From Sulfurimonas marina (GTDB lineage Bacteria; Campylobacterota; Campylobacteria; Campylobacterales; Sulfurimonadaceae), in assembly GCF_014905095.1 (NCBI RefSeq), contig NZ_CP041165.1:2108001-2172000 (forward strand): a stretch of 64,000 bases of DNA, given 5' to 3'. Shown one piece after another: positions 1-64,000 of the stretch. The notes beneath the pieces were generated by a model. The model did not search any database. It saw only the letters and a list, made by a program, of their open reading frames with translations, and was not told where the DNA came from. How positions within the stretch are numbered: position 1 is the stretch's first letter; each line of letters opens with the position of its first letter. A program made the position numbers and the translations under genes.

Positions 1-832
1 TAGGCGTGCCTATGTTTTCAAACTCATAGTTGGTAAAAAGCTCATGCTTGGAAGCTTCGCTTTGAGAGTTCAGTGTATGACACAGAGCGCAGTTTGTATT
101 GTTCTCCGAGAAGAAAAGGGAGTACCCGAGTATCTCGGCATCGCTCCAGTTATCAGCTTCATAACACTCACTTGTAAGTCCGCCGTTTTCCTTACACTCC
201 AAAAAGCGATCGTACTTGGAATCAAACGGTGCAAACAGCTCCGTTTTTTCAAACTTCCCGATCGCCTCACGCATCGCCTCATAAGAGCTATTCACATCAT
301 CGAAAATATCTGCACCGTACAGTGTTTCAAACGCCTCTAAATATTGCGTATTCTCCTTGATGCGATCGATTACCGCACTCTTATCGCTCATCATCATCTC
401 CGCACCGTCAAGCGGCGGCCCCCCGGCCTGAACTTTCAATGTTGCTGCACGACCGTCGTGAAACTGTCCCCCGATATATACACCGTTTTGCTGTGAAAAC
501 TCAGGAGAAAACTGTGCATACGCAGCTGTCGGGGCATTGCGCCCTCCAAGACTTAGCCCGTCATCACCCACGGAGAATGCTCCGTGAACAAAGATACTTT
601 GATCAACACCATCCTCTGCAAAACGCGCATCTACAAATCCATGCTCTGGATCGTGACACGTTGCACAAGATGTCCCGCGGTTTAATGAGAGGTTTTGATC
701 AAAAAAGAGTTGCGCGCCCAACTCCTCTTTTGTGATGCTTTGCTGAGCGGGTATCTGCTCACCGCCGCCCCCGCCGCAACCGCTAAGTACAAACGTTGCC
801 GCGCTTAATAAAACTACAGAATACTTCATCAT
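1..832 (-). CDS. Di-heme cytochrome c peroxidase/MauG-like lipoprotein (partial)
   Basis: The protein starts MMKYS and runs off the left edge after about 277 residues. A lipoprotein signal ends at Cys19 (LSGC followed by a Gly run). Two c-type heme sites are visible, CATCH at residues 56-60 and CALCH near 248-252, the layout of the cytochrome c peroxidase/MauG family, which reduces peroxide or oxidises partner substrates in the periplasm. The AAGGAA ribosome site lies just before the double ATG. It is the last visible gene of the minus-strand iron-linked cluster. Its true substrate cannot be read from the sequence; MauG-like and peroxidase roles both remain open. Confidence 0.85.
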   Translation of the reverse strand, partial: MMKYSVVLLSAATFVLSGCGGGGGEQIPAQQSITKEELGAQLFFDQNLSLNRGTSCATCHDPEHGFVDARFAEDGVDQSIFVHGAFSVGDDGLSLGGRNAPTAAYAQFSPEFSQQNGVYIGGQFHDGRAATLKVQAGGPPLDGAEMMMSDKSAVIDRIKENTQYLEAFETLYGADIFDDVNSSYEAMREAIGKFEKTELFAPFDSKYDRFLECKENGGLTSECYEADNWSDAEILGYSLFFSENNTNCALCHTLNSQSEASKHELFTNYEFENIGTP

Positions 833-838
833 ATTTCC

Positions 839-2164
839 TTAGAAAATAAACCCTAAAGATAAAGCAAAAGAGTTTTCATCGGCAAGTTTTGCATCAACTC
901 CGTAGTCTCTCACCTTATAGTTTGTTTTAAGTACTACACGCGGATCGGGATAGTAAGCAAAGCCTCCCGTATATTCGAAAAAGCGATTGTTATCTACATA
1001 TTGTGTTTTTGAAGATGCATCCATATCAAGACGCTCAATTTCACCTACAAGGTAAAACTCTCCCGGCAGTTTAAAAAGATTAAAGATGTCATACCCTAAA
1101 GTGATATACTGTCCGTTTACACGGTTTGAGATACCCGTATTTGGCAGTTGTTCGTAATCTCCCCCTAAAGCTCCGTAACTTGCAAGGGCCTGAATATCAA
1201 AACCGTTCTTTTTATAAGAGGCATGTATCTCAGCCATTGTGATTGTTACATCCGCATCACCCGTGTGTCCTGTCGTAGTCCCAGGCTTTGTCTCCTCTGC
1301 AATACCAGAAGTTCCGTAAAGAAATGAACCTCCGATATTTACTCCACTGCTAAGATCATAAGAAAGACGCGTTACAAATGAAAAATCATCCGTAAACTGA
1401 CGAGCTCCTAAACGTCCCTGCTGTATAAAAGTCCCTTCTGTAAAACTTCCTGCATCGGGAGATGTAACTACACCTGCATAATATTCAAAGTTGTCAATCG
1501 TTCCATGTGCAAGTACACCGTTTGTATGCCAAGTTGAAGGGATAATAAGTGTCTCAACTACCGGACGATCCGCTGTTAAAAACGATGTCGGTTCATGGTT
1601 CAGATTTGTAAGCCCCATCGGTGTAAGTATATGCCCTACACGAATGTTGAAACTCGGATCAAGTAAAAAATCTAAGTATGAGAACTCTACGATTGCATAC
1701 TTGTAGTTTTTAGTATTGTCGCTTCTAGCCCCTCCGTCTTCAAACTCTATCTCCGTATTCATAATAATGTAGTCGTTAAATTTGTAACCGATGTAAGGTA
1801 CAAAACGAACAATGTTAAACTCACCTTTATTACGGGTTTCGTTTGCCGTATCACTTGAATAGTTTTTAAAATCGTTGTACTTGGTATATTTATACTCTCC
1901 ATATCCCCCTATACTCAAACCATCCTGTGAAAAATAAACTTTCGATGCCGCACCACCCATAGCACTAAAACTTTCATACTCTTGTACATCTTTGTAGTTC
2001 AGTGCACTTAACTCATTCAATATAGATTCATTTGTAGCGCTCTGCTCACTTTTTATCTGCTTGATCTCTTGTTTTAATAACTCTAACTCTTTTGCTAACT
2101 CTTCGTTTGTAGCTCCATATACCAAGGCGTTACATACACCTAAACTAAGCAATATTTTTTTCAT
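839..2164 (-). CDS. Predicted outer-membrane beta-barrel (porin-like) protein
   Basis: About 441 residues: a signal peptide, a short coiled-coil segment rich in Glu/Lys/Leu (roughly residues 20-45), then a long region of alternating aromatic and polar residues ending in Phe-Ile-Phe, as expected of an outer-membrane barrel. I start it at the internal ATG (MKKILLS) because GGAG lies 6 nt upstream; an ATG 12 nt further upstream is possible. The start overlaps the end of the hydroxylase gene by 20 nt, so the two are co-transcribed. By context it may carry substrates of the iron-linked cluster across the outer membrane, but the transported molecule is unknown. Confidence 0.7.
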   Translation of the reverse strand: MKKILLSLGVCNALVYGATNEELAKELELLKQEIKQIKSEQSATNESILNELSALNYKDVQEYESFSAMGGAASKVYFSQDGLSIGGYGEYKYTKYNDFKNYSSDTANETRNKGEFNIVRFVPYIGYKFNDYIIMNTEIEFEDGGARSDNTKNYKYAIVEFSYLDFLLDPSFNIRVGHILTPMGLTNLNHEPTSFLTADRPVVETLIIPSTWHTNGVLAHGTIDNFEYYAGVVTSPDAGSFTEGTFIQQGRLGARQFTDDFSFVTRLSYDLSSGVNIGGSFLYGTSGIAEETKPGTTTGHTGDADVTITMAEIHASYKKNGFDIQALASYGALGGDYEQLPNTGISNRVNGQYITLGYDIFNLFKLPGEFYLVGEIERLDMDASSKTQYVDNNRFFEYTGGFAYYPDPRVVLKTNYKVRDYGVDAKLADENSFALSLGFIF

Positions 2165-3041
2165 ATTTTTCTCCATTTAAAATTGATACAAACGGCTCAT
2201 ATAAAACTTCTAAAACCGTTGTATGTTTTACATCCGCGCCGAAAACCAGTTTCGAAGTAGATTGTGTGACGTAATATGTTTTAAACATCTGATCCCAGAT
2301 ACTCAAAACACTCCCATAGTTTGTGTTCATACTTTTTTTTGCATGATGCAGCTGATGTAAAAAAGGTGAGATCACAACTCTCTCTAAAACTCCGTAACGA
2401 AGCGGAATGTGAGAGTGACGCAAATTACTCCCCGCCATCCCGAAAATAAATGTGATCGCATTCATTCCTGCTATCTCCACTACACCTATATTTGCACCGA
2501 AAAAGTAGATAAATATCCCCGTAACTGCCCCTACACCAAGAGCGTAACGCAGTCCAAAAAGGATATTTTCCACCGGATGGACACGGTAAAAAGTAAGCGG
2601 GTTTAACACTTCGGCTGAGTGATGCACCCTGTGAAACTTCCAAAGCAAAGGGGACTCATGCATAAAACGGTGAAGCCAGTAACGTGTAAAATCATTTACA
2701 AGAAAAACACTCAGCGTATATCCGATCACTACCCAGAGTTTTTCAACACTGAAGTGGATATAACCAAACTGCTCCTGTAAAAGAAACACCGTCTGGAGTG
2801 AAATATCTTTTGAAGAGAGTATGAAAGGTAAAATCAACCCTATTTTTATTGCACTCACAACTACAAAATAACCGTAGTCAAGTTTTGCACAATGGTGCAG
2901 TAATACCCCTTTTGTAAAGTAGCTTTTTATCTCGGGATTAAAACGTATATAGATAACCGAGATCAAAAGAGCACTTAACAGGTAAAGCCAATAGATTCTC
3001 TGTGAGGCAGAAAAAAAGTACTCAACTCCAAGATACTCCAT
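2145..3041 (-). CDS. Sterol desaturase/fatty acid hydroxylase family membrane protein
   Basis: A 298-residue multi-span membrane protein with the histidine clusters of the fatty acid hydroxylase superfamily: HRFMH at 124-128, HRVHH at 137-141 and HQLHH near 230. These clusters bind a di-iron centre that hydroxylates or desaturates a lipid acyl or sterol-like chain. It sits between an imelysin gene (3-nt gap) and a barrel protein (20-nt overlap), so it belongs to the same transcript. A di-iron enzyme inside an iron-uptake-type cluster is unusual; the lipid substrate cannot be inferred. Confidence 0.85.
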   Translation of the reverse strand: MEYLGVEYFFSASQRIYWLYLLSALLISVIYIRFNPEIKSYFTKGVLLHHCAKLDYGYFVVVSAIKIGLILPFILSSKDISLQTVFLLQEQFGYIHFSVEKLWVVIGYTLSVFLVNDFTRYWLHRFMHESPLLWKFHRVHHSAEVLNPLTFYRVHPVENILFGLRYALGVGAVTGIFIYFFGANIGVVEIAGMNAITFIFGMAGSNLRHSHIPLRYGVLERVVISPFLHQLHHAKKSMNTNYGSVLSIWDQMFKTYYVTQSTSKLVFGADVKHTTVLEVLYEPFVSILNGEKYEKNIA

Positions 3042-3044
3042 CTT

Positions 3045-4118
3045 TTAGTCACCGTCTGCTTCAATAATGTCTTGTGTAAAATTGAGTGCATTGATAAGTG
3101 CCGTATAGTTGTTTTGCAATGCATTGAGATCAACATAAAGGGTATAGACCTTCTCATCTGTTAAACTATCACTCAAAGAGCCCTCTATACCCGCACATAT
3201 AGTGCGAAGTTCAACAAGCTTACTCTCGATTGCCTCAGCTTCGCTCGTTGCACCCCCTATGATAGCAAGCTCCTTAAACCCTGAGTCCATAAGCTCCTGA
3301 TGTGCTGCTAAAATAGAGTCTATTGCCTCTAGAGAGTATCTGCTGTTATAGTACTCGAGCCTTGCTGCATCGGGGTTATCTTTATACTTTAGAGTAAAAC
3401 CGGCACCGTCACCCACACGCCACTCTTTTGTTTTATATGCCGAATCTACAAGCTGGTTAACAACTACACTGATAGCGCTATCGCTATCTTCTAAAAATGC
3501 ACTGTTTTGCTCATAAAACTCATTGATAGTTTGCAGATTAGCTGCAATATTTTGTGCCATAATGATAGCTGCTTGTGTGCGTCTTTCATCGAAACTTGCC
3601 AAGAGCGTAGTTTGTTCTTCATTAACGCCAAAAAGTATGTATTCAAGTGCCGTTATACTTCTATATAAGTTTTTCACGGCAAGTGCATCGGCAATAGGAT
3701 CACTGCCTGATAAGATCAGATCAAGTTCAGCCACAAGTTCACTGTTTGTTATAGAGTGAAAATACTCTAAATAACGGGGAGGGTCTTGCATAATATTTTC
3801 ATACTCGTCAGCTACATAAAGTGCTTCAACTTTTTTATAACTACTTACAAGTTCAAGAAACTTCTCTTGGGCATTTTGCAAATCTGCTACAGAGTTATTC
3901 ACATCCTCAAGTAATACTGCAAGTTCTTGGGCTTGCGTATATGTCTGGTTTGCATCTTCTTGTAAAAGTGCATATATAAAACTCAGTGAGCTCTCTATAT
4001 CTGAAGTGAACTCTCCGCTCTTTAGCCCGTTTTCACCGTCATACGCATTATCACCGTTACATCCGATGAAAAACAATATCAATGCGAGTACACTTATTAT
4101 TTTCAATCGTAACTTCAT
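3045..4118 (-). CDS. Imelysin-like lipoprotein, divergent copy
   Basis: A 357-residue protein with a lipoprotein signal ending at Cys20 (FFIGC) and a helix-rich body resembling imelysin/IrpA-type periplasmic proteins, which are linked to iron uptake. The family's GxHxxE motif is replaced here by SITALE at residues 154-159, so the conserved Gly and His are missing while the Glu remains. The start overlaps the stop of the upstream di-heme gene by one base and has AAAAGGAA before it. The second, intact imelysin lies upstream in the same operon. The divergence suggests a structural or binding role different from the intact copy. Confidence 0.75.
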   Translation of the reverse strand: MKLRLKIISVLALILFFIGCNGDNAYDGENGLKSGEFTSDIESSLSFIYALLQEDANQTYTQAQELAVLLEDVNNSVADLQNAQEKFLELVSSYKKVEALYVADEYENIMQDPPRYLEYFHSITNSELVAELDLILSGSDPIADALAVKNLYRSITALEYILFGVNEEQTTLLASFDERRTQAAIIMAQNIAANLQTINEFYEQNSAFLEDSDSAISVVVNQLVDSAYKTKEWRVGDGAGFTLKYKDNPDAARLEYYNSRYSLEAIDSILAAHQELMDSGFKELAIIGGATSEAEAIESKLVELRTICAGIEGSLSDSLTDEKVYTLYVDLNALQNNYTALINALNFTQDIIEADGD

Positions 4119-5476
4119 TATATTCCTTTTAAAAACTCTAAAAGAGTCTCTCTTTGTTTTTTATCTAGCTGTCTAAAAGCCTCTTTTTGAGCCTGTGCCT
4201 CACCTCCATGCCATAAAATAGCCTCAGAGATACTCTTTGCACGTCCGTCGTGTAAAAGATTCAATTCACCTGAGACCTTTTCATATAAACCAATCCCCCA
4301 AAGTGGCGGTGTACGGAACTCATTTGCTTCGGCTTTAAAAATAGTGTGCCCATCACCAAGTCTCTCACCCATATCATGGAGTAAAAAATCGCTGTAAGGG
4401 TGAATCTCAACCCCTTTTTCTGTAGTAAAACTATCTACATGACACTTCACACATCCAAGCTCATCAAAGAGCTCTTGGCCCTTTTCAAAACCACCGATTC
4501 TTCTCTGAGCAGGGATTTTAAGTGTTTTGAGATAGTAAGTGATCGCATCAAGCCTTTCCATCGGAAGGTCAAACCCTCCACGCCCTTTTGGAGCTTTTAA
4601 ACACTCCTCTTGTTTATCCGTGCAGTTATCACTTGGATAGAGTGGGTTTGAGAGCCCCATATCGTTATGAGCTGCATTTGCACTCTGGTGTTTTACGGTA
4701 GCCGAGGCTGCTTTCCATGTAAAGCGTCCAAGTGCAGTTGTATTTGTCTCAGGGTTATATACCCAGTTAGCCTTGCCGGAGATCCCGTCTTTATCTTTAT
4801 CATCAATATCTTCATTTTTTAGGATCTCTTCGACCGCAATATCTTCAATAGCACCGAGTCCGATAAGAGCAAGGGCGATGTGCGGTGCAACGTTAGCATC
4901 CTGCTGTATTGCTCCGTATTGCAAGTTTTTTAGCTCATAATGAGGCTCATGGAGTGTATAGGTCTCACCGTCTTCAAAAGCTCCTTTTCTCTCTACATAA
5001 GAGAGTGCTACACTTCCCTCATACTTTACATCGCTCACTCCGTTAAAACTGAGTTGCCCTCCATAAGTGGGTTCTGGAATAAAACCGTTTCTCAACATCA
5101 AGTCATTATTAAGCTTTTTTTCCGATGGAATCGAGAGACGCATCACTAACGATCTGTGAATATTTCCATCTTTATCAAGGGCTATCCCTGCACCGTTATG
5201 CGGATGGCAATGTATACAAGTGTTTGCTGAAAACAGAGGTCCTAAACCGTCACGAGCCGTAGTTGCCGAGGGTGCTTCCACCCACGGGATTTTAAAGAAA
5301 CTTTTTCCAAGGATACGGTAATCCTCATCCTCATGGGAGAGTTTTACCGCTTTAGTAAAAACATGCTTGCTTTTATCTTGTGTATAAATTGCAGTTGTAT
5401 CTTGTGTTGCTCTGTCGCTGCTACAAGCTGCAAATAAAAATCCGGTTAGTGTTAAGGTGGTTGTCACTCTCGGCAT
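4118..5476 (-). CDS. DUF1111 di-heme oxidoreductase (lipoprotein)
   Basis: A 452-residue protein with a lipoprotein-type signal (FAACSS, Cys18) and two heme-binding sites, CIHCH at 87-91 and CVKCH near 342-346. The spacing and the C-terminal HDGR-type segment fit the DUF1111 di-heme family (often labelled thiol oxidoreductase-like). Such genes commonly lie beside imelysin genes, as here, where it sits between two of them. It probably transfers electrons in the periplasm, perhaps for metal oxidation or reduction, but the reaction is not established. Confidence 0.88.
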   Translation of the reverse strand: MPRVTTTLTLTGFLFAACSSDRATQDTTAIYTQDKSKHVFTKAVKLSHEDEDYRILGKSFFKIPWVEAPSATTARDGLGPLFSANTCIHCHPHNGAGIALDKDGNIHRSLVMRLSIPSEKKLNNDLMLRNGFIPEPTYGGQLSFNGVSDVKYEGSVALSYVERKGAFEDGETYTLHEPHYELKNLQYGAIQQDANVAPHIALALIGLGAIEDIAVEEILKNEDIDDKDKDGISGKANWVYNPETNTTALGRFTWKAASATVKHQSANAAHNDMGLSNPLYPSDNCTDKQEECLKAPKGRGGFDLPMERLDAITYYLKTLKIPAQRRIGGFEKGQELFDELGCVKCHVDSFTTEKGVEIHPYSDFLLHDMGERLGDGHTIFKAEANEFRTPPLWGIGLYEKVSGELNLLHDGRAKSISEAILWHGGEAQAQKEAFRQLDKKQRETLLEFLKGI

Positions 5477-5487
5477 GGTTCTATTCT

Positions 5488-6867
5488 TTATTTTGTTACG
5501 TCTGTCTCTTCAGAGTCAGTTACGTCATCTTCACTTAACGTAATACCGAATCTACCTGCAACATCCACCATTTTATCCCCAAGATCACGCATATCGTAGT
5601 GTGCGTATTTCACATTATCTTGGTTTGAGTTACCGTTTTTGATCTGATAATCAAAGTGGTAAGCACTTTTTGCAACACTGTCGATAGTCCCTACTCTTGT
5701 ATCTATACTAGCTATCAGCTGATCGATGCTTGACTTATCTTCTGCACTTAGTTTCGAGTAGAAGCTTGTCCCTTGAGAACTCCCTTTGTACACCCCTTTT
5801 AATACATTTACAAAACCTTGATAGTTTGTTGCAATATCTCTGTGTGTATTATCTGAGAAACATGAATGTTCATCCTCTTCACTCGGTGTATACACCGCAA
5901 CTGCCATACGCTCGTTTGCCAGTTCAGATTTTATAAATACACCCATCCCTGCAAAAATATCTCTAAGTGCATCATCGGCAGCTATATTTTTGGCTGCATC
6001 ATCACCGCTTAACTCACCTAAAAGTGCCCCGCGGTAACACCCTACACCTGTTGTACAGTTTGTCTCAGAACTTACCCATGCAGCAAGTGTATTGTTAAGG
6101 TCCTCTACTAAAAGATCACTTGCTGCATCAAGATAATCAAGACGACGATCTGCATTTGCAGCTGATGTAAAGTCAGTTAATGGACGCTCACCTGCTGCTA
6201 AAGCACCGTTTGTGATCGTGTCGTCTACAAAAGAATTATAATCCTGGTCTTGTCCCCAAAGTAAAAACTCAATCGCATGGTATCCGGTTGCAACGTTTGC
6301 ATCTCCACCGTTTTCATTTAACGCAGCTAGTGCCTCTTTTGTAATGTTTGTTACATCTACAGAGCTTGCTTCACTTCCGCTTGGTGTAAATACTCCTGCC
6401 GTATCGATAATATTTCCGCTTGTTTCGTTTCCGTCCGCATCAGTTGTATAATCAATCATATTCTCATCCAGAGGCCATGCATTCATCTGCCCCTCTGGTG
6501 CACCGTAAAGAGTTAATACCCAGCCCTCTTCTGCGTCAACCGGACCGTTTGATAGACGGAAAATCTCTGTTGTTCCGTATGATTCACGAGCACTAAGCCA
6601 TGCTGTTTTTGCAGTAGCCAAATTTTCTTCCGTCGGACTTGCCTTGAACGTATCTATAGCACTCTGTAATGCGATCGCATCATTTAAAGCATCCGTATAG
6701 TTTGCGAGAGCAATATCTGCATATGTTGTCAGTACCTCTTTTTTCTCTGCCGCACTTATTGCTGATGCACCTGTATCTGAAGAGTCAGATCCTCCACCGC
6801 CACATCCAACAAAAGATAAGGCACTTACAAGAGCTAAACTCCCTACAATTTTTTTCTCCAATTTCAT
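5488..6867 (-). CDS. Imelysin family iron-regulated lipoprotein
   Basis: A 459-residue protein with a lipoprotein signal (VGCGGGG, Cys22) and an imelysin domain that carries the canonical GxHxxE motif as GYHAIE at residues 195-200. Imelysin proteins are periplasmic or surface proteins tied to iron acquisition. This is the first gene of a minus-strand operon; AAGGAA precedes the ATG, and Fur-box-like palindromes lie at about 6881-6899 and 6933-6949. The di-heme gene follows after 11 nt. Confidence 0.88.
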   Translation of the reverse strand: MKLEKKIVGSLALVSALSFVGCGGGGSDSSDTGASAISAAEKKEVLTTYADIALANYTDALNDAIALQSAIDTFKASPTEENLATAKTAWLSARESYGTTEIFRLSNGPVDAEEGWVLTLYGAPEGQMNAWPLDENMIDYTTDADGNETSGNIIDTAGVFTPSGSEASSVDVTNITKEALAALNENGGDANVATGYHAIEFLLWGQDQDYNSFVDDTITNGALAAGERPLTDFTSAANADRRLDYLDAASDLLVEDLNNTLAAWVSSETNCTTGVGCYRGALLGELSGDDAAKNIAADDALRDIFAGMGVFIKSELANERMAVAVYTPSEEDEHSCFSDNTHRDIATNYQGFVNVLKGVYKGSSQGTSFYSKLSAEDKSSIDQLIASIDTRVGTIDSVAKSAYHFDYQIKNGNSNQDNVKYAHYDMRDLGDKMVDVAGRFGITLSEDDVTDSEETDVTK

Positions 6868-6880
6868 CTTATTTCCTTGA

Positions 6881-6952
6881 TATTGATATTGATTATCGAA
6901 ATACTATCAAAATCAAACTTTCACAATCTTTATATTGATAATCGTTATTAAT
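6881..6952 (-). promoter_or_regulatory. Fur-box-like operator region upstream of the imelysin operon
   Basis: Two stretches resemble the Fur consensus (GATAATGATAATCATTATC): TTGATATTGATTATCGAA near 6881-6899 and TTGATAATCGTTATTAA near 6935-6951, the second imperfectly palindromic. They lie 15-85 nt upstream of the first imelysin gene, where a repressor would block transcription. The gene content independently points to iron control. Binding is inferred by sequence resemblance only. Confidence 0.6.
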
Positions 6953-7105
6953 ATAAAGTTAAGTATTAATGGAATTTTGCTGTTTTATATGCTTAAATAG
7001 AAGATAAATTTAGCTTGGTAGGTGTTATTTTATTGGAAATATCATTTAGGGGAACAGTATAGATGTAGAGTTTTTATATCTTGTTACTCTTAAAACTACG
7101 CAGTA

Positions 7106-8029
7106 TCATTGTTTAATGATCGTTGCATATTCTTCAAAGTTTTTGCTAATGAAGAGATCTCTATCTGTAGTAATTAAGATATATCCCAGAGGTTTTTCAT
7201 CTAAAAACTGTTTTGCTAGTGCATAAGGCATAACCGATACAGCTGTTGCGTAAGCATCAAGATCACTGCTGCTAAGATCAGAGATCAAGGTAATAGAGGC
7301 AAAAGTTTTTTCACTTTGACGAAGATATGGACTTATAAGGTGGTTACTCTTTTTTGAACCTACATAGCGACGGTAGTTCCCGCTTGTCGTAATCCCGCTA
7401 ACGGGCTTTTTTGTTTCAATCTCAAATAGTTGCTCCTCGCTAAAAGGATTCTGCACACCCACTTTGCAACTCCCGATGCAACGGATATCACCGCTTGCAG
7501 CCACTATCGCTTTTTTCACGCCCTTATTTATAAAAAACTGTGTTGCCTTTTGGACACCGAACCCTTTTCCCATACCGCCGAGGTCTATCTTTATCCCTTT
7601 ATTTATCTGTGCACTCTCCCGATTAAATTTCAAACCGGAAAATCCAACTTTTGCACTTTTTAATAGTTGTGGATGGGGGATGAACTCTCTGTTTTCTCCG
7701 AAACGGTAAAGGCCTTTTGTGATCGAACCTATTGTTATATCGAAATAGCCGTGGGTAGAGTGATAATACTGTTGTGAGAGTTTTAAGGCCTCATAAGTGA
7801 AAGGGTGTAGTTTTACAAGATGCTGATGATTGAGTTTATAAATATCCCCTTCAGGCTTGTAAGAGGAGAGTGCATAATCAACTTCACGGATAATCTTAAA
7901 ACCCTCATTAATCAGCTCTTCATGATCGTCTAAAGTGATACTTACCAGTGTACCCATATGCACTTGTGTACGGGTTTGTGCAGACAAAACAACACAAAAG
8001 AGAAAAAGAAGCAGACTAAGTAGTTTCAA
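7106..8029 (-). CDS. apbE: FAD:protein FMN transferase
   Basis: A 307-residue ApbE-family protein with an N-terminal signal peptide. It attaches FMN covalently to threonine or serine of target flavoproteins outside the cytoplasm, for example NQR or RNF subunits. Family marks are the DLGGMGKGFGVQKA stretch, a Gly-Asp pair (ASGDI), SGITTSGNYRRY, HLISP, and the Mg-binding DLDAYATAVSVM segment near the C terminus. It follows the diguanylate cyclase gene after 2 nt, so the two share a transcript; no flavoprotein target is visible next door. Confidence 0.93.
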   Translation of the reverse strand: MKLLSLLLFLFCVVLSAQTRTQVHMGTLVSITLDDHEELINEGFKIIREVDYALSSYKPEGDIYKLNHQHLVKLHPFTYEALKLSQQYYHSTHGYFDITIGSITKGLYRFGENREFIPHPQLLKSAKVGFSGLKFNRESAQINKGIKIDLGGMGKGFGVQKATQFFINKGVKKAIVAASGDIRCIGSCKVGVQNPFSEEQLFEIETKKPVSGITTSGNYRRYVGSKKSNHLISPYLRQSEKTFASITLISDLSSSDLDAYATAVSVMPYALAKQFLDEKPLGYILITTDRDLFISKNFEEYATIIKQ

Positions 8030-8031
8030 TT

Positions 8032-8904
8032 TTAAAGTTTTACCGCTTTATTTCGTGTCTCTTTAGCTTTATATAAAGCTTTATCGGCTCTTTTGAAACA
8101 GCTTCTTTCTTTATCGCCATCCAAAATCTCCGAAACCCCCAGACTAATAGTAATTTTCGGCAGATACGGATCTTCAAAGTTTTCAACAAGCAGGCGCAGC
8201 TCTTCAGCCTTGCGATAAGCTGCATCGATATCCGCTTTTGGAAGAAGGATAATAAACTCTTCCCCACCCCATCGTGCAAATATATCACTGCTTCTGATGT
8301 GTTGGTTTATAAGCTTTGTAAACTCGATAAGTACTTTGTCTCCGACATCATGACCATAGTTGTCATTAACCTGTTTAAAATGATCAATATCTAATAAAAT
8401 AATTGAAAGTCTTTCCCCATTTTTATGCTTGTCAGTATAAGCCTGTTTGAGCATAGTGTTAAATATCTGTCTATTATAGATATCTGTTAAGGGATCTTTA
8501 TAAGCAAGTTTTTCCAGAATCTTTCTTTCACTCTCAAGTGAAGTGATATCTGTAAAAATAACTACATACGTTTTTTCATACTCTTCTAGTTTTCCCACAG
8601 AAACTTCAAAAGCTTTTCCTTCACCCTGGTTGCTAACCATAGATACTTTTACACCCTCTTTCTGTCTGTAGATATAGTCTACCCACAACTCACCATCTTT
8701 AAGATCTTTTAGTGAAAAAAAGCCGTCATATTCTATAAAAAGATGACAGACACATTTACAAAGTGTTTGAAGCTGTTCTAATGATTCAAGGCCTAAGAAA
8801 TCTAAAAAACTTTTATTTGAAAGCAGAATTTTTTCCCCATTAGTGACTATCAAAGGGTTTGGAATAATATCAATAGTAGTTAAAAATGTTGAATTATTTA
8901 TCAT
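8032..8904 (-). CDS. PAS-GGDEF diguanylate cyclase
   Basis: A 290-residue soluble protein: a PAS-like sensory domain (about residues 1-120) and a GGDEF domain (about 130-290) with the active site GGEEF. An RxxD inhibitory I-site (RSSD) lies five residues before it, so both synthesis of cyclic di-GMP and product inhibition are expected. No membrane segment is present. There is no clear ribosome-binding site; a CATAAT box with a TGn extension ends 5 nt before the ATG, so the mRNA may be leaderless. ApbE is the next gene of the transcript. Confidence 0.92.
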   Translation of the reverse strand: MINNSTFLTTIDIIPNPLIVTNGEKILLSNKSFLDFLGLESLEQLQTLCKCVCHLFIEYDGFFSLKDLKDGELWVDYIYRQKEGVKVSMVSNQGEGKAFEVSVGKLEEYEKTYVVIFTDITSLESERKILEKLAYKDPLTDIYNRQIFNTMLKQAYTDKHKNGERLSIILLDIDHFKQVNDNYGHDVGDKVLIEFTKLINQHIRSSDIFARWGGEEFIILLPKADIDAAYRKAEELRLLVENFEDPYLPKITISLGVSEILDGDKERSCFKRADKALYKAKETRNKAVKL

Positions 8905-9034
8905 GTAATATTATGACATTTCATAGCTTAAAACCCATACTTTTCTATATTTTATATAAGAAATTAAAATATTAATACAGTTTAAGGAAAGAGAATAATC
9001 GTATTAAAATAAAAAGTGGAAAATTTAAATAAGA

Positions 9035-9068
9035 GGGAAAAAGTACTAAACCCAAAAAGTGGGTTTAG
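9035..9068 (-). terminator. Rho-independent terminator after rplT
   Basis: A perfect 9-bp stem (CTAAACCCA paired with TGGGTTTAG, 9046-9068) with a 5-nt loop is followed on the minus strand by a T-rich run (TACTTTTT). It lies 8 nt after the rplT stop codon and closes the rpmI-rplT unit. Confidence 0.85.
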
Positions 9069-9075
9069 TGTATGA

Positions 9076-9432
9076 TTATGCTAGTGCAGCTTTAGAAGCT
9101 TCTACTACTTTTGTGAAAGCAGCAGCATCATTCATAGCCATATCAGCAAGAATTTTACGGTCAAGCTCGATGCCAGATTTTTTAAGCCCGTTCATGAAAG
9201 TTGAGTAGTTCATACCGTTTAAACGACATGCAGCATTGATACGGATGATCCATAATTTACGGAATTCACGTTTCTTTTGCTTACGGTCACGGAACGCATA
9301 CATCATTGAACGTTCTAATTGTTCCTTAGCTTTTCTAAAGTGTTTACGACGACCACTATAGAAACCTTTTGCTAATTTTAATATTTTTTTGTGTCTTCTT
9401 CTACGAACAACACCAGTTTTTACTCTTGGCAT
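9076..9432 (-). CDS. rplT: 50S ribosomal protein L20
   Basis: A 118-residue basic protein, normal length for L20. The N terminus ([19 protein letters not shown]) and the [11 protein letters not shown] and ADMAMND segments are typical. L20 binds 23S rRNA early in 50S assembly and represses its own operon in other bacteria. AAGGAA precedes the ATG. It follows rpmI after a 106-nt gap that contains two hairpins, and a strong terminator follows it. infC is not next to it here. Confidence 0.98.
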
Positions 9433-9538
9433 ATTATTTCCTTATATTTCTTTACCCAGCTACTTATGCAGTCAAGGTGCCACTACTTTGGTGGACTTGC
9501 CCAACCATTATGTTGGAGATATGTTAAATCAACTAAAA
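9433..9538 (-). other. rpmI-rplT intergenic region with two hairpins
   Basis: The gap is longer than usual for this pair. On the transcribed strand it can form a 5-bp hairpin (CCAAC/GTTGG, 9501-9516) and a second two-part hairpin (CAAG plus CCAC paired with GTGG plus CTTG, 9473-9499). No T-run follows, so these are not simple terminators. An L20-binding control element is one possibility. Confidence 0.4.
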
Positions 9539-9730
9539 TTAGTTAATCATAGCCTTAATGTTTTTTTCGTCAACTTTAGCAACTACTTTAGGAGTATTTT
9601 GCTCACGACGAGTTTGTGCATCTTGTTTTGTTAAGATGTGGCTTCTAAACGCAGTACCACGTTTAATTTGACCATTTTTCTTAACTTTAAAGCGCTTAAC
9701 AGCACCTTTTACCGATTTCATTTTTGGCAT
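9539..9730 (-). CDS. rpmI: 50S ribosomal protein L35
   Basis: A 63-residue basic protein, normal length for L35, beginning [20 protein letters not shown] with the usual SHILTK segment. It is a small 50S subunit protein. AAAGGAG precedes the ATG. It is first in the rpmI-rplT unit; infC, often upstream, is absent, and instead a divergent small gene starts 84 nt away. Confidence 0.97.
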
Positions 9731-9814
9731 CGATGGCTCCTTTGTAAAATTTCCGCTATATTTCGGAACGCGAATTATACCAAATTTTTTCTAAATTTTT
9801 GTTATACTTTGTAT

Positions 9815-10042
9815 ATGAATTCAATTAACCATATAAAAAAAGCGCTCAAAGAGCTTGATGAAGAGGTAGAGAAAATACTGCTGGATTGGGATATACCCCT
9901 CAATGAAAAAGATAATCTTATGCTGCCTATTTTACAACAAAAAAAAGTTTTAACACAGACATTGGAAGACTTGGAATATCTACGAGACAATCCACCCACA
10001 CCAAACCAACCGTGTGGCATTTCCAAATACAGAGAGGAGTAG
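9815..10042 (+). CDS. Small hypothetical protein, helical
   Basis: A 75-residue protein rich in Glu, Lys and Leu, likely mostly helical, with no recognised domain. I start it at the ATG at 9815 because a TATACT -10 box at 9803-9808 lies only 6 nt upstream and there is no ribosome-binding site, which suggests a leaderless mRNA. An ATG much further upstream in the same frame would overlap rpmI and is unlikely. It is divergent from rpmI and ends 7 nt before the convergent chemoreceptor gene. Function unknown. Confidence 0.6.
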   Translation: MNSINHIKKALKELDEEVEKILLDWDIPLNEKDNLMLPILQQKKVLTQTLEDLEYLRDNPPTPNQPCGISKYREE

Positions 10043-10049
10043 TTTAAAA

Positions 10050-11339
10050 TTACTCATATCTCTCCTCAACCATTTTATCAAGTAATGCAAACAATTTATT
10101 ACTCGATTCTTCCATCTCGGCAAAATATTCAATAACTTTATCTTTATGTTTCATTACTGAATGATTTTTGATAAATTCAACATTTTTTAGAATATCCTTA
10201 TGAATATTAATATGCGGCTCTTCAAGTTTTGCGTAAGAGTTTGTATGTGAGTAATCATCTTTACCGCGTCCATAGTACCACTTAGAGAAACTACAACTAT
10301 CATGCTGACTCTCCATGAGGTCATTCATTTTCTCATTTAACACCGATGAATATGCAGCATTTTTATACACGATATGATTTATCTTAATTGTTGTTACACG
10401 GTTAGAACTTTTAATAAAAGAAGCAATTTTTGCATTACTATCAGCATTTTTGTTTACATCTTCCAATGTTGTTTTCAGCTCTTGAATCCCCTCATTTGAT
10501 TCAACGGCGATAGTTTCAATCTCTTTTGAGATCTCGTTAATTCCATCCGCTTCCTGCTGCAGTGATTTTGTTGTCACTGAGATCTCGGCAGTTGCACGCT
10601 GTGTACGCTCTGCCAACTTTCTAACTTCATCGGCAACTACCGCAAATCCGCGTCCATGTTCACCTGCACGGGCTGCTTCAATTGCAGCATTGAGTGCAAG
10701 CAGATTTGTCTGATCTGCAATATCTTTGATAAGGTCTAAAACGGAAGTGATATCGTTTGTTTGTGCTGAAAGGGTTTCTATCGCTTCAGTACTGCTGATA
10801 ATAAGGTTAGCTAAATGTTCAATTTTGACACTTAGCTCATCAATTAGATTTAAACTTCCTTTAGCTTCATCAGCCATCAACTGTGAGGAGTCAGCAACTT
10901 TTCGAATATTTTGTAAACTCGTCTCCATCGCATTTTGAATCTTGTGAAGACTCTCTTGCATTCCACCTCCAAGTTCACTAAAACGAGTTCCAAGTTCCCC
11001 TTTTACCTTTGCATTGTGTCCGAGTATTACCCCTTCAACTCCCTGAGCTACTAAATGCGCATTTTGTTTAAAAGCACCTTTTAAACCGTGCGGGTCTACA
11101 TTTCTATGTTCTAAACCTTCATTAGCAGCATCTATCGAAGTTTTTGTCTCCCTCATAAATGCTTCTGTTTGATCAAGCATATTATTAATAGACCATGCAG
11201 CTTCTCCAAGAGGATCTGATTTGTCAATACCCGTTATCCTGCTGTCCAACCTACCGTTTGCTGCATCTTTAACGACGCTAAGAAGTTTTTCAAATAGTTG
11301 TTTATCTACTTTAATTGTATTGTGATCTGAACCAAACAT
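10050..11339 (-). CDS. Soluble methyl-accepting chemoreceptor with C-terminal zinc-binding CZB domain
   Basis: A 429-residue chemoreceptor without membrane segments. The signalling hairpin is clear ([20 protein letters not shown], near residues 210-230). After it, residues about 320-429 form a CZB-type domain: [14 protein letters not shown] followed by PHINIHKD, giving the His/Cys zinc ligands. Soluble CZB receptors such as H. pylori TlpD sense reactive oxygen or energy state. Its start overlaps the stop of the PAS gene by one base, so the pair probably forms a two-piece receptor, comparable in logic to CetA/CetB. Confidence 0.9.
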
Positions 11340-11857
11340 TAGAGACTCCCATTTTGAATTGTATTAATAAACTCATCATATGAAACACCGCGTTCATTCA
11401 GAAGGTTTGTCAAATACTCTGAAGAAGCTTCTATACCACCCCTTTGCTCCTCTTGCAAAAGAGTTTTGTAAAGCTCGATCACAACACCAAGATTTTTCTC
11501 ATTTGGCTTTCTTCTTACTGAATAATATCCGATGATATTATGGTTTTCATCTACAGATGCCGTTACATTTGCATACACCCAGTAGTAACTTCCATCTGCT
11601 GAAAGGTTTTTTACATACGCAAAAATCTCTTTTTGATTTTGTACACGTTCCCATAACAACTTAAAAATTAAACGGGGCATATCAGGGTGCCTGATGATGT
11701 TATGCGGTTGCCCAAGCAACTGTGCTTCACTAAGCTTTGACAACTGCATAAAGATCTCATTACAATAGGTAATTTGTCCCTTTAGATCAGTTTTAGAGAC
11801 AATAAAATCATCTTCATCCATAATAAGTTCATGATTTGTAGGAGTTACATTTTTCAT
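11339..11857 (-). CDS. PAS domain protein, Aer/CetB-like
   Basis: A 172-residue soluble protein with a single PAS domain (about residues 15-125), including the [19 protein letters not shown] segment typical of Aer and CetB, which bind FAD and sense redox or energy state. The short C-terminal part is helical. It is translationally coupled to the CZB chemoreceptor (one-base overlap), suggesting that it supplies sensory input to that receptor. AAAGG lies upstream of the ATG. Confidence 0.85.
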
Positions 11858-12078
11858 ACATATAAACCTTTATTTTCTCAAAATTTGTTCATTATATTGT
11901 AATGAAATAAATAATAAGAATATTTCTAAAAAAAGATGTTTTATTGTTTAAGATTGTTACTTTTAGTATAAGAAAAATAAATAGTCTGCACATAGAAGGG
12001 CTAAAATTATATTTACTCTTTTTAGGTTTTGTTGATTGTATTAGTAAGTTGTTATTTTGGAAGTTTTTTAATGAAGGT

Positions 12079-12183
12079 GCCCCTCCCCAGATCCCTGCGG
12101 CACATAGGAGTACAAGGTGTGCTGCTGTGTTCCCACCCTGACACATTGTCTCGTAAACCCATTGCACAGGTCTAAAGAAGAGC
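12079..12183 (-). ncRNA. ffs: 4.5S signal recognition particle RNA (small bacterial SRP RNA)
   Basis: On the minus strand a GGAA tetraloop (12133-12130) sits in the diagnostic frame GTCAGG-n3-GGAA-n3-AGCAGC. The loop-closing pairs differ from E. coli but still pair (G-C, U-A, G-C). Outer helices form between GAG/CUC, CAA/UUG and GUGU/ACAC, and the ends pair over 13 bp (GCUCUUCUUUAGA with UCUGGGGAGGGGC). A TATAAT at 12195-12190 predicts transcription start exactly at the paired 5' end (12183). The RNA works with Ffh to target membrane proteins. The remaining minus-strand stretch down to 11858 is AT-rich with no gene seen. Confidence 0.92.
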
Positions 12184-12189
12184 GCCGGA

Positions 12190-12233
12190 ATTATACCCTA
12201 AAAAATGTAAACAACAAAAAATTTTTGTATAAT
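12190..12233. promoter_or_regulatory. Divergent -10 boxes for SRP RNA (-) and the recycling operon (+)
   Basis: A TATAAT on the minus strand (12195-12190) drives the SRP RNA. A TATAAT on the plus strand (12228-12233) lies 5 nt before the ATG at 12239. Neither has a good -35 box, but T-rich stretches precede both, the usual pattern for Campylobacterota sigma70 promoters. Confidence 0.7.
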
Positions 12234-12238
12234 AAACC

Positions 12239-12766
12239 ATGATTTATATAATTACAGCGCTAAAAAGTGAAGCACAAGCTTTTGTCGACAAGTACAAACT
12301 CAAAAAATCAACACTTAAAAACTACACCCTTTTCTTTAACGATCAGATGAAACTAATTGTAAGTAACATCGGTATAGAGAATGCTCGCTTTGCCACACAA
12401 ACCCTTATCAACTATTATGACATTACAGATGATGACATCTATATAAATATCGGTGTTTGCGGTGCGAATCAAAACCATAATATAGGGGAACTTTTAAAAG
12501 TTGGCTCGATTACTCATCAAGAGATAACATACAGTTTTGATGAGGGTATTACCCTTACCTGTGTCGATCAGGAGATACACGGTGGAGGTTTTGAAGCGGT
12601 AGATATGGAGAGTTACGGCTTTTACGATGCTGTTATTCACAACCCTGCTATTAAAAATTTTGCGCTCTACAAAGTAGTAAGCGACCATTATGAACCCCAC
12701 ACGCTTAATAAAGATATGGTAAAATCGCTTATCTTTAAACAACTGGAAAATATGGAGCTCTTTTGA
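12239..12766 (+). CDS. Nucleoside phosphorylase-like protein (MTA/SAH nucleosidase superfamily)
   Basis: A 175-residue protein, shorter than typical MTA/SAH nucleosidases (about 230). It shows the superfamily pattern: an N-terminal MIYIITALKSEA strand, NIGVCGA, and the catalytic-region DMESYGFYDA followed by KVVSDHYE. It likely acts on a nucleoside or similar N-glycoside, but the truncated form leaves the substrate uncertain. It has no ribosome-binding site and its -10 box is 5 nt from the ATG, so the operon mRNA seems leaderless. Its stop overlaps the next start (TTGA), linking it to the peptidoglycan-recycling genes, where its role is unexplained. Confidence 0.75.
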   Translation: MIYIITALKSEAQAFVDKYKLKKSTLKNYTLFFNDQMKLIVSNIGIENARFATQTLINYYDITDDDIYINIGVCGANQNHNIGELLKVGSITHQEITYSFDEGITLTCVDQEIHGGGFEAVDMESYGFYDAVIHNPAIKNFALYKVVSDHYEPHTLNKDMVKSLIFKQLENMELF

Positions 12767-14442
12767 AACTACTACTAACTTTTTTACTCTTTCTCTTACC
12801 TCTTCAAGCGGAGATTAACGATTCACAATTAAAACAACTGATTGCAAGGATGCTTATTGTTGGATTTGAAGGGGACAGACTCGAGCAAAATTCCACAATC
12901 ATCCAAGACCTCAAAGACTATCCGATGGGTGGGGTAATCCTTTTTGATAAAAACCTCAAAGAGCCAAGTAAAACAAAAAATATCATTGATCCAAAACAAC
13001 TTCAAGAACTTACAAAAACACTTCAAGAAAATGCTACGCAACCTCTTTTTATCTCTATTGATCAAGAGGGTGGAAAAGTTGCACGCCTAAAAGAGAGTCA
13101 AGGTTTTTACAAGGCACCCTCAGCGAAAGAGGTTGCAACGCTCTCTTTAGCTGAAAGCCGTATCTTTTATAAAAAACAAGCACAAATGCTCCAAGAAAAT
13201 GGGATAGATCTCAACTTTGCACCGGTAGTTGATCTCTCACTCAATCCAAATAACAAAGTGATAGCAGGACTGGAGCGCTCATACGGAAAAACTCCCAAAG
13301 AGGTGGTGTGCTATGCCTCTATCATGATAGAGGAGCAAAATAAAGCTGGTGTTTTAAGTGTTTTAAAACATTTTCCGGGACATGGTTCATCTTTAGAGGA
13401 TTCCCATAAAGGGTTTGTTGATATTAGCGATACCTGGAGTGAAATCGAGCTTGAACCATATAAACAGCTTATTGCTCAAAACAAGATTGATCTTATTATG
13501 ACCGCACACGTATTTAATAAACATCTTGATCCCGCTTACCCCGCAACACTTTCACATAATGTAAATACAAAGCTTTTACGTGAACAACTCGGCTTTCGTG
13601 GTGTAATAATTAGTGATGATCTACAGATGAAAGCTATTGCTGAGCACTACTCTTTAAAAGAGACTCTGACTCTTGCGATCAACTCAGGTGTCGATATGGT
13701 TCTCTTCGGAAACCAGTTAGGATCAAATACTCCTGAGGAGATAATTGAGACTATCTTTACAGAGGTAAAAGAACAACATATCCCTCTTAAGCGTATTGTT
13801 GAAGCCAACAACAGGATCGAAGCACTTCATACAAAACAAAAAATCGTTCAAAAACCGATAGTTTTTACACCTCACCGAATTGAGCTGACAAAACAGTATA
13901 TTAAACAACACTACAATAAAGATGTAGAGAACATAAAAATAACTCCAAAGATGATAGTTCTGCACTGGACGGCTGTAATGGGTCTTGAAGATTCTTTTAA
14001 ACGTCTTTACCCAGAAGAGTTGCTTACAGATCGAAAAGATATTGCCAACGCTTCGCTTTTAAATGTCTCGTCCCACTTTTTAGTTGATCGAAACGGAACT
14101 ATCTACCAACTCATGCCCGACAACTATATGGCAAGACACGTGATAGGTCTTAACTATACAACGATTGGTGTTGAGAATGTGGGCGGTGAAGGAAACAAAA
14201 AAGAGGATCTTACTCCTGCACAGTTAAAAGCAAACATTGAACTGGTACGTTACCTCAGAACAAAATATCCTACAATTGACTACCTTATCGGTCATCATGA
14301 ATATAGAGAGTTTGAAGATACACCTCTTTGGCTCGAACGTGATAAAGGATACAGAACTAAAAAAGCTGATCCTGGCGATAAATTTATGAACGACGTACAC
14401 TCAAACGTAAAAGATTTAGGGCTGAAATCCCATTATGAATAG
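12763..14442 (+). CDS. Secreted NagZ-type beta-N-acetylglucosaminidase fused to an AmpD/AmiD-type amidase
   Basis: A 559-residue bifunctional enzyme. A signal peptide (first 16-18 residues) sends it to the periplasm. Residues about 20-350 form a GH3 NagZ domain with KHFPGHG near 202-208, DSH near 213 and the nucleophile region ISDD near 283. Residues about 385-545 form an Amidase_2 domain with zinc ligands in LHW (about 402), GHHEY and KADPGDKF. It should remove GlcNAc and the peptide from GlcNAc-anhydroMurNAc-peptides, releasing anhydroMurNAc outside the cytoplasm. It starts at TTG with GGAG upstream, and overlaps both neighbours. Confidence 0.92.
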   Translation: MKLLLTFLLFLLPLQAEINDSQLKQLIARMLIVGFEGDRLEQNSTIIQDLKDYPMGGVILFDKNLKEPSKTKNIIDPKQLQELTKTLQENATQPLFISIDQEGGKVARLKESQGFYKAPSAKEVATLSLAESRIFYKKQAQMLQENGIDLNFAPVVDLSLNPNNKVIAGLERSYGKTPKEVVCYASIMIEEQNKAGVLSVLKHFPGHGSSLEDSHKGFVDISDTWSEIELEPYKQLIAQNKIDLIMTAHVFNKHLDPAYPATLSHNVNTKLLREQLGFRGVIISDDLQMKAIAEHYSLKETLTLAINSGVDMVLFGNQLGSNTPEEIIETIFTEVKEQHIPLKRIVEANNRIEALHTKQKIVQKPIVFTPHRIELTKQYIKQHYNKDVENIKITPKMIVLHWTAVMGLEDSFKRLYPEELLTDRKDIANASLLNVSSHFLVDRNGTIYQLMPDNYMARHVIGLNYTTIGVENVGGEGNKKEDLTPAQLKANIELVRYLRTKYPTIDYLIGHHEYREFEDTPLWLERDKGYRTKKADPGDKFMNDVHSNVKDLGLKSHYE

Positions 14443-15907
14443 TGCTTTTTCTTCACTTGACTGGGCTATATTTGCAACCTATCTTGTTATCCTGGCATTA
14501 AGTTCGTACTTCTTCTCAAAAATAAAAATCAGTTCAACAAAAGAGTACTTCACCTCAGCCAATTCAATTCCCGCATTAGCCGCTGCGATCTCGATCGTAG
14601 CTACTACTCAATCAGCCGCAACCTTTTTAGGTGTCCCGGAGTTTGCCTATAAAAACAACTTTACCCTTATAGGATTTTATATCTCCTCACTTTTGGCGGT
14701 GTTGTTTGTAGCGTATGTGTTTGTTCCTAAATTTTATGCGATCAAAGCCCTTACCGTTTATGAACTTTTGGAAAAACGCTACGGAGAAAACTCAAAACGA
14801 CAAGCGGGAGTTATGTTTTTAGTCGGACGGGTACTTGCCAGCGGTGCACGCCTCTACATCGCCGCTCTTGCTGTGAGTATGATTCTGTTTTTAGATATCT
14901 CCTTTTTACATATGGTTTTTGCTATCTCGCTACTGCTTTTTGGAGCACTTATATACACCTATTTCGGAGGAGTGAAGTCGGTCATCTACAGCGACATTAT
15001 CCAGAGTGTTGTTTATGTGAGTGCCGGCGCTGTCGTTTTTTACTACCTCTACACTTCCTTGCAAGTTGAAGATATCTATACAACACTTCAGTCACTTGGA
15101 AAACTACAAATAATCGAGACCTCTATAGACGGAAAGTTTAGCATCTACGGTCTCCTTGGTGGATGGCTGCTTTTAAATATTGCAGCATTTGGACTCGATC
15201 AAGATATGAGTCAAAGGGTACTTTCGTGTAAAGATACAAAAGAAGCACAACGCTCACTTATCCTCTCGATCCTTTTTACAATCCCTATCGTGCTACTGTT
15301 TTTAGGGATCGGTGCCCTGCTCTTTTTACACTACCAAAACAATGAGATAGTGCAAAGTTTCGGTGATGAGAAGATCACAATCTTTATGTACTACATCTTA
15401 AACGAGATGCCAGAAGGTCTGCGTGGCTTTATAACGGTTGGTGCAATTGCCGCCGCACTCTCATCGACAAACTCGGTTTTAGGAGCTATGAGTTCCGTTG
15501 CTATTGAGGATATCTACAAACCCTACAAACTAAAAAAAGAGCCCTCTACAGATGAGAGACACTTTTTAAAAGCTTCAAGAACGGGAGTATTACTCTTTGC
15601 ACTTGCACTCTTTTCAATGGCAGTTATCAGCTACTTTTGGCAACGCTATCTCGAAGTTTCACTTATCGCTTTTGCGTTAGGTGTAATGGCATTTGCTTAT
15701 ACAGGACTTTTAGGGGTTTATTTTTCTGCTATCTTTACAAAAAGGGGGAGTGCAAAGCTTGTCCCTTTTGCACTTTTTGGCGGTTTTTTAACGGTACTGC
15801 TTCTGCAAACTTCAGCTTTAGGATTTTCCATAGGGTATGACTGGCAGATAGCAGTTGGAACGCTTATCGCTTTTCTTATTATGATGACAGGAGCTGAAAA
15901 TGGCTAA
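14435..15907 (+). CDS. Sodium:solute symporter (SSS family), candidate amino-sugar importer
   Basis: A 490-residue protein with about 13 membrane segments and SSS marks: TKEYFTSANSIPALAAAISIVATTQSAATFLG near the N terminus and the ALSSTNSVLGAMSSV stretch in the middle. SSS proteins import sugars, amino acids or organic acids with Na+. Its start overlaps the NagZ-amidase stop and its stop overlaps anmK, so it very likely carries the product of the first to the second, namely anhydroMurNAc (inference from operon order). It would replace AmpG, which is not present here. Confidence 0.88.
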   Translation: MNSAFSSLDWAIFATYLVILALSSYFFSKIKISSTKEYFTSANSIPALAAAISIVATTQSAATFLGVPEFAYKNNFTLIGFYISSLLAVLFVAYVFVPKFYAIKALTVYELLEKRYGENSKRQAGVMFLVGRVLASGARLYIAALAVSMILFLDISFLHMVFAISLLLFGALIYTYFGGVKSVIYSDIIQSVVYVSAGAVVFYYLYTSLQVEDIYTTLQSLGKLQIIETSIDGKFSIYGLLGGWLLLNIAAFGLDQDMSQRVLSCKDTKEAQRSLILSILFTIPIVLLFLGIGALLFLHYQNNEIVQSFGDEKITIFMYYILNEMPEGLRGFITVGAIAAALSSTNSVLGAMSSVAIEDIYKPYKLKKEPSTDERHFLKASRTGVLLFALALFSMAVISYFWQRYLEVSLIAFALGVMAFAYTGLLGVYFSAIFTKRGSAKLVPFALFGGFLTVLLLQTSALGFSIGYDWQIAVGTLIAFLIMMTGAENG

Positions 15908-16976
15908 ATATATAGGGGTAATGAGTGGTACGAGTCTGGATGGAATCGATATAGTACTGTGTGATATTGATAACTCGTGCTGCACACTGCTTCATGCAAA
16001 TGAATACCCTTACCACAGTGCACTCAAACAAGAGGTACTCCAAATGATAGATGAGCAAACTACACTCAAAAAGATTGGTGAACTCGATGTAAAACTGGGA
16101 GATATGTTTGCCTCAAATATCAATGCTTTCATCACGCAATACCAAATAGATACAAATGAAGTGACGGCGATTGGTCTACACGGACAAACGCTTTGGCATG
16201 AACCAAACTCTAAACACCCTTTTTCGATGCAATTAGGTTCTGCCAGTGTAGTAGCGGCTCAAACAAACATAGATGTCGTAAACGACTTCCGATCAAAAGA
16301 TGTTGCTAACGGCGGACAAGGCGCTCCGTTTGCCCCAGCTTTTCATCAATTTGTTTTTGACAGACTCTATAAAAATATAGCCGTTGTAAATATCGGAGGG
16401 ATGGCAAACGTCACCCTCTTAGGTGATCGTTATCTCGGCTGGGATTCCGGATGCGGCAATGTACTTCTTGATCACTGGATCTTCACAACTCAAGGGAAAA
16501 ACTACGATCAAAACGGCTCTTTTGCAAAAAGCGGCACTGTAAATGTAGAACTTTTAGCACAGATGTTAAACGATCCCTATTTTGCGAAAAAAGCACCAAA
16601 AAGCACGGGCAGGGAATATTTTAATCCTACATGGCTAAAAAAACAACTACAAGATTTTCAAGAGCTCAGCGATGCCGATATCCAAGCTACTCTTACAGAA
16701 CTCACTGCACAAACAATTGTACAAGATCTAAAAGGTGTTGAAGAGATTATCATTTGCGGCGGTGGTGCAAAAAACAGCTATCTTTGCGAGCGCATTGCAC
16801 AACTAAGCCACATAGCTGTTAAAACTACCAACGAGTATGGAATTGACAGTGATTTTTTAGAAGCGATGATCTTTGCCTGGCTCGCTTATAAGAGAATAAA
16901 TAAAGAAACGGTACAATTAAAAGAGATAACAGGAGCGAAAAAAGACTCCATTTTAGGTGTTTTAACATGCAAATAG
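15900..16976 (+). CDS. anmK: Anhydro-N-acetylmuramic acid kinase
   Basis: A 358-residue AnmK. The N-terminal GVMSGTSLDGID (about residues 6-17), GLHGQTLWHEP, DFRSKDVANGGQGAPFAPAFH and the C-terminal ICGGGAKN are family hallmarks. It opens the 1,6-anhydro bond of anhydroMurNAc and phosphorylates it with ATP to give MurNAc-6-phosphate in the cytoplasm. It lies between the putative importer and amgK, overlapping both. Confidence 0.96.
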   Translation: MAKYIGVMSGTSLDGIDIVLCDIDNSCCTLLHANEYPYHSALKQEVLQMIDEQTTLKKIGELDVKLGDMFASNINAFITQYQIDTNEVTAIGLHGQTLWHEPNSKHPFSMQLGSASVVAAQTNIDVVNDFRSKDVANGGQGAPFAPAFHQFVFDRLYKNIAVVNIGGMANVTLLGDRYLGWDSGCGNVLLDHWIFTTQGKNYDQNGSFAKSGTVNVELLAQMLNDPYFAKKAPKSTGREYFNPTWLKKQLQDFQELSDADIQATLTELTAQTIVQDLKGVEEIIICGGGAKNSYLCERIAQLSHIAVKTTNEYGIDSDFLEAMIFAWLAYKRINKETVQLKEITGAKKDSILGVLTCK

Positions 16977-17902
16977 AACAATTTTTACAAACCACTCCAT
17001 ATAAAGATTTCAAACTCGAAGTAGCCTCAGCCGATGCTAGCTTTCGAAGCTACTACCGTTTAACTAAAGATGATGAGAGTTATATCTTGATGGATGCCTC
17101 ACTTGAGAAAGAATCGCTTCACCCTTTTTTACTGGTAAGCCAAAAACTTTTAGATGTAGATGTCAAAGCCCCAAAAATTTTTCACCAAGATTTGGAATAT
17201 GGGTACCTTATACTCGAAGATTTCGGAGATACCAATCTTTTAGATCTGTTAAATGAAGAAAACTTTGAGAGCTTCTATAAAAAAGCGATCGATGAGATTA
17301 TCAAGATGCAAGGTGCAGATACAACGCAGCTTCCCCTTTATGATAAAGAGTTTTTACATTTTGAGATGGATCTGATGCAGGAGTGGTATCTGGAAAAAAA
17401 ACTCTCTCTTAACCTCTCTAGAGAAAACAAACAGATGCTCAAACAAGCACTTGAACGCATCTCAGAAATCGTTCTCTCCCAACCGCAAGAGAGTTTTGTA
17501 CATCGTGACTTTCACTCTCGTAACATTATGGTAAAAGCTGACGGCTCACTTGGCATTATCGACTATCAAGACGGGATGAGCGGTGCTATCACCTACGATC
17601 TTGTGTCACTTTTAAAAGATTGCTATATCTCTTTTGAGAGAGAAAAAGTTGAGCAGTTGGTACTCTATTTCCGCGATCGACTCGGACTTGAGGTGGAAGA
17701 TGAAGAGTTTTTAAAATGGTTTGATTTTATGGGCTTGCAACGCCATATAAAAGTGCTTGGGATCTTTTCACGCTTGCACCTTCGAGACAATAAAGAGGGC
17801 TATTTAAAAGATATCCCACTTACCCTCTCTTATGTGCTTGAGACCGCTTCAAGATATGATGAGACAAAAGAGTTGGCTGCCTTTTTAAAGAGCTTTGCAT
17901 GA
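16967..17902 (+). CDS. amgK: N-acetylmuramate/N-acetylglucosamine anomeric kinase
   Basis: A 311-residue aminoglycoside-phosphotransferase-fold kinase. HRDFHSRNIMV near 179 is the catalytic loop and IIDYQDG near 197 the metal-binding motif. Together with the adjacent murU (ATGA overlap) it matches AmgK, which makes MurNAc-1-phosphate from free MurNAc in the MurU recycling route of pseudomonads. Since AnmK yields the 6-phosphate, a phosphatase (MupP in Pseudomonas) is needed between the two; none is in this operon. Confidence 0.92.
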   Translation: MQIEQFLQTTPYKDFKLEVASADASFRSYYRLTKDDESYILMDASLEKESLHPFLLVSQKLLDVDVKAPKIFHQDLEYGYLILEDFGDTNLLDLLNEENFESFYKKAIDEIIKMQGADTTQLPLYDKEFLHFEMDLMQEWYLEKKLSLNLSRENKQMLKQALERISEIVLSQPQESFVHRDFHSRNIMVKADGSLGIIDYQDGMSGAITYDLVSLLKDCYISFEREKVEQLVLYFRDRLGLEVEDEEFLKWFDFMGLQRHIKVLGIFSRLHLRDNKEGYLKDIPLTLSYVLETASRYDETKELAAFLKSFA

Positions 17903-18570
17903 AAGCAATGATACTTGCAGCCGGACGTGGAGAACGGATGCGTCCCCTTACCGATACTACGCCAAAACCTTTACTTAAAGTGGGCGGCAAAGAGCTTATT
18001 GTATGGCATATAGAGAAATTGGCAAAAAACGGTTTTAAAGAGATTGTGATCAATATCGCCCATCTTGGGCAGCAAATACCGGAAGCTTTAGGTAACGGAG
18101 AGTGTTGGGGTGTTAAACTCTACTACTCTGACGAGCAAACAAGCGGTGCACTTGAAACTGCAGGGGGGATCAAAAAAGCGCTCTCTTTTTTAGGAGATAA
18201 GCCTTTTTTGGTGGTAAACGGTGACGTGTTTTGCGACTATGAATTTGATCCTGCATTTGATCTGCAAAATAAACTTGCCCATCTTGTTTTAGTACCAAAC
18301 CCTCCACACAATGAAAAAGGGGATTTTGGCTTAGAGAACTCTTTAGTTGTAAACCACTCAAGTGAGTTGTGGACATTTTCAGGTATAGCTTACTATAATC
18401 CTATGATATTTAATACTGTTAAGCTAGAAAAATCACCGCTTGCACCGCTGCTTCGTCAACTTATAGATCAAAAAGCAGTAAGTGGGGAGATTTTTAAGGG
18501 ACTATTTAAAGATATCGGGACACCCCAAAGGTTGGAAGAGATAAATGAGATACTTACTACTACTTCTTAG
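17899..18570 (+). CDS. murU: N-acetylmuramate-1-phosphate uridylyltransferase
   Basis: A 223-residue nucleotidyltransferase. The N terminus has the GT-A signature LAAGRGERMRPLTDTTPKPL (residues about 6-25), and VNGDVFCDY carries the metal-binding Asp. It resembles MurU, which converts MurNAc-1-phosphate and UTP to UDP-MurNAc, feeding recycled sugar back into wall synthesis past the fosfomycin-sensitive MurA step. The start overlaps the amgK stop (ATGA) and the stop overlaps the transglycosylase start by 26 nt. Confidence 0.92.
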   Translation: MKAMILAAGRGERMRPLTDTTPKPLLKVGGKELIVWHIEKLAKNGFKEIVINIAHLGQQIPEALGNGECWGVKLYYSDEQTSGALETAGGIKKALSFLGDKPFLVVNGDVFCDYEFDPAFDLQNKLAHLVLVPNPPHNEKGDFGLENSLVVNHSSELWTFSGIAYYNPMIFNTVKLEKSPLAPLLRQLIDQKAVSGEIFKGLFKDIGTPQRLEEINEILTTTS

Positions 18571-19528
18571 CATTACAGCAACAACGCTTTTTGCAAAGCA
18601 ATATACAAACTGTACATTTCAAAACGAGCACCATAGCGACGTTTGTAAACAGGTTGTAAAACACGGGGTAAGCTACGATTATGCAAACAGATTTCTCCTC
18701 TCTTATTTTAAAACACAAAAGTTTGATGAGATTAGCTGGAAATATCTTAAACCAAAATACATTAAGTACCATAAACAAAACGAAAAAAAAGCAAACAATG
18801 TGCTTGTATCTCATGTCCCAAAGATGGTTGAAAACCTCAAAAAACATCAAGAAGCATATCACTATGCAGAGACAAAGTACGGGGTAAACAAAGAGATAAT
18901 TGCCGCCATTTTACTTAAAGAGACAAAGCTTGGTAAAATTCAACCCACTCATGATGCCTTCATTGTTTTTAATACTATAGTTACACGTCTGCCAAATCCA
19001 AAAACTCCCCGTGAAAAATGGCTGCTGAAAATGGGGAAAACAAATATGGCAAAGATTATAGAGTATTGCTATAAAGACAATATACAACCTGAAGAGTGTA
19101 ATCTTCCAAGCTCTTATGCTGGGGCTGTAGGGATCCCTCAGTTTATGCCAAACAGCTTTATCTATGCGCAGTCATATAAAAACACTATCCCCGATCTCAC
19201 AAATATGGATGATGCTATCGTTTCTGTTGCAAAATTTTTACATAAAAAAGCGGGATTTGATACTCCGATCGACTGGGAAAAGATGAGAGATATTCCAACG
19301 ATCGAACAAGAGTGGTATCAGTATGAGTTTGATTATAAAAACACTTCGTTTGTATATGAGAAAAACACAAAGACAGGTGCACCATACAGATGTTTCACAA
19401 AGAATAAGCCGCAACTCGACTACCTCAAAGGGTATATGAAAAAAGTTATGCGCTATAACAACTCATCGAACTATGCAATCGGTGTAATCCGACTTGCACA
19501 CGATGCAGCCTTACTTCTCAGAAAGTAA
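18545..19528 (+). CDS. mltB: MltB-like lytic murein transglycosylase (GH103)
   Basis: A 327-residue protein with a signal peptide (RYLLLLLSITATTLFA). The catalytic Glu lies in AAILLKETKLG near residue 126, and SYAGAVGIPQFMPNSF is the GH103 substrate-groove signature. It cuts glycan strands to 1,6-anhydroMurNAc ends, the substrate of the NagZ-amidase fusion earlier in the operon. No lipobox Cys is evident, so it may be soluble in the periplasm. Its last 18 nt overlap the convergent GAF gene. Confidence 0.92.
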   Translation: MRYLLLLLSITATTLFAKQYTNCTFQNEHHSDVCKQVVKHGVSYDYANRFLLSYFKTQKFDEISWKYLKPKYIKYHKQNEKKANNVLVSHVPKMVENLKKHQEAYHYAETKYGVNKEIIAAILLKETKLGKIQPTHDAFIVFNTIVTRLPNPKTPREKWLLKMGKTNMAKIIEYCYKDNIQPEECNLPSSYAGAVGIPQFMPNSFIYAQSYKNTIPDLTNMDDAIVSVAKFLHKKAGFDTPIDWEKMRDIPTIEQEWYQYEFDYKNTSFVYEKNTKTGAPYRCFTKNKPQLDYLKGYMKKVMRYNNSSNYAIGVIRLAHDAALLLRK

Positions 19529-20011
19529 AACTAACTCCAAAGTACCGCTTATATAGTTTGCAAAAAATGTAAGTACTTCCAAATCGTTTTCATCGAAATC
19601 AAAACGGCTTTTATTAAGCAGCTGCATGATCCCCATAATCTCCCTTTTTGAATTAAAGATAGGGATAGTGATCATATTTTTAGTTGTATAACCGCTCTTT
19701 TTATCGATATTGGGTAAAAATCTAGGGTCTTCATAAGGGTTATTAACAAGTTGCGCCTCTTTTTTTAGATAAGTATCACCCACAATCCCCGAATTTAAAG
19801 AGAGAACAATACGCCCTCCGATTCCATCACTGAGTTTTGTCCATAAAATATTTTCAGATTCATCTACTATAAAAATAGAACAACGATCAGCATTTACAAT
19901 CTCTTTAGCTTCTTTAGCAATTAGTTCTAAACTATCCTCAATATTTTCTACTTTGACTAACTCTTTTCCAAATGCCGCTATTTCATTAAACTTATTCATC
20001 AACTTCCTCAT
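19511..20011 (-). CDS. GAF domain protein (second of a tandem pair)
   Basis: A 166-residue soluble protein made essentially of one GAF domain (DRCSIFIVD...GIVGDTYLKKE...NMITIPIFNSKREIMGIMQLLNK). GAF domains bind cyclic nucleotides, heme or other small ligands. It is a clear paralogue of the preceding gene, overlapping it by 20 nt. No effector domain is attached, so it probably acts by binding a partner; none is obvious nearby. Its 3' end overlaps the convergent mltB. Confidence 0.88.
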   Translation of the reverse strand: MRKLMNKFNEIAAFGKELVKVENIEDSLELIAKEAKEIVNADRCSIFIVDESENILWTKLSDGIGGRIVLSLNSGIVGDTYLKKEAQLVNNPYEDPRFLPNIDKKSGYTTKNMITIPIFNSKREIMGIMQLLNKSRFDFDENDLEVLTFFANYISGTLELVLLSEK

Positions 20012-20498
20012 CTTTGTATGTATTTAATAACTCAATAAAACCACTTACATAGTGTGCAAAAAAGATCATAAAACGAACATCATCATTATCAAAATCATCT
20101 GCTTTATTTAACAGCTCCAGTACACCGATAATATCCCTTTGTGAATTAAAAATAGGTGCTGTTACAATATTATTTGTTTTATATCCTGTTTGTTCATCTA
20201 TCTCAGTTAAAAATTCAGGATGGGAATAAGCATCGTTTGTAATGACAGGTTTTTTCACTTTGATCGTATAGCCTACAATCCCTTTGTTTGATGGAATATT
20301 GATCTTCTCAATCCCATCAGCAAGTGTTGTCCATAATTCATTTTTTGCGGCATTATAGATAAAAATAGAGCATCTCTCAGCCCCCACTACCTCTTTTACA
20401 TATTTTGCAATATGGGGAAGCCCTTGCTCTAACGATTTTTTATCTAGCAGCTCTTTTGCAAACTCAGCTAATTTTTGTGATCTAGTTACGTACTTCAT
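19992..20498 (-). CDS. GAF domain protein (first of a tandem pair)
   Basis: A 168-residue single-GAF protein (ERCSIFIYN...GIVGYTIKVKKPV...NIVTAPIFNSQRDIIGVLELLNK), paralogous to its downstream neighbour with which it overlaps. GAGAGG precedes the ATG. The pair is a recent-looking duplication, possibly forming heterodimers. No signalling output domain is present. Confidence 0.88.
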   Translation of the reverse strand: MKYVTRSQKLAEFAKELLDKKSLEQGLPHIAKYVKEVVGAERCSIFIYNAAKNELWTTLADGIEKINIPSNKGIVGYTIKVKKPVITNDAYSHPEFLTEIDEQTGYKTNNIVTAPIFNSQRDIIGVLELLNKADDFDNDDVRFMIFFAHYVSGFIELLNTYKDEEVDE

Positions 20499-20589
20499 CG
20501 CAAAAGCCTCTCTTTCTTTTGTTATAGACTTCCATTTAGAAGTCTATAAATATTATAGTGTAAAATTACAATAAAAAAAAGGAATAATT

Positions 20590-20940
20590 ATGGGGAAAAT
20601 AACAATTTGGCACAATCCTCGATGTTCAAAATCTCGTCAAGCACTTTCACTTGTAGAGGAAAACGGATGTGAAAAAGAGATTGTAAAATATTTAGAAGAG
20701 ACACCGACAAAAGATGAGATTAAAAACATACTCTCTATGTTAGGAGTTTCTGCAAGAGAGATGATGCGTACAAAAGAGGATATCTACAAAGAATTAGATC
20801 TAAAAGACGAGAACAATGAAGAGAAGCTGATCGATGCTATGGTTGCAAATCCAAAGCTCATCGAACGCCCTATTGTGATAAAAAATGACAAAGCAGTGAT
20901 CGCAAGACCACCTGAAAAAGCACTTGAACTTCTTTCATAA
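20590..20940 (+). CDS. arsC: ArsC/Spx-family reductase
   Basis: A 116-residue thioredoxin-fold protein of the ArsC family: NPRCSKSRQ with the catalytic Cys12 near the N terminus and LIERPIVI, whose Arg normally binds arsenate. Glutaredoxin-linked arsenate reductases reduce arsenate to arsenite. No arsB, acr3 or arsR lies nearby, so the YfgD/Spx-like relatives of unknown function remain possible. AAGGAA lies upstream of the start. Confidence 0.85.
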   Translation: MGKITIWHNPRCSKSRQALSLVEENGCEKEIVKYLEETPTKDEIKNILSMLGVSAREMMRTKEDIYKELDLKDENNEEKLIDAMVANPKLIERPIVIKNDKAVIARPPEKALELLS

Positions 20941-21010
20941 TTCTATTGTTTTGATTAACCGATAATTATGCTACACTTTTCTAGAACTAAAATTTTTCTA
21001 GGAGAGTTGC

Positions 21011-21964
21011 ATGGATAAAATCTACAATTTAGCAATAGTGGGAGCTGGGCCTGCTGGGATTGCGACTGCTGTTGAAAGTTACCTACAAGGGATTCGTGAT
21101 ATCGTTTTACTTGAAAAAGATATCAAACACAACTCTACAATCAGAAAATATTACAAAGATAACAAACGTGTCGATGTTGAATGGAAAGGGCAAAAAGTTG
21201 AACTTGACGGAAACATCTACTTTATAGACGGGACTAAAGAATCTACTTTAGATTTCTTTGACGAGATCCTAGATAATCATTCGGTTGAGCTCCAAACTCA
21301 GGTAGAGGTACAGTCTATCAAAAAAGAGGATGGGTACTTTGAAGTGTTTATGGCCGGAAGCAGTATCAAAGCAAAATATGTAGTGGTAACTATCGGACGT
21401 ATGGGAAAACCGAACAAACCATCTTACAAAATTCCTCCAAGTATCAGAAAAAAAATCAACTATACAACAGATGAATGTAGTGAAAATGAAAAGATCTTGG
21501 TAGTTGGCGGTGGAGACAGTGCTGTTGAATATGCAGTTGATCTAAGCGCTAAAAACGATGTTACGATCTGCTATAGACGTGAGACATTCAGACGTGCAAA
21601 CCCTACAAACCAAAGGGATATCTCAAATGCGATCATGCACAAAGAGGTCAATCCCCTCCTTGGCATCGACATTGATGGACTTGAAGATGAAAACGGTAAA
21701 GTAAAAGTGCTTTTCTGCGATGAAACGACAGATATATATGACAGAGTTATTTATGCTATCGGCGGTACAACACCAAGTGCTTTTTTATCAAGTTCAGGAA
21801 TTCAAGAAGAGGATGGAAAACCTGTTCACAATGATTATTACGAAACAAATATAGAGGGTCTTTTTGTTGCAGGTGACATCACTCAAGAGAGTGGAGGAAG
21901 TATTGCACTAGGGCTTAACCACGGATATGCAATCGCTTGTCATATCCAAAACAGAGAGTGCTAA
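21011..21964 (+). CDS. YpdA-like FAD/NAD(P)-dependent oxidoreductase
   Basis: A 317-residue two-dinucleotide-fold flavoprotein: FAD site GAGPAGIA near residue 11, NAD(P) site VVGGGDSAVEYA near 165 and the C-terminal FAD contact GLFVAGDIT. It resembles thioredoxin reductases but lacks the CxxC redox pair, like YpdA/Bdr-type bacillithiol disulfide reductases and relatives. AGGAG precedes the ATG. Its physiological electron acceptor is not evident from the neighbourhood. Confidence 0.88.
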   Translation: MDKIYNLAIVGAGPAGIATAVESYLQGIRDIVLLEKDIKHNSTIRKYYKDNKRVDVEWKGQKVELDGNIYFIDGTKESTLDFFDEILDNHSVELQTQVEVQSIKKEDGYFEVFMAGSSIKAKYVVVTIGRMGKPNKPSYKIPPSIRKKINYTTDECSENEKILVVGGGDSAVEYAVDLSAKNDVTICYRRETFRRANPTNQRDISNAIMHKEVNPLLGIDIDGLEDENGKVKVLFCDETTDIYDRVIYAIGGTTPSAFLSSSGIQEEDGKPVHNDYYETNIEGLFVAGDITQESGGSIALGLNHGYAIACHIQNREC

Positions 21965-21970
21965 GTATAG

Positions 21971-22414
21971 CTACTGCTCTACTTTTAATCTCTCTATAAT
22001 CACTCCGTTATCCCGTATAAACTTAGAGATAACTTCTGAGTGTGTATGCTCATACGGTTTGAGATACACTATTCTTTTAATCCCTGAAGCGATAAGGTTT
22101 TTACTACATTCACTACAAGGCTCAAGCGTTACATAGATAGTTGCACCTTCAATAGAGATCCCTTTTCTAGCTGCCCAGATAATTGCGTTCATCTCAGCAT
22201 GGATCTCGTATGTTTTACTCCATTCATGATGATCAGAAGTATATTCATTTTCCCAGTGTTCACAACAGTTGATATATCCTGCAGGTGTACCGTTGTAACC
22301 CGTGCTGAGGATTCTGCCGTCTTTTACGATCACTGCTCCAACTTGTTTTGAAACACACTTTGAAGCATTTGCTATCTCTACTGCAATATTTATAAAACTT
22401 TTATCACTGATCAT
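21971..22414 (-). CDS. dCMP deaminase-type cytidine deaminase
   Basis: About 147 residues with the zinc deaminase motifs HAE (72-74) and PCSEC (99-103), plus the extra Cys/His cluster (NCCEHW) seen in dCMP deaminases of the ComEB type. These convert dCMP to dUMP for thymidylate synthesis. I use the ATG at 22414, which has AGGA 6 nt upstream and overlaps the upstream stop by 11 nt, instead of an ATG 30 nt further upstream. Confidence 0.9.
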   Translation of the reverse strand: MISDKSFINIAVEIANASKCVSKQVGAVIVKDGRILSTGYNGTPAGYINCCEHWENEYTSDHHEWSKTYEIHAEMNAIIWAARKGISIEGATIYVTLEPCSECSKNLIASGIKRIVYLKPYEHTHSEVISKFIRDNGVIIERLKVEQ

Positions 22415-23246
22415 CAGGCATCCTAATGATGTTAATATCCGCATTGTCGCGTAACCTTGCGAAATAGTCGTTTAATACAACTTCCCTTTTCCCCGCCATA
22501 ATTGCATTGATGATCTGGTTCTTTACACTTGCGATTCCTGCTGTTTTTGCAGACTCTACAGACTTAATGTAGAAACTCATAAAGCCCCCTTTACCGTTTG
22601 GAACAACAGGTGTAAAAGTGTGTAGAGGAGTTCTGCTTAATAGCGAAGATAATTCAGGGGAAATTCTCTCATATGGTAATACCTGTTCGTTCGTTGCAAT
22701 CTCAGGTGAGTAAAACATAGGATTATCAACTTTTTCCTGTAGTAACTCTTTACTTTGTGCATCATAGATCACAACCGTAAAAGATGCAGGATGGGAAAAT
22801 TCCTCTTTGTGAAGTTCATAATATTCATTGATCTCCTCATCGCTCGGTTCATCCATTGAAGCATAAGCGATAGCACTGTAAAGTTTTTGCGATAAAAGCT
22901 TTTGTTTTACCTTCTCTTTTAATTCTGTAGAGCTTAGTCCGTTAGCTTCTCTTACCGCATTATAAAAATCACTGATGCTCATATTGTTTCTTGAGGCCAT
23001 CTGCTTAATATCATCATACACTTCTGAAGAAGAAACTACAATTTTTCTCTCCTCAATTTCAGCTGCTTCAAGTTTTTGACGTATCAATACATCTGTCGCT
23101 TGTTTTACATCAGTATGGGAAGTTTTCATCTCTTTTTTTATATCTTCTAAAGTGATAGCTTCATTTTTCACAACTACCGCTACACCGTCATATACTTTCG
23201 CTTCTATAAAACTTGCAAATAATAAAATAAATAAAATCTTTCTCAT
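22404..23246 (-). CDS. SurA-like periplasmic chaperone
   Basis: A 280-residue protein with a signal peptide (RKILFILLFASFIEA) followed by a SurA N-terminal-like helical domain (VYDGVAVVVKNEAITLEDIKKEM). The following part could be a divergent parvulin-like region but lacks a clear consensus. It resembles the small SurA-type chaperones of Campylobacterota that help outer-membrane proteins fold. It shares a transcript with the deaminase (overlap). Confidence 0.8.
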   Translation of the reverse strand: MRKILFILLFASFIEAKVYDGVAVVVKNEAITLEDIKKEMKTSHTDVKQATDVLIRQKLEAAEIEERKIVVSSSEVYDDIKQMASRNNMSISDFYNAVREANGLSSTELKEKVKQKLLSQKLYSAIAYASMDEPSDEEINEYYELHKEEFSHPASFTVVIYDAQSKELLQEKVDNPMFYSPEIATNEQVLPYERISPELSSLLSRTPLHTFTPVVPNGKGGFMSFYIKSVESAKTAGIASVKNQIINAIMAGKREVVLNDYFARLRDNADINIIRMPDDQ

Positions 23247-23339
23247 GAGTACCCATATATTTAAAATTGAGAGTTATTTTACCCATTTTTAACCAACAAT
23301 AGCCTAAAATTACGCACTTAAAAATAAAAGGGTTTAGAA

Positions 23340-24725
23340 ATGGTTGTTACTCGTTTTGCTCCAAGTCCTACAGGATACTTACACATTGGTGGTTTGAGAA
23401 CTGCACTTTTTTCTTACTTATGGGCAAGAAAAAACGGTGGAAAATTTGTTTTACGTATTGAAGATACAGATAAAGCTAGAAATTCTGAAGAAGCGACGGA
23501 AGCGATCCTCAAAGCATTTAACTGGTTAGGGCTTGTTGCTGATGGAGAGGTAACATACCAAAGTAAACGTGACGATATCTACGCAAAATACATCGAGCAA
23601 CTCCTTGAAGAGGGAAAAGCCTACAAGTGTTATATGACTAAAGAGGAGCTAGAAGAGCTTCGTGAAACACAAATGGCAAATAAAGAGCGTGCAAAGTATG
23701 ACGGTAGATACCGTGACTTTGAAGGGACTCCTCCTGAGGGTGTTGAGCCGGTTATCCGTATTAAAGCTCCTATTACAGGTGAGATCATAGTGCGTGACGG
23801 TGTAAAAGGGGATATCACTTTTCAAGCGGAAGATATCTTAGATGACTTCATTATTGCTAGATCTGATGGAAGCCCTACATATAACTTTGTTGTAGCTGTT
23901 GATGATGCTTTAATGGGGATCAACGAAGTTATCCGCGGAGATGATCACCTCTCAAATACTCCAAAACAGATCGTAGTGTATGAGGCTCTTGGGTTTGATA
24001 TTCCGAAGTTTTATCATGTGCCTATGATACACAATTCACAAGGGAAAAAACTCTCTAAACGTGACGGTGCAACCGATGTTATGGCTTACAAAGAGATGGG
24101 TTACACTCCTGAAGCACTGCTGAACTTTTTAGTACGTCTTGGATGGAGTCATGGAGATCAGGAGATCTTCTCAATGGAAGAGATGATGGAGCTTTTTGAT
24201 CCAAAAGATATCAATAAATCAGCTTCGATCTACAATACTGAAAAATTAGACTGGCTAAACTCTCACTATATCAAAAACACGAGTAACGAAACTCTTGTAG
24301 AACTGTTACATGACTACGAGCTCGTACTCACATCTCACGATAAAAAAGAGATCTTACTCGATGCACTTAAAGAGCGTGCGAAAACACTTCAAGAGTTAAG
24401 TGAACAAGCAAAAGAGATCATTGCGACTCCTACAAGTTACGATGAAAAAGCTATGAAAAAAGCTGTAAAAGCAGATACTTCTGCAATTATCGAGAACTTC
24501 AAAGCTAAACTTATCGCGGCTGAAGGTATCCACATGCCTACAGAGTATCATCACCTAATAGAAGCTGTAGTAAACGAGATGGAGATCGGTTTTGGTAAAA
24601 TCGGGCAACCATTACGTATAGCTATGCTTGGGAAAATGGGTGGACCTGGTCTTGATGTGATTATGTCTGTGATTGGAAAAGAGGAAAGTTTAAAAAGGAT
24701 AGAGAGCTTTTTAGACTCTTTGTAA
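23340..24725 (+). CDS. gltX: Glutamyl-tRNA synthetase
   Basis: A 461-residue class I synthetase: HIGG-type signature HIGGLRTALFSYLWA at residues 16-30 and KLSKR at about 237-241. It charges tRNA-Glu. Many Campylobacterota carry two GltX enzymes, one also serving tRNA-Gln through the transamidation route; which this is cannot be told by eye. AAGGG precedes the ATG, and a bidirectional terminator follows the stop. Confidence 0.97.
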   Translation: MVVTRFAPSPTGYLHIGGLRTALFSYLWARKNGGKFVLRIEDTDKARNSEEATEAILKAFNWLGLVADGEVTYQSKRDDIYAKYIEQLLEEGKAYKCYMTKEELEELRETQMANKERAKYDGRYRDFEGTPPEGVEPVIRIKAPITGEIIVRDGVKGDITFQAEDILDDFIIARSDGSPTYNFVVAVDDALMGINEVIRGDDHLSNTPKQIVVYEALGFDIPKFYHVPMIHNSQGKKLSKRDGATDVMAYKEMGYTPEALLNFLVRLGWSHGDQEIFSMEEMMELFDPKDINKSASIYNTEKLDWLNSHYIKNTSNETLVELLHDYELVLTSHDKKEILLDALKERAKTLQELSEQAKEIIATPTSYDEKAMKKAVKADTSAIIENFKAKLIAAEGIHMPTEYHHLIEAVVNEMEIGFGKIGQPLRIAMLGKMGGPGLDVIMSVIGKEESLKRIESFLDSL

Positions 24726-24727
24726 AA

Positions 24728-24749
24728 TAAGAGAGTAAAAACTCTCTTA
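24728..24749. terminator. Bidirectional terminator between gltX and the pilin gene
   Basis: A perfect 9-bp stem (TAAGAGAGT with ACTCTCTTA) and an AAAA loop lie between the convergent gltX and flp stops. On the minus strand it is followed by TTTTA, on the plus strand by TAATTGTTT. Confidence 0.8.
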
Positions 24750-24756
24750 TAATTGT

Positions 24757-24951
24757 TTATGGAACAGCTGTTGGTGTAACACCGGCACTAGTAAATGATG
24801 CATCTGCAGCTGTTTGAATATCACTTTTTCTAGTATCTAAATATGTATTTAACCCTGCTACTAAGCCAACACCCACTACAACTAAAAGTAATGCAACTAA
24901 AACTCCACTCATCCCTTTTTGAGACTTTAAACGCTTGAAAATCTTTTTCAA
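24757..24951 (-). CDS. flp: Flp-type pilin (type IVb), atypical
   Basis: A 64-residue protein: a basic leader (MKKIFKRLKSQKG), then a hydrophobic helix (MSGVLVALLLVVVGVGLVAGL) and a short polar tail, the plan of Flp pilins. Cleavage is expected after Gly13. The mature protein would then start MSGVL, lacking the Glu at +5 that Flp pilins normally have. It starts at TTG with GGAG upstream. It is the last gene of the Tad locus, separated from the secretin gene by 106 nt with its own likely control region. Confidence 0.75.
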   Translation of the reverse strand: MKKIFKRLKSQKGMSGVLVALLLVVVGVGLVAGLNTYLDTRKSDIQTAADASFTSAGVTPTAVP

Positions 24952-24961
24952 GTCTACTCCT

Positions 24962-25011
24962 TTTTTTGTGATAATATTATGACAATATTGTGATTATTGT
25001 ATCACAAAAAA
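24962..25011. promoter_or_regulatory. Inverted repeats upstream of the pilin gene
   Basis: A 12-bp perfect inverted repeat (TTTTTTGTGATA at 24962-24973 with TATCACAAAAAA at 25000-25011), with a further inner TTGTGA-n8-TCACAA (24988-25007). It may be an operator, or an RNA hairpin in the secretin-pilin gap that controls pilin level. Similar ATCACA words occur ahead of the tad operon at 35115-35137. Confidence 0.45.
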
Positions 25012-25057
25012 TTATAATATACAAATAGAATTTGCTTAGTTTTATTATTATATTTTA

Positions 25058-26764
25058 TTATAATTTATTTGTGTATTTTTTTGAGATCCATAAACTATTT
25101 TCTAACTTCTCACACTCTGTCAAACAATCTTCATCGATCTTTAACCATTCAATCCCATCTATTAGCTTTTCATCGCCCACTTTAAATTTATGTCCCGCTT
25201 TCCAAACTGAGACTTTTTGAGAGTCTGTCGTTGAGGGATTATCACGTACATAAATGTTTTCGATATTCACTTCATATATACCAGTTTCCTCTACTTTTTT
25301 ATTCTCCTCTTCGGAAACTTCAATAATATCCTCTGAAACAGCTTCTTTTTCCTCCTCTTCAATTACGGGTATAACCTCATCGTTTATAGTTGTATTTTGC
25401 TCCTCTACAATTACAGGCTGTTGTATTACAACAGTATCGTTTTTAACTGCCAAAGGTTCTTTTTGAACTTCTATAGTGCTATCCATATCTAAAAGTGTAT
25501 CGTGCAGTTTAGTACTATTGTTTGTAAAATCTCTATAGTATCGTCTGTCATCTACATTTTCGTTTGCGTCAACTATTTCAGGGACTAAGAAGAAAAGAAG
25601 ATCATTCCCTTGAGTACTTTTTACCGAATGGGTAAAAAAGTCTCCAACTACAGGAATATCTCCAAGAAGTGGAAGTTTCTCTTCTTGATCAACATCCTCT
25701 GAATGGAGTCGTCCTCCAAGTGCAATCACTTGTCCAGATTTAACAACAACATTTGTCTTAATGTTTTTACTTACAAAGGAGGGTACGAATATATTGTCCC
25801 CCAGCTGTACATCATGCTCTTTATTTGTATCGAATTCACTATCTTTAATGTCTACATCGATATACATATAGCCATCTTTTTCCATAAACTTTGTATTTAA
25901 TACCAATGTCAAACCGTATTCTCTTTCCGCTACATTGATTGTTGGTGCATATCCTGCATTTTGCGTCATCCCTACAGGTATATATACTTCACCACCTACA
26001 CGAAACGAAGCATTTTTATCTTCGGTTGAGATTAGCACGGTATCATCTAAAATTTTACCTATCCCCTTCTCTTCCAAAAAGTTCAACATCCCTGTTACAG
26101 ATGTTCCAGTTGAAGCAGTAAATCTTCCAGTCTCATCTAAAAGCCATCCACTAAAAGTTGCCCAATTGCTTGCTGCTGAATTTATAGATAATCCACTATG
26201 TTTACTAAAAAAGTCCAGTCCTGTCACTCCACCAAGATCTCTTGCTTTTTTATTGTTAATCTCAACCAAATAAAGCTTAGTTCTAATCATTTTATTTACT
26301 TTATTTGTCTCTGTCAGATCCATTGTTGTGTTAAGATCGACTCCTGCATTTTCAAGAAGCTTGTAAACTCTGTTTTTATTGTGAGGATCTTTAAAAGTTC
26401 CAGTCATTACTGTTGAGCCGTCCCCTACTTTATTAAGCCTCAAACTAGGTTCAATAAAGTTAACCATCTTTTGTATGTACCCTAAGTTTTTGTTCACATA
26501 TACATGATAATTTTGCATGCTGCCGTCTCTATAAACTAACAGTATAGATGTTGTCCCTGTTTCTTTACCAAATATCTTTAAAAATCTACTAGAGCCTTCA
26601 CCTTTGAGTAAAGAGACATTAATCATATCTTTATTACCGACAACTACTTTTTTTATAGTTTTATGCAATGGCACTATATTATATTCATTATCAAATACAA
26701 CCAAATCATTTGCGTAAAGTTGCATACTTATCGCTAAAAACACTAACGCTAAAATTTTCTTCAT
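25058..26764 (-). CDS. rcpA: Tad pilus secretin (RcpA/CpaC) with C-terminal SH3-like domain
   Basis: A 568-residue protein with a signal peptide, an N-terminal pilus-assembly secretin domain (about 20-130) and a secretin core (about 190-400; VKSGQVIALGGRLHSED and LPLLGDIPVVGDFF are typical). It forms the outer-membrane pore of the Tad pilus. After the core comes an acidic, Val/Glu-rich linker (about 430-495) and a terminal SH3b-like module (YVRDNPS...VSVWKAGHKFKV...WLKI...LWISKKY). That addition is not a usual part of CpaC and may anchor the pore to peptidoglycan. Confidence 0.9.
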   Translation of the reverse strand: MKKILALVFLAISMQLYANDLVVFDNEYNIVPLHKTIKKVVVGNKDMINVSLLKGEGSSRFLKIFGKETGTTSILLVYRDGSMQNYHVYVNKNLGYIQKMVNFIEPSLRLNKVGDGSTVMTGTFKDPHNKNRVYKLLENAGVDLNTTMDLTETNKVNKMIRTKLYLVEINNKKARDLGGVTGLDFFSKHSGLSINSAASNWATFSGWLLDETGRFTASTGTSVTGMLNFLEEKGIGKILDDTVLISTEDKNASFRVGGEVYIPVGMTQNAGYAPTINVAEREYGLTLVLNTKFMEKDGYMYIDVDIKDSEFDTNKEHDVQLGDNIFVPSFVSKNIKTNVVVKSGQVIALGGRLHSEDVDQEEKLPLLGDIPVVGDFFTHSVKSTQGNDLLFFLVPEIVDANENVDDRRYYRDFTNNSTKLHDTLLDMDSTIEVQKEPLAVKNDTVVIQQPVIVEEQNTTINDEVIPVIEEEEKEAVSEDIIEVSEEENKKVEETGIYEVNIENIYVRDNPSTTDSQKVSVWKAGHKFKVGDEKLIDGIEWLKIDEDCLTECEKLENSLWISKKYTNKL

Positions 26765-26776
26765 TCCATTTTCCCC

Positions 26777-27229
26777 TTATTCACATGTAATAACTACAGA
26801 TCCATTTTGGTCAACATATGAATATGTATTCATCTGCGTTGTTATAGTTTTATTTTTTAAATATGTTCCAGTATATGTGTATTGCACTGTTACATCTATC
26901 TCCCCACTGTTAGCAGCATTTACTGGTGTAGGAAAAGTTATATTTGTTTGATTTGGACAGAGTGAATTGACTCTAGTTAAATAGTTGTCATAATCTGCAC
27001 TATCACTAAAATCTCGTAAATCTTCTCTTGATATCAAAAAATCAGATGTAAGATTTGCAATCAATTTAAGTTTATAATCTGCTTGCATAGCCGACCAATA
27101 ATCAAGTAAAATTACTACAATAAAAGCTAAAGTCGGCAACACAACTAAAAGTGTCGCCATAATTTGCGGTAATCCTAAACTACCGTTTCTAAATAAACGT
27201 TTATTGTTCATAAGAGATACTTGCCTCAT
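26777..27229 (-). CDS. TadE-like minor pseudopilin
   Basis: A 150-residue protein with a short basic leader, a likely prepilin cleavage point after Gly (NGSLG, then LPQIMATLLVVLPTLAFIVV), one membrane helix and a C-terminal periplasmic part with two Cys. This is the plan of TadE/TadF pseudopilins that prime Tad pilus assembly. Its start overlaps the CpaB gene by 29 nt. The assignment rests on architecture and location. Confidence 0.65.
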   Translation of the reverse strand: MRQVSLMNNKRLFRNGSLGLPQIMATLLVVLPTLAFIVVILLDYWSAMQADYKLKLIANLTSDFLISREDLRDFSDSADYDNYLTRVNSLCPNQTNITFPTPVNAANSGEIDVTVQYTYTGTYLKNKTITTQMNTYSYVDQNGSVVITCE

Positions 27230-28088
27230 CTAAACGTTTTATAGCTCTTCTTTGCTTTACTGTAGCAACATAATCTGCCAACATCTTCTCTTTTTTCTTT
27301 TGGATATCTTCATCTTGTACTTTAGAACACTTTACAATCCATAGGTGTCCACTATTACCTTTTGTATTATAAACTCGGTTACCGTTAAGTGCTTGTGTTT
27401 TATAGTAAAGCATTAAAAAGTTTTTTATATCTTTTGGAGAGATCTCTAAAATAATATTTTGTGCAAATACAGGTTTACCTTCCACATATGATGAGAGATA
27501 ACTGTTTGTCATTTTTCCATTAGCTACAAAAGAGTCTATAGTAATATTTAGAGCAATATATTTTGTTTTAAAATCGATTTCACGACCCTTTTGAGTATTT
27601 TCGACAGAAACAATATCTATCTTATCCCCTTTTCTAAGTGATGTATCTATATTTTTAAAAACAGATATTGGAATTGAAACAGTATCAAATACTTCATCTT
27701 TTAACTCAGGTTTCTCTTGTTGTACTTTACTTTTTATCACTACACTACTGTTTTGTTCTTGCGGTTTGACGAGTGCTATTTTCTGCTCACGGATCGGCTC
27801 ATTTTTGAATATATCTACAACTGCATATCTTCCTATAATTTCACTTGCCGTTAAGGGCATCCCTACAAGATACTCTTGAGGTAACTTTGCTTTTTTAATA
27901 GTATTTGCACTTAAAAGTTCCCCTTTTTGAATATCTCTTGTTGTAACAAATATTTCAACAAACTTTACTTTGTTCACTTGATTTTCAAGTGCACTCTGCT
28001 TTGAGTACATCAATAAAGCAAGTGATGTTGTAAAAAGTACTAAACCAATTAAAATTAGTACCACCATTCTCATCTGTTTATTTTTCAT
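27201..28088 (-). CDS. cpaB: Tad pilus assembly protein CpaB/RcpC
   Basis: A 295-residue protein: an N-terminal membrane anchor (MVVLILIGLVLFTTSLALLMY), then an SAF domain (about 45-105: VTTRDIQKGELLSANTIKKAKLP) and a CpaB C-terminal domain. RcpC/CpaB supports the secretin in the periplasm. It lies between tadC and the TadE-like gene on the same strand. Confidence 0.88.
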   Translation of the reverse strand: MKNKQMRMVVLILIGLVLFTTSLALLMYSKQSALENQVNKVKFVEIFVTTRDIQKGELLSANTIKKAKLPQEYLVGMPLTASEIIGRYAVVDIFKNEPIREQKIALVKPQEQNSSVVIKSKVQQEKPELKDEVFDTVSIPISVFKNIDTSLRKGDKIDIVSVENTQKGREIDFKTKYIALNITIDSFVANGKMTNSYLSSYVEGKPVFAQNIILEISPKDIKNFLMLYYKTQALNGNRVYNTKGNSGHLWIVKCSKVQDEDIQKKKEKMLADYVATVKQRRAIKRLDEASISYEQ

Positions 28089-28101
28089 AATTCCCCTTTT
28101 A

Positions 28102-28941
28102 TTAAAATCCCGGCATCAACACATCTGCAGCCATCGGAAATGCAACCATTGCTATCACTGCAGGTAAAATAAATAGAAACATAATAAATGTGATGTTTAT
28201 ATTCATCGTTGCTGCTTTTTTTTCAATACCTAAGATCTCATTTTGTTTAATTTCAACGGCCTGATTTTCAAAAACTGACTTTACACCGATACCTGTTTCT
28301 TCAGATAGACGCATAAAACCGGCAATTGACGCTATCGCTTCAGAACCTGTTCTAGAAGCAAGGTTTCTACATGCTACTTCATTTCCATAAGTAATAAACT
28401 CATATTTAAAGATTTTAGATTCCTCAATAAGATCCTTACCTAAAACTTCCGTCGCATCACTTGTAACCTTATCTATGGCATTATTAAGTCCCCCACCACC
28501 TTCTAAGATAATAATTAGCAGATCAATAAAAACAGCAAGATCGTTATCGATTCTTTTGATTCTTGCTTTCATCTGTTCATCTATATATAAAAAAGGAGCT
28601 AGACCCATTATTCCCATACCTATAATTACAAGCAAAATAGTAAATAGTTGTCCCATATCTAAAATAAACGGGAGCGCAATAATTGAAGCCCCTGCTAAAA
28701 CTGAAGCTATTAAAATCTCATTAAACTCTTTTCTTGTAAGTCCTGCACGAGTCAGTTTTACTTTAAATTCAGCCTTTTTACTGTTTTCCACTTTATTCAT
28801 TACAGAATTTGCATTATCCAACTGAAAAATATATTCTATAAGCTTATAGTGTTTATATCTGATCTTGATCAGCCAAAAAATTCCAAAGCCGATAACCAGG
28901 ATCGATACAAACAACAAAGCTAATGCAAGTCCCCCTATCAT
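28102..28941 (-). CDS. tadC: Tad inner-membrane platform protein TadC
   Basis: A 279-residue GspF/T2SS-F-type protein with membrane helices near the N terminus, at about 75-130 and at the C terminus, and the core sequence LASRTGSEAIASIAGFMRLSEETGIGVKSVFENQA. TadB and TadC form the inner-membrane platform on which TadA acts. Its start overlaps the tadB stop by 4 nt. Confidence 0.9.
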   Translation of the reverse strand: MIGGLALALLFVSILVIGFGIFWLIKIRYKHYKLIEYIFQLDNANSVMNKVENSKKAEFKVKLTRAGLTRKEFNEILIASVLAGASIIALPFILDMGQLFTILLVIIGMGIMGLAPFLYIDEQMKARIKRIDNDLAVFIDLLIIILEGGGGLNNAIDKVTSDATEVLGKDLIEESKIFKYEFITYGNEVACRNLASRTGSEAIASIAGFMRLSEETGIGVKSVFENQAVEIKQNEILGIEKKAATMNINITFIMFLFILPAVIAMVAFPMAADVLMPGF

Positions 28942-29888
28942 TTATCTACCTTTGTAATAAAACTATTAGCAAGCATCCCTAAAAAGACCCATATCATGAT
29001 TCCTAGCAATTGAAATCTTCCAAATTCTGATTCCATAAAGTACTGATGAATTTTTCCATCAAAATTACCGTTTAATATAAAATATAAAAGAATTGCAATA
29101 CCCACTACTACATAAGAACCAAAGTTCCCTTCCCTTGTTAAAACATCAACTTTATCTTGCATCTTTTTTCTGTAACTTATCGTCTCTTCAACCTTAGCCA
29201 ATGTATTTGAGAACTGACCACCACTTTCTCTACCAATTTTGATGGCAAGTGCAAAGATCTTTAACTCTTTTGAATCAACATGTTTATACATATTTTCAAA
29301 AGCTTGTACTTCACCTACTGTATTTTTTTCTTGAAAAAAATCTTGAAATACCTCTTTTAAAAGCTTTGAACTTGAAACAGAAATTGACTTAAAAAGCGCC
29401 TGCTCAAAACCTATACCGTTTTTCATCATCTTTACAAGAACTGAAATAGCTACAGCTAAAGCTCTGTTAAACTCTTTTTTTCTACGTCTTATAACCATTT
29501 TAAGAAACATATATGTGAGTAATAATGCGATTGGTGTACCTATAATAAATCCTGACCAATGTTGTAAAAATAAAACAAGTAAAAAATCTACTATTACTAT
29601 AAACATCAGTACAAAAATTAAAAATAACTCTATAGATATTTTTATACCACCCAAAAAAAGGTATGCACGTAATTTTGCCCATAATGACTGTTTATCATTT
29701 TTCTCTTTTGCTGCATTCAATAAAGCCTCAACTTCAGAATCTTTAGAAAAAACAACATCTTTGACATAATTTAAATGCATCATTCTTTGGTACTGTGTAT
29801 AAAAGATATACAGTAACATGGTACCGCTAGCACTTAAAACCAATAAAGCAAATATTTCTATGTAACTCATGATTGCAGGTTTGGCCAT
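28938..29888 (-). CDS. tadB: Tad inner-membrane platform protein TadB
   Basis: A 316-residue T2SS-F family protein with an N-terminal helix, a central pair near 90-130 and C-terminal helices. The conserved cytoplasmic part KIGRESGGQFSNTLAKVEETISYRKKMQDKV fits TadB. It overlaps tadA by 22 nt and tadC by 4 nt, so the platform genes are tightly coupled to the motor. Confidence 0.9.
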   Translation of the reverse strand: MAKPAIMSYIEIFALLVLSASGTMLLYIFYTQYQRMMHLNYVKDVVFSKDSEVEALLNAAKEKNDKQSLWAKLRAYLFLGGIKISIELFLIFVLMFIVIVDFLLVLFLQHWSGFIIGTPIALLLTYMFLKMVIRRRKKEFNRALAVAISVLVKMMKNGIGFEQALFKSISVSSSKLLKEVFQDFFQEKNTVGEVQAFENMYKHVDSKELKIFALAIKIGRESGGQFSNTLAKVEETISYRKKMQDKVDVLTREGNFGSYVVVGIAILLYFILNGNFDGKIHQYFMESEFGRFQLLGIMIWVFLGMLANSFITKVDK

Positions 29889-31435
29889 CTTTCTAAAATA
29901 TTTTTTGTACCACCAAATGATGCTTGAACAATCTCATTCATATAATTGGTTTTCCAACCACACATTCTACTTGGATGAAAATCTTTTAACTCTTTGATAA
30001 TCATCTCTTTCGTCACAACAAAATCATTATCAAAAATACGATTTTCAAGTACTACACCATGTTGCAGCATCTTATTTACAGCTCTTGTTGAAGCAGAAAC
30101 GACTTTAAAGTTTCCGGAAGAATCCATTGGATTATCATTGTTAATCACACGAGAAAATTCAAATACATCAAGCATTGACACAACACCGTTATCTTCAACC
30201 CTTTTCTCAGGTTCTGATATTTTAACTATACGTCTTCTTCCATCCGGGAAACGGACAATCTGAACAATTAGATCAACTGCAGAGATAATTTGTGAACGAA
30301 CAAAATTCATATTTGCCGTAGGACGAGCTTCAAGAAACATATTCTCTATCCTTACAATAGCTTCTTTAGTATCATCTGCGTGAATTGTAGTCATTGAACC
30401 CGGATGTCCAGTATTCATTGCATTGAGCATTGTTACAATCTCTGGTCCACGACACTCTCCAACAATGATTCTCCTTGGACTTGAACGGAGTGCTGTACGT
30501 AAAAGGGTTTCAATAGTAACTGCACCTGCACCCTCTTCGTTTTCGGGACGTGCTTCAAAAGAACGGATAGAGTGGCATGGTAACTGCGGCTTCATCTCTT
30601 TTGTATCTTCAATAGTTAAAAGCTGATCTCTCTCATCAATAAAACGCGTAACTGCATTTAAAAAAGTGGTCTTACCGCTTGATGTCCCGCCCGAAACTAC
30701 AATATTTAGTTTCCCTTTAACCGCTTTGATCAAAAAGTATGCCATTTTAAGATCAATCATATGAGAATCTATCAAACTCTCAAACAATAAAGGGATTTCA
30801 CGAAACTTTCTTACAGTTACGTAAGAACCCGGATTACCATCTTTATCAATATTTGCTGCAATTGGTGGAATTTGTATCTCTATACGGGAACCATCTGGAA
30901 GTTTTGCTGAAGCAATAGGAGAGGATTCATCAACTTTTCTATTTGACTCATTGAGCATACGGGAGATGATTTTCCTTAAATCCTCTTCACTTCTAAAACG
31001 AAACGGTGTCGTAAGTGTCTGTCCTTCATAAATCACATCTATATAGTCTTTTGTATTAACAATAATATCATTTAAACCATTACCAGCTAAACGTGCGATT
31101 GTTGTAATTGGTCCATAATACAAAAGATTATCAATTAAAAAGTCTGCAATCTCACCCTTTAAAGATGTTTTTGGGATACTAAACTCACTGATATGCTTTA
31201 AAACAACTTCTCGTACCATTTTCTCTGTAAGTTCAGCTTTTACATTTAACTTCTCTATAAATCTATCATATATATGGCAAGCAAGCTCATAATATTGTTC
31301 ATCTCTATATAAAAGCGGAAAACAAAAACTTGTACATGACAAGTCATCAACAACTATATCTTCTTCTGGAACTTTTGCTTCAACATCACTCTCTAAAGCG
31401 TTTGAAAAGCCTCTTATTTTTTCTCTTAAAGCCAC
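29867..31435 (-). CDS. tadA: Tad pilus ATPase TadA/CpaF
   Basis: A 522-residue secretion ATPase. Walker A is GGTSSGKTT near residue 250; a Walker B and His-box region includes RIIVGECRG and TGHPGSMTTIHADD. Tad systems use this single ATPase for extension and retraction. It overlaps tadZ upstream and tadB downstream. Confidence 0.95.
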   Translation of the reverse strand: MALREKIRGFSNALESDVEAKVPEEDIVVDDLSCTSFCFPLLYRDEQYYELACHIYDRFIEKLNVKAELTEKMVREVVLKHISEFSIPKTSLKGEIADFLIDNLLYYGPITTIARLAGNGLNDIIVNTKDYIDVIYEGQTLTTPFRFRSEEDLRKIISRMLNESNRKVDESSPIASAKLPDGSRIEIQIPPIAANIDKDGNPGSYVTVRKFREIPLLFESLIDSHMIDLKMAYFLIKAVKGKLNIVVSGGTSSGKTTFLNAVTRFIDERDQLLTIEDTKEMKPQLPCHSIRSFEARPENEEGAGAVTIETLLRTALRSSPRRIIVGECRGPEIVTMLNAMNTGHPGSMTTIHADDTKEAIVRIENMFLEARPTANMNFVRSQIISAVDLIVQIVRFPDGRRRIVKISEPEKRVEDNGVVSMLDVFEFSRVINNDNPMDSSGNFKVVSASTRAVNKMLQHGVVLENRIFDNDFVVTKEMIIKELKDFHPSRMCGWKTNYMNEIVQASFGGTKNILERWPNLQS

Positions 31436-32619
31436 TCTTTAACCCTTGAAAAAATAGATTTGTTATGCACTTTTTCTATCTGTGTTACTTCTCTATCAAA
31501 GATAAAAAATTTATTGATCATCACTCTGAGCCCTTCCATAAAAGGTGCTTCAGGATATACGTCACACACTAACTTTGCTTCATTCCAACACTCTCTTAAA
31601 TGAAGTGCATCATTAGGAAGTGAATGTGCTATCTCAAAGTTATGTTTTAACCCTTTTGATAAAATCTTTTTAGCCTCTTCGTGCGTTACACTTCCATAAG
31701 CATCAGCACGATTTGCAATAATATGCGCTTTGTTATACCAACCGCTTCGGTCAATAATATCTATATATGTTTTAAGTATTGACATCGATGGTATATTAAA
31801 CTCTGTAATTACAAAAATATCATCTGCCAACTCTTGAATATCAATCTCCAAATCTTGGTCTTTAAACACACCTACATCGATTAAAATAAAATCAAAAAGC
31901 TCTTTAATCTGCATAATAAAGTTCAGAAATACTTGAATATTTTCAGTGCGTCCAAACTCCTCTTTATCTGTATGTTTTTGAATACCAGGAACAAAAAAAA
32001 GATTATTGCTCAATTTGATCAGACCATGATTATAAAGTTCATCTACATCAAGACTCTGTGTACTAGCAATATCTATGATAGTTTTAGAGGGTTGAATAAC
32101 ATCAAAAAAAAGATTTGAGATAGCTTTTGTATCTGTAAAATCCAAAAACAATACATTTTTATCTAAATGCTCATCTGCTATCGTTTTTGCAAGATTCATA
32201 GTAATCGTTGTTGTTCCTACACCACCATTGATACCTGTAAAGACAGAAACATTACTGTTCCCCTTTCTTTGTTTAATTACATTCTGGGAATTTGTAATAT
32301 ATTGAATAATATCATCAGAATCTATCTGTTCATAATTAAGATAAATATCTACACCTAGTTTTCCGGCTAATAATGAGAAAGCAACATCATCTTTCCCAAT
32401 AACAATCATATATACATTGTTTGAAAAGTTCATAGTCTCAAGAGCTTGGATATCTTCTAAATTTTCCACTTTGTATAGTAAAACAATATCACGATTTCTA
32501 TTAGCTGCATAGAAGCTTATAAATTCTTCAATATTTGGAAAGTTTTGCAGTTCTGTATATTCATCCTGGAGATCAAAACAACACTCCTCATGATTTGGTG
32601 AAACATATGCTATAACCAT
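31426..32619 (-). CDS. tadZ: Tad pilus localisation protein TadZ/CpaE
   Basis: A 397-residue protein with an N-terminal receiver-like domain (about 1-115) and a ParA/MinD-type ATPase domain with the deviant Walker A GINGGVGTTTITMNLA near 130. TadZ/CpaE marks the pole or site of Tad assembly. Its end overlaps tadA. Confidence 0.9.
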   Translation of the reverse strand: MVIAYVSPNHEECCFDLQDEYTELQNFPNIEEFISFYAANRNRDIVLLYKVENLEDIQALETMNFSNNVYMIVIGKDDVAFSLLAGKLGVDIYLNYEQIDSDDIIQYITNSQNVIKQRKGNSNVSVFTGINGGVGTTTITMNLAKTIADEHLDKNVLFLDFTDTKAISNLFFDVIQPSKTIIDIASTQSLDVDELYNHGLIKLSNNLFFVPGIQKHTDKEEFGRTENIQVFLNFIMQIKELFDFILIDVGVFKDQDLEIDIQELADDIFVITEFNIPSMSILKTYIDIIDRSGWYNKAHIIANRADAYGSVTHEEAKKILSKGLKHNFEIAHSLPNDALHLRECWNEAKLVCDVYPEAPFMEGLRVMINKFFIFDREVTQIEKVHNKSIFSRVKEWL

Positions 32620-32621
32620 CT

Positions 32622-34397
32622 TTACTCGCCTCTTTTAATATCTAATAATTTATATGTTGATGTTGTCCCTGCTGAGCCAGGAGAAAATCCTTCTACCTCT
32701 TTAAGATGTAAAATCAAGCCTTTATGCACTTTTTCTTTATACTCATATACGCTGTATCCTTCATCGCTTAAGAGGTTGTCTAGTTGTGCATCATATGTCT
32801 CTCCACCCTCACTCGTTCCTTGTAAAAAGCTTGTAAAACTTGTAAAGGCATTAAAAATAGTCTCGAAAAGACCTTTTTTCTGCTCCCCTTGATTACGCTT
32901 ACACCAGTCAAGCCAATCGTCTGTAGATACATTTACAATGTCATGTGTACTAAACCAAACAGTTTTTGTCGTTACATTTAGTTCCGAATAAGCATCACTT
33001 CCACTACTGCCAAAAAAGCTACTGAAAAAACCACCGTCATCCATATCAAACTCTGTATTTGTCTCTATACCTTTTGTAAAAGTTTGTTTGCCTGACGGCC
33101 ATGACATGATAAAAAAACTACCACTTGACTGCACAGTACATGATTCCACTTCCGTTCCGTAAATACTTTCTAGGCCTAGTAAAGAAAAATGTTTAAAATC
33201 TGTTACCTTTATACCATTTGTCTCTATAAATGTAAGGGGCATCGGATTTATAAAATCAAATTCGGCTGAAACCATTTCAGTAATATTGTTAGATTCTTCC
33301 CCAAAGAAAAACCTGAACATAGAACTTGCCATAAATGTAATTGGTTTAAAAAGTTCAGATACTACCGTTGTCTTTCCACTAGTAGCATCTAATTGTGTTT
33401 TCTCACTAAGATAGTTATGCCCATCCAAGTTGCCTGCAAGTGTTAAGAGAGTTGTTTCCGTATCTTCTACAACTGAATCAGACTTTACTTTGATGTTTGT
33501 CTCATTATTAATGAATGGCATAAACATTGAAAGACCAAAAAAGCTGATCCCTTTACATGTTAAAGAGTCAGGATCGTAACTAAAAAACAATCCGTTACAT
33601 CCTGTTGTCTCTTCTATAATCTGAGAGTTATAATCAAGTAATGAAACACGTTTTGTACTATCTGCTGTATTTATTTCATTTGTATAAACAGCACTCTCTT
33701 TTTCAAGAAGATACTCTTTTTGATGTCCAAAAGTGATATTTGCTATATATCTGTTTCTTTGCTCTGGAGACTCACTTCCTGTCGTATATGTATTAATATC
33801 TTTTGAGAAAAAACTGGTAAACATCGATACAAGGTATCCAAAAAATGTTGTTGGCTTTTCACTTGCAGCATCTTCTGCAGTACCTTCACTATAATATTTT
33901 CCATCTCTAAATACATCTAGTGCATAAAATGCATCATTATTTGTTGAGTTATAGTTTAAAGCAGCATCAAAAGGGATTCTATATTCTCCTGTTGGAAGTG
34001 GGTTACCTATACCGTCTAACTGCATATCGGGATTATTTAAAATACCTTGATTGATCAAGAAAGGTTTTTGTCCCGAACACCCCTGAGAATCAAGTCCCCC
34101 ATCTTCACATGCATAACTACTCTCTACATTTACACGTACTTTTCCAGAAGTAGCAATTAGATCAAAATTTGTTTCTTCAGAACCGGAACCATTCCATGAG
34201 AATTTTGTCCAAAAATGTTTTACTTTAAAATTTGTTGTTTTTATAGAAACTTCTTGATCATACAAACTGTTCCCATACTTATCTTCCCCAAAATAAGTTT
34301 CATTTCCAAATGTCACAGTTGTATCTGTTTTCTCTGCTAACAAAGTTGTACCTAAAACTATCATTGACAATATTATCGCTTTTATTTTCAACTTCAC
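32622..34397 (-). CDS. Large secreted protein of unknown family in the Tad locus
   Basis: A 591-residue protein with a signal peptide (IKAIILSMIVLGTTLLA). I recognise no domain. It is rich in Thr, Ser, Asn and Phe, with repeated short hydrophobic patches of the form FFGxxxxMFxxFF (for example near 190-205, 280-295, 355-370 and 455-465) and paired Cys. It lies 2 nt upstream of tadZ, so it is part of the pilus operon. It could be a tip adhesin or a replacement for TadG, which I do not see here. The start is GTG, or the TTG two codons later, which is better spaced from GGGGAG. Confidence 0.75.
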   Translation of the reverse strand: MKLKIKAIILSMIVLGTTLLAEKTDTTVTFGNETYFGEDKYGNSLYDQEVSIKTTNFKVKHFWTKFSWNGSGSEETNFDLIATSGKVRVNVESSYACEDGGLDSQGCSGQKPFLINQGILNNPDMQLDGIGNPLPTGEYRIPFDAALNYNSTNNDAFYALDVFRDGKYYSEGTAEDAASEKPTTFFGYLVSMFTSFFSKDINTYTTGSESPEQRNRYIANITFGHQKEYLLEKESAVYTNEINTADSTKRVSLLDYNSQIIEETTGCNGLFFSYDPDSLTCKGISFFGLSMFMPFINNETNIKVKSDSVVEDTETTLLTLAGNLDGHNYLSEKTQLDATSGKTTVVSELFKPITFMASSMFRFFFGEESNNITEMVSAEFDFINPMPLTFIETNGIKVTDFKHFSLLGLESIYGTEVESCTVQSSGSFFIMSWPSGKQTFTKGIETNTEFDMDDGGFFSSFFGSSGSDAYSELNVTTKTVWFSTHDIVNVSTDDWLDWCKRNQGEQKKGLFETIFNAFTSFTSFLQGTSEGGETYDAQLDNLLSDEGYSVYEYKEKVHKGLILHLKEVEGFSPGSAGTTSTYKLLDIKRGE

Positions 34398-34405
34398 TCT
34401 CCCCT

Positions 34406-34687
34406 TTATTCTATGTTATTTGAAACCATAATATATTCAATATAGGCATCAACTTTTTGATTGATCTCATCTTCACTTAAAGTAAGTCCCTGCTCTTTTG
34501 CTTCAGATTCAACTTTATGTCTATAACGGACAGCAGATATCAAAAGTTTCTCTTGAAGATGCTGTAAATTTGTGGCATCATTTACATCATGAAGGTTTTC
34601 ATTTGCACCCCCCATAAAAGCTATAAACCAAAATATAGCCATCACAGCGATCAACAATGGTACTAATGCTGCCGAAGCGTTTCTCAT
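34406..34687 (-). CDS. Small single-span membrane protein, possible Tad pseudopilin
   Basis: A 93-residue protein with one N-terminal hydrophobic helix (ALVPLLIAVMAIFWFIAFMGG) and a charged helical tail. Its place between the prepilin peptidase (4-nt overlap) and the large secreted protein suggests a minor pilin or assembly factor. No clear prepilin cleavage motif is seen. Confidence 0.6.
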   Translation of the reverse strand: MRNASAALVPLLIAVMAIFWFIAFMGGANENLHDVNDATNLQHLQEKLLISAVRYRHKVESEAKEQGLTLSEDEINQKVDAYIEYIMVSNNIE

Positions 34688-35082
34688 AAAATCCCTATCA
34701 TATATGCACTAAGTGCTGCCAAACTCATTGCCGGTGCAAAGGCAAACGATTTTCTATGTAACAAAGCTAAAATTAATAGGTGTATCACTCCTGAGAGTGC
34801 TATAAAAACACCAACTTGTTCTAAGCCCAAAAATAGTGCGCAAAAAGCACCAAACCTTATATCTCCACCACCAAAAACCATACCAAAGAGTATCGGTATT
34901 ATAAAGATAAAAACTACTAACCCTACGGCTATGAAGTCCGTCATTACCAGAGTCTCATTACTCCACTTTAATAAACCAATAAATAGTATTGCAGGAATAA
35001 TAATCTTATCCGGTATCAATCTTTTTTTATAATCAATATAGGAGACAATGCTTGCAATAAATATAAAAAAACTTAATAGCAA
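34684..35082 (-). CDS. tadV: Prepilin peptidase (TadV/CpaA, A24 family)
   Basis: A 132-residue polytopic membrane protein with the two aspartates of A24 peptidases, in YIDYKKRLIPDK near 17 and in GGGDIRFGA near 71-79. It should cleave the Flp leader and the pseudopilins. It is the first gene of the tad operon, starting at TTG with GGAG upstream. Confidence 0.9.
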   Translation of the reverse strand: MLLSFFIFIASIVSYIDYKKRLIPDKIIIPAILFIGLLKWSNETLVMTDFIAVGLVVFIFIIPILFGMVFGGGDIRFGAFCALFLGLEQVGVFIALSGVIHLLILALLHRKSFAFAPAMSLAALSAYMIGIL

Positions 35083-35285
35083 GAGACTCCAATTAAAATT
35101 AAAGTTTTATAATATTTTGTGATATAAATGTGATTATAGGAGAGGGAACCTTAACTTAAATTGAAATCAACTTAAATAAGGTATTATTATCTAACTTTTT
35201 TTGTTATTTTACACAAATTAAAAAAAATGATAATTTTTTGTTATTTTATTCATCAATTATCTATTCGATTATATATAATAAATAC
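35083..35285 (-). promoter_or_regulatory. AT-rich region upstream of the tad operon
   Basis: This 203-nt stretch holds no gene that I can see. It contains TTTTGTGATA (35115-35124) and TGTGATTAT (35129-35137), words shared with the region ahead of the pilin gene, and probably the tad promoter. Confidence 0.4.
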
Positions 35286-35573
35286 TTATTTATTTTTTAA
35301 TTCGAACTTTCCGACTGCACAAGATACAAAACTTTTTGCTTTGGTAGCATTACTGTCAATAAAACTAAGTTTTTCATCACTCATTGGATATCCAAGCTTT
35401 TTTAATGCCGTTCTTAACGTTTCAATATTTTCATCTTTAATATCTAAACTTATCTCTCTTGGCAATACATCAAGATTTACCTCAACTTCACCGAAATCCT
35501 CTTTTAATTTTGTTATGAGTGTGTTTGCACATCCACCACACTTTACATTTTCAACTTGAAACGTTTGTTTCAT
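35286..35573 (-). CDS. HMA (heavy-metal-associated) domain protein
   Basis: A 95-residue protein with an HMA ferredoxin-like fold (about residues 1-65). The metal site is VKCGGCANT, a CxxC variant of the usual GMxCxxC. A C-terminal extension contains a further Cys. Such proteins carry Cu(I) or other soft metals. The start overlaps the GMC oxidoreductase stop by 4 nt, so it belongs to that operon. Confidence 0.85.
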   Translation of the reverse strand: MKQTFQVENVKCGGCANTLITKLKEDFGEVEVNLDVLPREISLDIKDENIETLRTALKKLGYPMSDEKLSFIDSNATKAKSFVSCAVGKFELKNK

Positions 35574-37222
35574 TTTTTCATCTCCTTTTTAATTTGCTCC
35601 GCCACTCGAAAAGAGTTTGCATAAATGGTCCATGTATAAGGTACGCTTCCCCCTGTCGGCATAAAACTCGCATCGCTTACATAAAGATTTTCTAGTTCAT
35701 GGGCCTTACAGTTGCGATCAAGAACCGAGGTGTTCGGGTCATCTCCAAATCTACATCCTCCGGCAACTAAGTTAGGCGGCGGAGCACTTGAGATGTTATA
35801 CTCTATCTCAACGGCGCCCATCTTTTCTAAAACGTTGAGGGCTTTTTTTGCCAAAAACTCACCCACTTCTATATCCTGTTTATGTCCATAAAGATTGATA
35901 ACACCTACGGGCATACCGTATTTATCTTTCTCCTCTTTATCAACATCTACAAAACATCTGTCGGTAGGCAACCAGTCGTTAAAAACTTCAAATGTCAAAA
36001 CACGGGAGGTTGTGAGTCTTTTATGGATTTTCTCCATCAAGGCCTCACCCCACATTAGATTACCCTTGTCATCATACACTTCTTGATTGACACGGGATAT
36101 AATATTTTGATGTTCAAATAAAAAGTCGATCGTCCCCCCTTTATACAACTTTTCACCCTCTTTATACTCATACCAGTCTTGCAGACTTCTGTTAAAAAAG
36201 ACTCCAACCTCCATCAACTCTTGTTGCTGTTGTTTTGAAAGCTTTTCAAAAATAAAGCGTCCGCTTCCCATCCCACCGGCAGAGAAGATAAGATTTTTTC
36301 CAACTTGGTTATTGTTATTGGCCAAACCGTGTGGAAAGTACTTATCTTTTGAGTTGAGTAGCAATCTTGATGTCTCGATCGCTTGAGCTGCCAATACAAA
36401 TATCTTCGCATTTACCACGTGGGTAATATTGTGTTTTGTTTTATAGTACGCTTTATTCACCCTCTTCCCATCACTCTCCAAGCGATACACAAAAGCATCT
36501 GTAACTATCTTTGCATCACATTTCTGCAGCAGTGCAGCCCTTGCACTCCCCTTTGCTCCGCTGGCACATCCATAACTTCCGCAAAAGTTTGAATAGTAAC
36601 AGCTGTTGCGCTCTAAGGAATCTTGAGAAAGGATAGCGCGAGGTGTCGGGATAGAGGTGTAACCTAAAGCATCACACGCACGATCAAACCATTTTACGGC
36701 ACCGTTTGTTTTCAGATCTGGAAATGGAAACTGCGGAGTTGTCCGCTGCTCTTGAAACTTATGTGCAACCACTCTACCGCTCACCCCTATAACTTTTTCC
36801 ACTTTGTCATAGTAAGGCTCTAACTCTTCATACGATATGGGCCAGTCGACAATATTTGCACCCTCTATTGCACCATAAGTTGAGAGCAGTTTAAAATCTT
36901 GCGGTTTGAGTCTATGAAAATAACCACTCATTAAGTTAGAAGAGCCTCCAACCAAAGAACCGTTCCAAAAATTCCAGTTATATTCAGCCCCGTCATAACG
37001 ATTATACTGCCCATCTTTATATTCATTAATGATATGTTTTTGTTCACTTAGCGGCGGTGTAAACATCTCCCGTCTCGATACGGCCAATTCATCTTTATTG
37101 AAATCTTTTTCACTGTAGTACTCACCCTTTTCAAGTACAATAACTTTATACCCTGCACGTGAGAGCTCATACGCGATCGGAGCACCACCGGCTCCACTTC
37201 CGACTATACAAATATCATACAT
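35570..37222 (-). CDS. GMC-family FAD oxidoreductase
   Basis: About 550 residues. The FAD site GSGAGGAPIAYELSRAGYKVIVLEKG lies at the N terminus and GMC C-terminal sequence (SSAPPPNLVAGGCRFG...NLYVSDASFMPTGGSVPYTW) at the end. GMC enzymes oxidise alcohols or sugars. I start it at the ATG at 37222, directly overlapping the upstream stop. It has no signal of its own; by analogy to gluconate 2-dehydrogenase it probably crosses the membrane with the Tat-signal subunit encoded just before it. The substrate is unknown. Confidence 0.9.
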   Translation of the reverse strand: MYDICIVGSGAGGAPIAYELSRAGYKVIVLEKGEYYSEKDFNKDELAVSRREMFTPPLSEQKHIINEYKDGQYNRYDGAEYNWNFWNGSLVGGSSNLMSGYFHRLKPQDFKLLSTYGAIEGANIVDWPISYEELEPYYDKVEKVIGVSGRVVAHKFQEQRTTPQFPFPDLKTNGAVKWFDRACDALGYTSIPTPRAILSQDSLERNSCYYSNFCGSYGCASGAKGSARAALLQKCDAKIVTDAFVYRLESDGKRVNKAYYKTKHNITHVVNAKIFVLAAQAIETSRLLLNSKDKYFPHGLANNNNQVGKNLIFSAGGMGSGRFIFEKLSKQQQQELMEVGVFFNRSLQDWYEYKEGEKLYKGGTIDFLFEHQNIISRVNQEVYDDKGNLMWGEALMEKIHKRLTTSRVLTFEVFNDWLPTDRCFVDVDKEEKDKYGMPVGVINLYGHKQDIEVGEFLAKKALNVLEKMGAVEIEYNISSAPPPNLVAGGCRFGDDPNTSVLDRNCKAHELENLYVSDASFMPTGGSVPYTWTIYANSFRVAEQIKKEMKK

Positions 37223-37710
37223 CAGATATACACCTTTTTTGGACGGGGGATGCCACCTTGAAACTCTAACCATTTCCAACCGGCTTGTTTATTATTTCCG
37301 CCGTAGATCGGGTCACCTAACATCGCTTCAAAGGTGTAATTCATAATATCATACAGAAAACTTTCACCCCACGAAGTTTTTGCAATGCTCTGCAATAAAG
37401 ATTCACGTTGATGTTTTGCAAGTTTTACATACTCTTTGTGATAAGATTTGATCGATTCTTCATTCAACCATTTCACACCGTTTTTTAAAAACTCTTTATC
37501 GCTTTTTGCGATTCTTTTATGCTTGAAGACAATATGCATATATGAGATCACATGGATCTCTAACTCTTCAGCCTGTGGCACAAGATCGTTTTGGAGTACT
37601 TTAATCGTTGCATAGGGTGTAGTAACGCCAAAAAGAGTACATCCGTTAAACAAAAAAACCGAAGAGCTTAAAAAGCCGTATTGTAAAAACTTTCTTCTTG
37701 AATTATTCAT
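37222..37710 (-). CDS. Gluconate 2-dehydrogenase subunit 3-like protein with Tat signal
   Basis: A 162-residue protein with a twin-arginine signal (NNSRRKFLQYGF) ending at a possible lipobox Cys (FNGC), then the helical body of gluconate 2-dehydrogenase subunit 3. This family is the small partner of GMC-type dehydrogenases and supplies the Tat signal. It is coupled to the GMC gene by TGATG. No ribosome-binding site is seen, but TATAAT lies 7 nt before the ATG. Confidence 0.85.
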   Translation of the reverse strand: MNNSRRKFLQYGFLSSSVFLFNGCTLFGVTTPYATIKVLQNDLVPQAEELEIHVISYMHIVFKHKRIAKSDKEFLKNGVKWLNEESIKSYHKEYVKLAKHQRESLLQSIAKTSWGESFLYDIMNYTFEAMLGDPIYGGNNKQAGWKWLEFQGGIPRPKKVYI

Positions 37711-37761
37711 ATCAATTATTATATACCTTTTTTATATAATTACATTCTCTTTTACTTACTT

Positions 37762-39456
37762 TTATCTTTTAAACATCAAATGACTTTTATCCAAATGTTC
37801 TATATTTTTTAGCCCTATTATTGCTAAAAGTGAACGTACACCGTGCACTAATTGTGCATGATAATTTGCAATATTATGTGCTTTTTTTTCTACTAAAAAT
37901 GATGCTCTTTTTCGTTTGTTCTGAGTAGCTAAGCCAACAGGACAGTCTCTGCCGTTTGCACCTGAACATTCCCTTGCACGTATGCATCCTGCACTCATCA
38001 TAAATGCCCGTGCTATTGCAACATAATCAGCTCCCATAGCAAATAATATCACTGCATCATCAGGTGTTAAAACTTTTTCACTGGCAATCAACTTTACTTG
38101 CTCTCTTACTCCATACTCATGTAAAGTTTTATCTGCCAACTCTAAAGCTTCTACAATCCCCATACCTACATTAAGCATCATCTCTAAAGGTGCTGCTCCG
38201 CTACCACCCTCTTTACCGTCAATAGTTATAAAGTCTGGATAGTTTTGTGTTTTATCCTCAATATTTTTCTGAATCAGTTTCACATACACTTCAAAATCTT
38301 CCTGACTTGATACTACAATCTTAATCCCTACCGGTTTATTAGATAAACTTTTTAAATATCCTATAAATGTGAATAACTCTTCTATTGTGTGGGCAAAGGG
38401 AAATTGATTCGGAGAAAAAAGATCTTTATACGGCTCTACACCCCTATAATATGCAATTTCCGGGCTCACTTTGGTTGCAAGCAATTTACCTCCCGTTTGT
38501 TTGGCTCCTTGTGCTATTTTAATCTCTGTCATACGACAGAAACTCATTGTTTTTTGATATCTTTGTTTAGAAAAGTTTTTATCTTGGTCTCGTACGCCGT
38601 AGAGTCCGCTTCCCATTTGAAAAATAATATCGGGGATATCGTCTGGGACCTCTTTTGGAAACGCTTCAAATTCAGCATTCCAGTTTACTCTGTAAAAAAC
38701 AAGTTCCTCTTTGTCAAAAAGATAACTATCCGGTGCTTGTGAATAAACAACTAGATGTTTATAAACTTTCTGCGCTAAAGCGTGATTGATCATATATTTC
38801 ACCACTATATACACAGATTTTGCAAAAAAAGTCCCTTCAAATGTTTCAAAAAACTTGCACTCTCTAGTAAATTTATGGGTATACAAAAAGTTGGATGTTA
38901 AACTTCCCTCTCCCGTATTTATCGGAAATCCACCGATGTATGCCCCTTTTGCAAATGCTCGTGTCCCCTCCGGAGAGATAGCACCGTCACTCATGGCACT
39001 ACGACCAAAAATTGAGCGCGTTGTAAAAGGGTGTTTCAATCCCCTGCCAAATGTAACACTAAAATCTTTTTGTACCTCATCACTATCCAAGACAATATTT
39101 GCATTCTTTATCCCGAATTTTGTGTTTTTTATTGGTTGTGAAGGGGAAAATGATGTATAAACAGGTTTCCCCTCTGCGGCATTGTAAACCCATTTCACTT
39201 TATCGAATGAATCGTAAAATTTTTCATCACCGAAATATTGGCGCATTGGATCACGTAAAGCATAAAAAATATAACGCAACCTACCTATAAGAGGATAGTT
39301 AATCAATAGTTGATCTTCCCTTTGTATATATCTGTCATACACAAATAAAACAATAGATATTATTATAAAAAGCACTAAAAATGCTTTTAATAAAAACATC
39401 AAGATAGGAAACTCAACAGCTCCTATCTTATGAGTAAACTCTAATAACGCTTCCAT
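37762..39456 (-). CDS. Membrane-anchored FMN-binding glutamate synthase-like protein
   Basis: A 564-residue protein with one N-terminal membrane helix (about 18-43) and a glutamate synthase FMN domain (about 120-530). Visible marks are ITIDGKEGGSGAAPLEMMLNVG and the Cys cluster GCIRARECSGANGRDCPVG, the ligands of a [3Fe-4S] cluster. It lacks the glutaminase and C-terminal domains of GltB, so it is one of the stand-alone family members of unknown reaction. It follows doxX after 2 nt. Confidence 0.88.
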   Translation of the reverse strand: MEALLEFTHKIGAVEFPILMFLLKAFLVLFIIISIVLFVYDRYIQREDQLLINYPLIGRLRYIFYALRDPMRQYFGDEKFYDSFDKVKWVYNAAEGKPVYTSFSPSQPIKNTKFGIKNANIVLDSDEVQKDFSVTFGRGLKHPFTTRSIFGRSAMSDGAISPEGTRAFAKGAYIGGFPINTGEGSLTSNFLYTHKFTRECKFFETFEGTFFAKSVYIVVKYMINHALAQKVYKHLVVYSQAPDSYLFDKEELVFYRVNWNAEFEAFPKEVPDDIPDIIFQMGSGLYGVRDQDKNFSKQRYQKTMSFCRMTEIKIAQGAKQTGGKLLATKVSPEIAYYRGVEPYKDLFSPNQFPFAHTIEELFTFIGYLKSLSNKPVGIKIVVSSQEDFEVYVKLIQKNIEDKTQNYPDFITIDGKEGGSGAAPLEMMLNVGMGIVEALELADKTLHEYGVREQVKLIASEKVLTPDDAVILFAMGADYVAIARAFMMSAGCIRARECSGANGRDCPVGLATQNKRKRASFLVEKKAHNIANYHAQLVHGVRSLLAIIGLKNIEHLDKSHLMFKR

Positions 39457-39458
39457 AA

Positions 39459-39899
39459 TTAATTTTTATCTCCGAAAATCATGTTATCCAATGAAAATTT
39501 TCCACCTCCATGGGATAAAAAGATAAATAAAAACAACATATAATAAAGAGGAATCTCAAAACCATTATCTCCTGCACTAAAACCATGTGGCAGATGCACT
39601 GTAATGATAGCTACGATCATAATAACAATTAACGGTATCGAAATAGCTCTTGTAAAGAGTCCCAATGTTAACAAGACAACTCCTGTTATCTCAGTAGTTG
39701 CTGCCATATAAGCATTTAATGTGGGCATTGGTATCCCAATAGTACCAAACCATTCAGCAACGGCCGAGATATCACTCCACTTCATCATAGCCGGTTCATA
39801 AAAACCGTATGCAAGTATCAACCTTGCGAACAATAATGACAGAGACTTGAGATATTCAGCAAGTCTCGAAAATTCAAGGTATACATCTTTGATAAGCAT
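39459..39899 (-). CDS. DoxX family membrane protein
   Basis: A 146-residue protein with four membrane helices and the DoxX patterns LLFARLILAYGFYEPAMMKW and EITGVVLLTLGLFTRA. DoxX proteins are often encoded with redox or metal-stress genes and are a standard part of bufferin/HvfA-type operons. AGGAG precedes the ATG; it sits 24 nt after the GKCG-repeat peptide gene. Confidence 0.92.
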   Translation of the reverse strand: MLIKDVYLEFSRLAEYLKSLSLLFARLILAYGFYEPAMMKWSDISAVAEWFGTIGIPMPTLNAYMAATTEITGVVLLTLGLFTRAISIPLIVIMIVAIITVHLPHGFSAGDNGFEIPLYYMLFLFIFLSHGGGKFSLDNMIFGDKN

Positions 39900-39923
39900 A
39901 ATCTACTCCTCAAAGTGCAGGTG

Positions 39924-40223
39924 TTACGATCCACATTTTCCTGCACCGCATTTCATACTTTTTTTAGACTCTTTTTTCTTCGCACCGCATTTGCCGTCAC
40001 GCTTCATCTCTCTGTTGTCCATCATCCCGTTACCGTTACCACATTTGCCATCACGCTTCATCATATTACTGTTACCGCATTTACCGTCACGCTTCATTTC
40101 CCTTTTTTCCATGTTACCGTTACCACATTTTCCCATGCCATTTTCCGCACTTAATGTAGTAGCACCAAACGCTACAAATAACATTGCCGAAGCGACTAAA
40201 CTCATTAATCCTACTCTTTTCAT
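39924..40223 (-). CDS. Secreted GKCG-repeat peptide, HvfA/bufferin-like candidate metallophore precursor
   Basis: A 99-residue protein: a signal peptide (first 26 residues, ending TLSA), then repeats of the form KRDGKCGNGNM. KCG occurs six times, five of them as GKCG, and Met, Lys and Gly dominate. This closely resembles HvfA/bufferin precursors, whose EGKCG cysteines are modified by a DUF692 (MNIO) enzyme to bind copper. DoxX follows, as in those operons, but no DUF692 or DUF2063 gene is in this window. A simple Met/Cys metal-binding protein is the alternative. AAGGA precedes the ATG. Confidence 0.7.
   Translation of the reverse strand: MKRVGLMSLVASAMLFVAFGATTLSAENGMGKCGNGNMEKREMKRDGKCGNSNMMKRDGKCGNGNGMMDNREMKRDGKCGAKKKESKKSMKCGAGKCGS
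39950..40140 (-). repeat. Degenerate in-frame tandem repeat encoding the KRDGKCG units
   Basis: About four imperfect repeats of 33-54 nt share the core CGTGACGGNAAATGCGG (transcribed strand). They keep frame and encode the metal-binding-like units of the secreted peptide. Unit number could vary between strains by slippage or recombination. Confidence 0.7.
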
Positions 40224-40256
40224 TTTGTATCCTTTTGTATTAAGTTAAAAACATTG

Positions 40257-40262
40257 TATAAT
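40257..40262 (+). promoter_or_regulatory. -10 box of the alpha/beta hydrolase gene
   Basis: TATAAT preceded by TTG and followed 42 nt later by the GTG start, with AAAGG in between. No clear -35 box. Confidence 0.55.
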
Positions 40263-40304
40263 TTTTGTGTGTAGGATTTGTGTAGATTATATAAAAGGTT
40301 TGAT

Positions 40305-40856
40305 GTGTATAAAAAAGTATTACTTTTACATGGATGGGGCGGAAGTGACTTTCCCCACTGGCAAAGCTGGTTGGCAAGTGAAATAGCAAAAGAGTACGGA
40401 TGTGTAAACTTTTTAAAATTCAGCGATTTCGATGCACCTAAACTTGAAAAATGGAGAATAGAAGCACTTCAAGCTATAAAAGAGTTCAAGCCTGATATTG
40501 TAATTTGTCACTCTTTAGCAAATACTTTATGGTTTCATTTATGTAATCAAGGCCTTACATCTACGGTAAAACATCTCTACCTCGTTGCACCCCCTAGTTT
40601 AAACTGTGAAATTCAAGAGCTTCAAGAGTTTTTTCCCGTTAGCGTTCCAAACAAACTTTATGCAGAAGATACAACACTCATCTATTCTACAAATGACCCC
40701 TATATGAAAATAGAAGAAGCGGAAACATTACAAAAAGAGCTCGATGTAAGAACTATAGTGCTTCATAATGCGGGACATATTAATACCCATAGTAATTTTG
40801 GGAAATGGGAATGGATTTTAGAAGACGTTCAAGAAAAAATTAAAGAAACGTTCTAA
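40305..40856 (+). CDS. RBBP9/YdeN-family serine hydrolase
   Basis: About 183 residues with an alpha/beta hydrolase fold: HGWGGSDFPHWQSWL at the N terminus, the nucleophile region CHSLANTLWFH, and the catalytic His in HNAGHINTHSNFGKW. This fits the RBBP9 family of small serine hydrolases with unknown natural substrates. I chose GTG at 40305, which has AAAGG 6 nt upstream, instead of an upstream TTG with no ribosome site. Confidence 0.82.
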   Translation: MYKKVLLLHGWGGSDFPHWQSWLASEIAKEYGCVNFLKFSDFDAPKLEKWRIEALQAIKEFKPDIVICHSLANTLWFHLCNQGLTSTVKHLYLVAPPSLNCEIQELQEFFPVSVPNKLYAEDTTLIYSTNDPYMKIEEAETLQKELDVRTIVLHNAGHINTHSNFGKWEWILEDVQEKIKETF

Positions 40857-40936
40857 TACCTTTCACTATCACTATTCAATAAGATTTAATAGTGATAATG
40901 TAAAATCTCACATCTAAAAATAAAAGGGAATTATTA

Positions 40937-42580
40937 ATGTTTTCACTAAGCCTGAGTAAACAAATAAGTTTAGGTTTCACGTTGATCTTAGCAGCTATGA
41001 TTATGATGGGTATCGTTGCCATCAATAATATGGCAAATGCCACTTCTAATTCAAAAGTTCTGAATGATGCCTATATTCAGGAAGTAGCACTAGCAAGTTT
41101 ACTAGAAAGAGATTTTGCAAAAGCAAGAATCAGTATGATTAAATTAGGTGCTGGGGATATTGCAAGCAAAGCACAATTCGACAGAAGTTTTGAAACAATT
41201 TTTAAAGAGATAGAAGCATTAAAAGCACATGCTATGCAATACCCTCGTTTAAAAGCTCTTAAAAAAGAACTGCCGGATGTTGAGGCGAAACTTGCTGCTT
41301 ATCAACAAGTAAGTGATGGACTTGAAAAGCTATATAAACAAAATGAAAATAGCGAACTAGAGATCGATAAAAATGCAGAGATCTCAGCTCTTAATAAAAA
41401 AGCGACTATGTATGCTCTAGCTGCATTAGATTCTGTTGAAAAAGTGAATAAAGCAGGATTAGCGGGGACACAAAAGCTATCTGAATCATCAATAGCAGCA
41501 CTGGAGAATTCATCTACATTAATGAGTACTATACTAATTATTTCTATTCTTGTCAGTATAGCCATCGCTTATTTTATCATTATGGTTGGACTAAAAAAAC
41601 CGTTGGAAAAGTTTAAATCAGCGATGCTGCAAATTGCACAGAACCATGATCTTACTCTTAAAGTTGATACGAATGCACCGCAAGAGATAAATGAGATTGC
41701 AACCGGATTCAATACTTTCACAAAAGAGCTTCATGCACTTATAGATAATACGAAGCGCTCTTCAAATGAAAATGCTTCGATTGCACATGAGCTTTCAACA
41801 ACTGCATTAGGAGTAGGGAACAATGTTGAAAAATCTGTAACGGTTACACAAGAGGCAAACGATACAGCTGAAAAAATCCGTGATGAGATTCAACTATCTA
41901 TCTCCGATGCAGTTGAGAGTAAAAAAGAGATCATTCGTGCAAATAAGAACTTAACATCTGCAAGCAACGATGTAAGATCTATGAATGCAAAAGTACAGCA
42001 AACTGCACAAACAGAGATAGAACTCTCAGATAGAATGAACACACTCTCTAGCGATGCAAATCAAGTAAAATCTGTACTTGAAGTAATTAGTGATATCGCA
42101 GATCAGACAAACCTGCTAGCACTCAATGCTGCCATTGAAGCGGCTCGTGCAGGGGAGCATGGACGTGGTTTTGCAGTAGTTGCCGATGAAGTTAGACAAC
42201 TTGCAGAGCGTACACAAAAATCACTGGTAGAGATCAACGCTACTATAAATGTTATTGTACAGTCTATTATAGATGCAAGTACGCAAATGAGTGAGAACTC
42301 TCAAGAGATTCAGGCCTTAGCAATTGCAGCTTCAGAAGTTGAAGATAAGATCAATGAAAGTGTTGAGATTGTACAACTGGCAGTTCAAGCAACAGATTCT
42401 ACAGTATCTGATTTTGAAGCGACAGGAAAAAGCGTAGATGCTATTGCGACGAAAGTATCTTCTATTAATGAGATCTCAAGTACCAATGCAAGAAATGTTG
42501 AAGAGATTGCAGCAGCTGCTGAACATCTTAATTCAATGACAGAAGAGTTAAACAGTAAGCTTGAAGTTTTTAGAACATAA
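40937..42580 (+). CDS. Transmembrane methyl-accepting chemotaxis protein
   Basis: A 547-residue chemoreceptor: an N-terminal membrane helix (about 10-32), a helical periplasmic ligand domain (about 33-190), a second membrane helix (about 195-218), a HAMP region (about 220-270) and the signalling hairpin with [20 protein letters not shown] near 390-410. The ligand is not predictable. The next gene, cheB, starts within its last codons, so receptor and adaptation enzymes are made together. Confidence 0.95.
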
Positions 42581-43142
42581 TAAAATTGTGCTAATAGGGG
42601 CCTCTACTGGAGGTCCTGCGCATATAGAAAAAATCCTATCCTCTTTGGAAGAACCCCTACCCTTTAGTATTGTCATTGCACAACATATGGGTGAAGAGTT
42701 TCTTCCAAGTTTTGTCAAAAGACTTTCACTCAAAACAAACCATAAGATTATGCTGTGTGAAGATGGACAAACACTTATGCAAGGGTGCATATATATAGCC
42801 ACAAACAATTCAAGCATATTGAAAGATTCAAACGGTTTAAAGTTCCAGGTAGTGCATTCAGAAAAGGCACACTTTAACCCTGAAATCAATCATCTTTTCA
42901 GTTCGGCAAGTGAGATTACCGCTACACATAAACTTCTTCCTATTTTATTAACAGGGATTGGAGATGACGGTGTACAGGGATGTCAACTCCTTGCCCAGCA
43001 TGGTGTTAAGTGTATAGCTGAGAGTGAAAAAACAGCTATAGTCTATGGGATTCCTGCTCGGGCGAAAGAGTCTGTTGTAAATATAAATGTCCTGGATCTT
43101 GATAAAATTATTGAGGCTATACAAATTTTTGGAGAGAGATAA
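42561..43142 (+). CDS. cheB: CheB methylesterase lacking a receiver domain
   Basis: A 193-residue protein consisting only of the CheB catalytic domain: IGASTGG (Ser), IAQHMG (His) and GIGDDGVQG (Asp). It demethylates or deamidates chemoreceptors. The missing receiver domain means activity is not set by CheA phosphorylation in the E. coli way, as already known for Campylobacter CheB. The start is TTG, overlapping the receptor gene by 20 nt; cheR follows with a one-base overlap. Confidence 0.93.
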
Positions 43143-43921
43143 TGTTAAGTTGGTTATTTCCTAAAAAGACACAAACTGAAACACCTGTATATCAAGAGCA
43201 TAAAGAAGATTTTTCTGATGTTACAATCGTAGCAGAATACTTTAAAGAACTTACCGGTGTTACTTTTGACAAGCAGATCTCTATTCTTAACTCAAAAGCT
43301 AAAAGTTTTTGTCAAAACAACAATATATATTCCTATAAAGAGCTATTAAACAAGATATCTCAGGATAAAGTTCTTAAACAGGAACTTATTAACCGACTCA
43401 CTACCAATGAAACATTTTTCTATAGAGAGTTTAACCAGATAGCTGAACTGGTCTCCCTTATAAAACAAGAGAGTCATCCTGTCAGAATCTTATGTGCACC
43501 ATGTGCTACGGGAGAGGAAAGCTATTCAATTGCTATAGCACTTTTAGAATCGGGAGTAGCAAGCAACAAATTTAAAATCATTGGAATAGATATTAACTCT
43601 GATGCGATTGACAGAGCAAAAAAGGCAAATTACAGAGAACGCAATGTAAGAAATTTATCTGAAGAGCTGCAACAACGTTACTTTATACAAGAGGGGGAGA
43701 GCTTCCAGTTAAAAAGCGACATCAAACAACTTGTAGAGTTTCATATTTTTAATATTTTTGAAGAAAGATTCAAAAGTTTAGAAAAGTTTGACTATATTTT
43801 TTCACGCAATATGCTGATCTATTTTGATGCAGATACAAAACAAAAAGCAGTTGAAGTGCTCCGCTCAATGCAAAAAGATCAAAGCAAAAAGATCTTCTTT
43901 GGACATGCAGATCTTTTTTAA
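43142..43921 (+). CDS. cheR: Chemoreceptor methyltransferase
   Basis: A 259-residue CheR: the N-terminal helical domain, then LTTNETFFYREFNQ, the SAM-binding APCATGEESYSIAIAL and the FSRNMLIYFD motif. It methylates receptor glutamates using SAM, opposing CheB. Third gene of the MCP-cheB-cheR operon. Confidence 0.95.
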   Translation: MLSWLFPKKTQTETPVYQEHKEDFSDVTIVAEYFKELTGVTFDKQISILNSKAKSFCQNNNIYSYKELLNKISQDKVLKQELINRLTTNETFFYREFNQIAELVSLIKQESHPVRILCAPCATGEESYSIAIALLESGVASNKFKIIGIDINSDAIDRAKKANYRERNVRNLSEELQQRYFIQEGESFQLKSDIKQLVEFHIFNIFEERFKSLEKFDYIFSRNMLIYFDADTKQKAVEVLRSMQKDQSKKIFFGHADLF

Positions 43922-43931
43922 AAGTTGATCT

Positions 43932-44141
43932 TTACGCGTAAACGTCTAACTTTCCACTCACGGTAGGGGTAACCTCTTTTGTTTGTGTAGCCTGAAAAGC
44001 TTGTGCCTTATTCGCTGTTTCATTCGTAGAGTTTAAAAGTTTTGTATCTCCCTGTGATGAGTCTTTCGTTGAAGGGTCAACTCTACCAAACTGTACAGGA
44101 CTAGAATAAGGGGATTGAAAAAGGTATTGTTTTACTTGCAT
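43932..44141 (-). CDS. Small hypothetical protein
   Basis: A 69-residue protein, polar and rich in Ser, Thr, Gln and Lys, probably disordered. No domain is recognised. An ideal AAGGAGG lies 6 nt before the ATG, which supports that it is translated. It lies convergent to cheR and downstream of no obvious operon partner. Function unknown. Confidence 0.6.
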   Translation of the reverse strand: MQVKQYLFQSPYSSPVQFGRVDPSTKDSSQGDTKLLNSTNETANKAQAFQATQTKEVTPTVSGKLDVYA

Positions 44142-44245
44142 AACATCCTCCTTAATAGTTTCTATCTTTTCTATTATAGCACTATTAAAAATGTTTTTTC
44201 AAGTTTATCTATTTCGAAACTTTACTTTTCCCCTTCTATCAGTTG

Positions 44246-45616
44246 TTAATCAAGGATCCAAACTGAGAATTTTTTTGCCTTGATCTTGTCATTATTTAAT
44301 TTTTTACATGCTTTGTCTATCAAATTAGTTTCAATGGCTACATATGCCTGTCTATCATATATATCTATCTTTCCAATAGCACTTCCACTAATAGATTTAT
44401 CGGCTGTTAAAGCACCTAAAATATCACCTGCACGAAGTTTATCTTTCTTCCCGCCTTCGATCACAAGCGTTTTGTATTTTGCATACATAGTAAAGTTTTC
44501 GTCACTTTGAAAATCTTGATCTTCTAAAAGCTCATTTGAATCTTCATCAAAAAGCTCTGCAGTATCATTGCATAAACTTACAGCCAAGCCTTTCATTCCG
44601 GCTCTGGCCGTTCGTCCTATTCTATGTGTATAGATCTCTTTTGTATTTGCCATATCATAATTAACAACCATAGCAAGCTCTTTAATATCAAGCCCTCTGG
44701 AAGCAACATCTGTAGCAATAAGTACACGGCAAGAGTGATTACTAAACTGTACAAGAGTATCTATCCTGTCATATTGTTCAAGATCACCGTGCAAGGAGAG
44801 AGCATCAATATGATTCTCCTGTAAAAATTCTGCTAGTTCATCAGATTCTATTTTAGTGTTAACAAAGACGATGGCATTTTTTGGTTTATAGTGCGCTAAC
44901 ACTTTTAAAAGCGTGTTTTGTTTGTTAGCTGTTTGTACAAATACCTCTTCAATCTCATTTTTCACCTCTTGTTCTTCGGTTGTAATAGAGAGAGGATCTA
45001 CTTGATATTTTTTACTGATCTCTAAAATCTCATCATCATATGTTGCCGAGAAAAGAAGTGTTTGTACCTTTTGCGGGATATATGAAACTACTCCGTCGAT
45101 CTCTTCAATAAACCCCATGTCGAGCATTCGATCGGCCTCATCAAGGACAAAACTGTTCAGCTCATCAAGAGATAAACTCCCTTTATTTAGATGTTTTAAC
45201 ACCCTTCCCGGTGTCCCTACGACAATGTGTGCGTGATGTGCCAGGCTACCTAGTTGTTTTCCAAAAGATTCACCACCGATAAGTGTCAGAATTTTAATAT
45301 TATGTTGAAACTTAGCAAGATTTCTAAGCTCTTTTGCAACTTGTTGTGCAAGCTCCCTCGTTGGACAAAGGATTAAAGACTGGACGCGAAAACGCTTTAC
45401 ATCAATATGGGATAGTACACCTATTCCAAAAGCAGCTGTTTTACCGCTTCCAGTCTTTGCCTTAGCCAATACATCCTGTTTTTCAAGAATTGGACCTATA
45501 CTTTGTGCCTGGATCTCAGTCATATACTCATATCCGAGCTTTTGTAAGTTCTCCACCATCTTTTTAGATAGATTTACAGATGAAAATTTTTCCCTATTTT
45601 GCAAGTTTTTTCTCAA
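44246..45616 (-). CDS. dbpA: DEAD-box ATP-dependent RNA helicase DbpA
   Basis: A 456-residue DEAD-box helicase: Q motif (TEIQAQS), AKTGSGKT, PTRELA, DEAD, SAT and HRIGRTARAG, then a DbpA-type RNA-binding domain (about 385-456). DbpA acts on 23S rRNA helix 92 during 50S assembly. The start appears to be TTG, 22 nt inside the EAL/HDOD gene, with only a weak ribosome site, implying coupled translation. Confidence 0.92.
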   Translation of the reverse strand: MRKNLQNREKFSSVNLSKKMVENLQKLGYEYMTEIQAQSIGPILEKQDVLAKAKTGSGKTAAFGIGVLSHIDVKRFRVQSLILCPTRELAQQVAKELRNLAKFQHNIKILTLIGGESFGKQLGSLAHHAHIVVGTPGRVLKHLNKGSLSLDELNSFVLDEADRMLDMGFIEEIDGVVSYIPQKVQTLLFSATYDDEILEISKKYQVDPLSITTEEQEVKNEIEEVFVQTANKQNTLLKVLAHYKPKNAIVFVNTKIESDELAEFLQENHIDALSLHGDLEQYDRIDTLVQFSNHSCRVLIATDVASRGLDIKELAMVVNYDMANTKEIYTHRIGRTARAGMKGLAVSLCNDTAELFDEDSNELLEDQDFQSDENFTMYAKYKTLVIEGGKKDKLRAGDILGALTADKSISGSAIGKIDIYDRQAYVAIETNLIDKACKKLNNDKIKAKKFSVWILD

Positions 45617-46838
45617 TTTCTATACAGTCTGCTAACGCTACTTTTATACTTTGAGGGTCTAAATGATATTTTGTTTCAAAAATAATGATCCCCTCCACAT
45701 TAAACGCTTCAACATCTTTTACCAATTGAAAGATATCACCTAAAAGACCTTTACCCTCTAAAATTGCATCTCTTACCTCTTGAGATATATGTAGATTTTT
45801 CAACAACTCTTCTAAATCTCCTCCGAGTACTACGTTAATCAAAGAGAGTACACCTACAAAATAAGCCTCTCCCAGCATATTAGAACCACTATCAGGTTTT
45901 ATTATTTTTAATACCTTCTCCATCATTACGGCTCTTGTTTGAATCATCTCCATTAAAGGGGTATGTTCATTTTTATTTGATACAGATTTTGAATAGATCA
46001 TAAGCATCAGCCATTGTGCCAACTTTACACGTCCAAGCAAGGTAATTACATGGTGAATGCTCGATATCGGTTTCATAAAAAAGAATGCACCCGAATTAAT
46101 AAACTGCAATAGCTGAACAGAGATTTCAGGATTCTTTTCAAACTCGTTTGTTAGCTCATCAATGTTAGTCTCCTGCATCAACAGATTATAAAGGTGTAAG
46201 ACATTAGCACGTGATGCTTCAAATTTTTCATTTTCAAGTATTTTCGGTTTTGCAAAATAATACCCCTGAAAATAGTCACATCCTAGTTTTTTCGCTAACT
46301 CAAACTTCTCTTGAGTATCTATTTTTGCACCGATCACTTCTATATTTGATCTTTTTAGGTTCTCTATCATAGACTCTGCATTTTTATCTAGTTCTTGTGA
46401 AAAGTCGAGTTTGAAGTAGGAGATACAATGGTGCACGACATTGTATTTTTCAAATGTATGGATATTTAAAACAGTATCGGATATACCAAGGGCATAACCT
46501 TTATGGTGTAGTTGTTCCATTCTCTCAACAATTCTTTCATCCATCTCAATATCATCAAATAAAGAAAAGATAAAAAACTCATTAGGGATTGTAAAAATCA
46601 GGTCACTGAGTAAAAACTTTTCATCTATCTTAATAAAAGCCCGCTTCCCTTTTAAAATCTCTTTTGTCCCAAAACGGTTTAAGATGCTACTGATAACTGC
46701 AGAGCTGGCATATCTGTCATCAGTTACTCCACTTCTTTTTTTTGAGTCCCTGTACAACACTTCGTATGCAAATAAAGATGCATCTTCTCTTAAAATTACT
46801 TGTCTCGCTAAATATACATGTTCCATAATTTTATTCAT
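45594..46838 (-). CDS. EAL-HDOD domain signalling protein
   Basis: A 414-residue protein with an N-terminal EAL-like domain (about 1-200) and a C-terminal HDOD domain (about 205-400). The EAL signature is degenerate (YEVLYRD), so phosphodiesterase activity is doubtful and c-di-GMP binding or protein contact is more likely. AAGG lies directly before the first ATG; the ATG four codons later is an alternative start. Coupled to dbpA. Confidence 0.88.
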   Translation of the reverse strand: MNKIMEHVYLARQVILREDASLFAYEVLYRDSKKRSGVTDDRYASSAVISSILNRFGTKEILKGKRAFIKIDEKFLLSDLIFTIPNEFFIFSLFDDIEMDERIVERMEQLHHKGYALGISDTVLNIHTFEKYNVVHHCISYFKLDFSQELDKNAESMIENLKRSNIEVIGAKIDTQEKFELAKKLGCDYFQGYYFAKPKILENEKFEASRANVLHLYNLLMQETNIDELTNEFEKNPEISVQLLQFINSGAFFFMKPISSIHHVITLLGRVKLAQWLMLMIYSKSVSNKNEHTPLMEMIQTRAVMMEKVLKIIKPDSGSNMLGEAYFVGVLSLINVVLGGDLEELLKNLHISQEVRDAILEGKGLLGDIFQLVKDVEAFNVEGIIIFETKYHLDPQSIKVALADCIEIEKKLAK

Positions 46839-46925
46839 CCTTACTCTTCGTAATATAAGTATAGCACAAATACCTTTTTATATTTTTTTAGTTCTGCTAA
46901 AATAGGTCTTAGAGGACCAAAAATA

Positions 46926-47579
46926 ATGCATATACTTGTAATGGAAGATGACCCTGTTTTAGCAGATATTCTGGTTGATTATCTAAGTGAGTTCTACACT
47001 ATAAACCATGCCTATCATTCAGATGAAGTATATACACTACTTGATAAAAACAGTTATGATTTATTTATCTTTGATATTAATGTCGTAGGGAAAAACGGTC
47101 TTAAACTATTACAAGAGTTACGGGAGTTTAGTTATACAACACCCACTATTTTCATCACGGCATATAAAGATACAGAACACCTTACACAAGCATTTGAAGC
47201 TGGTGCACACGACTATATAAAAAAACCATTTGAACTTGACGAACTACAAGCAAGAATTTTAAATTTAAAACGGATCTTCAATCTTGATCAAAAAGAGCTT
47301 ATAGAACTCTCTTCAGGTATCACTTTTAATCCAAAAATGAAAACCATTGAAACAGACAATAAAACTGTCTCTCTAGGGCATAAGAATACATTGATACTTG
47401 AGTATTTTTTAAAAAATAAAACACGCATTATTTCAAATAATGAACTTATTCAAAATATCTGGGACTATGATTCTTTACCAAGTGAAGCGACACTACGATC
47501 GCATATTCGGGACATTAGAAACATTATCGGAAAAGAGAAGATAAAAACTGTTCGTTCAGAAGGGTATATCTATGAATAG
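46926..47579 (+). CDS. OmpR-family response regulator
   Basis: A 217-residue protein: a receiver domain (acidic EDD near residue 7, phosphorylated Asp in FDINVVGKNG near 50, Lys in IKKPFE near 101) and a winged-helix DNA-binding domain (about 120-217; ATLRSHIRDIRNIIG). It overlaps the histidine kinase by 8 nt. Target genes are unknown. Confidence 0.95.
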   Translation: MHILVMEDDPVLADILVDYLSEFYTINHAYHSDEVYTLLDKNSYDLFIFDINVVGKNGLKLLQELREFSYTTPTIFITAYKDTEHLTQAFEAGAHDYIKKPFELDELQARILNLKRIFNLDQKELIELSSGITFNPKMKTIETDNKTVSLGHKNTLILEYFLKNKTRIISNNELIQNIWDYDSLPSEATLRSHIRDIRNIIGKEKIKTVRSEGYIYE

Positions 47580-48708
47580 GATTACAAAAAAATCGTTTTA
47601 TTCATTTCTTGCACTCTATCTTATCAGCTCTTTTATCTTTTTATCACTCACTGCATACTGGTTCTATACATCTCAAGTAGCTATGGAGAAGAGTACCAAC
47701 TTTTACAGAATGAACCATATTGCAGATGTAGTAAGTTCAGAGATAATTCATGCTGCAATGAACAATAAAAAGTTTGAGTTAAAACATTTTGACAAAGAAG
47801 CTGTAGCTCTGCTAGATAAAGAAAAAGGTGTAATTGACGGTATGCTTATTCAAAAGGTTGATTTTTCTAAAGATTTTTATATGAATGATATGATGTTTAC
47901 ACTCGTTTCAAAAAGATCAGGAGGGCATCTTGGGATTGAATACATTATTGTTCAAAGTGATGAATATTTCAAAAATATTGCCAAAATAAAAAATAAAATA
48001 GCCTATGCAGTTGTCATTACTGCAATTTTAATTATTATGATTGCAGTATTTCTCTCCTACATATTTTTAAAACCTATTAAAGATAAGATGCAAGAGATAG
48101 AGGAGTTTGTAAAAGACACTACACATGAACTTAATACCCCTATTACAGCGCTTATGATGTCACTCTCACGACTAAAACAAAAACAAACTTACGATGAAAA
48201 AATTCTAAATAACCTCTCTATAAGTACTAAACAACTTCATGATATCTATGCAACCCTTTCTTATGTTAGTTTTGATACAAAAGAGTCTGATGAGACTATC
48301 AACTTTTCGAATATTATTCAAGAGCAGATAGAGTATGTAAAAGAACTTCGTAAGAAAAAACACCTTTCAATCATAACAAACCTGCAAGCAGTTCCAATTA
48401 CAATTGCACCAACTAAAGCAAAAATGCTTATCAGTAACCTACTTGGAAACGCAATCAAATATTCACACCAAAATGGGACTATTACCGTTACTACGACTCC
48501 TGAGTATATGTCTATAGAAGATAATGGAATTGGTATTGAGAAAGAGAAATTAAAAACTATTTTTACAAGATATGTAAGAGCTTCATCTTATGGTGGAGGA
48601 TTTGGGATAGGACTTAGTATTGTCAAACAAATTGCACAAGAGTATAACTACAAAATTGAGATCGATTCAAAAGTTGGAATCGGGACTAAAATAACTATCT
48701 ATTTTTAA
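47572..48708 (+). CDS. Sensor histidine kinase
   Basis: A 378-residue kinase with two membrane helices (about 12-32 and 145-165) flanking a periplasmic sensor of about 110 residues, then the dimerisation domain with phospho-acceptor THELNTPI, and the ATPase domain with NAIKY, DNGIGI and GGGFGIGLSIVKQ. It signals to the response regulator encoded just before it. The end overlaps the convergent CitE-like gene by 14 nt. Confidence 0.95.
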   Translation: MNRITKKSFYSFLALYLISSFIFLSLTAYWFYTSQVAMEKSTNFYRMNHIADVVSSEIIHAAMNNKKFELKHFDKEAVALLDKEKGVIDGMLIQKVDFSKDFYMNDMMFTLVSKRSGGHLGIEYIIVQSDEYFKNIAKIKNKIAYAVVITAILIIMIAVFLSYIFLKPIKDKMQEIEEFVKDTTHELNTPITALMMSLSRLKQKQTYDEKILNNLSISTKQLHDIYATLSYVSFDTKESDETINFSNIIQEQIEYVKELRKKKHLSIITNLQAVPITIAPTKAKMLISNLLGNAIKYSHQNGTITVTTTPEYMSIEDNGIGIEKEKLKTIFTRYVRASSYGGGFGIGLSIVKQIAQEYNYKIEIDSKVGIGTKITIYF

Positions 48709-49579
48709 TACCGTATATCTCTGCTCTTTGTAATACTAGCTCAGAATAACCGAGCATTGTATGTTTTTCTGCCATTTTTCCGTTTTGATTAAAGACTACT
48801 TGTGTTCTCTCTTGCATCTCTCTAGCCTCTTTATATTCAGATTCATTTACTTTATAGAGTTCATTTACAACTGCTATTTGGTTAGGGTGAATAATGGTTT
48901 TAGAGAAAAGTCCCTCTTTTAGATCACGTAAAACATCTTTTTTAAAACCCTCTTCATCTTTAAAACAAGGGTAAACTCCACCGCTGATCGCAAAACCTTC
49001 ACTTTTAAAAATAGAGAGGAAGTTTCCAAGCACAACATTCGTTACACTAAAATCAAATATAGACTCATCACACCCTCTTCTCATCGCAAGTTGTCGCAAC
49101 ATATCTTCAAGGCCGAATCTTACTAACAAAATCTTCTGTTTGTTTGTTATCAATAGCTTTTTCAAACACTGTAATTTTTCACTATCAAAGAGCTCTTTTC
49201 CCTCTATACTAGGCATTATGTAAAAGTTTGTACCCTCTAGCAGTTCCAAATACTCTTGTGCATTTGTTAGTGAAAACTTTGGCAATATAAAGCCATCAAC
49301 AGTGTCAATACTAGAGATTTTCAAAAGCTCTTTTAGATGGTTTTGATCTTTAGGACGTAGAAAAAGATAGAGAGATTTGCTTTGACGTTTATCAAGTAGA
49401 CTCTTAACTATTTTATACGCACTTGAAAGCTCTGCTTGCTCAAGTCCATCTTCAAAATCAACCACTAATGACTTTAATTCAGGATATTTATTATGATAAA
49501 GAATTTCATTAAGGTTTTTGTGTGAAGCGGGGATAAACAGCGTCCCACCAAGTTTAAGATAGTTGATTGTTTGATTCAT
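48695..49579 (-). CDS. CitE/HpcH-HpaI-like C-C bond lyase
   Basis: A 294-residue TIM-barrel protein related to the citrate lyase beta subunit: GGTLFIPASH at the N terminus, VVDFEDGL, GFILPKF, IMPSIEGKE and KTIIHPNQIAVVNELY. The family cleaves or forms acyl-CoA C-C bonds; no citrate lyase partners are here, so it is a stand-alone CitE-like enzyme of unknown substrate. The mRNA appears leaderless: TTGACA-17-TAAAAT-6-ATG. Confidence 0.8.
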   Translation of the reverse strand: MNQTINYLKLGGTLFIPASHKNLNEILYHNKYPELKSLVVDFEDGLEQAELSSAYKIVKSLLDKRQSKSLYLFLRPKDQNHLKELLKISSIDTVDGFILPKFSLTNAQEYLELLEGTNFYIMPSIEGKELFDSEKLQCLKKLLITNKQKILLVRFGLEDMLRQLAMRRGCDESIFDFSVTNVVLGNFLSIFKSEGFAISGGVYPCFKDEEGFKKDVLRDLKEGLFSKTIIHPNQIAVVNELYKVNESEYKEAREMQERTQVVFNQNGKMAEKHTMLGYSELVLQRAEIYGIKNR

Positions 49580-49622
49580 AAAAACATTTTACTATGACAC
49601 TAAAAAAGTGTCAAGTAAAATG
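49580..49622 (-). terminator. nifU terminator hairpin that also carries the CitE-like gene promoter
   Basis: A 16-bp stem with one bulged A (CATTTTACT plus TGACACT against AGTGTCA plus AGTAAAATG, 49585-49622) and a 5-nt A loop is followed on the minus strand by TTTTT, making an intrinsic terminator after nifU. The same bases give TTGACA (49614-49609), a 17-nt spacer and TAAAAT (49591-49586), 6 nt before the ATG of the next gene. Confidence 0.75.
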
Positions 49623-49634
49623 GTATAAGTGAGA

Positions 49635-50615
49635 TTAGATAGGTAATACGCGGATTTTATCTGAAAGTTTCTCTTTAAGAGTACTTTCAATCGCATATAG
49701 TGTACCAGTAGCACTTGAAGCACAACCGCTACATGCACCAAGGTAACGGATATAGATATCAATATACGGATCAGCTTTTTTGATATCGATAATCTCCATA
49801 TCTCCACCGTCCATAATTAGGAATTGACGAACATTCTCATCGATGATAGCATCAACAGCTTTGATCTGTTGTACTAATGTCATCTCTTCAAATTTACCGC
49901 CGCCCATAGCTTGAGCATCAGCAGCAGCTTTCATTTTTTCTTCATCCATCTCTTTACGAGTATCTGCTAAGATATCTACTAAATAGTAATCCATAGCTTC
50001 GTGTCCACCAGGCTTAATACAAGATTTACAGAATCCACCCGCTTTTGTATAGTCAGTGATCTCTTCAACAGTTTTAAGGTCGTTTAGCTTGATAACCTCT
50101 TTAAGAGTATTTAGAGATACACGTGCACATTCACAAACAATGATCTCCTCTTCAAAACTCTCTGCATCAACACCTAGATAAAGTCCTGCAGCTTTTTTGA
50201 TAACATCGTAAGCCATAACCGAACAGTGCATCTTTTGTGGTGGAACTGCCGGAGTTTCCGGATCGTCACGAAGAGCCATCTCAACATCGATATTTGTAAT
50301 TTTTACAGCTTCTTGTACAGTTTTACCGATACAAAGCTCAGTCATTACATCAGATGAAGCGATCGCAGTACCACAACCGAAAGATTTAAATTTAGAATCT
50401 ATAATCTTATCAGTCGCTGGATCGATCTCCCAGTATAAACGTACAGCATCACCACAAGATTCCGCACCGAAGTCAGCAACAATAAGTTTGTTCCCGCGTG
50501 ACTCTGCATCTGCTTCAAAGATCTCCCCTTGGTGTTGAGGATTGTTCATTAATGTCGTTACTTTATTTGAATACGCGTCCCAAAGAGACTCGCCTAACAT
50601 ATCAGCCTTAGCCAT
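49635..50615 (-). CDS. nifU: Iron-sulfur cluster assembly scaffold NifU
   Basis: A 326-residue three-part NifU: an IscU-like domain (about 1-130; Cys in ESCGDAV, GCGTA and MHCSV), a bacterioferritin-associated-ferredoxin-like [2Fe-2S] part (about 140-200; VCECARVS and FCKSCIKPGG) and the C-terminal NifU domain (about 245-326; LGACSGCASS). It receives sulfur from NifS and builds Fe-S clusters. Campylobacterota use NifSU for general Fe-S assembly. AGGAG precedes the ATG. Confidence 0.95.
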   Translation of the reverse strand: MAKADMLGESLWDAYSNKVTTLMNNPQHQGEIFEADAESRGNKLIVADFGAESCGDAVRLYWEIDPATDKIIDSKFKSFGCGTAIASSDVMTELCIGKTVQEAVKITNIDVEMALRDDPETPAVPPQKMHCSVMAYDVIKKAAGLYLGVDAESFEEEIIVCECARVSLNTLKEVIKLNDLKTVEEITDYTKAGGFCKSCIKPGGHEAMDYYLVDILADTRKEMDEEKMKAAADAQAMGGGKFEEMTLVQQIKAVDAIIDENVRQFLIMDGGDMEIIDIKKADPYIDIYIRYLGACSGCASSATGTLYAIESTLKEKLSDKIRVLPI

Positions 50616-50647
50616 AATTTTCTCCTATTATTTAATTCTTATAATTT

Positions 50648-51903
<1,256 letters not shown>

Positions 51904-51992
51904 TTTAAATAAGACAATTTTTGTCCTCTTTTAGTGTTGACATCATAATAGCTTTATGGTTATGAATAGCTTAAGTAAAACTTACACCCGAT

Positions 51993-52027
51993 TTGACTTA
52001 AGAATTAAAACAGCATATAATTTCGCC
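51993..52027 (+). promoter_or_regulatory. Consensus sigma70 promoter for a leaderless gene
   Basis: TTGACT (51993-51998), a 17-nt spacer and TATAAT (52016-52021) are followed after 6 nt by ATG. Transcription is expected to start at or within a base of the start codon. Confidence 0.75.
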
Positions 52028-52534
52028 ATGTGTAATTTTAATAACCTCAATGATGATACAAAAATAGTAGTCAGCATCTTTATGAAAAAGGCTGCCGAGA
52101 ATGTTGGGGGTATAAACTATCTACTCTCTTTAATAGAAGCAATAAGAAATAAGGCACTGCCACTAAGCAGTACAAAAATGCAAATCGCTTCAAATAACTC
52201 TCTAATTAAATGGAATAAAGTGATTTTTAAAGACAAACTTGATCTGCTTGATAAGATCTTGGTTTTACATAGAGAATCACAAAACAGAGAATTTAACCTT
52301 TTAGATGAACCAAGTCAAAAAAAGAAAAAAAAGGTTATAAACCTTATTAAGACACTCAAACCAATCGAATTTGTTGTCACACCGCAAAATCCAAAAGATG
52401 GTGGTGGCTTTAGTTTTGGTGTTTTTGACACGATAGATTTTGATAATGATCTCGTAAAATTCAATCCTATCTTTTTAGCAATCTTTTTTTGTTCAACGGA
52501 GTTTACTAAAAAAGCTATTAAATATGAAAGCTAA
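52028..52534 (+). CDS. Hypothetical protein
   Basis: About 168 residues, basic, with a Lys-rich stretch (KKKKKVINLIKTL) in the middle. No domain is recognised. I start it at the ATG at 52028 because a near-consensus promoter (TTGACT-17-TATAAT) ends 6 nt before it; an in-frame ATG at 51956 would lie upstream of that promoter. No ribosome-binding site is present. The next gene, leuC, has its own promoter. Confidence 0.65.
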   Translation: MCNFNNLNDDTKIVVSIFMKKAAENVGGINYLLSLIEAIRNKALPLSSTKMQIASNNSLIKWNKVIFKDKLDLLDKILVLHRESQNREFNLLDEPSQKKKKKVINLIKTLKPIEFVVTPQNPKDGGGFSFGVFDTIDFDNDLVKFNPIFLAIFFCSTEFTKKAIKYES

Positions 52535-52557
52535 ATCATCTGTGTTTAAACCTCTTA

Positions 52558-52718
52558 TGTTATAATCGCGAAATTATTTTCAAAACCAAAATCGCACTAA
52601 TGCGATGAGCTTTCTGCTGAAGAAAACCTAGTGTTAACGTAGATAAAGGAATTATTTCCTTATATCGTGTCAAATAAAATACAAGGTTTCCTTCATTTTA
52701 TACAATAAAATTAAGGAA
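52558..52718 (+). promoter_or_regulatory. leuC leader: promoter, mini-ORF and switching hairpins
   Basis: An extended -10 (TGTTATAAT, 52558-52566) starts a leader of about 150 nt. It contains AAGGAA/TTCCTT (52646-52661) as one hairpin. A strong hairpin at 52688-52718 pairs TTCCTT and ATTTTAT with ATAAAAT and AAGGAA (13 bp, one mismatch, 3-nt loop) and so hides the leuC ribosome-binding site. A competing hairpin (52674-52701) pairs ATAAAAT and AAGG with CCTT and ATTTTAT and would free that site. The two cannot form together. Confidence 0.65.
52605..52631 (+). CDS. Candidate leucine leader peptide (8 codons)
   Basis: ATG AGC TTT CTG CTG AAG AAA ACC TAG encodes MSFLLKKT, with two adjacent CTG leucine codons, located inside the leuC leader ahead of the switching hairpins. 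No clear ribosome-binding site is seen. Its place fits a leucine attenuation peptide, but two Leu codons is a weak signal. Confidence 0.4.
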   Translation: MSFLLKKT

Positions 52719-52724
52719 TAAACT

Positions 52725-53984
52725 ATGGGACAAACCATAACTGAAAAAATATTTTCTGAACATGTTGGTAAAGAGGTATACGCAGGCGAAATCGTTCGCT
52801 CACCAATCGACATGGTTATCGGAAATGACATCACTACACCTATCTCTATCAAAGCTTTTGAAGATAGCGGTGCAGAAAAACTAGCAAATCCTGATGGATT
52901 CTCAATCGTACTTGATCACTTCATCCCTGCAAAAGATATCGCTTCAGCTAACCAAGCAAGAATATCTCGTGATTTCGCTAAAAAACATAAACTTAAAAAC
53001 TTTTTTGATGAAAAAGATATGGGAATCGAGCATGCACTTTTACCTGAAAAAGGTCTTGTAGTTCCTGGTGATGTAATTATCGGTGCCGATTCACACACTT
53101 GTACACACGGTGCTCTTGGAGCATTCTCAACTGGTATGGGTTCAACTGACCTTGCATTTGCTATGATCACAGGCGGTAACTGGTTCAAAGTTCCTGAAAC
53201 TATCAAAGTAAACCTAAGCGGAAAACCTGGGCAATATACTACGGGTAAAGATATCATCCTAGAGATCATCAGAATGATCGGTGTTGACGGTGCACTTTAC
53301 AAAACTTTAGAGTTCACTGGTTCAACTATTCCTCACTTAAGCATGGATGACAGATTCTCTATGTGTAACATGGCTATCGAAGCTGGTGCAAAAAGTGGTA
53401 TCGTTGCGCATGATGAGATCACTGCAGAATTTTTAGCAGACAAAGATTTAGCTCGCGCGCCGAAAATCCACCAAAGCGATGCGGATGCAACATATTGTAT
53501 GGAACTTAACATTGAAGTTGATAAACTTGATCCTGTTATTGCATACCCGTTCTTACCGTCAAACGGTCACTCTGTTGTTCAAGCGGTAGCTGATAAAATC
53601 AAAGTTGATCAAGCATTTATCGGTTCATGTACAAATGGTCGTTTAGCAGATTTAAAAGTTGCAGCTGAGATCTTAGAGGGTAAAAAAGTACATGAAGATG
53701 TAAGACTTATCGTTACTCCTGGTACACAAAAGATCTTACGTGAAGCTACAAAACTTGGATATATTGATATAATTGTAGATGCAGGCGGTGTTGTGAGTAA
53801 TCCAACTTGTGGTGCATGTCTTGGTGGTTACATGGGTATCCTAGGAGACGGCGAAGTTGCAATCTCTACAACAAATAGAAACTTCGTTGGGCGTATGGGC
53901 TCTAGAAGTTCAAAAGTATATTTAGCAAACTCTGCGGTAGCAGCAGCTTCTGCGATCACAGGATATATTACAGATCCTAGATAA
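52725..53984 (+). CDS. leuC: 3-isopropylmalate dehydratase large subunit
   Basis: A 419-residue aconitase-family protein of the LeuC/HacA type: GADSHTCTHGALGAFSTGMGSTD, FIGSCTNGRLADLKVA and NPTCGACLGGYMG hold the three Cys of the [4Fe-4S] cluster. With LeuD it isomerises isopropylmalate in leucine synthesis. leuD, leuA and leuB are not in the window. Translation start has AAGGAA, which is part of the leader hairpin. No terminator separates it from the OmpA gene. Confidence 0.95.
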   Translation: MGQTITEKIFSEHVGKEVYAGEIVRSPIDMVIGNDITTPISIKAFEDSGAEKLANPDGFSIVLDHFIPAKDIASANQARISRDFAKKHKLKNFFDEKDMGIEHALLPEKGLVVPGDVIIGADSHTCTHGALGAFSTGMGSTDLAFAMITGGNWFKVPETIKVNLSGKPGQYTTGKDIILEIIRMIGVDGALYKTLEFTGSTIPHLSMDDRFSMCNMAIEAGAKSGIVAHDEITAEFLADKDLARAPKIHQSDADATYCMELNIEVDKLDPVIAYPFLPSNGHSVVQAVADKIKVDQAFIGSCTNGRLADLKVAAEILEGKKVHEDVRLIVTPGTQKILREATKLGYIDIIVDAGGVVSNPTCGACLGGYMGILGDGEVAISTTNRNFVGRMGSRSSKVYLANSAVAAASAITGYITDPR

Positions 53985-54066
53985 TAAAACTATAAGGTAA
54001 ATGAGACTAAACTTTATCATACTATCGAGTTTAACTATGTTATTAAACTTATTTAAAGGGGTTCAG

Positions 54067-55281
54067 ATGAAGAAGTTTCTATTACTTTCAGCCTTAGTTT
54101 CTAGTGTACTGCTAGCAGAACAAAAACAATATGAAATCTCTCCAATGATCGGATACGATCTGACGGAGGGCAACATTGACATTAAAAACAATGGACACTT
54201 TTTAGGTGGCTTAGAAATACAGTTCAATTCACCTAACTCAAAAATCTCTCCTGAATTTTCTATTCTTTATTCACCGAAAGCGAAATATGAAGCCAGTGGT
54301 GACTCATCTATCACTCGTGGTGCATTTAACGGTGTTTATACCTTTGATACAATAAATAACTTTGTACCCTTTGCAAAAGCAGGTATCGGTATTGAAAATG
54401 TAGGTAATGAAACTGAAGCAAATCAAGACGGCTTTTTTCTAGATGCAGGTGCAGGTGCGAAATACTTCTTCAGTGAAAACTTAGCTTTAAAAGCAGAAGC
54501 TATTTATCTTGCAAAATATGCAAACCAAAATGCAGGTCACTTTGACAGTAACTTGATAGCTATGGTTGGCTTAACCTTTGCATTTGGTGATTCAACTCAG
54601 CCACAACCAAAAGAGGAACCAAAACAAGAAGTTGTGAAAGAAGAACCAGTTGTCACTCCTGAACCAGTTGACGGTGATGATGACAACGACGGTGTTTTAA
54701 ACTCCAAAGATCAGTGTCCGGCATCTCCTGCCAATGTTACAGTAGATACAAACGGCTGTGAAGTTGACAGTGATAATGATGGCATAGTCGATTCAAAAGA
54801 TCAATGTCCAAAAACAAAACTAGGTGTAAAAGTTGACGAAAATGGGTGTGATATCGATACTGATAAAGACGGTGTTGTAAATGCCAAAGATATTTGTCCA
54901 AATACACCATTAGGCGCTGATGTAAATGATGAAGGTTGTCCTAAAGAGGTAACACTAAACATCAATTTTGCAACAAACTCTTCAACTATTAAAGAGTCCT
55001 CATCTGCACTTCTTGATCAATATGCAAAATTCTTAACGACATACACAAACTACAGTGCACACATAGTTGGACATACTGATGATCGCGGTGCCGCTGCATA
55101 TAACAAAAAACTCTCAGAAAAAAGAGCAAATGCAGTAGTGCAAGCACTTATAGCAAAAGGTGTTGATCCTAAGCAATTAACTTCAGAGGGAATGGGCGAA
55201 GAGAAACCTGTTGCCGACAATAAAACTGCTGAAGGTCGTTCGCAAAACAGAAGAATCGAAGCACAGCTGACTAGACACTAA
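54067..55281 (+). CDS. OmpA-family outer-membrane protein with thrombospondin-type-3 repeats
   Basis: About 404 residues: a signal peptide (MKKFLLLSALVSSVLLA), an 8-strand barrel-like domain (about 20-175), a Pro/Glu/Lys linker, three calcium-binding-type repeats (DxDNDGVxxxxDxCP, about 200-295) and a C-terminal OmpA peptidoglycan-binding domain (about 300-404; HTDDRGAAAYNKKLSEKRA). It links the outer membrane to the wall. I start it at the ATG with AAAGGGG 6 nt upstream; an earlier in-frame ATG at 54001 would add residues before the signal. Confidence 0.92.
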   Translation: MKKFLLLSALVSSVLLAEQKQYEISPMIGYDLTEGNIDIKNNGHFLGGLEIQFNSPNSKISPEFSILYSPKAKYEASGDSSITRGAFNGVYTFDTINNFVPFAKAGIGIENVGNETEANQDGFFLDAGAGAKYFFSENLALKAEAIYLAKYANQNAGHFDSNLIAMVGLTFAFGDSTQPQPKEEPKQEVVKEEPVVTPEPVDGDDDNDGVLNSKDQCPASPANVTVDTNGCEVDSDNDGIVDSKDQCPKTKLGVKVDENGCDIDTDKDGVVNAKDICPNTPLGADVNDEGCPKEVTLNINFATNSSTIKESSSALLDQYAKFLTTYTNYSAHIVGHTDDRGAAAYNKKLSEKRANAVVQALIAKGVDPKQLTSEGMGEEKPVADNKTAEGRSQNRRIEAQLTRH

Positions 55282-55866
55282 ATGTTTGTTATTCCATGCG
55301 TCATCTTTGCAGGCGGTAAAAGTTCACGAATGGGAGAAGATAAAGCACTTCTTCCATTTGGCCCTTCACCTACCCTAACACAATACTTATATAATAAACT
55401 CTCAAAACTCTTTTGCAATGTTTATATCTCTACAAAAACAAAAGAGAAGTTTAATTTTGATGCAAATTTTATAGAAGATCAGCATCAAGAACTCTTCGCA
55501 CCAACTACCGGTTTTATCTCAAGTTTTTCTCTATTAGATGCAGAGAGTTTTTTTGCAATCAGTGTAGACACCCCTTTTATAGATGAGATAATCATCCAAA
55601 CCCTCCTTGAACATGACCAAGATACAAATGATGCGACAATCGCTACACTAGAGGGTAAAATGCAGCCTCTTTGCGGTATCTATCACCGCTCTTTGCTCAA
55701 GGCTTTTATTGATATGGAGAAAAACAATATCCATAAACTCGGATACCTACTAAAAAATTCCAATACAAAACTTGTCGACTTTACAGATCAAAACAAATTT
55801 TTAAACCTTAACAATAAAGAGGAATATCAAAAAGGATTGGAAATTATTAACACCTCTTTGATATAA
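55282..55866 (+). CDS. mobA: Molybdenum cofactor guanylyltransferase
   Basis: A 194-residue nucleotidyltransferase with IFAGGKSSRMGEDKALLPF at the N terminus and SVDTPFI as the metal-binding segment. It adds GMP to molybdopterin. It starts directly after the OmpA stop without its own ribosome site, so translation is probably coupled. moaC follows, and Moco serves enzymes such as the downstream SoxC. Confidence 0.92.
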   Translation: MFVIPCVIFAGGKSSRMGEDKALLPFGPSPTLTQYLYNKLSKLFCNVYISTKTKEKFNFDANFIEDQHQELFAPTTGFISSFSLLDAESFFAISVDTPFIDEIIIQTLLEHDQDTNDATIATLEGKMQPLCGIYHRSLLKAFIDMEKNNIHKLGYLLKNSNTKLVDFTDQNKFLNLNNKEEYQKGLEIINTSLI

Positions 55867-55892
55867 TAGTGAAAAAAGTAAAGAACTAAAAT

Positions 55893-56363
55893 ATGAACTT
55901 AACGCATTTAGATGAAAATCAAAGACCAAAGATGGTCGATGTAAGTGACAAGGACGAAACGACACGCGTAGCTGTTGCAAGCGGTATAATAGAGATGAGT
56001 CAAGAGGCATACGATGCCATCGTAAATGAAACGACAAAAAAGGGTCCGGTTCTACAAACTGCAGTGATCGCTTCAATTATGGGTGTTAAAAAAACAAGTG
56101 ACCTTATCCCAATGTGTCATCCTCTAAACCTTAGTGGTATCAACTGTGATGTAGACGAGTTACCTGAGCTTCCTGGATTTAAACTGACAGTTACAGCAAA
56201 ACTCAAAGGACAAACGGGTGTTGAGATGGAAGCCTTGACAGGGACATCTGTTGGACTTTTAACAATCTACGATATGGTAAAAGCGATCGATAAAGGGATG
56301 ATCATCCGTAACGTACAACTTGAAGCAAAATCAGGAGGAAAAAGTGGAGACTTTAAACGATAG
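55893..56363 (+). CDS. moaC: Cyclic pyranopterin monophosphate synthase
   Basis: A 156-residue Moa[32 protein letters not shown] and [27 protein letters not shown] are family signatures. It makes cPMP, the first stable Moco precursor. A TATAAT (55862-55867) lies just upstream, so it may also have its own promoter. It overlaps the DUF493 gene. Confidence 0.96.
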
Positions 56364-56619
56364 ACTAAAAGGTGAAAAGCTAGAGCTTACATACCCTTGC
56401 TCTTGGTGTTATAAAGTGATAGCAACTGAAAAAGCTGCACTTGAACAAGCAGTGAGGGATGTTTTACTTGAAAGAGAACATAAACTGACTCACTCAAACA
56501 ACTCAAAAACCGGAAAGTATGTAAGTATGAATCTTGATTTGTTAGTACACAATGAAGATGATAGACAATTTATATATGATGCTTTAAAACAACATCAAAA
56601 TATAAAAATGGTGTTATAG
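56344..56619 (+). CDS. DUF493/YbeD (HP0495) family small protein
   Basis: About 91 residues with the DUF493 pattern [27 protein letters not shown] and the C-terminal ... [26 protein letters not shown]. Members are small ferredoxin-like-fold proteins of uncertain regulatory role. I start it at GTG 56344, with AGGAGG 5 nt upstream, overlapping moaC by 20 nt. Confidence 0.85.
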
Positions 56620-56625
56620 GAGTAT

Positions 56626-57624
56626 ATGATGGAAAATAGTAAATTACAAAAAGATGTAGATAGTTTTTTTGGAGGCCTTGATCTAGAGAGTGTTGATACG
56701 CAAAAAATTGAAACACTTACTACTCAGATTATCAATAACCAAATCTCCGATATTGAAAACGAACTCGAAACCCTTTTAAAGAAGAAAGAGGAACTTGAAC
56801 GTTCTATAGAAAAAAAGTCTGAAGAGATTCAAGAGAAGAAATATGAAGTTTTCAATGCTATAGAAGAGAAACTACAAAACTCTCCATCTGCTTTTACTAA
56901 GCTCCATCAAGTAAAACTCCAATCAATTGACCTCTACGAAATTTTAAGTGAAATAGTAGAATCAGCCATTATTACAGCTCTTGAAAAAGAGCGTGACAGT
57001 GATTTTAAAGAGTATTTGATCGAGACAATTAAAGAAATCACTTTTGAATCTATCAAAGAGGGTTCACTCAATACTATCCGTATCAGAAAGATCCTCTCAA
57101 CTATCCTTGCGATTGCAATAGATGTCGCTGAAGCTGAACCAAATAAAGCACAAGAGATTTTAAGTGCGACAACAAAAGGGATGCGTTCAGGTCTTATTAA
57201 ATCAATCCATAGATTTAAAAAACGTTTAGCGTATATGCCTATGGAAGCAAAACATATCTTGATCGAAGACTATGATACTATTATGGAAGATCTTAATCAG
57301 ACAGATACTATCTTCTCTCAAGTTGTAATAAACCAGGCTTCACAAAGCTCATCTGTAGTTCACAAAATTCTTCTTGATATTAATAAAGAGATGAAATATG
57401 ACCTTGAAGAACTGCTTACAGTTTCTAAAGAGACAGCTGAAGTGATGAAAAATAAATTTGCAAACTTTGCAAAACTTGCTGTTAAAAAAGCTGATTCTGC
57501 TATACATTCGCAAAAAGCGCAAGAAGCAAAAAGAATGGGTAAACAAGCATTTGAAACTGCAAAATTTGCACTTGGAAGTGCCATAAAAACAGCTAAAGAC
57601 GCAATTGATAAAAAGAAGAGTTAA
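56626..57624 (+). CDS. Coiled-coil protein of unknown function
   Basis: A 332-residue soluble protein with a long coiled coil at about residues 35-80 (Lys/Glu-rich heptads) and a mostly helical remainder. A C-terminal segment (about 275-332) is rich in Ala and Lys, like histone- or LEA-type helices. No known domain is recognised. It follows the DUF493 gene after 6 nt. Function unknown. Confidence 0.75.
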   Translation: MMENSKLQKDVDSFFGGLDLESVDTQKIETLTTQIINNQISDIENELETLLKKKEELERSIEKKSEEIQEKKYEVFNAIEEKLQNSPSAFTKLHQVKLQSIDLYEILSEIVESAIITALEKERDSDFKEYLIETIKEITFESIKEGSLNTIRIRKILSTILAIAIDVAEAEPNKAQEILSATTKGMRSGLIKSIHRFKKRLAYMPMEAKHILIEDYDTIMEDLNQTDTIFSQVVINQASQSSSVVHKILLDINKEMKYDLEELLTVSKETAEVMKNKFANFAKLAVKKADSAIHSQKAQEAKRMGKQAFETAKFALGSAIKTAKDAIDKKKS

Positions 57625-57707
57625 ATTACAATTTTTTATGTTAGAATAAAGCTGAATTTCAAAAAACTTCAATATAATGTGATAATTTTATAATAAAGGA
57701 ATTCATT

Positions 57708-58292
57708 ATGATGTTACACCCGGCAACGGCACATTTCGCTATGGTACTACCAGTAGTTGCATCAGTCTTCGGTCTTGCATATCTAGTAAGCAAATCAGAA
57801 ACTATGTCAAAAATTTCAGCACGTACAGCTCTATTTGCAGCTATCGCAATGGTAGGTGTATGGTATACGGGAAGTGAAGCTGGTCCAAAAATTTTCAATT
57901 TTCTTAGCGAAGCAGGAAAACATGAGCTACTTGAACATAAAGAGCTAGGTCTTTATTTAGCAATCGCAATGTCTATAGTTGCTCTTATTCAGATAGCGGG
58001 TTGCCAACTACGTAAGTTTGGCCTACAAGCATTCGGTGTTATTTTAACTGTCGTAGTTATGGCTGTAACATTTATCCAAGGGAAGCACGGTGGTGAAATC
58101 GTTTATGAACACGGTCAACCATTCCAAATGACTCAACTTGAAAAATTTGTTTCTAGTGACGAGCTAGAGATGGCTGAAGATGTAGAAGAAGTAACTACTT
58201 TAGTAAAAGAAAAAATAACTACAATCTCTGAAGAAACTTGTGCAAAAATTGGTTGTAAATCAGATGATGAAGAATCTGAGGATGAGGAATAA
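57708..58292 (+). CDS. DUF2231 family membrane protein
   Basis: A 194-residue protein with four membrane helices. The N-terminal LHPATAHFAMVLPV and the GGEIVYEHG segment match DUF2231, a family of probable heme-binding or redox membrane proteins. The last 50 residues are a cytoplasmic-looking, strongly acidic tail (SDDEESEDEE) with two Cys (TCAKIGC). Function unproven. Confidence 0.85.
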   Translation: MMLHPATAHFAMVLPVVASVFGLAYLVSKSETMSKISARTALFAAIAMVGVWYTGSEAGPKIFNFLSEAGKHELLEHKELGLYLAIAMSIVALIQIAGCQLRKFGLQAFGVILTVVVMAVTFIQGKHGGEIVYEHGQPFQMTQLEKFVSSDELEMAEDVEEVTTLVKEKITTISEETCAKIGCKSDDEESEDEE

Positions 58293-58299
58293 CTAACTC

Positions 58300-58434
58300 A
58301 TGGATGCAAATGCTCAAATTGAGAAAATCAAAGAGGCTTTTAAACAATATGAAGCCGGTGAGCAAACAACAAAGGATCTCCTTCAATACATGAAGGAGTC
58401 CTCAGCTTGGCTTACAGAAAAGATAAATAAATGA
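58300..58434 (+). CDS. Small antitoxin-like protein (44 residues)
   Basis: A 44-residue helical protein (MDANAQIEKIKEAFKQYEAG..., ending KINK) whose stop overlaps the next start as ATGA. It has the size, charge and position of an antitoxin for the RelE/ParE-type protein that follows. It is unusually short and shows no DNA-binding motif, so autoregulation would need another factor. GAGGA lies upstream, not well spaced. Confidence 0.6.
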   Translation: MDANAQIEKIKEAFKQYEAGEQTTKDLLQYMKESSAWLTEKINK

Positions 58435-58700
58435 ATATATTAGTTACGCAAGTTTTTGAAGATCAGATGAAAGAGATTCTCGAAGAAATGATACAAAACG
58501 ATCCTAACTCCGTAAAAGGGTTTAAGATGTATCTAGATACTATATTGTTAAACATCCCTACTAAAGATAAGAAGTATAAACAATCAAAACTTTTCGATGA
58601 TGAAAACATAAAAGATGTAGAACATGAGGGTTTTCGTATCCCTTTTTATCACAATAAACAGAAAAACACTTTTGTCATACTAGGAATCATAAAAATATAA
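58431..58700 (+). CDS. RelE/ParE superfamily toxin-like protein
   Basis: An 89-residue protein resembling small RelE/ParE-family toxins: helical start (FEDQMKEILEEMIQ), a basic middle (KDKKYKQSKLF) and the typical strand end VEHEGFRIPFYHNKQKNTFVILGIIK. Such toxins cleave mRNA on the ribosome or poison gyrase; which applies is not clear. It is coupled by ATGA to a 44-residue partner. Confidence 0.7.
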   Translation: MNILVTQVFEDQMKEILEEMIQNDPNSVKGFKMYLDTILLNIPTKDKKYKQSKLFDDENIKDVEHEGFRIPFYHNKQKNTFVILGIIKI

Positions 58701-58941
58701 CATAATTCTTATAATAAAAATGACTCATTCTTATATTAATTTTTTTTTACACAAAAAGTGTTTCATATTGTAACACTATTTCCAACAAAATCACCCTATT
58801 ATCACATAATTTTCACAAATGCAGTATAATTAGTTTTGCTAAAATTTATAATTAAGTATAAAATGGCATAATACCTGTTCGAAATTCGGAGTACATTATT
58901 AACTTAAAATATGTAATAAACAATTTAACAAAGGAGAAAAT
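58701..58941 (+). promoter_or_regulatory. AT-rich region upstream of the sox operon
   Basis: No gene is seen in this 241-nt stretch. Candidate -10 boxes are TATAAT at 58825-58830 and an extended TGGCATAAT at 58864-58872. A weak hairpin (ACAC-AAAAA-GTGT) lies near 58750. The sox ribosome site AAGGAG is at 58931-58936. Confidence 0.45.
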
Positions 58942-60342
58942 GTGGATAAAAAATCTCAAGAAAACATAGATAATTTATCTAACAGTACTGAAAAAAGTAT
59001 TGGCAGAAGAGACTTTTTCAGAAAAACAGCTGCTATGGCTGGTACTGCAATAGCTGGTACTTCGCTACTATCGTCTAATGCTATGGCGAATGAACATGCT
59101 GGTGGAAATGGTGAAGAAGCTATTCTTGGAACACCAGAGTGGGCTACAAAATGGGGAGATCCTGTTACTAAAAACCTTTACGGAATGCCTTCAAAATATG
59201 AGCACAATGTAACTAGAAGATATACTAAGCTACTAGCATCTGGTAACTTTAGAGCTTCAATTGCAGTAACACCTATTCAAGAATCAATGGGAATTATTAC
59301 TCCAAATGGATTATTCTTCTCTCGTTGTCACGGTGGTGTTGCACACATCGATCCTAATGAGCATAGATTAATGATTACAGGTTTAGTGGAAAAACCTTTA
59401 GTATTAACTATGGAAGAATTAAAAAGATATCCAAGTGTAACTCGTACACACTTCATCGAATGTCCGGCTAATGGTGGACAAGAGTGGAGAGGACCACAAT
59501 ATAACTCTTTACAATTCTCTAAAGGTTTTATGTCTTGTGCTGAGTGGACTGGTGTTTACATCAAAGATATCTTAAAAGACCTTGGGGTAAAACCAGAAGC
59601 TTTATGGATGCTTGCAGAGGGTGGCGACTCATCTAAAATGGGTAGAACAATCCCTATGGAAAAAGTTCTTGACGATGCTATGATCGTTTGGGGACAAAAT
59701 GGTGAGGCTCTTCGTCCAGAGCAAGGTTACCCAATTCGTTTACTTGTTCCAGGTTGGGAAGGTAACTTATGTGTTAAATGGTTAAGAAGATTAGACTTCG
59801 CTAGTGAGCCATGGTACTGTAAAGAAGAAACTTCTAAATATACTGTTCTTAAACCAAACGGTCATATTATGCAACACACTTATGCAAATGAAGTTAACTC
59901 AACTGTAACTTCTCCATCACCAGAAATTGACTGGTCAAACCTAAAAGATGGTGATATTGTAGAGATCGAAGGTCTTGCATGGTCAGGTATGGGTACAATC
60001 ACTGGTGTTGATATCTCATTTGACGGTGGTAAAAACTACGTTGAAGCTGAACTAAAAGGTCTTGTATTACCTAAATGTTGGACACGTTTTAGCTATATGC
60101 ATAAATACAAAAAAGGTGAAGAACTATTACTTACTTCACGTGCTACTGATGATGCTGGTTATATCCAACCAACAATTGATCAAGAGCTGACTAAAGTTGG
60201 TGTTGAAGCGGTTTACCACAGAAATGCTGTTGAAACTTGGAAAGTTGAAAAAGACGGAACAGTAACTCACGTTCAAATCCGTTCAGAACTTACTCGTGAC
60301 AAAGACGGTAATGTTGTAATTGAGAAAAAAGGAGAAGCGTAA
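58942..60342 (+). CDS. soxC: Sulfite dehydrogenase-type SoxC (sulfane dehydrogenase subunit)
   Basis: A 466-residue molybdopterin enzyme. A Tat signal (GRRDFFRKTAAMAGTAIAG) exports the folded protein. The molybdenum-ligand Cys is in FIECPANGG at residue 174. A C-terminal dimerisation domain (about 325-440) follows. SoxCD oxidises the sulfane sulfur bound to SoxY, giving full thiosulfate oxidation without sulfur globules. The start is GTG with AAGGAG upstream. soxD follows with a one-base overlap. Confidence 0.96.
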   Translation: MDKKSQENIDNLSNSTEKSIGRRDFFRKTAAMAGTAIAGTSLLSSNAMANEHAGGNGEEAILGTPEWATKWGDPVTKNLYGMPSKYEHNVTRRYTKLLASGNFRASIAVTPIQESMGIITPNGLFFSRCHGGVAHIDPNEHRLMITGLVEKPLVLTMEELKRYPSVTRTHFIECPANGGQEWRGPQYNSLQFSKGFMSCAEWTGVYIKDILKDLGVKPEALWMLAEGGDSSKMGRTIPMEKVLDDAMIVWGQNGEALRPEQGYPIRLLVPGWEGNLCVKWLRRLDFASEPWYCKEETSKYTVLKPNGHIMQHTYANEVNSTVTSPSPEIDWSNLKDGDIVEIEGLAWSGMGTITGVDISFDGGKNYVEAELKGLVLPKCWTRFSYMHKYKKGEELLLTSRATDDAGYIQPTIDQELTKVGVEAVYHRNAVETWKVEKDGTVTHVQIRSELTRDKDGNVVIEKKGEA

Positions 60343-61466
60343 TGATAAAAATTAGTAATAAGTTATTAGTATCAGCTTCTGTAGCTGCATTAGTATCATT
60401 TGGTTTCTCTGGATGTATGGAAACTTCTGCACCAGTTAAACATGGTATGGATGGTGGTGTATACTATCCAATAGCAAACGGTAAAACTGGTCCTTACCAT
60501 GTAAATACTACAGCTCACGACATGACTATTAATAATGGTCGTGTACCAACAGAAGACGAGTACAATGCTTGGAATTCAGATGTAATGCCAGATGGAACAG
60601 GTTTACCAGAAGGTGAAGGTACTGTTGAAGAAGGTGAAGAAGTTTACGAAGCAAAATGTGTAATGTGTCACGGTGACTTTGGTTCAGGTGGTGGTGGTTA
60701 TCCAGCACTTTCTAAAGGTAATGCATACGCAATGTACGAAACTTTAACTCGTCAAAGACTAAAACCAGATACTGATGGTCCATCAAGATTCTTCGGAAGC
60801 TATTGGGCACAAGCTAGTACAATGTGGTGGTACATTAAAGATGCAATGCCACACCCAGCAACTGACACTTTAACAGACGATGAAGTATACGCTTTAGTAG
60901 CATATGTATTGAATGTTAATGAGATGGAAATTGACGGTGTACCTGTAGATGAAGATTACGTTTTAAATCGTGAAAACTTCTTAAAAATCAAAATGCCTGC
61001 TAAAGACGTTTATGAACCTGTAATCGATGGTCCACAAGGTCCAGAAAATGTACGTGCTTACTATGCAAATCCAGATAACTTTGGTGCTGTAAAAGTAAAA
61101 AGAAGTGAACGTTGTATGACTAACTGTCAAGAACCGACTGTTCATGTAGCTGAGATTACTGTTGGTATCAGTGACTTCCATCCACCAATGTCAGCTGTTA
61201 GAGATTTACCAGCTGAAGAAGGAAGTTCTTCTTTTGATGCAAAAACTGCTTATACAGAAGCTTGTGCAATGTGTCATGACACTGGTGCAGCTCCAGCTCC
61301 TGGTGATAAAGGTGCATGGGCTCCATTACTAGCTAAAGGTATGGATGCTGTTTATAAAAATGGTCTAAACGGTACAGATGCTGGTATGCCAGCTAAAGGT
61401 GGTTCATCACTAAGTGATAAAGAATTCAAACTTGTAGTTGACTATATAGTTAACCAAAGCAAATAA
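60342..61466 (+). CDS. soxD: Di-heme cytochrome SoxD
   Basis: A 374-residue protein with a lipoprotein-like signal (FGFSGCMETS), then two cytochrome c domains with CVMCH (106-110) and CAMCH (308-312). Between them is a linker with ERCMTNC (near 258-262), an extra Cys pair. It takes electrons from SoxC and passes them to the respiratory chain. Coupled to soxC. Confidence 0.95.
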   Translation: MIKISNKLLVSASVAALVSFGFSGCMETSAPVKHGMDGGVYYPIANGKTGPYHVNTTAHDMTINNGRVPTEDEYNAWNSDVMPDGTGLPEGEGTVEEGEEVYEAKCVMCHGDFGSGGGGYPALSKGNAYAMYETLTRQRLKPDTDGPSRFFGSYWAQASTMWWYIKDAMPHPATDTLTDDEVYALVAYVLNVNEMEIDGVPVDEDYVLNRENFLKIKMPAKDVYEPVIDGPQGPENVRAYYANPDNFGAVKVKRSERCMTNCQEPTVHVAEITVGISDFHPPMSAVRDLPAEEGSSSFDAKTAYTEACAMCHDTGAAPAPGDKGAWAPLLAKGMDAVYKNGLNGTDAGMPAKGGSSLSDKEFKLVVDYIVNQSK

Positions 61467-61487
61467 ATCTCAATTAAAGGAAAGATT

Positions 61488-61967
61488 ATGGAAAGAAGAC
61501 AATTTTTAAGTATGACTTTAGGTGCATTAGCTTTAGCTGTTGTACCTGCAAGCGTAAGAGCTGAGGATTTCAGAAAATCAAAACCAGCTGTATGGACTGC
61601 ACACACTGTTGATGATGCTATCATGGCAATGTATGGTAAAAAAGATTTAACTATGAGCAATGTTAAATTAACAGCTGCTAAAGTTCCATCTGATAGCCCT
61701 AAAAAAGCTGTTGCATCTAACGGTGGTGCAATTCCAGTTGATTTTTCAGTATCTGTTCCTGCTAAAACTGTAGCAGTATTCCAAGATGCTAACCCAGAAG
61801 CTGCTGTATGTGTATACACTGTATCTAAATATGATGCAATGAACTACTCAATCAAAATTAAAATGGCTAAATCTGGTACTATTACTATCGTAGCTGAAGG
61901 TACTGACGGTAAACTTTATGCTGCTAAACAAACTCTAGATGTTGCTCTTGGTGGATGTGAAGGTTAA
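61488..61967 (+). CDS. soxY: Sulfur carrier SoxY
   Basis: A 159-residue protein with a Tat signal (MERRQFLSMTLGALALAV) and an Ig-like body. The C-terminal arm that carries the substrate ends GGCEG, with Cys157 as the attachment site, where the common SoxY end is GGCGG. It carries sulfur intermediates for the Sox enzymes together with SoxZ. AAAGG precedes the ATG. Confidence 0.95.
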   Translation: MERRQFLSMTLGALALAVVPASVRAEDFRKSKPAVWTAHTVDDAIMAMYGKKDLTMSNVKLTAAKVPSDSPKKAVASNGGAIPVDFSVSVPAKTVAVFQDANPEAAVCVYTVSKYDAMNYSIKIKMAKSGTITIVAEGTDGKLYAAKQTLDVALGGCEG

Positions 61968-62015
61968 TCCCTTTTCATATATTGATTTAAAAAAGAAAAA
62001 ATATAAGGAATAAAT

Positions 62016-62330
62016 ATGTCAGCAATTAAAGTAAAAGCAAAATTAAAAGGCGGTGTAGTTTCTGTTAAAGCAATGGCTAAACACGAAATGTCTACATATA
62101 ACATGGCTGAGAAAAAAACTGGTGATAGAGAAAATGCTAACTTCATTACTCATATCTCTGCTACAATCAACGGTGAAACTGTAATGGATATGTCAACTTC
62201 TCAGTTCTTATCTAAAAACCCTATCTTTAAATTCGACCTTAAAGGTATCGGTGCTAAAGGTGACGCTCTTGAGATGGTTGCTGTTGATCGTAAAGGTAAC
62301 ACTCTTAAAGGTAAAGGTAAAATTAAATAA
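62016..62330 (+). CDS. soxZ: SoxZ, partner of SoxY
   Basis: A 104-residue protein without a signal, of the usual SoxZ length: KVKAKLKGGVVSVKAMAKHEMSTY at the start and ISATINGETVMDMSTSQFLSKNP in the middle. It pairs with SoxY and travels with it through Tat. AAGGA precedes the ATG. Confidence 0.95.
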   Translation: MSAIKVKAKLKGGVVSVKAMAKHEMSTYNMAEKKTGDRENANFITHISATINGETVMDMSTSQFLSKNPIFKFDLKGIGAKGDALEMVAVDRKGNTLKGKGKIK

Positions 62331-62410
62331 TTTTATCCTAAAATTCCCCCTCTTGGGGAAACCTACTCTCTTCCCTAATAAAGCTTCCAAATTCCACAAG
62401 GTTTAATTTT

Positions 62411-62938
62411 ATGTTAAAAAAATCATTACTAAGTATTTTATATATTTTTATATTGTCAGTAACTCAACTCTCAGCAGAAATAATTGATATTGATAAAGCT
62501 GTTCTTGCATCTAAAAAAAGTGGGAAAAACCCTCTTGTATATCTTCATAAAACAGGTTGTCCATACTGTGAAAGACTTGAGGAGTTTACTCTTGATGATG
62601 ATGATGTAGATCAGTATATCAAAGATAATTTCACTTTTATTATAATTAACGTTTCACATAAAGAAGATATTGTTATATATGATCATGAACAAACAACAGC
62701 AAAAGCATTTGCTGAAAACATCGGTTATAACTTCTACCCTTCTGTATTGTTTTTCAGTAATTCAGGTGAGCTTGATCACGGTAGTATCGGTTATATCGAA
62801 GAGAAAGATTTTCTTATAATATTAAAGTATATGAAAACAGGCGCATTTAAAACAATGAGCATAGATGAGTATAAAAAGAAAATTGGTTTTGTTGAAGAGA
62901 ATAACGGTGAACAAATAGATAAGAGACAAAAACTATGA
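62411..62938 (+). CDS. SoxW-like periplasmic thioredoxin
   Basis: A 175-residue protein with a signal peptide (SLLSILYIFILSVTQLSA) and a thioredoxin fold; the redox pair is CPYC at 50-53, and a cis-Pro follows in NFYPSVLFF. It resembles SoxW/DsbE-type thioredoxins linked to sox clusters, which keep SoxY or cytochrome thiols reduced. The stop overlaps the MOSC gene (ATGA). Confidence 0.85.
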   Translation: MLKKSLLSILYIFILSVTQLSAEIIDIDKAVLASKKSGKNPLVYLHKTGCPYCERLEEFTLDDDDVDQYIKDNFTFIIINVSHKEDIVIYDHEQTTAKAFAENIGYNFYPSVLFFSNSGELDHGSIGYIEEKDFLIILKYMKTGAFKTMSIDEYKKKIGFVEENNGEQIDKRQKL

Positions 62939-63366
62939 GTGGAAAAGTTTTAAAACTATTTGTTACATCTGATGATGAGCAAAAGACAAGATTAACTCCT
63001 GAAACTATTACAGTTGATAATGATGGTGTAGTAGAGGATAAATTTTATAAAAAAGATTTAATGCGAGCTATTCTAATTACATCTATAGACAGCTATAACT
63101 TAGCTAAAGAGAACGGTGTAGAGATAGAATATGGGCTTTTAGGTGAAAATATCCTTATTGATACAAACCCTTATGCATTAGTTCCCGGTCAAACTTTAAA
63201 AATAGGTGATACCATTTTAGAAATTACACAAAACTGTACCTTATGTAAAGGGTTATCTACAGTAAGTTCAAAACTACCAAAAATATTAAAAAATGATCGT
63301 GGTATCTTTGCAAAAGTAATAAGCGGAAAATCCTCAATCAAGATTGGTGATACTGTAGAAATCTAA
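62935..63366 (+). CDS. MOSC domain protein
   Basis: A 143-residue single-domain MOSC protein: VEDKFYKKDLMRAILITS, LGENILID and the C-terminal CTLCKG with two Cys. MOSC domains transfer sulfur from a Cys or bind molybdenum cofactors. Its coupling to the thioredoxin behind soxZ suggests a role in sulfur handling or SoxC maturation (inference). Confidence 0.85.
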   Translation: MSGKVLKLFVTSDDEQKTRLTPETITVDNDGVVEDKFYKKDLMRAILITSIDSYNLAKENGVEIEYGLLGENILIDTNPYALVPGQTLKIGDTILEITQNCTLCKGLSTVSSKLPKILKNDRGIFAKVISGKSSIKIGDTVEI

Positions 63367-63470
63367 CTCTATTAATTAATTTTATTTATATCAAAAAAAT
63401 GTTACATTTCTTCAAAATAACACAATTGAAATCATTGTAAACTGCATATTGAAATAATAAAAGGAGATTT

Positions 63471-64000
63471 TTGAACTTATCAAATTTTTTAAATAAGTAT
63501 GGGGAAGAAGTTCCCGGATATGATGTAAGAGTTATTAACGAAAGAGAAGCAAGAGCTGCAGCAGGTATACTTGGTACCCTGGGAATCATGGTTATCTTTA
63601 TCGGTATAGGATTTAATCACATCATTGTAGCGAGAGTATATATTGCATTTTTATGGTTTGAATTTCTACTTAGAATTACAAAACCGAATTATGCACCATC
63701 TTTACTACTTGCAAGGTTTTTTGTACAAAATCAAAAGCCAGAGTATGTAGGTGCAGCACAAAAGCGTTTTGCATGGGCAATTGGCTGGTTAATCTCATTT
63801 CCTATGATCTATTGGTTTGTGCTTAATTGGGATATTACTTTTTACAAAGTTTTAATTTGTGTACTATGTGCAACTTTAATGTTTTTTGAAAGTGCTTTTT
63901 CAATATGTTTAGGATGTATGTTATACAAATATATCAAAAAAGAGGATCCTCACTATTGCCCAGGAGGAGTATGTGAGGTTCGTAAAAAAGAGCCTATACA
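63471..64000 (+). CDS. DUF4395 family membrane protein (partial)
   Basis: At least 176 residues running off the right edge. It starts at TTG with AAGGAG 4 nt upstream. Several membrane helices are visible, and the C-terminal part has CLGCMLY followed by HYCPGGVCE. The sequence resembles DUF4395, a family often found next to thioredoxin or sulfurtransferase genes. Its placement after the SoxW-like and MOSC genes fits a periplasmic sulfur/redox function, not established. Confidence 0.75.
   Translation, partial: MNLSNFLNKYGEEVPGYDVRVINEREARAAAGILGTLGIMVIFIGIGFNHIIVARVYIAFLWFEFLLRITKPNYAPSLLLARFFVQNQKPEYVGAAQKRFAWAIGWLISFPMIYWFVLNWDITFYKVLICVLCATLMFFESAFSICLGCMLYKYIKKEDPHYCPGGVCEVRKKEPI

Follow-up and report, generated by a model that had tools for sequence, protein, structure and literature searches.

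Our analyses support the origin of the 591-codon gene by the splitting of a longer one, within the Tad operon of the window (the whole stretch of 64,000 nucleotides of Sulfurimonas marina DNA that was analysed). In the reading that we favour, with a probability of about 0.75, a gene for a TadG-like minor pilin of the Tad pilus underwent a single split in the common ancestor of the Tad clade of Sulfurimonas and Sulfuricurvum; the 591-codon gene encodes the part that is exported to the periplasm ('TadG-C'), and the adjacent 93-codon ORF the other part ('TadG-N'). Judged by their sequence profiles, the two gene families match consecutive parts of one fused TadG-like protein. The original prediction, made from the letters of the window, had noted that TadG was not seen; this holds at the level of Pfam models and is wrong in substance, because the split pair corresponds to the fused TadG-like minor pilin at the same operon step.

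The gene belongs to one operon, in the order tadV, 93-codon ORF, 591-codon gene, tadZ, tadA, tadB, tadC, rcpC, a 150-aa TadE/F-type ORF, rcpA and a 64-codon Flp-like ORF, in which tadV, tadZ, tadA, rcpC and rcpA were assigned by Pfam matches above cut-off:

34684 to 35082, minus strand: TadV prepilin peptidase (PF01478)
34406 to 34687, minus strand: TadG-N-like gene, 93-codon ORF with a pilin-like helix, in ATGA overlap with tadV
32622 to 34397, minus strand: TadG-C-like gene, 591-codon exported protein
31426 to 32619, minus strand: TadZ/CpaE-like ATPase (Pfam match above cut-off)
29867 to 31435, minus strand: TadA/CpaF ATPase (PF00437)
28938 to 29888, minus strand: TadB (T2SSF just under cut-off)
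28102 to 28941, minus strand: TadC (T2SSF just under cut-off)
27201 to 28088, minus strand: RcpC/CpaB (SAF)
26777 to 27229, minus strand: candidate TadE/F-type small minor pilin of 150 aa (N-terminal helix and operon position, judged by eye; no Pfam match)
25058 to 26764, minus strand: RcpA/CpaC secretin (Pfam match above cut-off)
24757 to 24951, minus strand: candidate Flp-type major pilin of 64 codons, QKG|MSGVLVALLLVVVGVG (judged by eye; no Pfam match above cut-off)

As originally noted, no TadD was found among the operon proteins scanned. RcpA carries a weak SH3-like tail on the secretin at residues 503-546 (E 0.012 and 0.11, below the cut-offs).

The frame at 32622-34397 on the minus strand is a real ORF of 591 codons from a GTG. 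The sequence AAGGGGAG ends 1 base before this GTG and 7 bases before a TTG two codons downstream (34391), and because of this spacing the TTG is the likelier start, which would give a protein of 589 aa. Several properties claimed for the gene were confirmed. It is the largest of the Tad operon, the next being RcpA with 568 aa; a Sec-type N-terminal signal peptide was recognised by eye in all 12 aligned members of the 591 family; and the FFG patches are truly repeated, with four occurrences against 0.35 expected (3 of 5000 shuffles as high). FF occurs nine times against 3.9 expected (11 of 2000 shuffles as high), and nine of the 12 split-family members are FF-rich (at most 16 of 2000 shuffles as high), as opposed to none of nine fused homologues. 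Six cysteines (97, 107, 267, 281, 420, 499) are invariant in all 12 members, and codon differences from genome G047 indicate purifying selection (dN 0.34, dS 1.78). The protein shows the following features:

34335 to 34397, minus strand: Sec-type signal peptide, residues 1-21, with cleavage after LLA placed by eye
34122 to 34268, minus strand: beta hairpin with the VSIKT..F..FWtkF motif, residues 44-92, aligning to the same motif of the fused TadG-like proteins
33726 to 34076, minus strand: CSGQKPFLIN ... FYALDv.RdgkYY ... RYIANI..G region, residues 108-224, of which the PF.IN and FY parts align to the fused proteins
33804 to 33848, minus strand: Phe-rich patch 1, FFGYLVSMFTSFFS, residues 184-198, conserved in position
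33507 to 33542, minus strand: Phe/Met-rich patch 2, residues 286-297
33300 to 33359, minus strand: Phe/Met-rich patch 3, SELFKPITFMASSMFRFFFG region, residues 347-366, conserved in most members
33009 to 33032, minus strand: FFSSFFG patch 4, residues 456-463, not conserved

In the profile alignment, patch 1 has as its counterpart in the fused proteins a less hydrophobic helix, while patches 2 and 3 keep their positions in most split members and lack an aligned counterpart in the fused proteins. The idea that the Phe-rich patches are pure insertions was dropped because patch 1 matches this helix; it holds at most for patches 2-4.

The absence of any recognisable domain, as first noted, was upheld by searches of Pfam, NCBIfam, PHROGs and PADLOC and by a PDB sequence search, all without a match to the 591-aa protein. 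The Pfam models of Tad, TadE and vWA matched none of 12 family members; a vWF-type match, named in the original prediction as evidence that would count against it, was thus not found among these members, and the fused TadG-like proteins were likewise without a match to the three models. PF13400 matched none of the scanned operon proteins and none of the 101 genomes of a phylum sample, with Caulobacter positive and three of three scanned canonical plasmid TadGs matching as controls. No relatives of the 591-aa protein were found among viral contigs. Of the checks initially proposed, structure prediction yielded AlphaFold models of low confidence, both for the whole protein (pLDDT 63.3, pTM 0.55) and for residues 22-265 (pLDDT 65.2, pTM 0.51); comparison of both with the PDB by Foldseek and VIA-align reached no E value below 0.001 and Z scores of at most 5.3 and 4.2, and a BFVD fold search likewise had no E value below 0.001. 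A fold match was hardly to be expected, because a sequence search of the PDB with one Burkholderia TadG yielded no relative of TadG. Profile search, another of these checks, gave nothing with curated models and did match the fused TadG-like proteins once family profiles were used.

A set of 652 ORFs from 16 loci served for hhalign comparison with both split families; 13 of these ORFs were flagged as TadG (four fused Campylobacterota proteins and nine canonical ones). For the 591 family (residues 22-265), the fused protein of L011/G075 ranked first of 652 (score 72.7, E 4.8e-10), the best ORF without a TadG flag scoring 22.1; the three other fused proteins took ranks 2, 5 and 6, at decoy level, and the canonical TadGs ranks 85-562. 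For the 93-aa family, three fused proteins occupied ranks 1-3 (scores 29.3, 26.8 and 25.6; best decoy 24.6) and the fourth rank 118. The matches follow one another along the fused chain: the 93-aa family covers its first ~60 residues and the 591-aa protein aligns to residues ~80-240. In profile-profile comparison with nine fused proteins the 591 family reached an E value of 1.2e-8 and the 93-aa family one of 9.7e-7, or 9.2e-5 under a different column setting, and the maxima of 100 shuffled controls were 24.8 (real score 73.9) and 26.3 (real score 34.5), respectively. When the G075 protein was left out, the scores of the 591 family under four choices of master remained at 47.7-60.6, the control maximum being 22.5 (60 shuffles each for two of the masters; 60.6 versus 21.5), and those of the 93-aa family at 32.2-33.7, with a control maximum of 20.0. 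The C-terminal parts of the split and fused families could not be aligned, so that the homology covers only residues ~35-200 of the 591-aa protein.

These comparisons bear on two other explanations. The 591-aa protein might only share the operon slot and be a Tad accessory factor in its own right, for example a chaperone, a periplasmic gate like RcpB or a non-pilin adhesin at the tip like PilY1, with the 93-aa ORF alone as minor pilin; its own Sec signal, the lack of a pilin helix and of a Pfam match, and the position of rcpB, an unrelated gene, upstream of tadZ in canonical operons are all compatible with such a role. We consider this unlikely, however, since residues ~35-200 are homologous to the stretch that comes after the helix in the fused minor pilin, and no PilY1 or propeller family matched in Pfam. 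It is very unlikely that the resemblance to the fused proteins is due to chance and that the protein is something unrelated, a secreted adhesin or toxin-like protein confined to this family whose Phe-rich helices act on membranes: although its Phe/Met-rich segments are conserved and no curated family contains it, the profile scores lie far above those of the 652 decoys and the shuffled controls, and the 591 family is strictly linked to tadA.

The link of the fused proteins to canonical TadG is weaker. A profile of nine fused sequences matched that of the N-termini of eight plasmid-borne TadGs in the PF13400 register, with a score of 26.5 at E 0.0075, where the best of 100 shuffles reached 17.2, and over the first 70 columns the single canonical TadGs took ranks 12, 15, 16, 23, 24, 33, 42, 57 and 143 of 652 (rank-sum p 1.7e-6, with two of the nine being near copies). 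The link to canonical PF13400 TadG is thus weak and suggestive at the sequence level, and for this reason we use the name 'TadG-like' rather than TadG. A profile match to a TadG-like protein, the other finding named at the outset as contrary evidence, was accordingly obtained for the Campylobacterota proteins, and in a weak and indirect form for the canonical ones. A Moraxella bovis plasmid carries an RHS-repeat gene directly after its Tad-type operon (L062, 13565-18115, plus strand).

The 591 family is confined to the Tad operons of Sulfurimonas, Sulfuricurvum and their near relatives. It was found in seven of 99 relatives (own genome counted), and a TadA of the same type in 11 of the 99; of the four genomes with this TadA and without the 591 family, three (G056, G029 and G060) have contigs that end before the site, that of G060 inside TadA, and the fourth (G075) has a different gene there. 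Relatives found in a collection of genome contigs (15 loci) all bear the names Sulfurimonas or Sulfuricurvum, except for one Helicobacteraceae and one Campylobacterales MAG, and split loci whose flanks were read show the order tadV, ~90-codon ORF, 591 gene, tadZ as far as the contigs reach. The gene of G075 encodes a single protein of 379 aa between tadV and tadZ, with a pilin-like N-terminal helix followed by PFLIN...FYPLEIPR. Likewise, single proteins of 354-387 aa adjoin tadV and/or tadZ in G253, G126 and G153, and others lie at the tadV-tadZ step in G417 (349 aa) and G423 (806 aa).

A TadA query (E 1e-60) was positive in 22 of the 398 genomes of the order, of which six have the split form, 14 the fused form, one a locus cut by a contig end and one a canonical tadDEFG locus. 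An HMM built from four fused sequences matched 17 of the 398 genomes; in G204, a genome of the split form, its match (E 0.0067) is the ~90-aa ORF directly upstream of the 591 homologue, and in G087 and G384 (E 4e-4 and 0.007) the matches lie inside 795-codon frames. In the own genome, the sole match of the nine-sequence fused HMM at E up to 10 falls inside the 591 ORF (E 1.48, not significant alone). In two genomes, G126 and G287, the contig with the fused gene is not the one with tadA. In G313 a fused tadG-like gene (L106, 3406-4377, plus strand) stands ~4.9 kb past the rcpA end of its Tad operon on the opposite strand, and tadV adjoins tadZ directly. TadZ itself has ~400 aa in split-type loci (window 31426-32619) versus ~530 aa in several fused-type loci, as follows:

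L049 5259-6860; L106 15866-17473; L107 9829-11415; L108 9056-10645: longer TadZ in fused-type loci

The fused proteins of other Campylobacterota (L011, L047/L085, L048/L086, L049/L088, L107, L108) share with the split pair the operon position, an alignable helix region, the V.V..y...FW.kf hairpin and the PFaIN and FY motifs. They differ in forming one chain without a separate Sec signal and without FF enrichment, in a C-terminal part that does not align, and mostly in being shorter, with 314-387 aa in the nine aligned and 806 aa in one, the overall range being 314-806 residues. Another type of locus is found in G212, a Campylobacterota genome of another family, in which a separate, canonical-looking flp-tadV-rcpC-rcpA-tadZABCDEFG locus (L105, G212:C15:44000-63000; genes named by order and sequence rather than by family search) ends in a gene for 706 aa and is distinct from the Sulfurimonas-type Tad operon.

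The TadA tree has 34 rows, 15 of them split, and these 15 constitute one clade (support 99/100). When rooted with four canonical TadAs, fused rows fall on both sides of the split clade, five of them joining it at 91/78, for which a single fission from a fused ancestor is the simplest reading; this root is less sure than the split clade because the outgroup branches are long.

The small ORF is itself selected as a protein (dN 0.26, dS 2.34 against G047) and holds the pilin-type helix that is absent from the 591-aa chain with its Sec-type N-terminus. That both ORFs yield one protein through a programmed frameshift or stop read-through is scarcely credible: the two are adjacent, 8 nt apart in the window, but across 13 loci the gap runs from -8 to +13 nt in all three phases, which argues against a joining frameshift, and the second ORF comes with a ribosome-binding site and a signal peptide of its own.

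Under the favoured reading, a gene split once into TadG-N and TadG-C, the pair would probably form a two-part tip of an adhesive Tad pilus, by analogy with known systems. TadG-N would supply the pilin helix and, as a presumed substrate of TadV, be held in the inner membrane, while TadG-C would be exported by Sec and stabilised by disulfides among the six conserved cysteines. TadG-C could then dock, without a covalent link, on TadG-N and on the small TadE/F-type pilin. This complex would prime the assembly of Flp and emerge by way of RcpA as the tip of the pilus, and there the variable C-terminal part, which includes the Phe-rich helices, may contact the surface. By the same analogy, the tip would consist of the 93-aa helix, the 591-aa head and the 150-aa TadE/F-type pilin. 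The proposal of a novel tip or surface component consequently survives in part: a tip role is the best supported and no curated family covers the protein, which is not, however, a stand-in for a missing TadG. It is conceivable, though doubtful, that since the fission the tip has been a module of its own, exported separately, docked without a covalent bond and perhaps able to be exchanged or shed, and that its Phe/Met-rich helices make it active on hydrophobic surfaces or membranes (those of elemental sulfur, minerals or other cells, for example), which would set it apart from the tips of the covalently joined relatives.

The nearest functional parallels are large minor pilins. The relevant sections of PMC12075869 present a model in which KilN/TadG forms the backbone of a tip of minor pilins that serves to prime the pilus and to display a variable module, and CpaL is a comparable tip candidate in the parts of PMC12607857 and PMC13170226 that concern it. 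Like both of these as there described, the split pair would constitute a large minor pilin with a variable C-terminal module, encoded in a tad locus and expected at the tip (PMC12075869, PMC12607857); in contrast to the pair, both carry the helix in the same chain (same sources), and CpaL has a vWA domain (PMC12607857) that Pfam did not find in the 12 members of the 591 family. PilY1, the type IVa tip protein, offers a further comparison, in that the 591-aa protein would likewise act as a non-pilin tip subunit held by minor pilins (PMC12607857, in part, and general background); PilY1 belongs to another system, without a family match to the 591-aa protein.

For the split architecture, the parallel is Geobacter PilA-N/PilA-C (GSU1496/GSU1497), for which gene fission was inferred in the passages concerned of PMC5174107. 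The Geobacter major pilin is described as heterodimeric in part of PMC11046646, a filament model disputed in part of PMC8844916. Both cases combine an adjacent short helix ORF with a helix-less globular partner, which in the Tad pair is exported and accompanied by one fused homologue in relatives; PilA-N/PilA-C is, by these accounts, a type IVa major pilin rather than a Tad minor pilin, and the likeness is one of architecture, with no homology claimed. In searches of the open-licence PMC literature, no description of a split TadG or split Tad minor pilin was seen among the matches listed. A Tad minor pilin divided between helix and head would add a second example of pilin gene fission to that of Geobacter PilA-N/PilA-C. 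Priming of the pilus by the helix would then be genetically separable from the function of the head at the tip, and this separability bears on the open question of the role of TadEFG at the tip. For curators, the results provide a basis for naming a family that none of the libraries used covers.

Elsewhere in the window, the minus-strand ORF at 39924-40223 encodes a 99-aa exported protein with repeated GKCG motifs, reminiscent of HvfA/bufferin-type metal-binding peptides. The enzyme expected for such peptides is MNIO, whose model (PF05114) had no match in the own genome. The ORF lies beside a DoxX-like ORF on the same strand (39459-39899).
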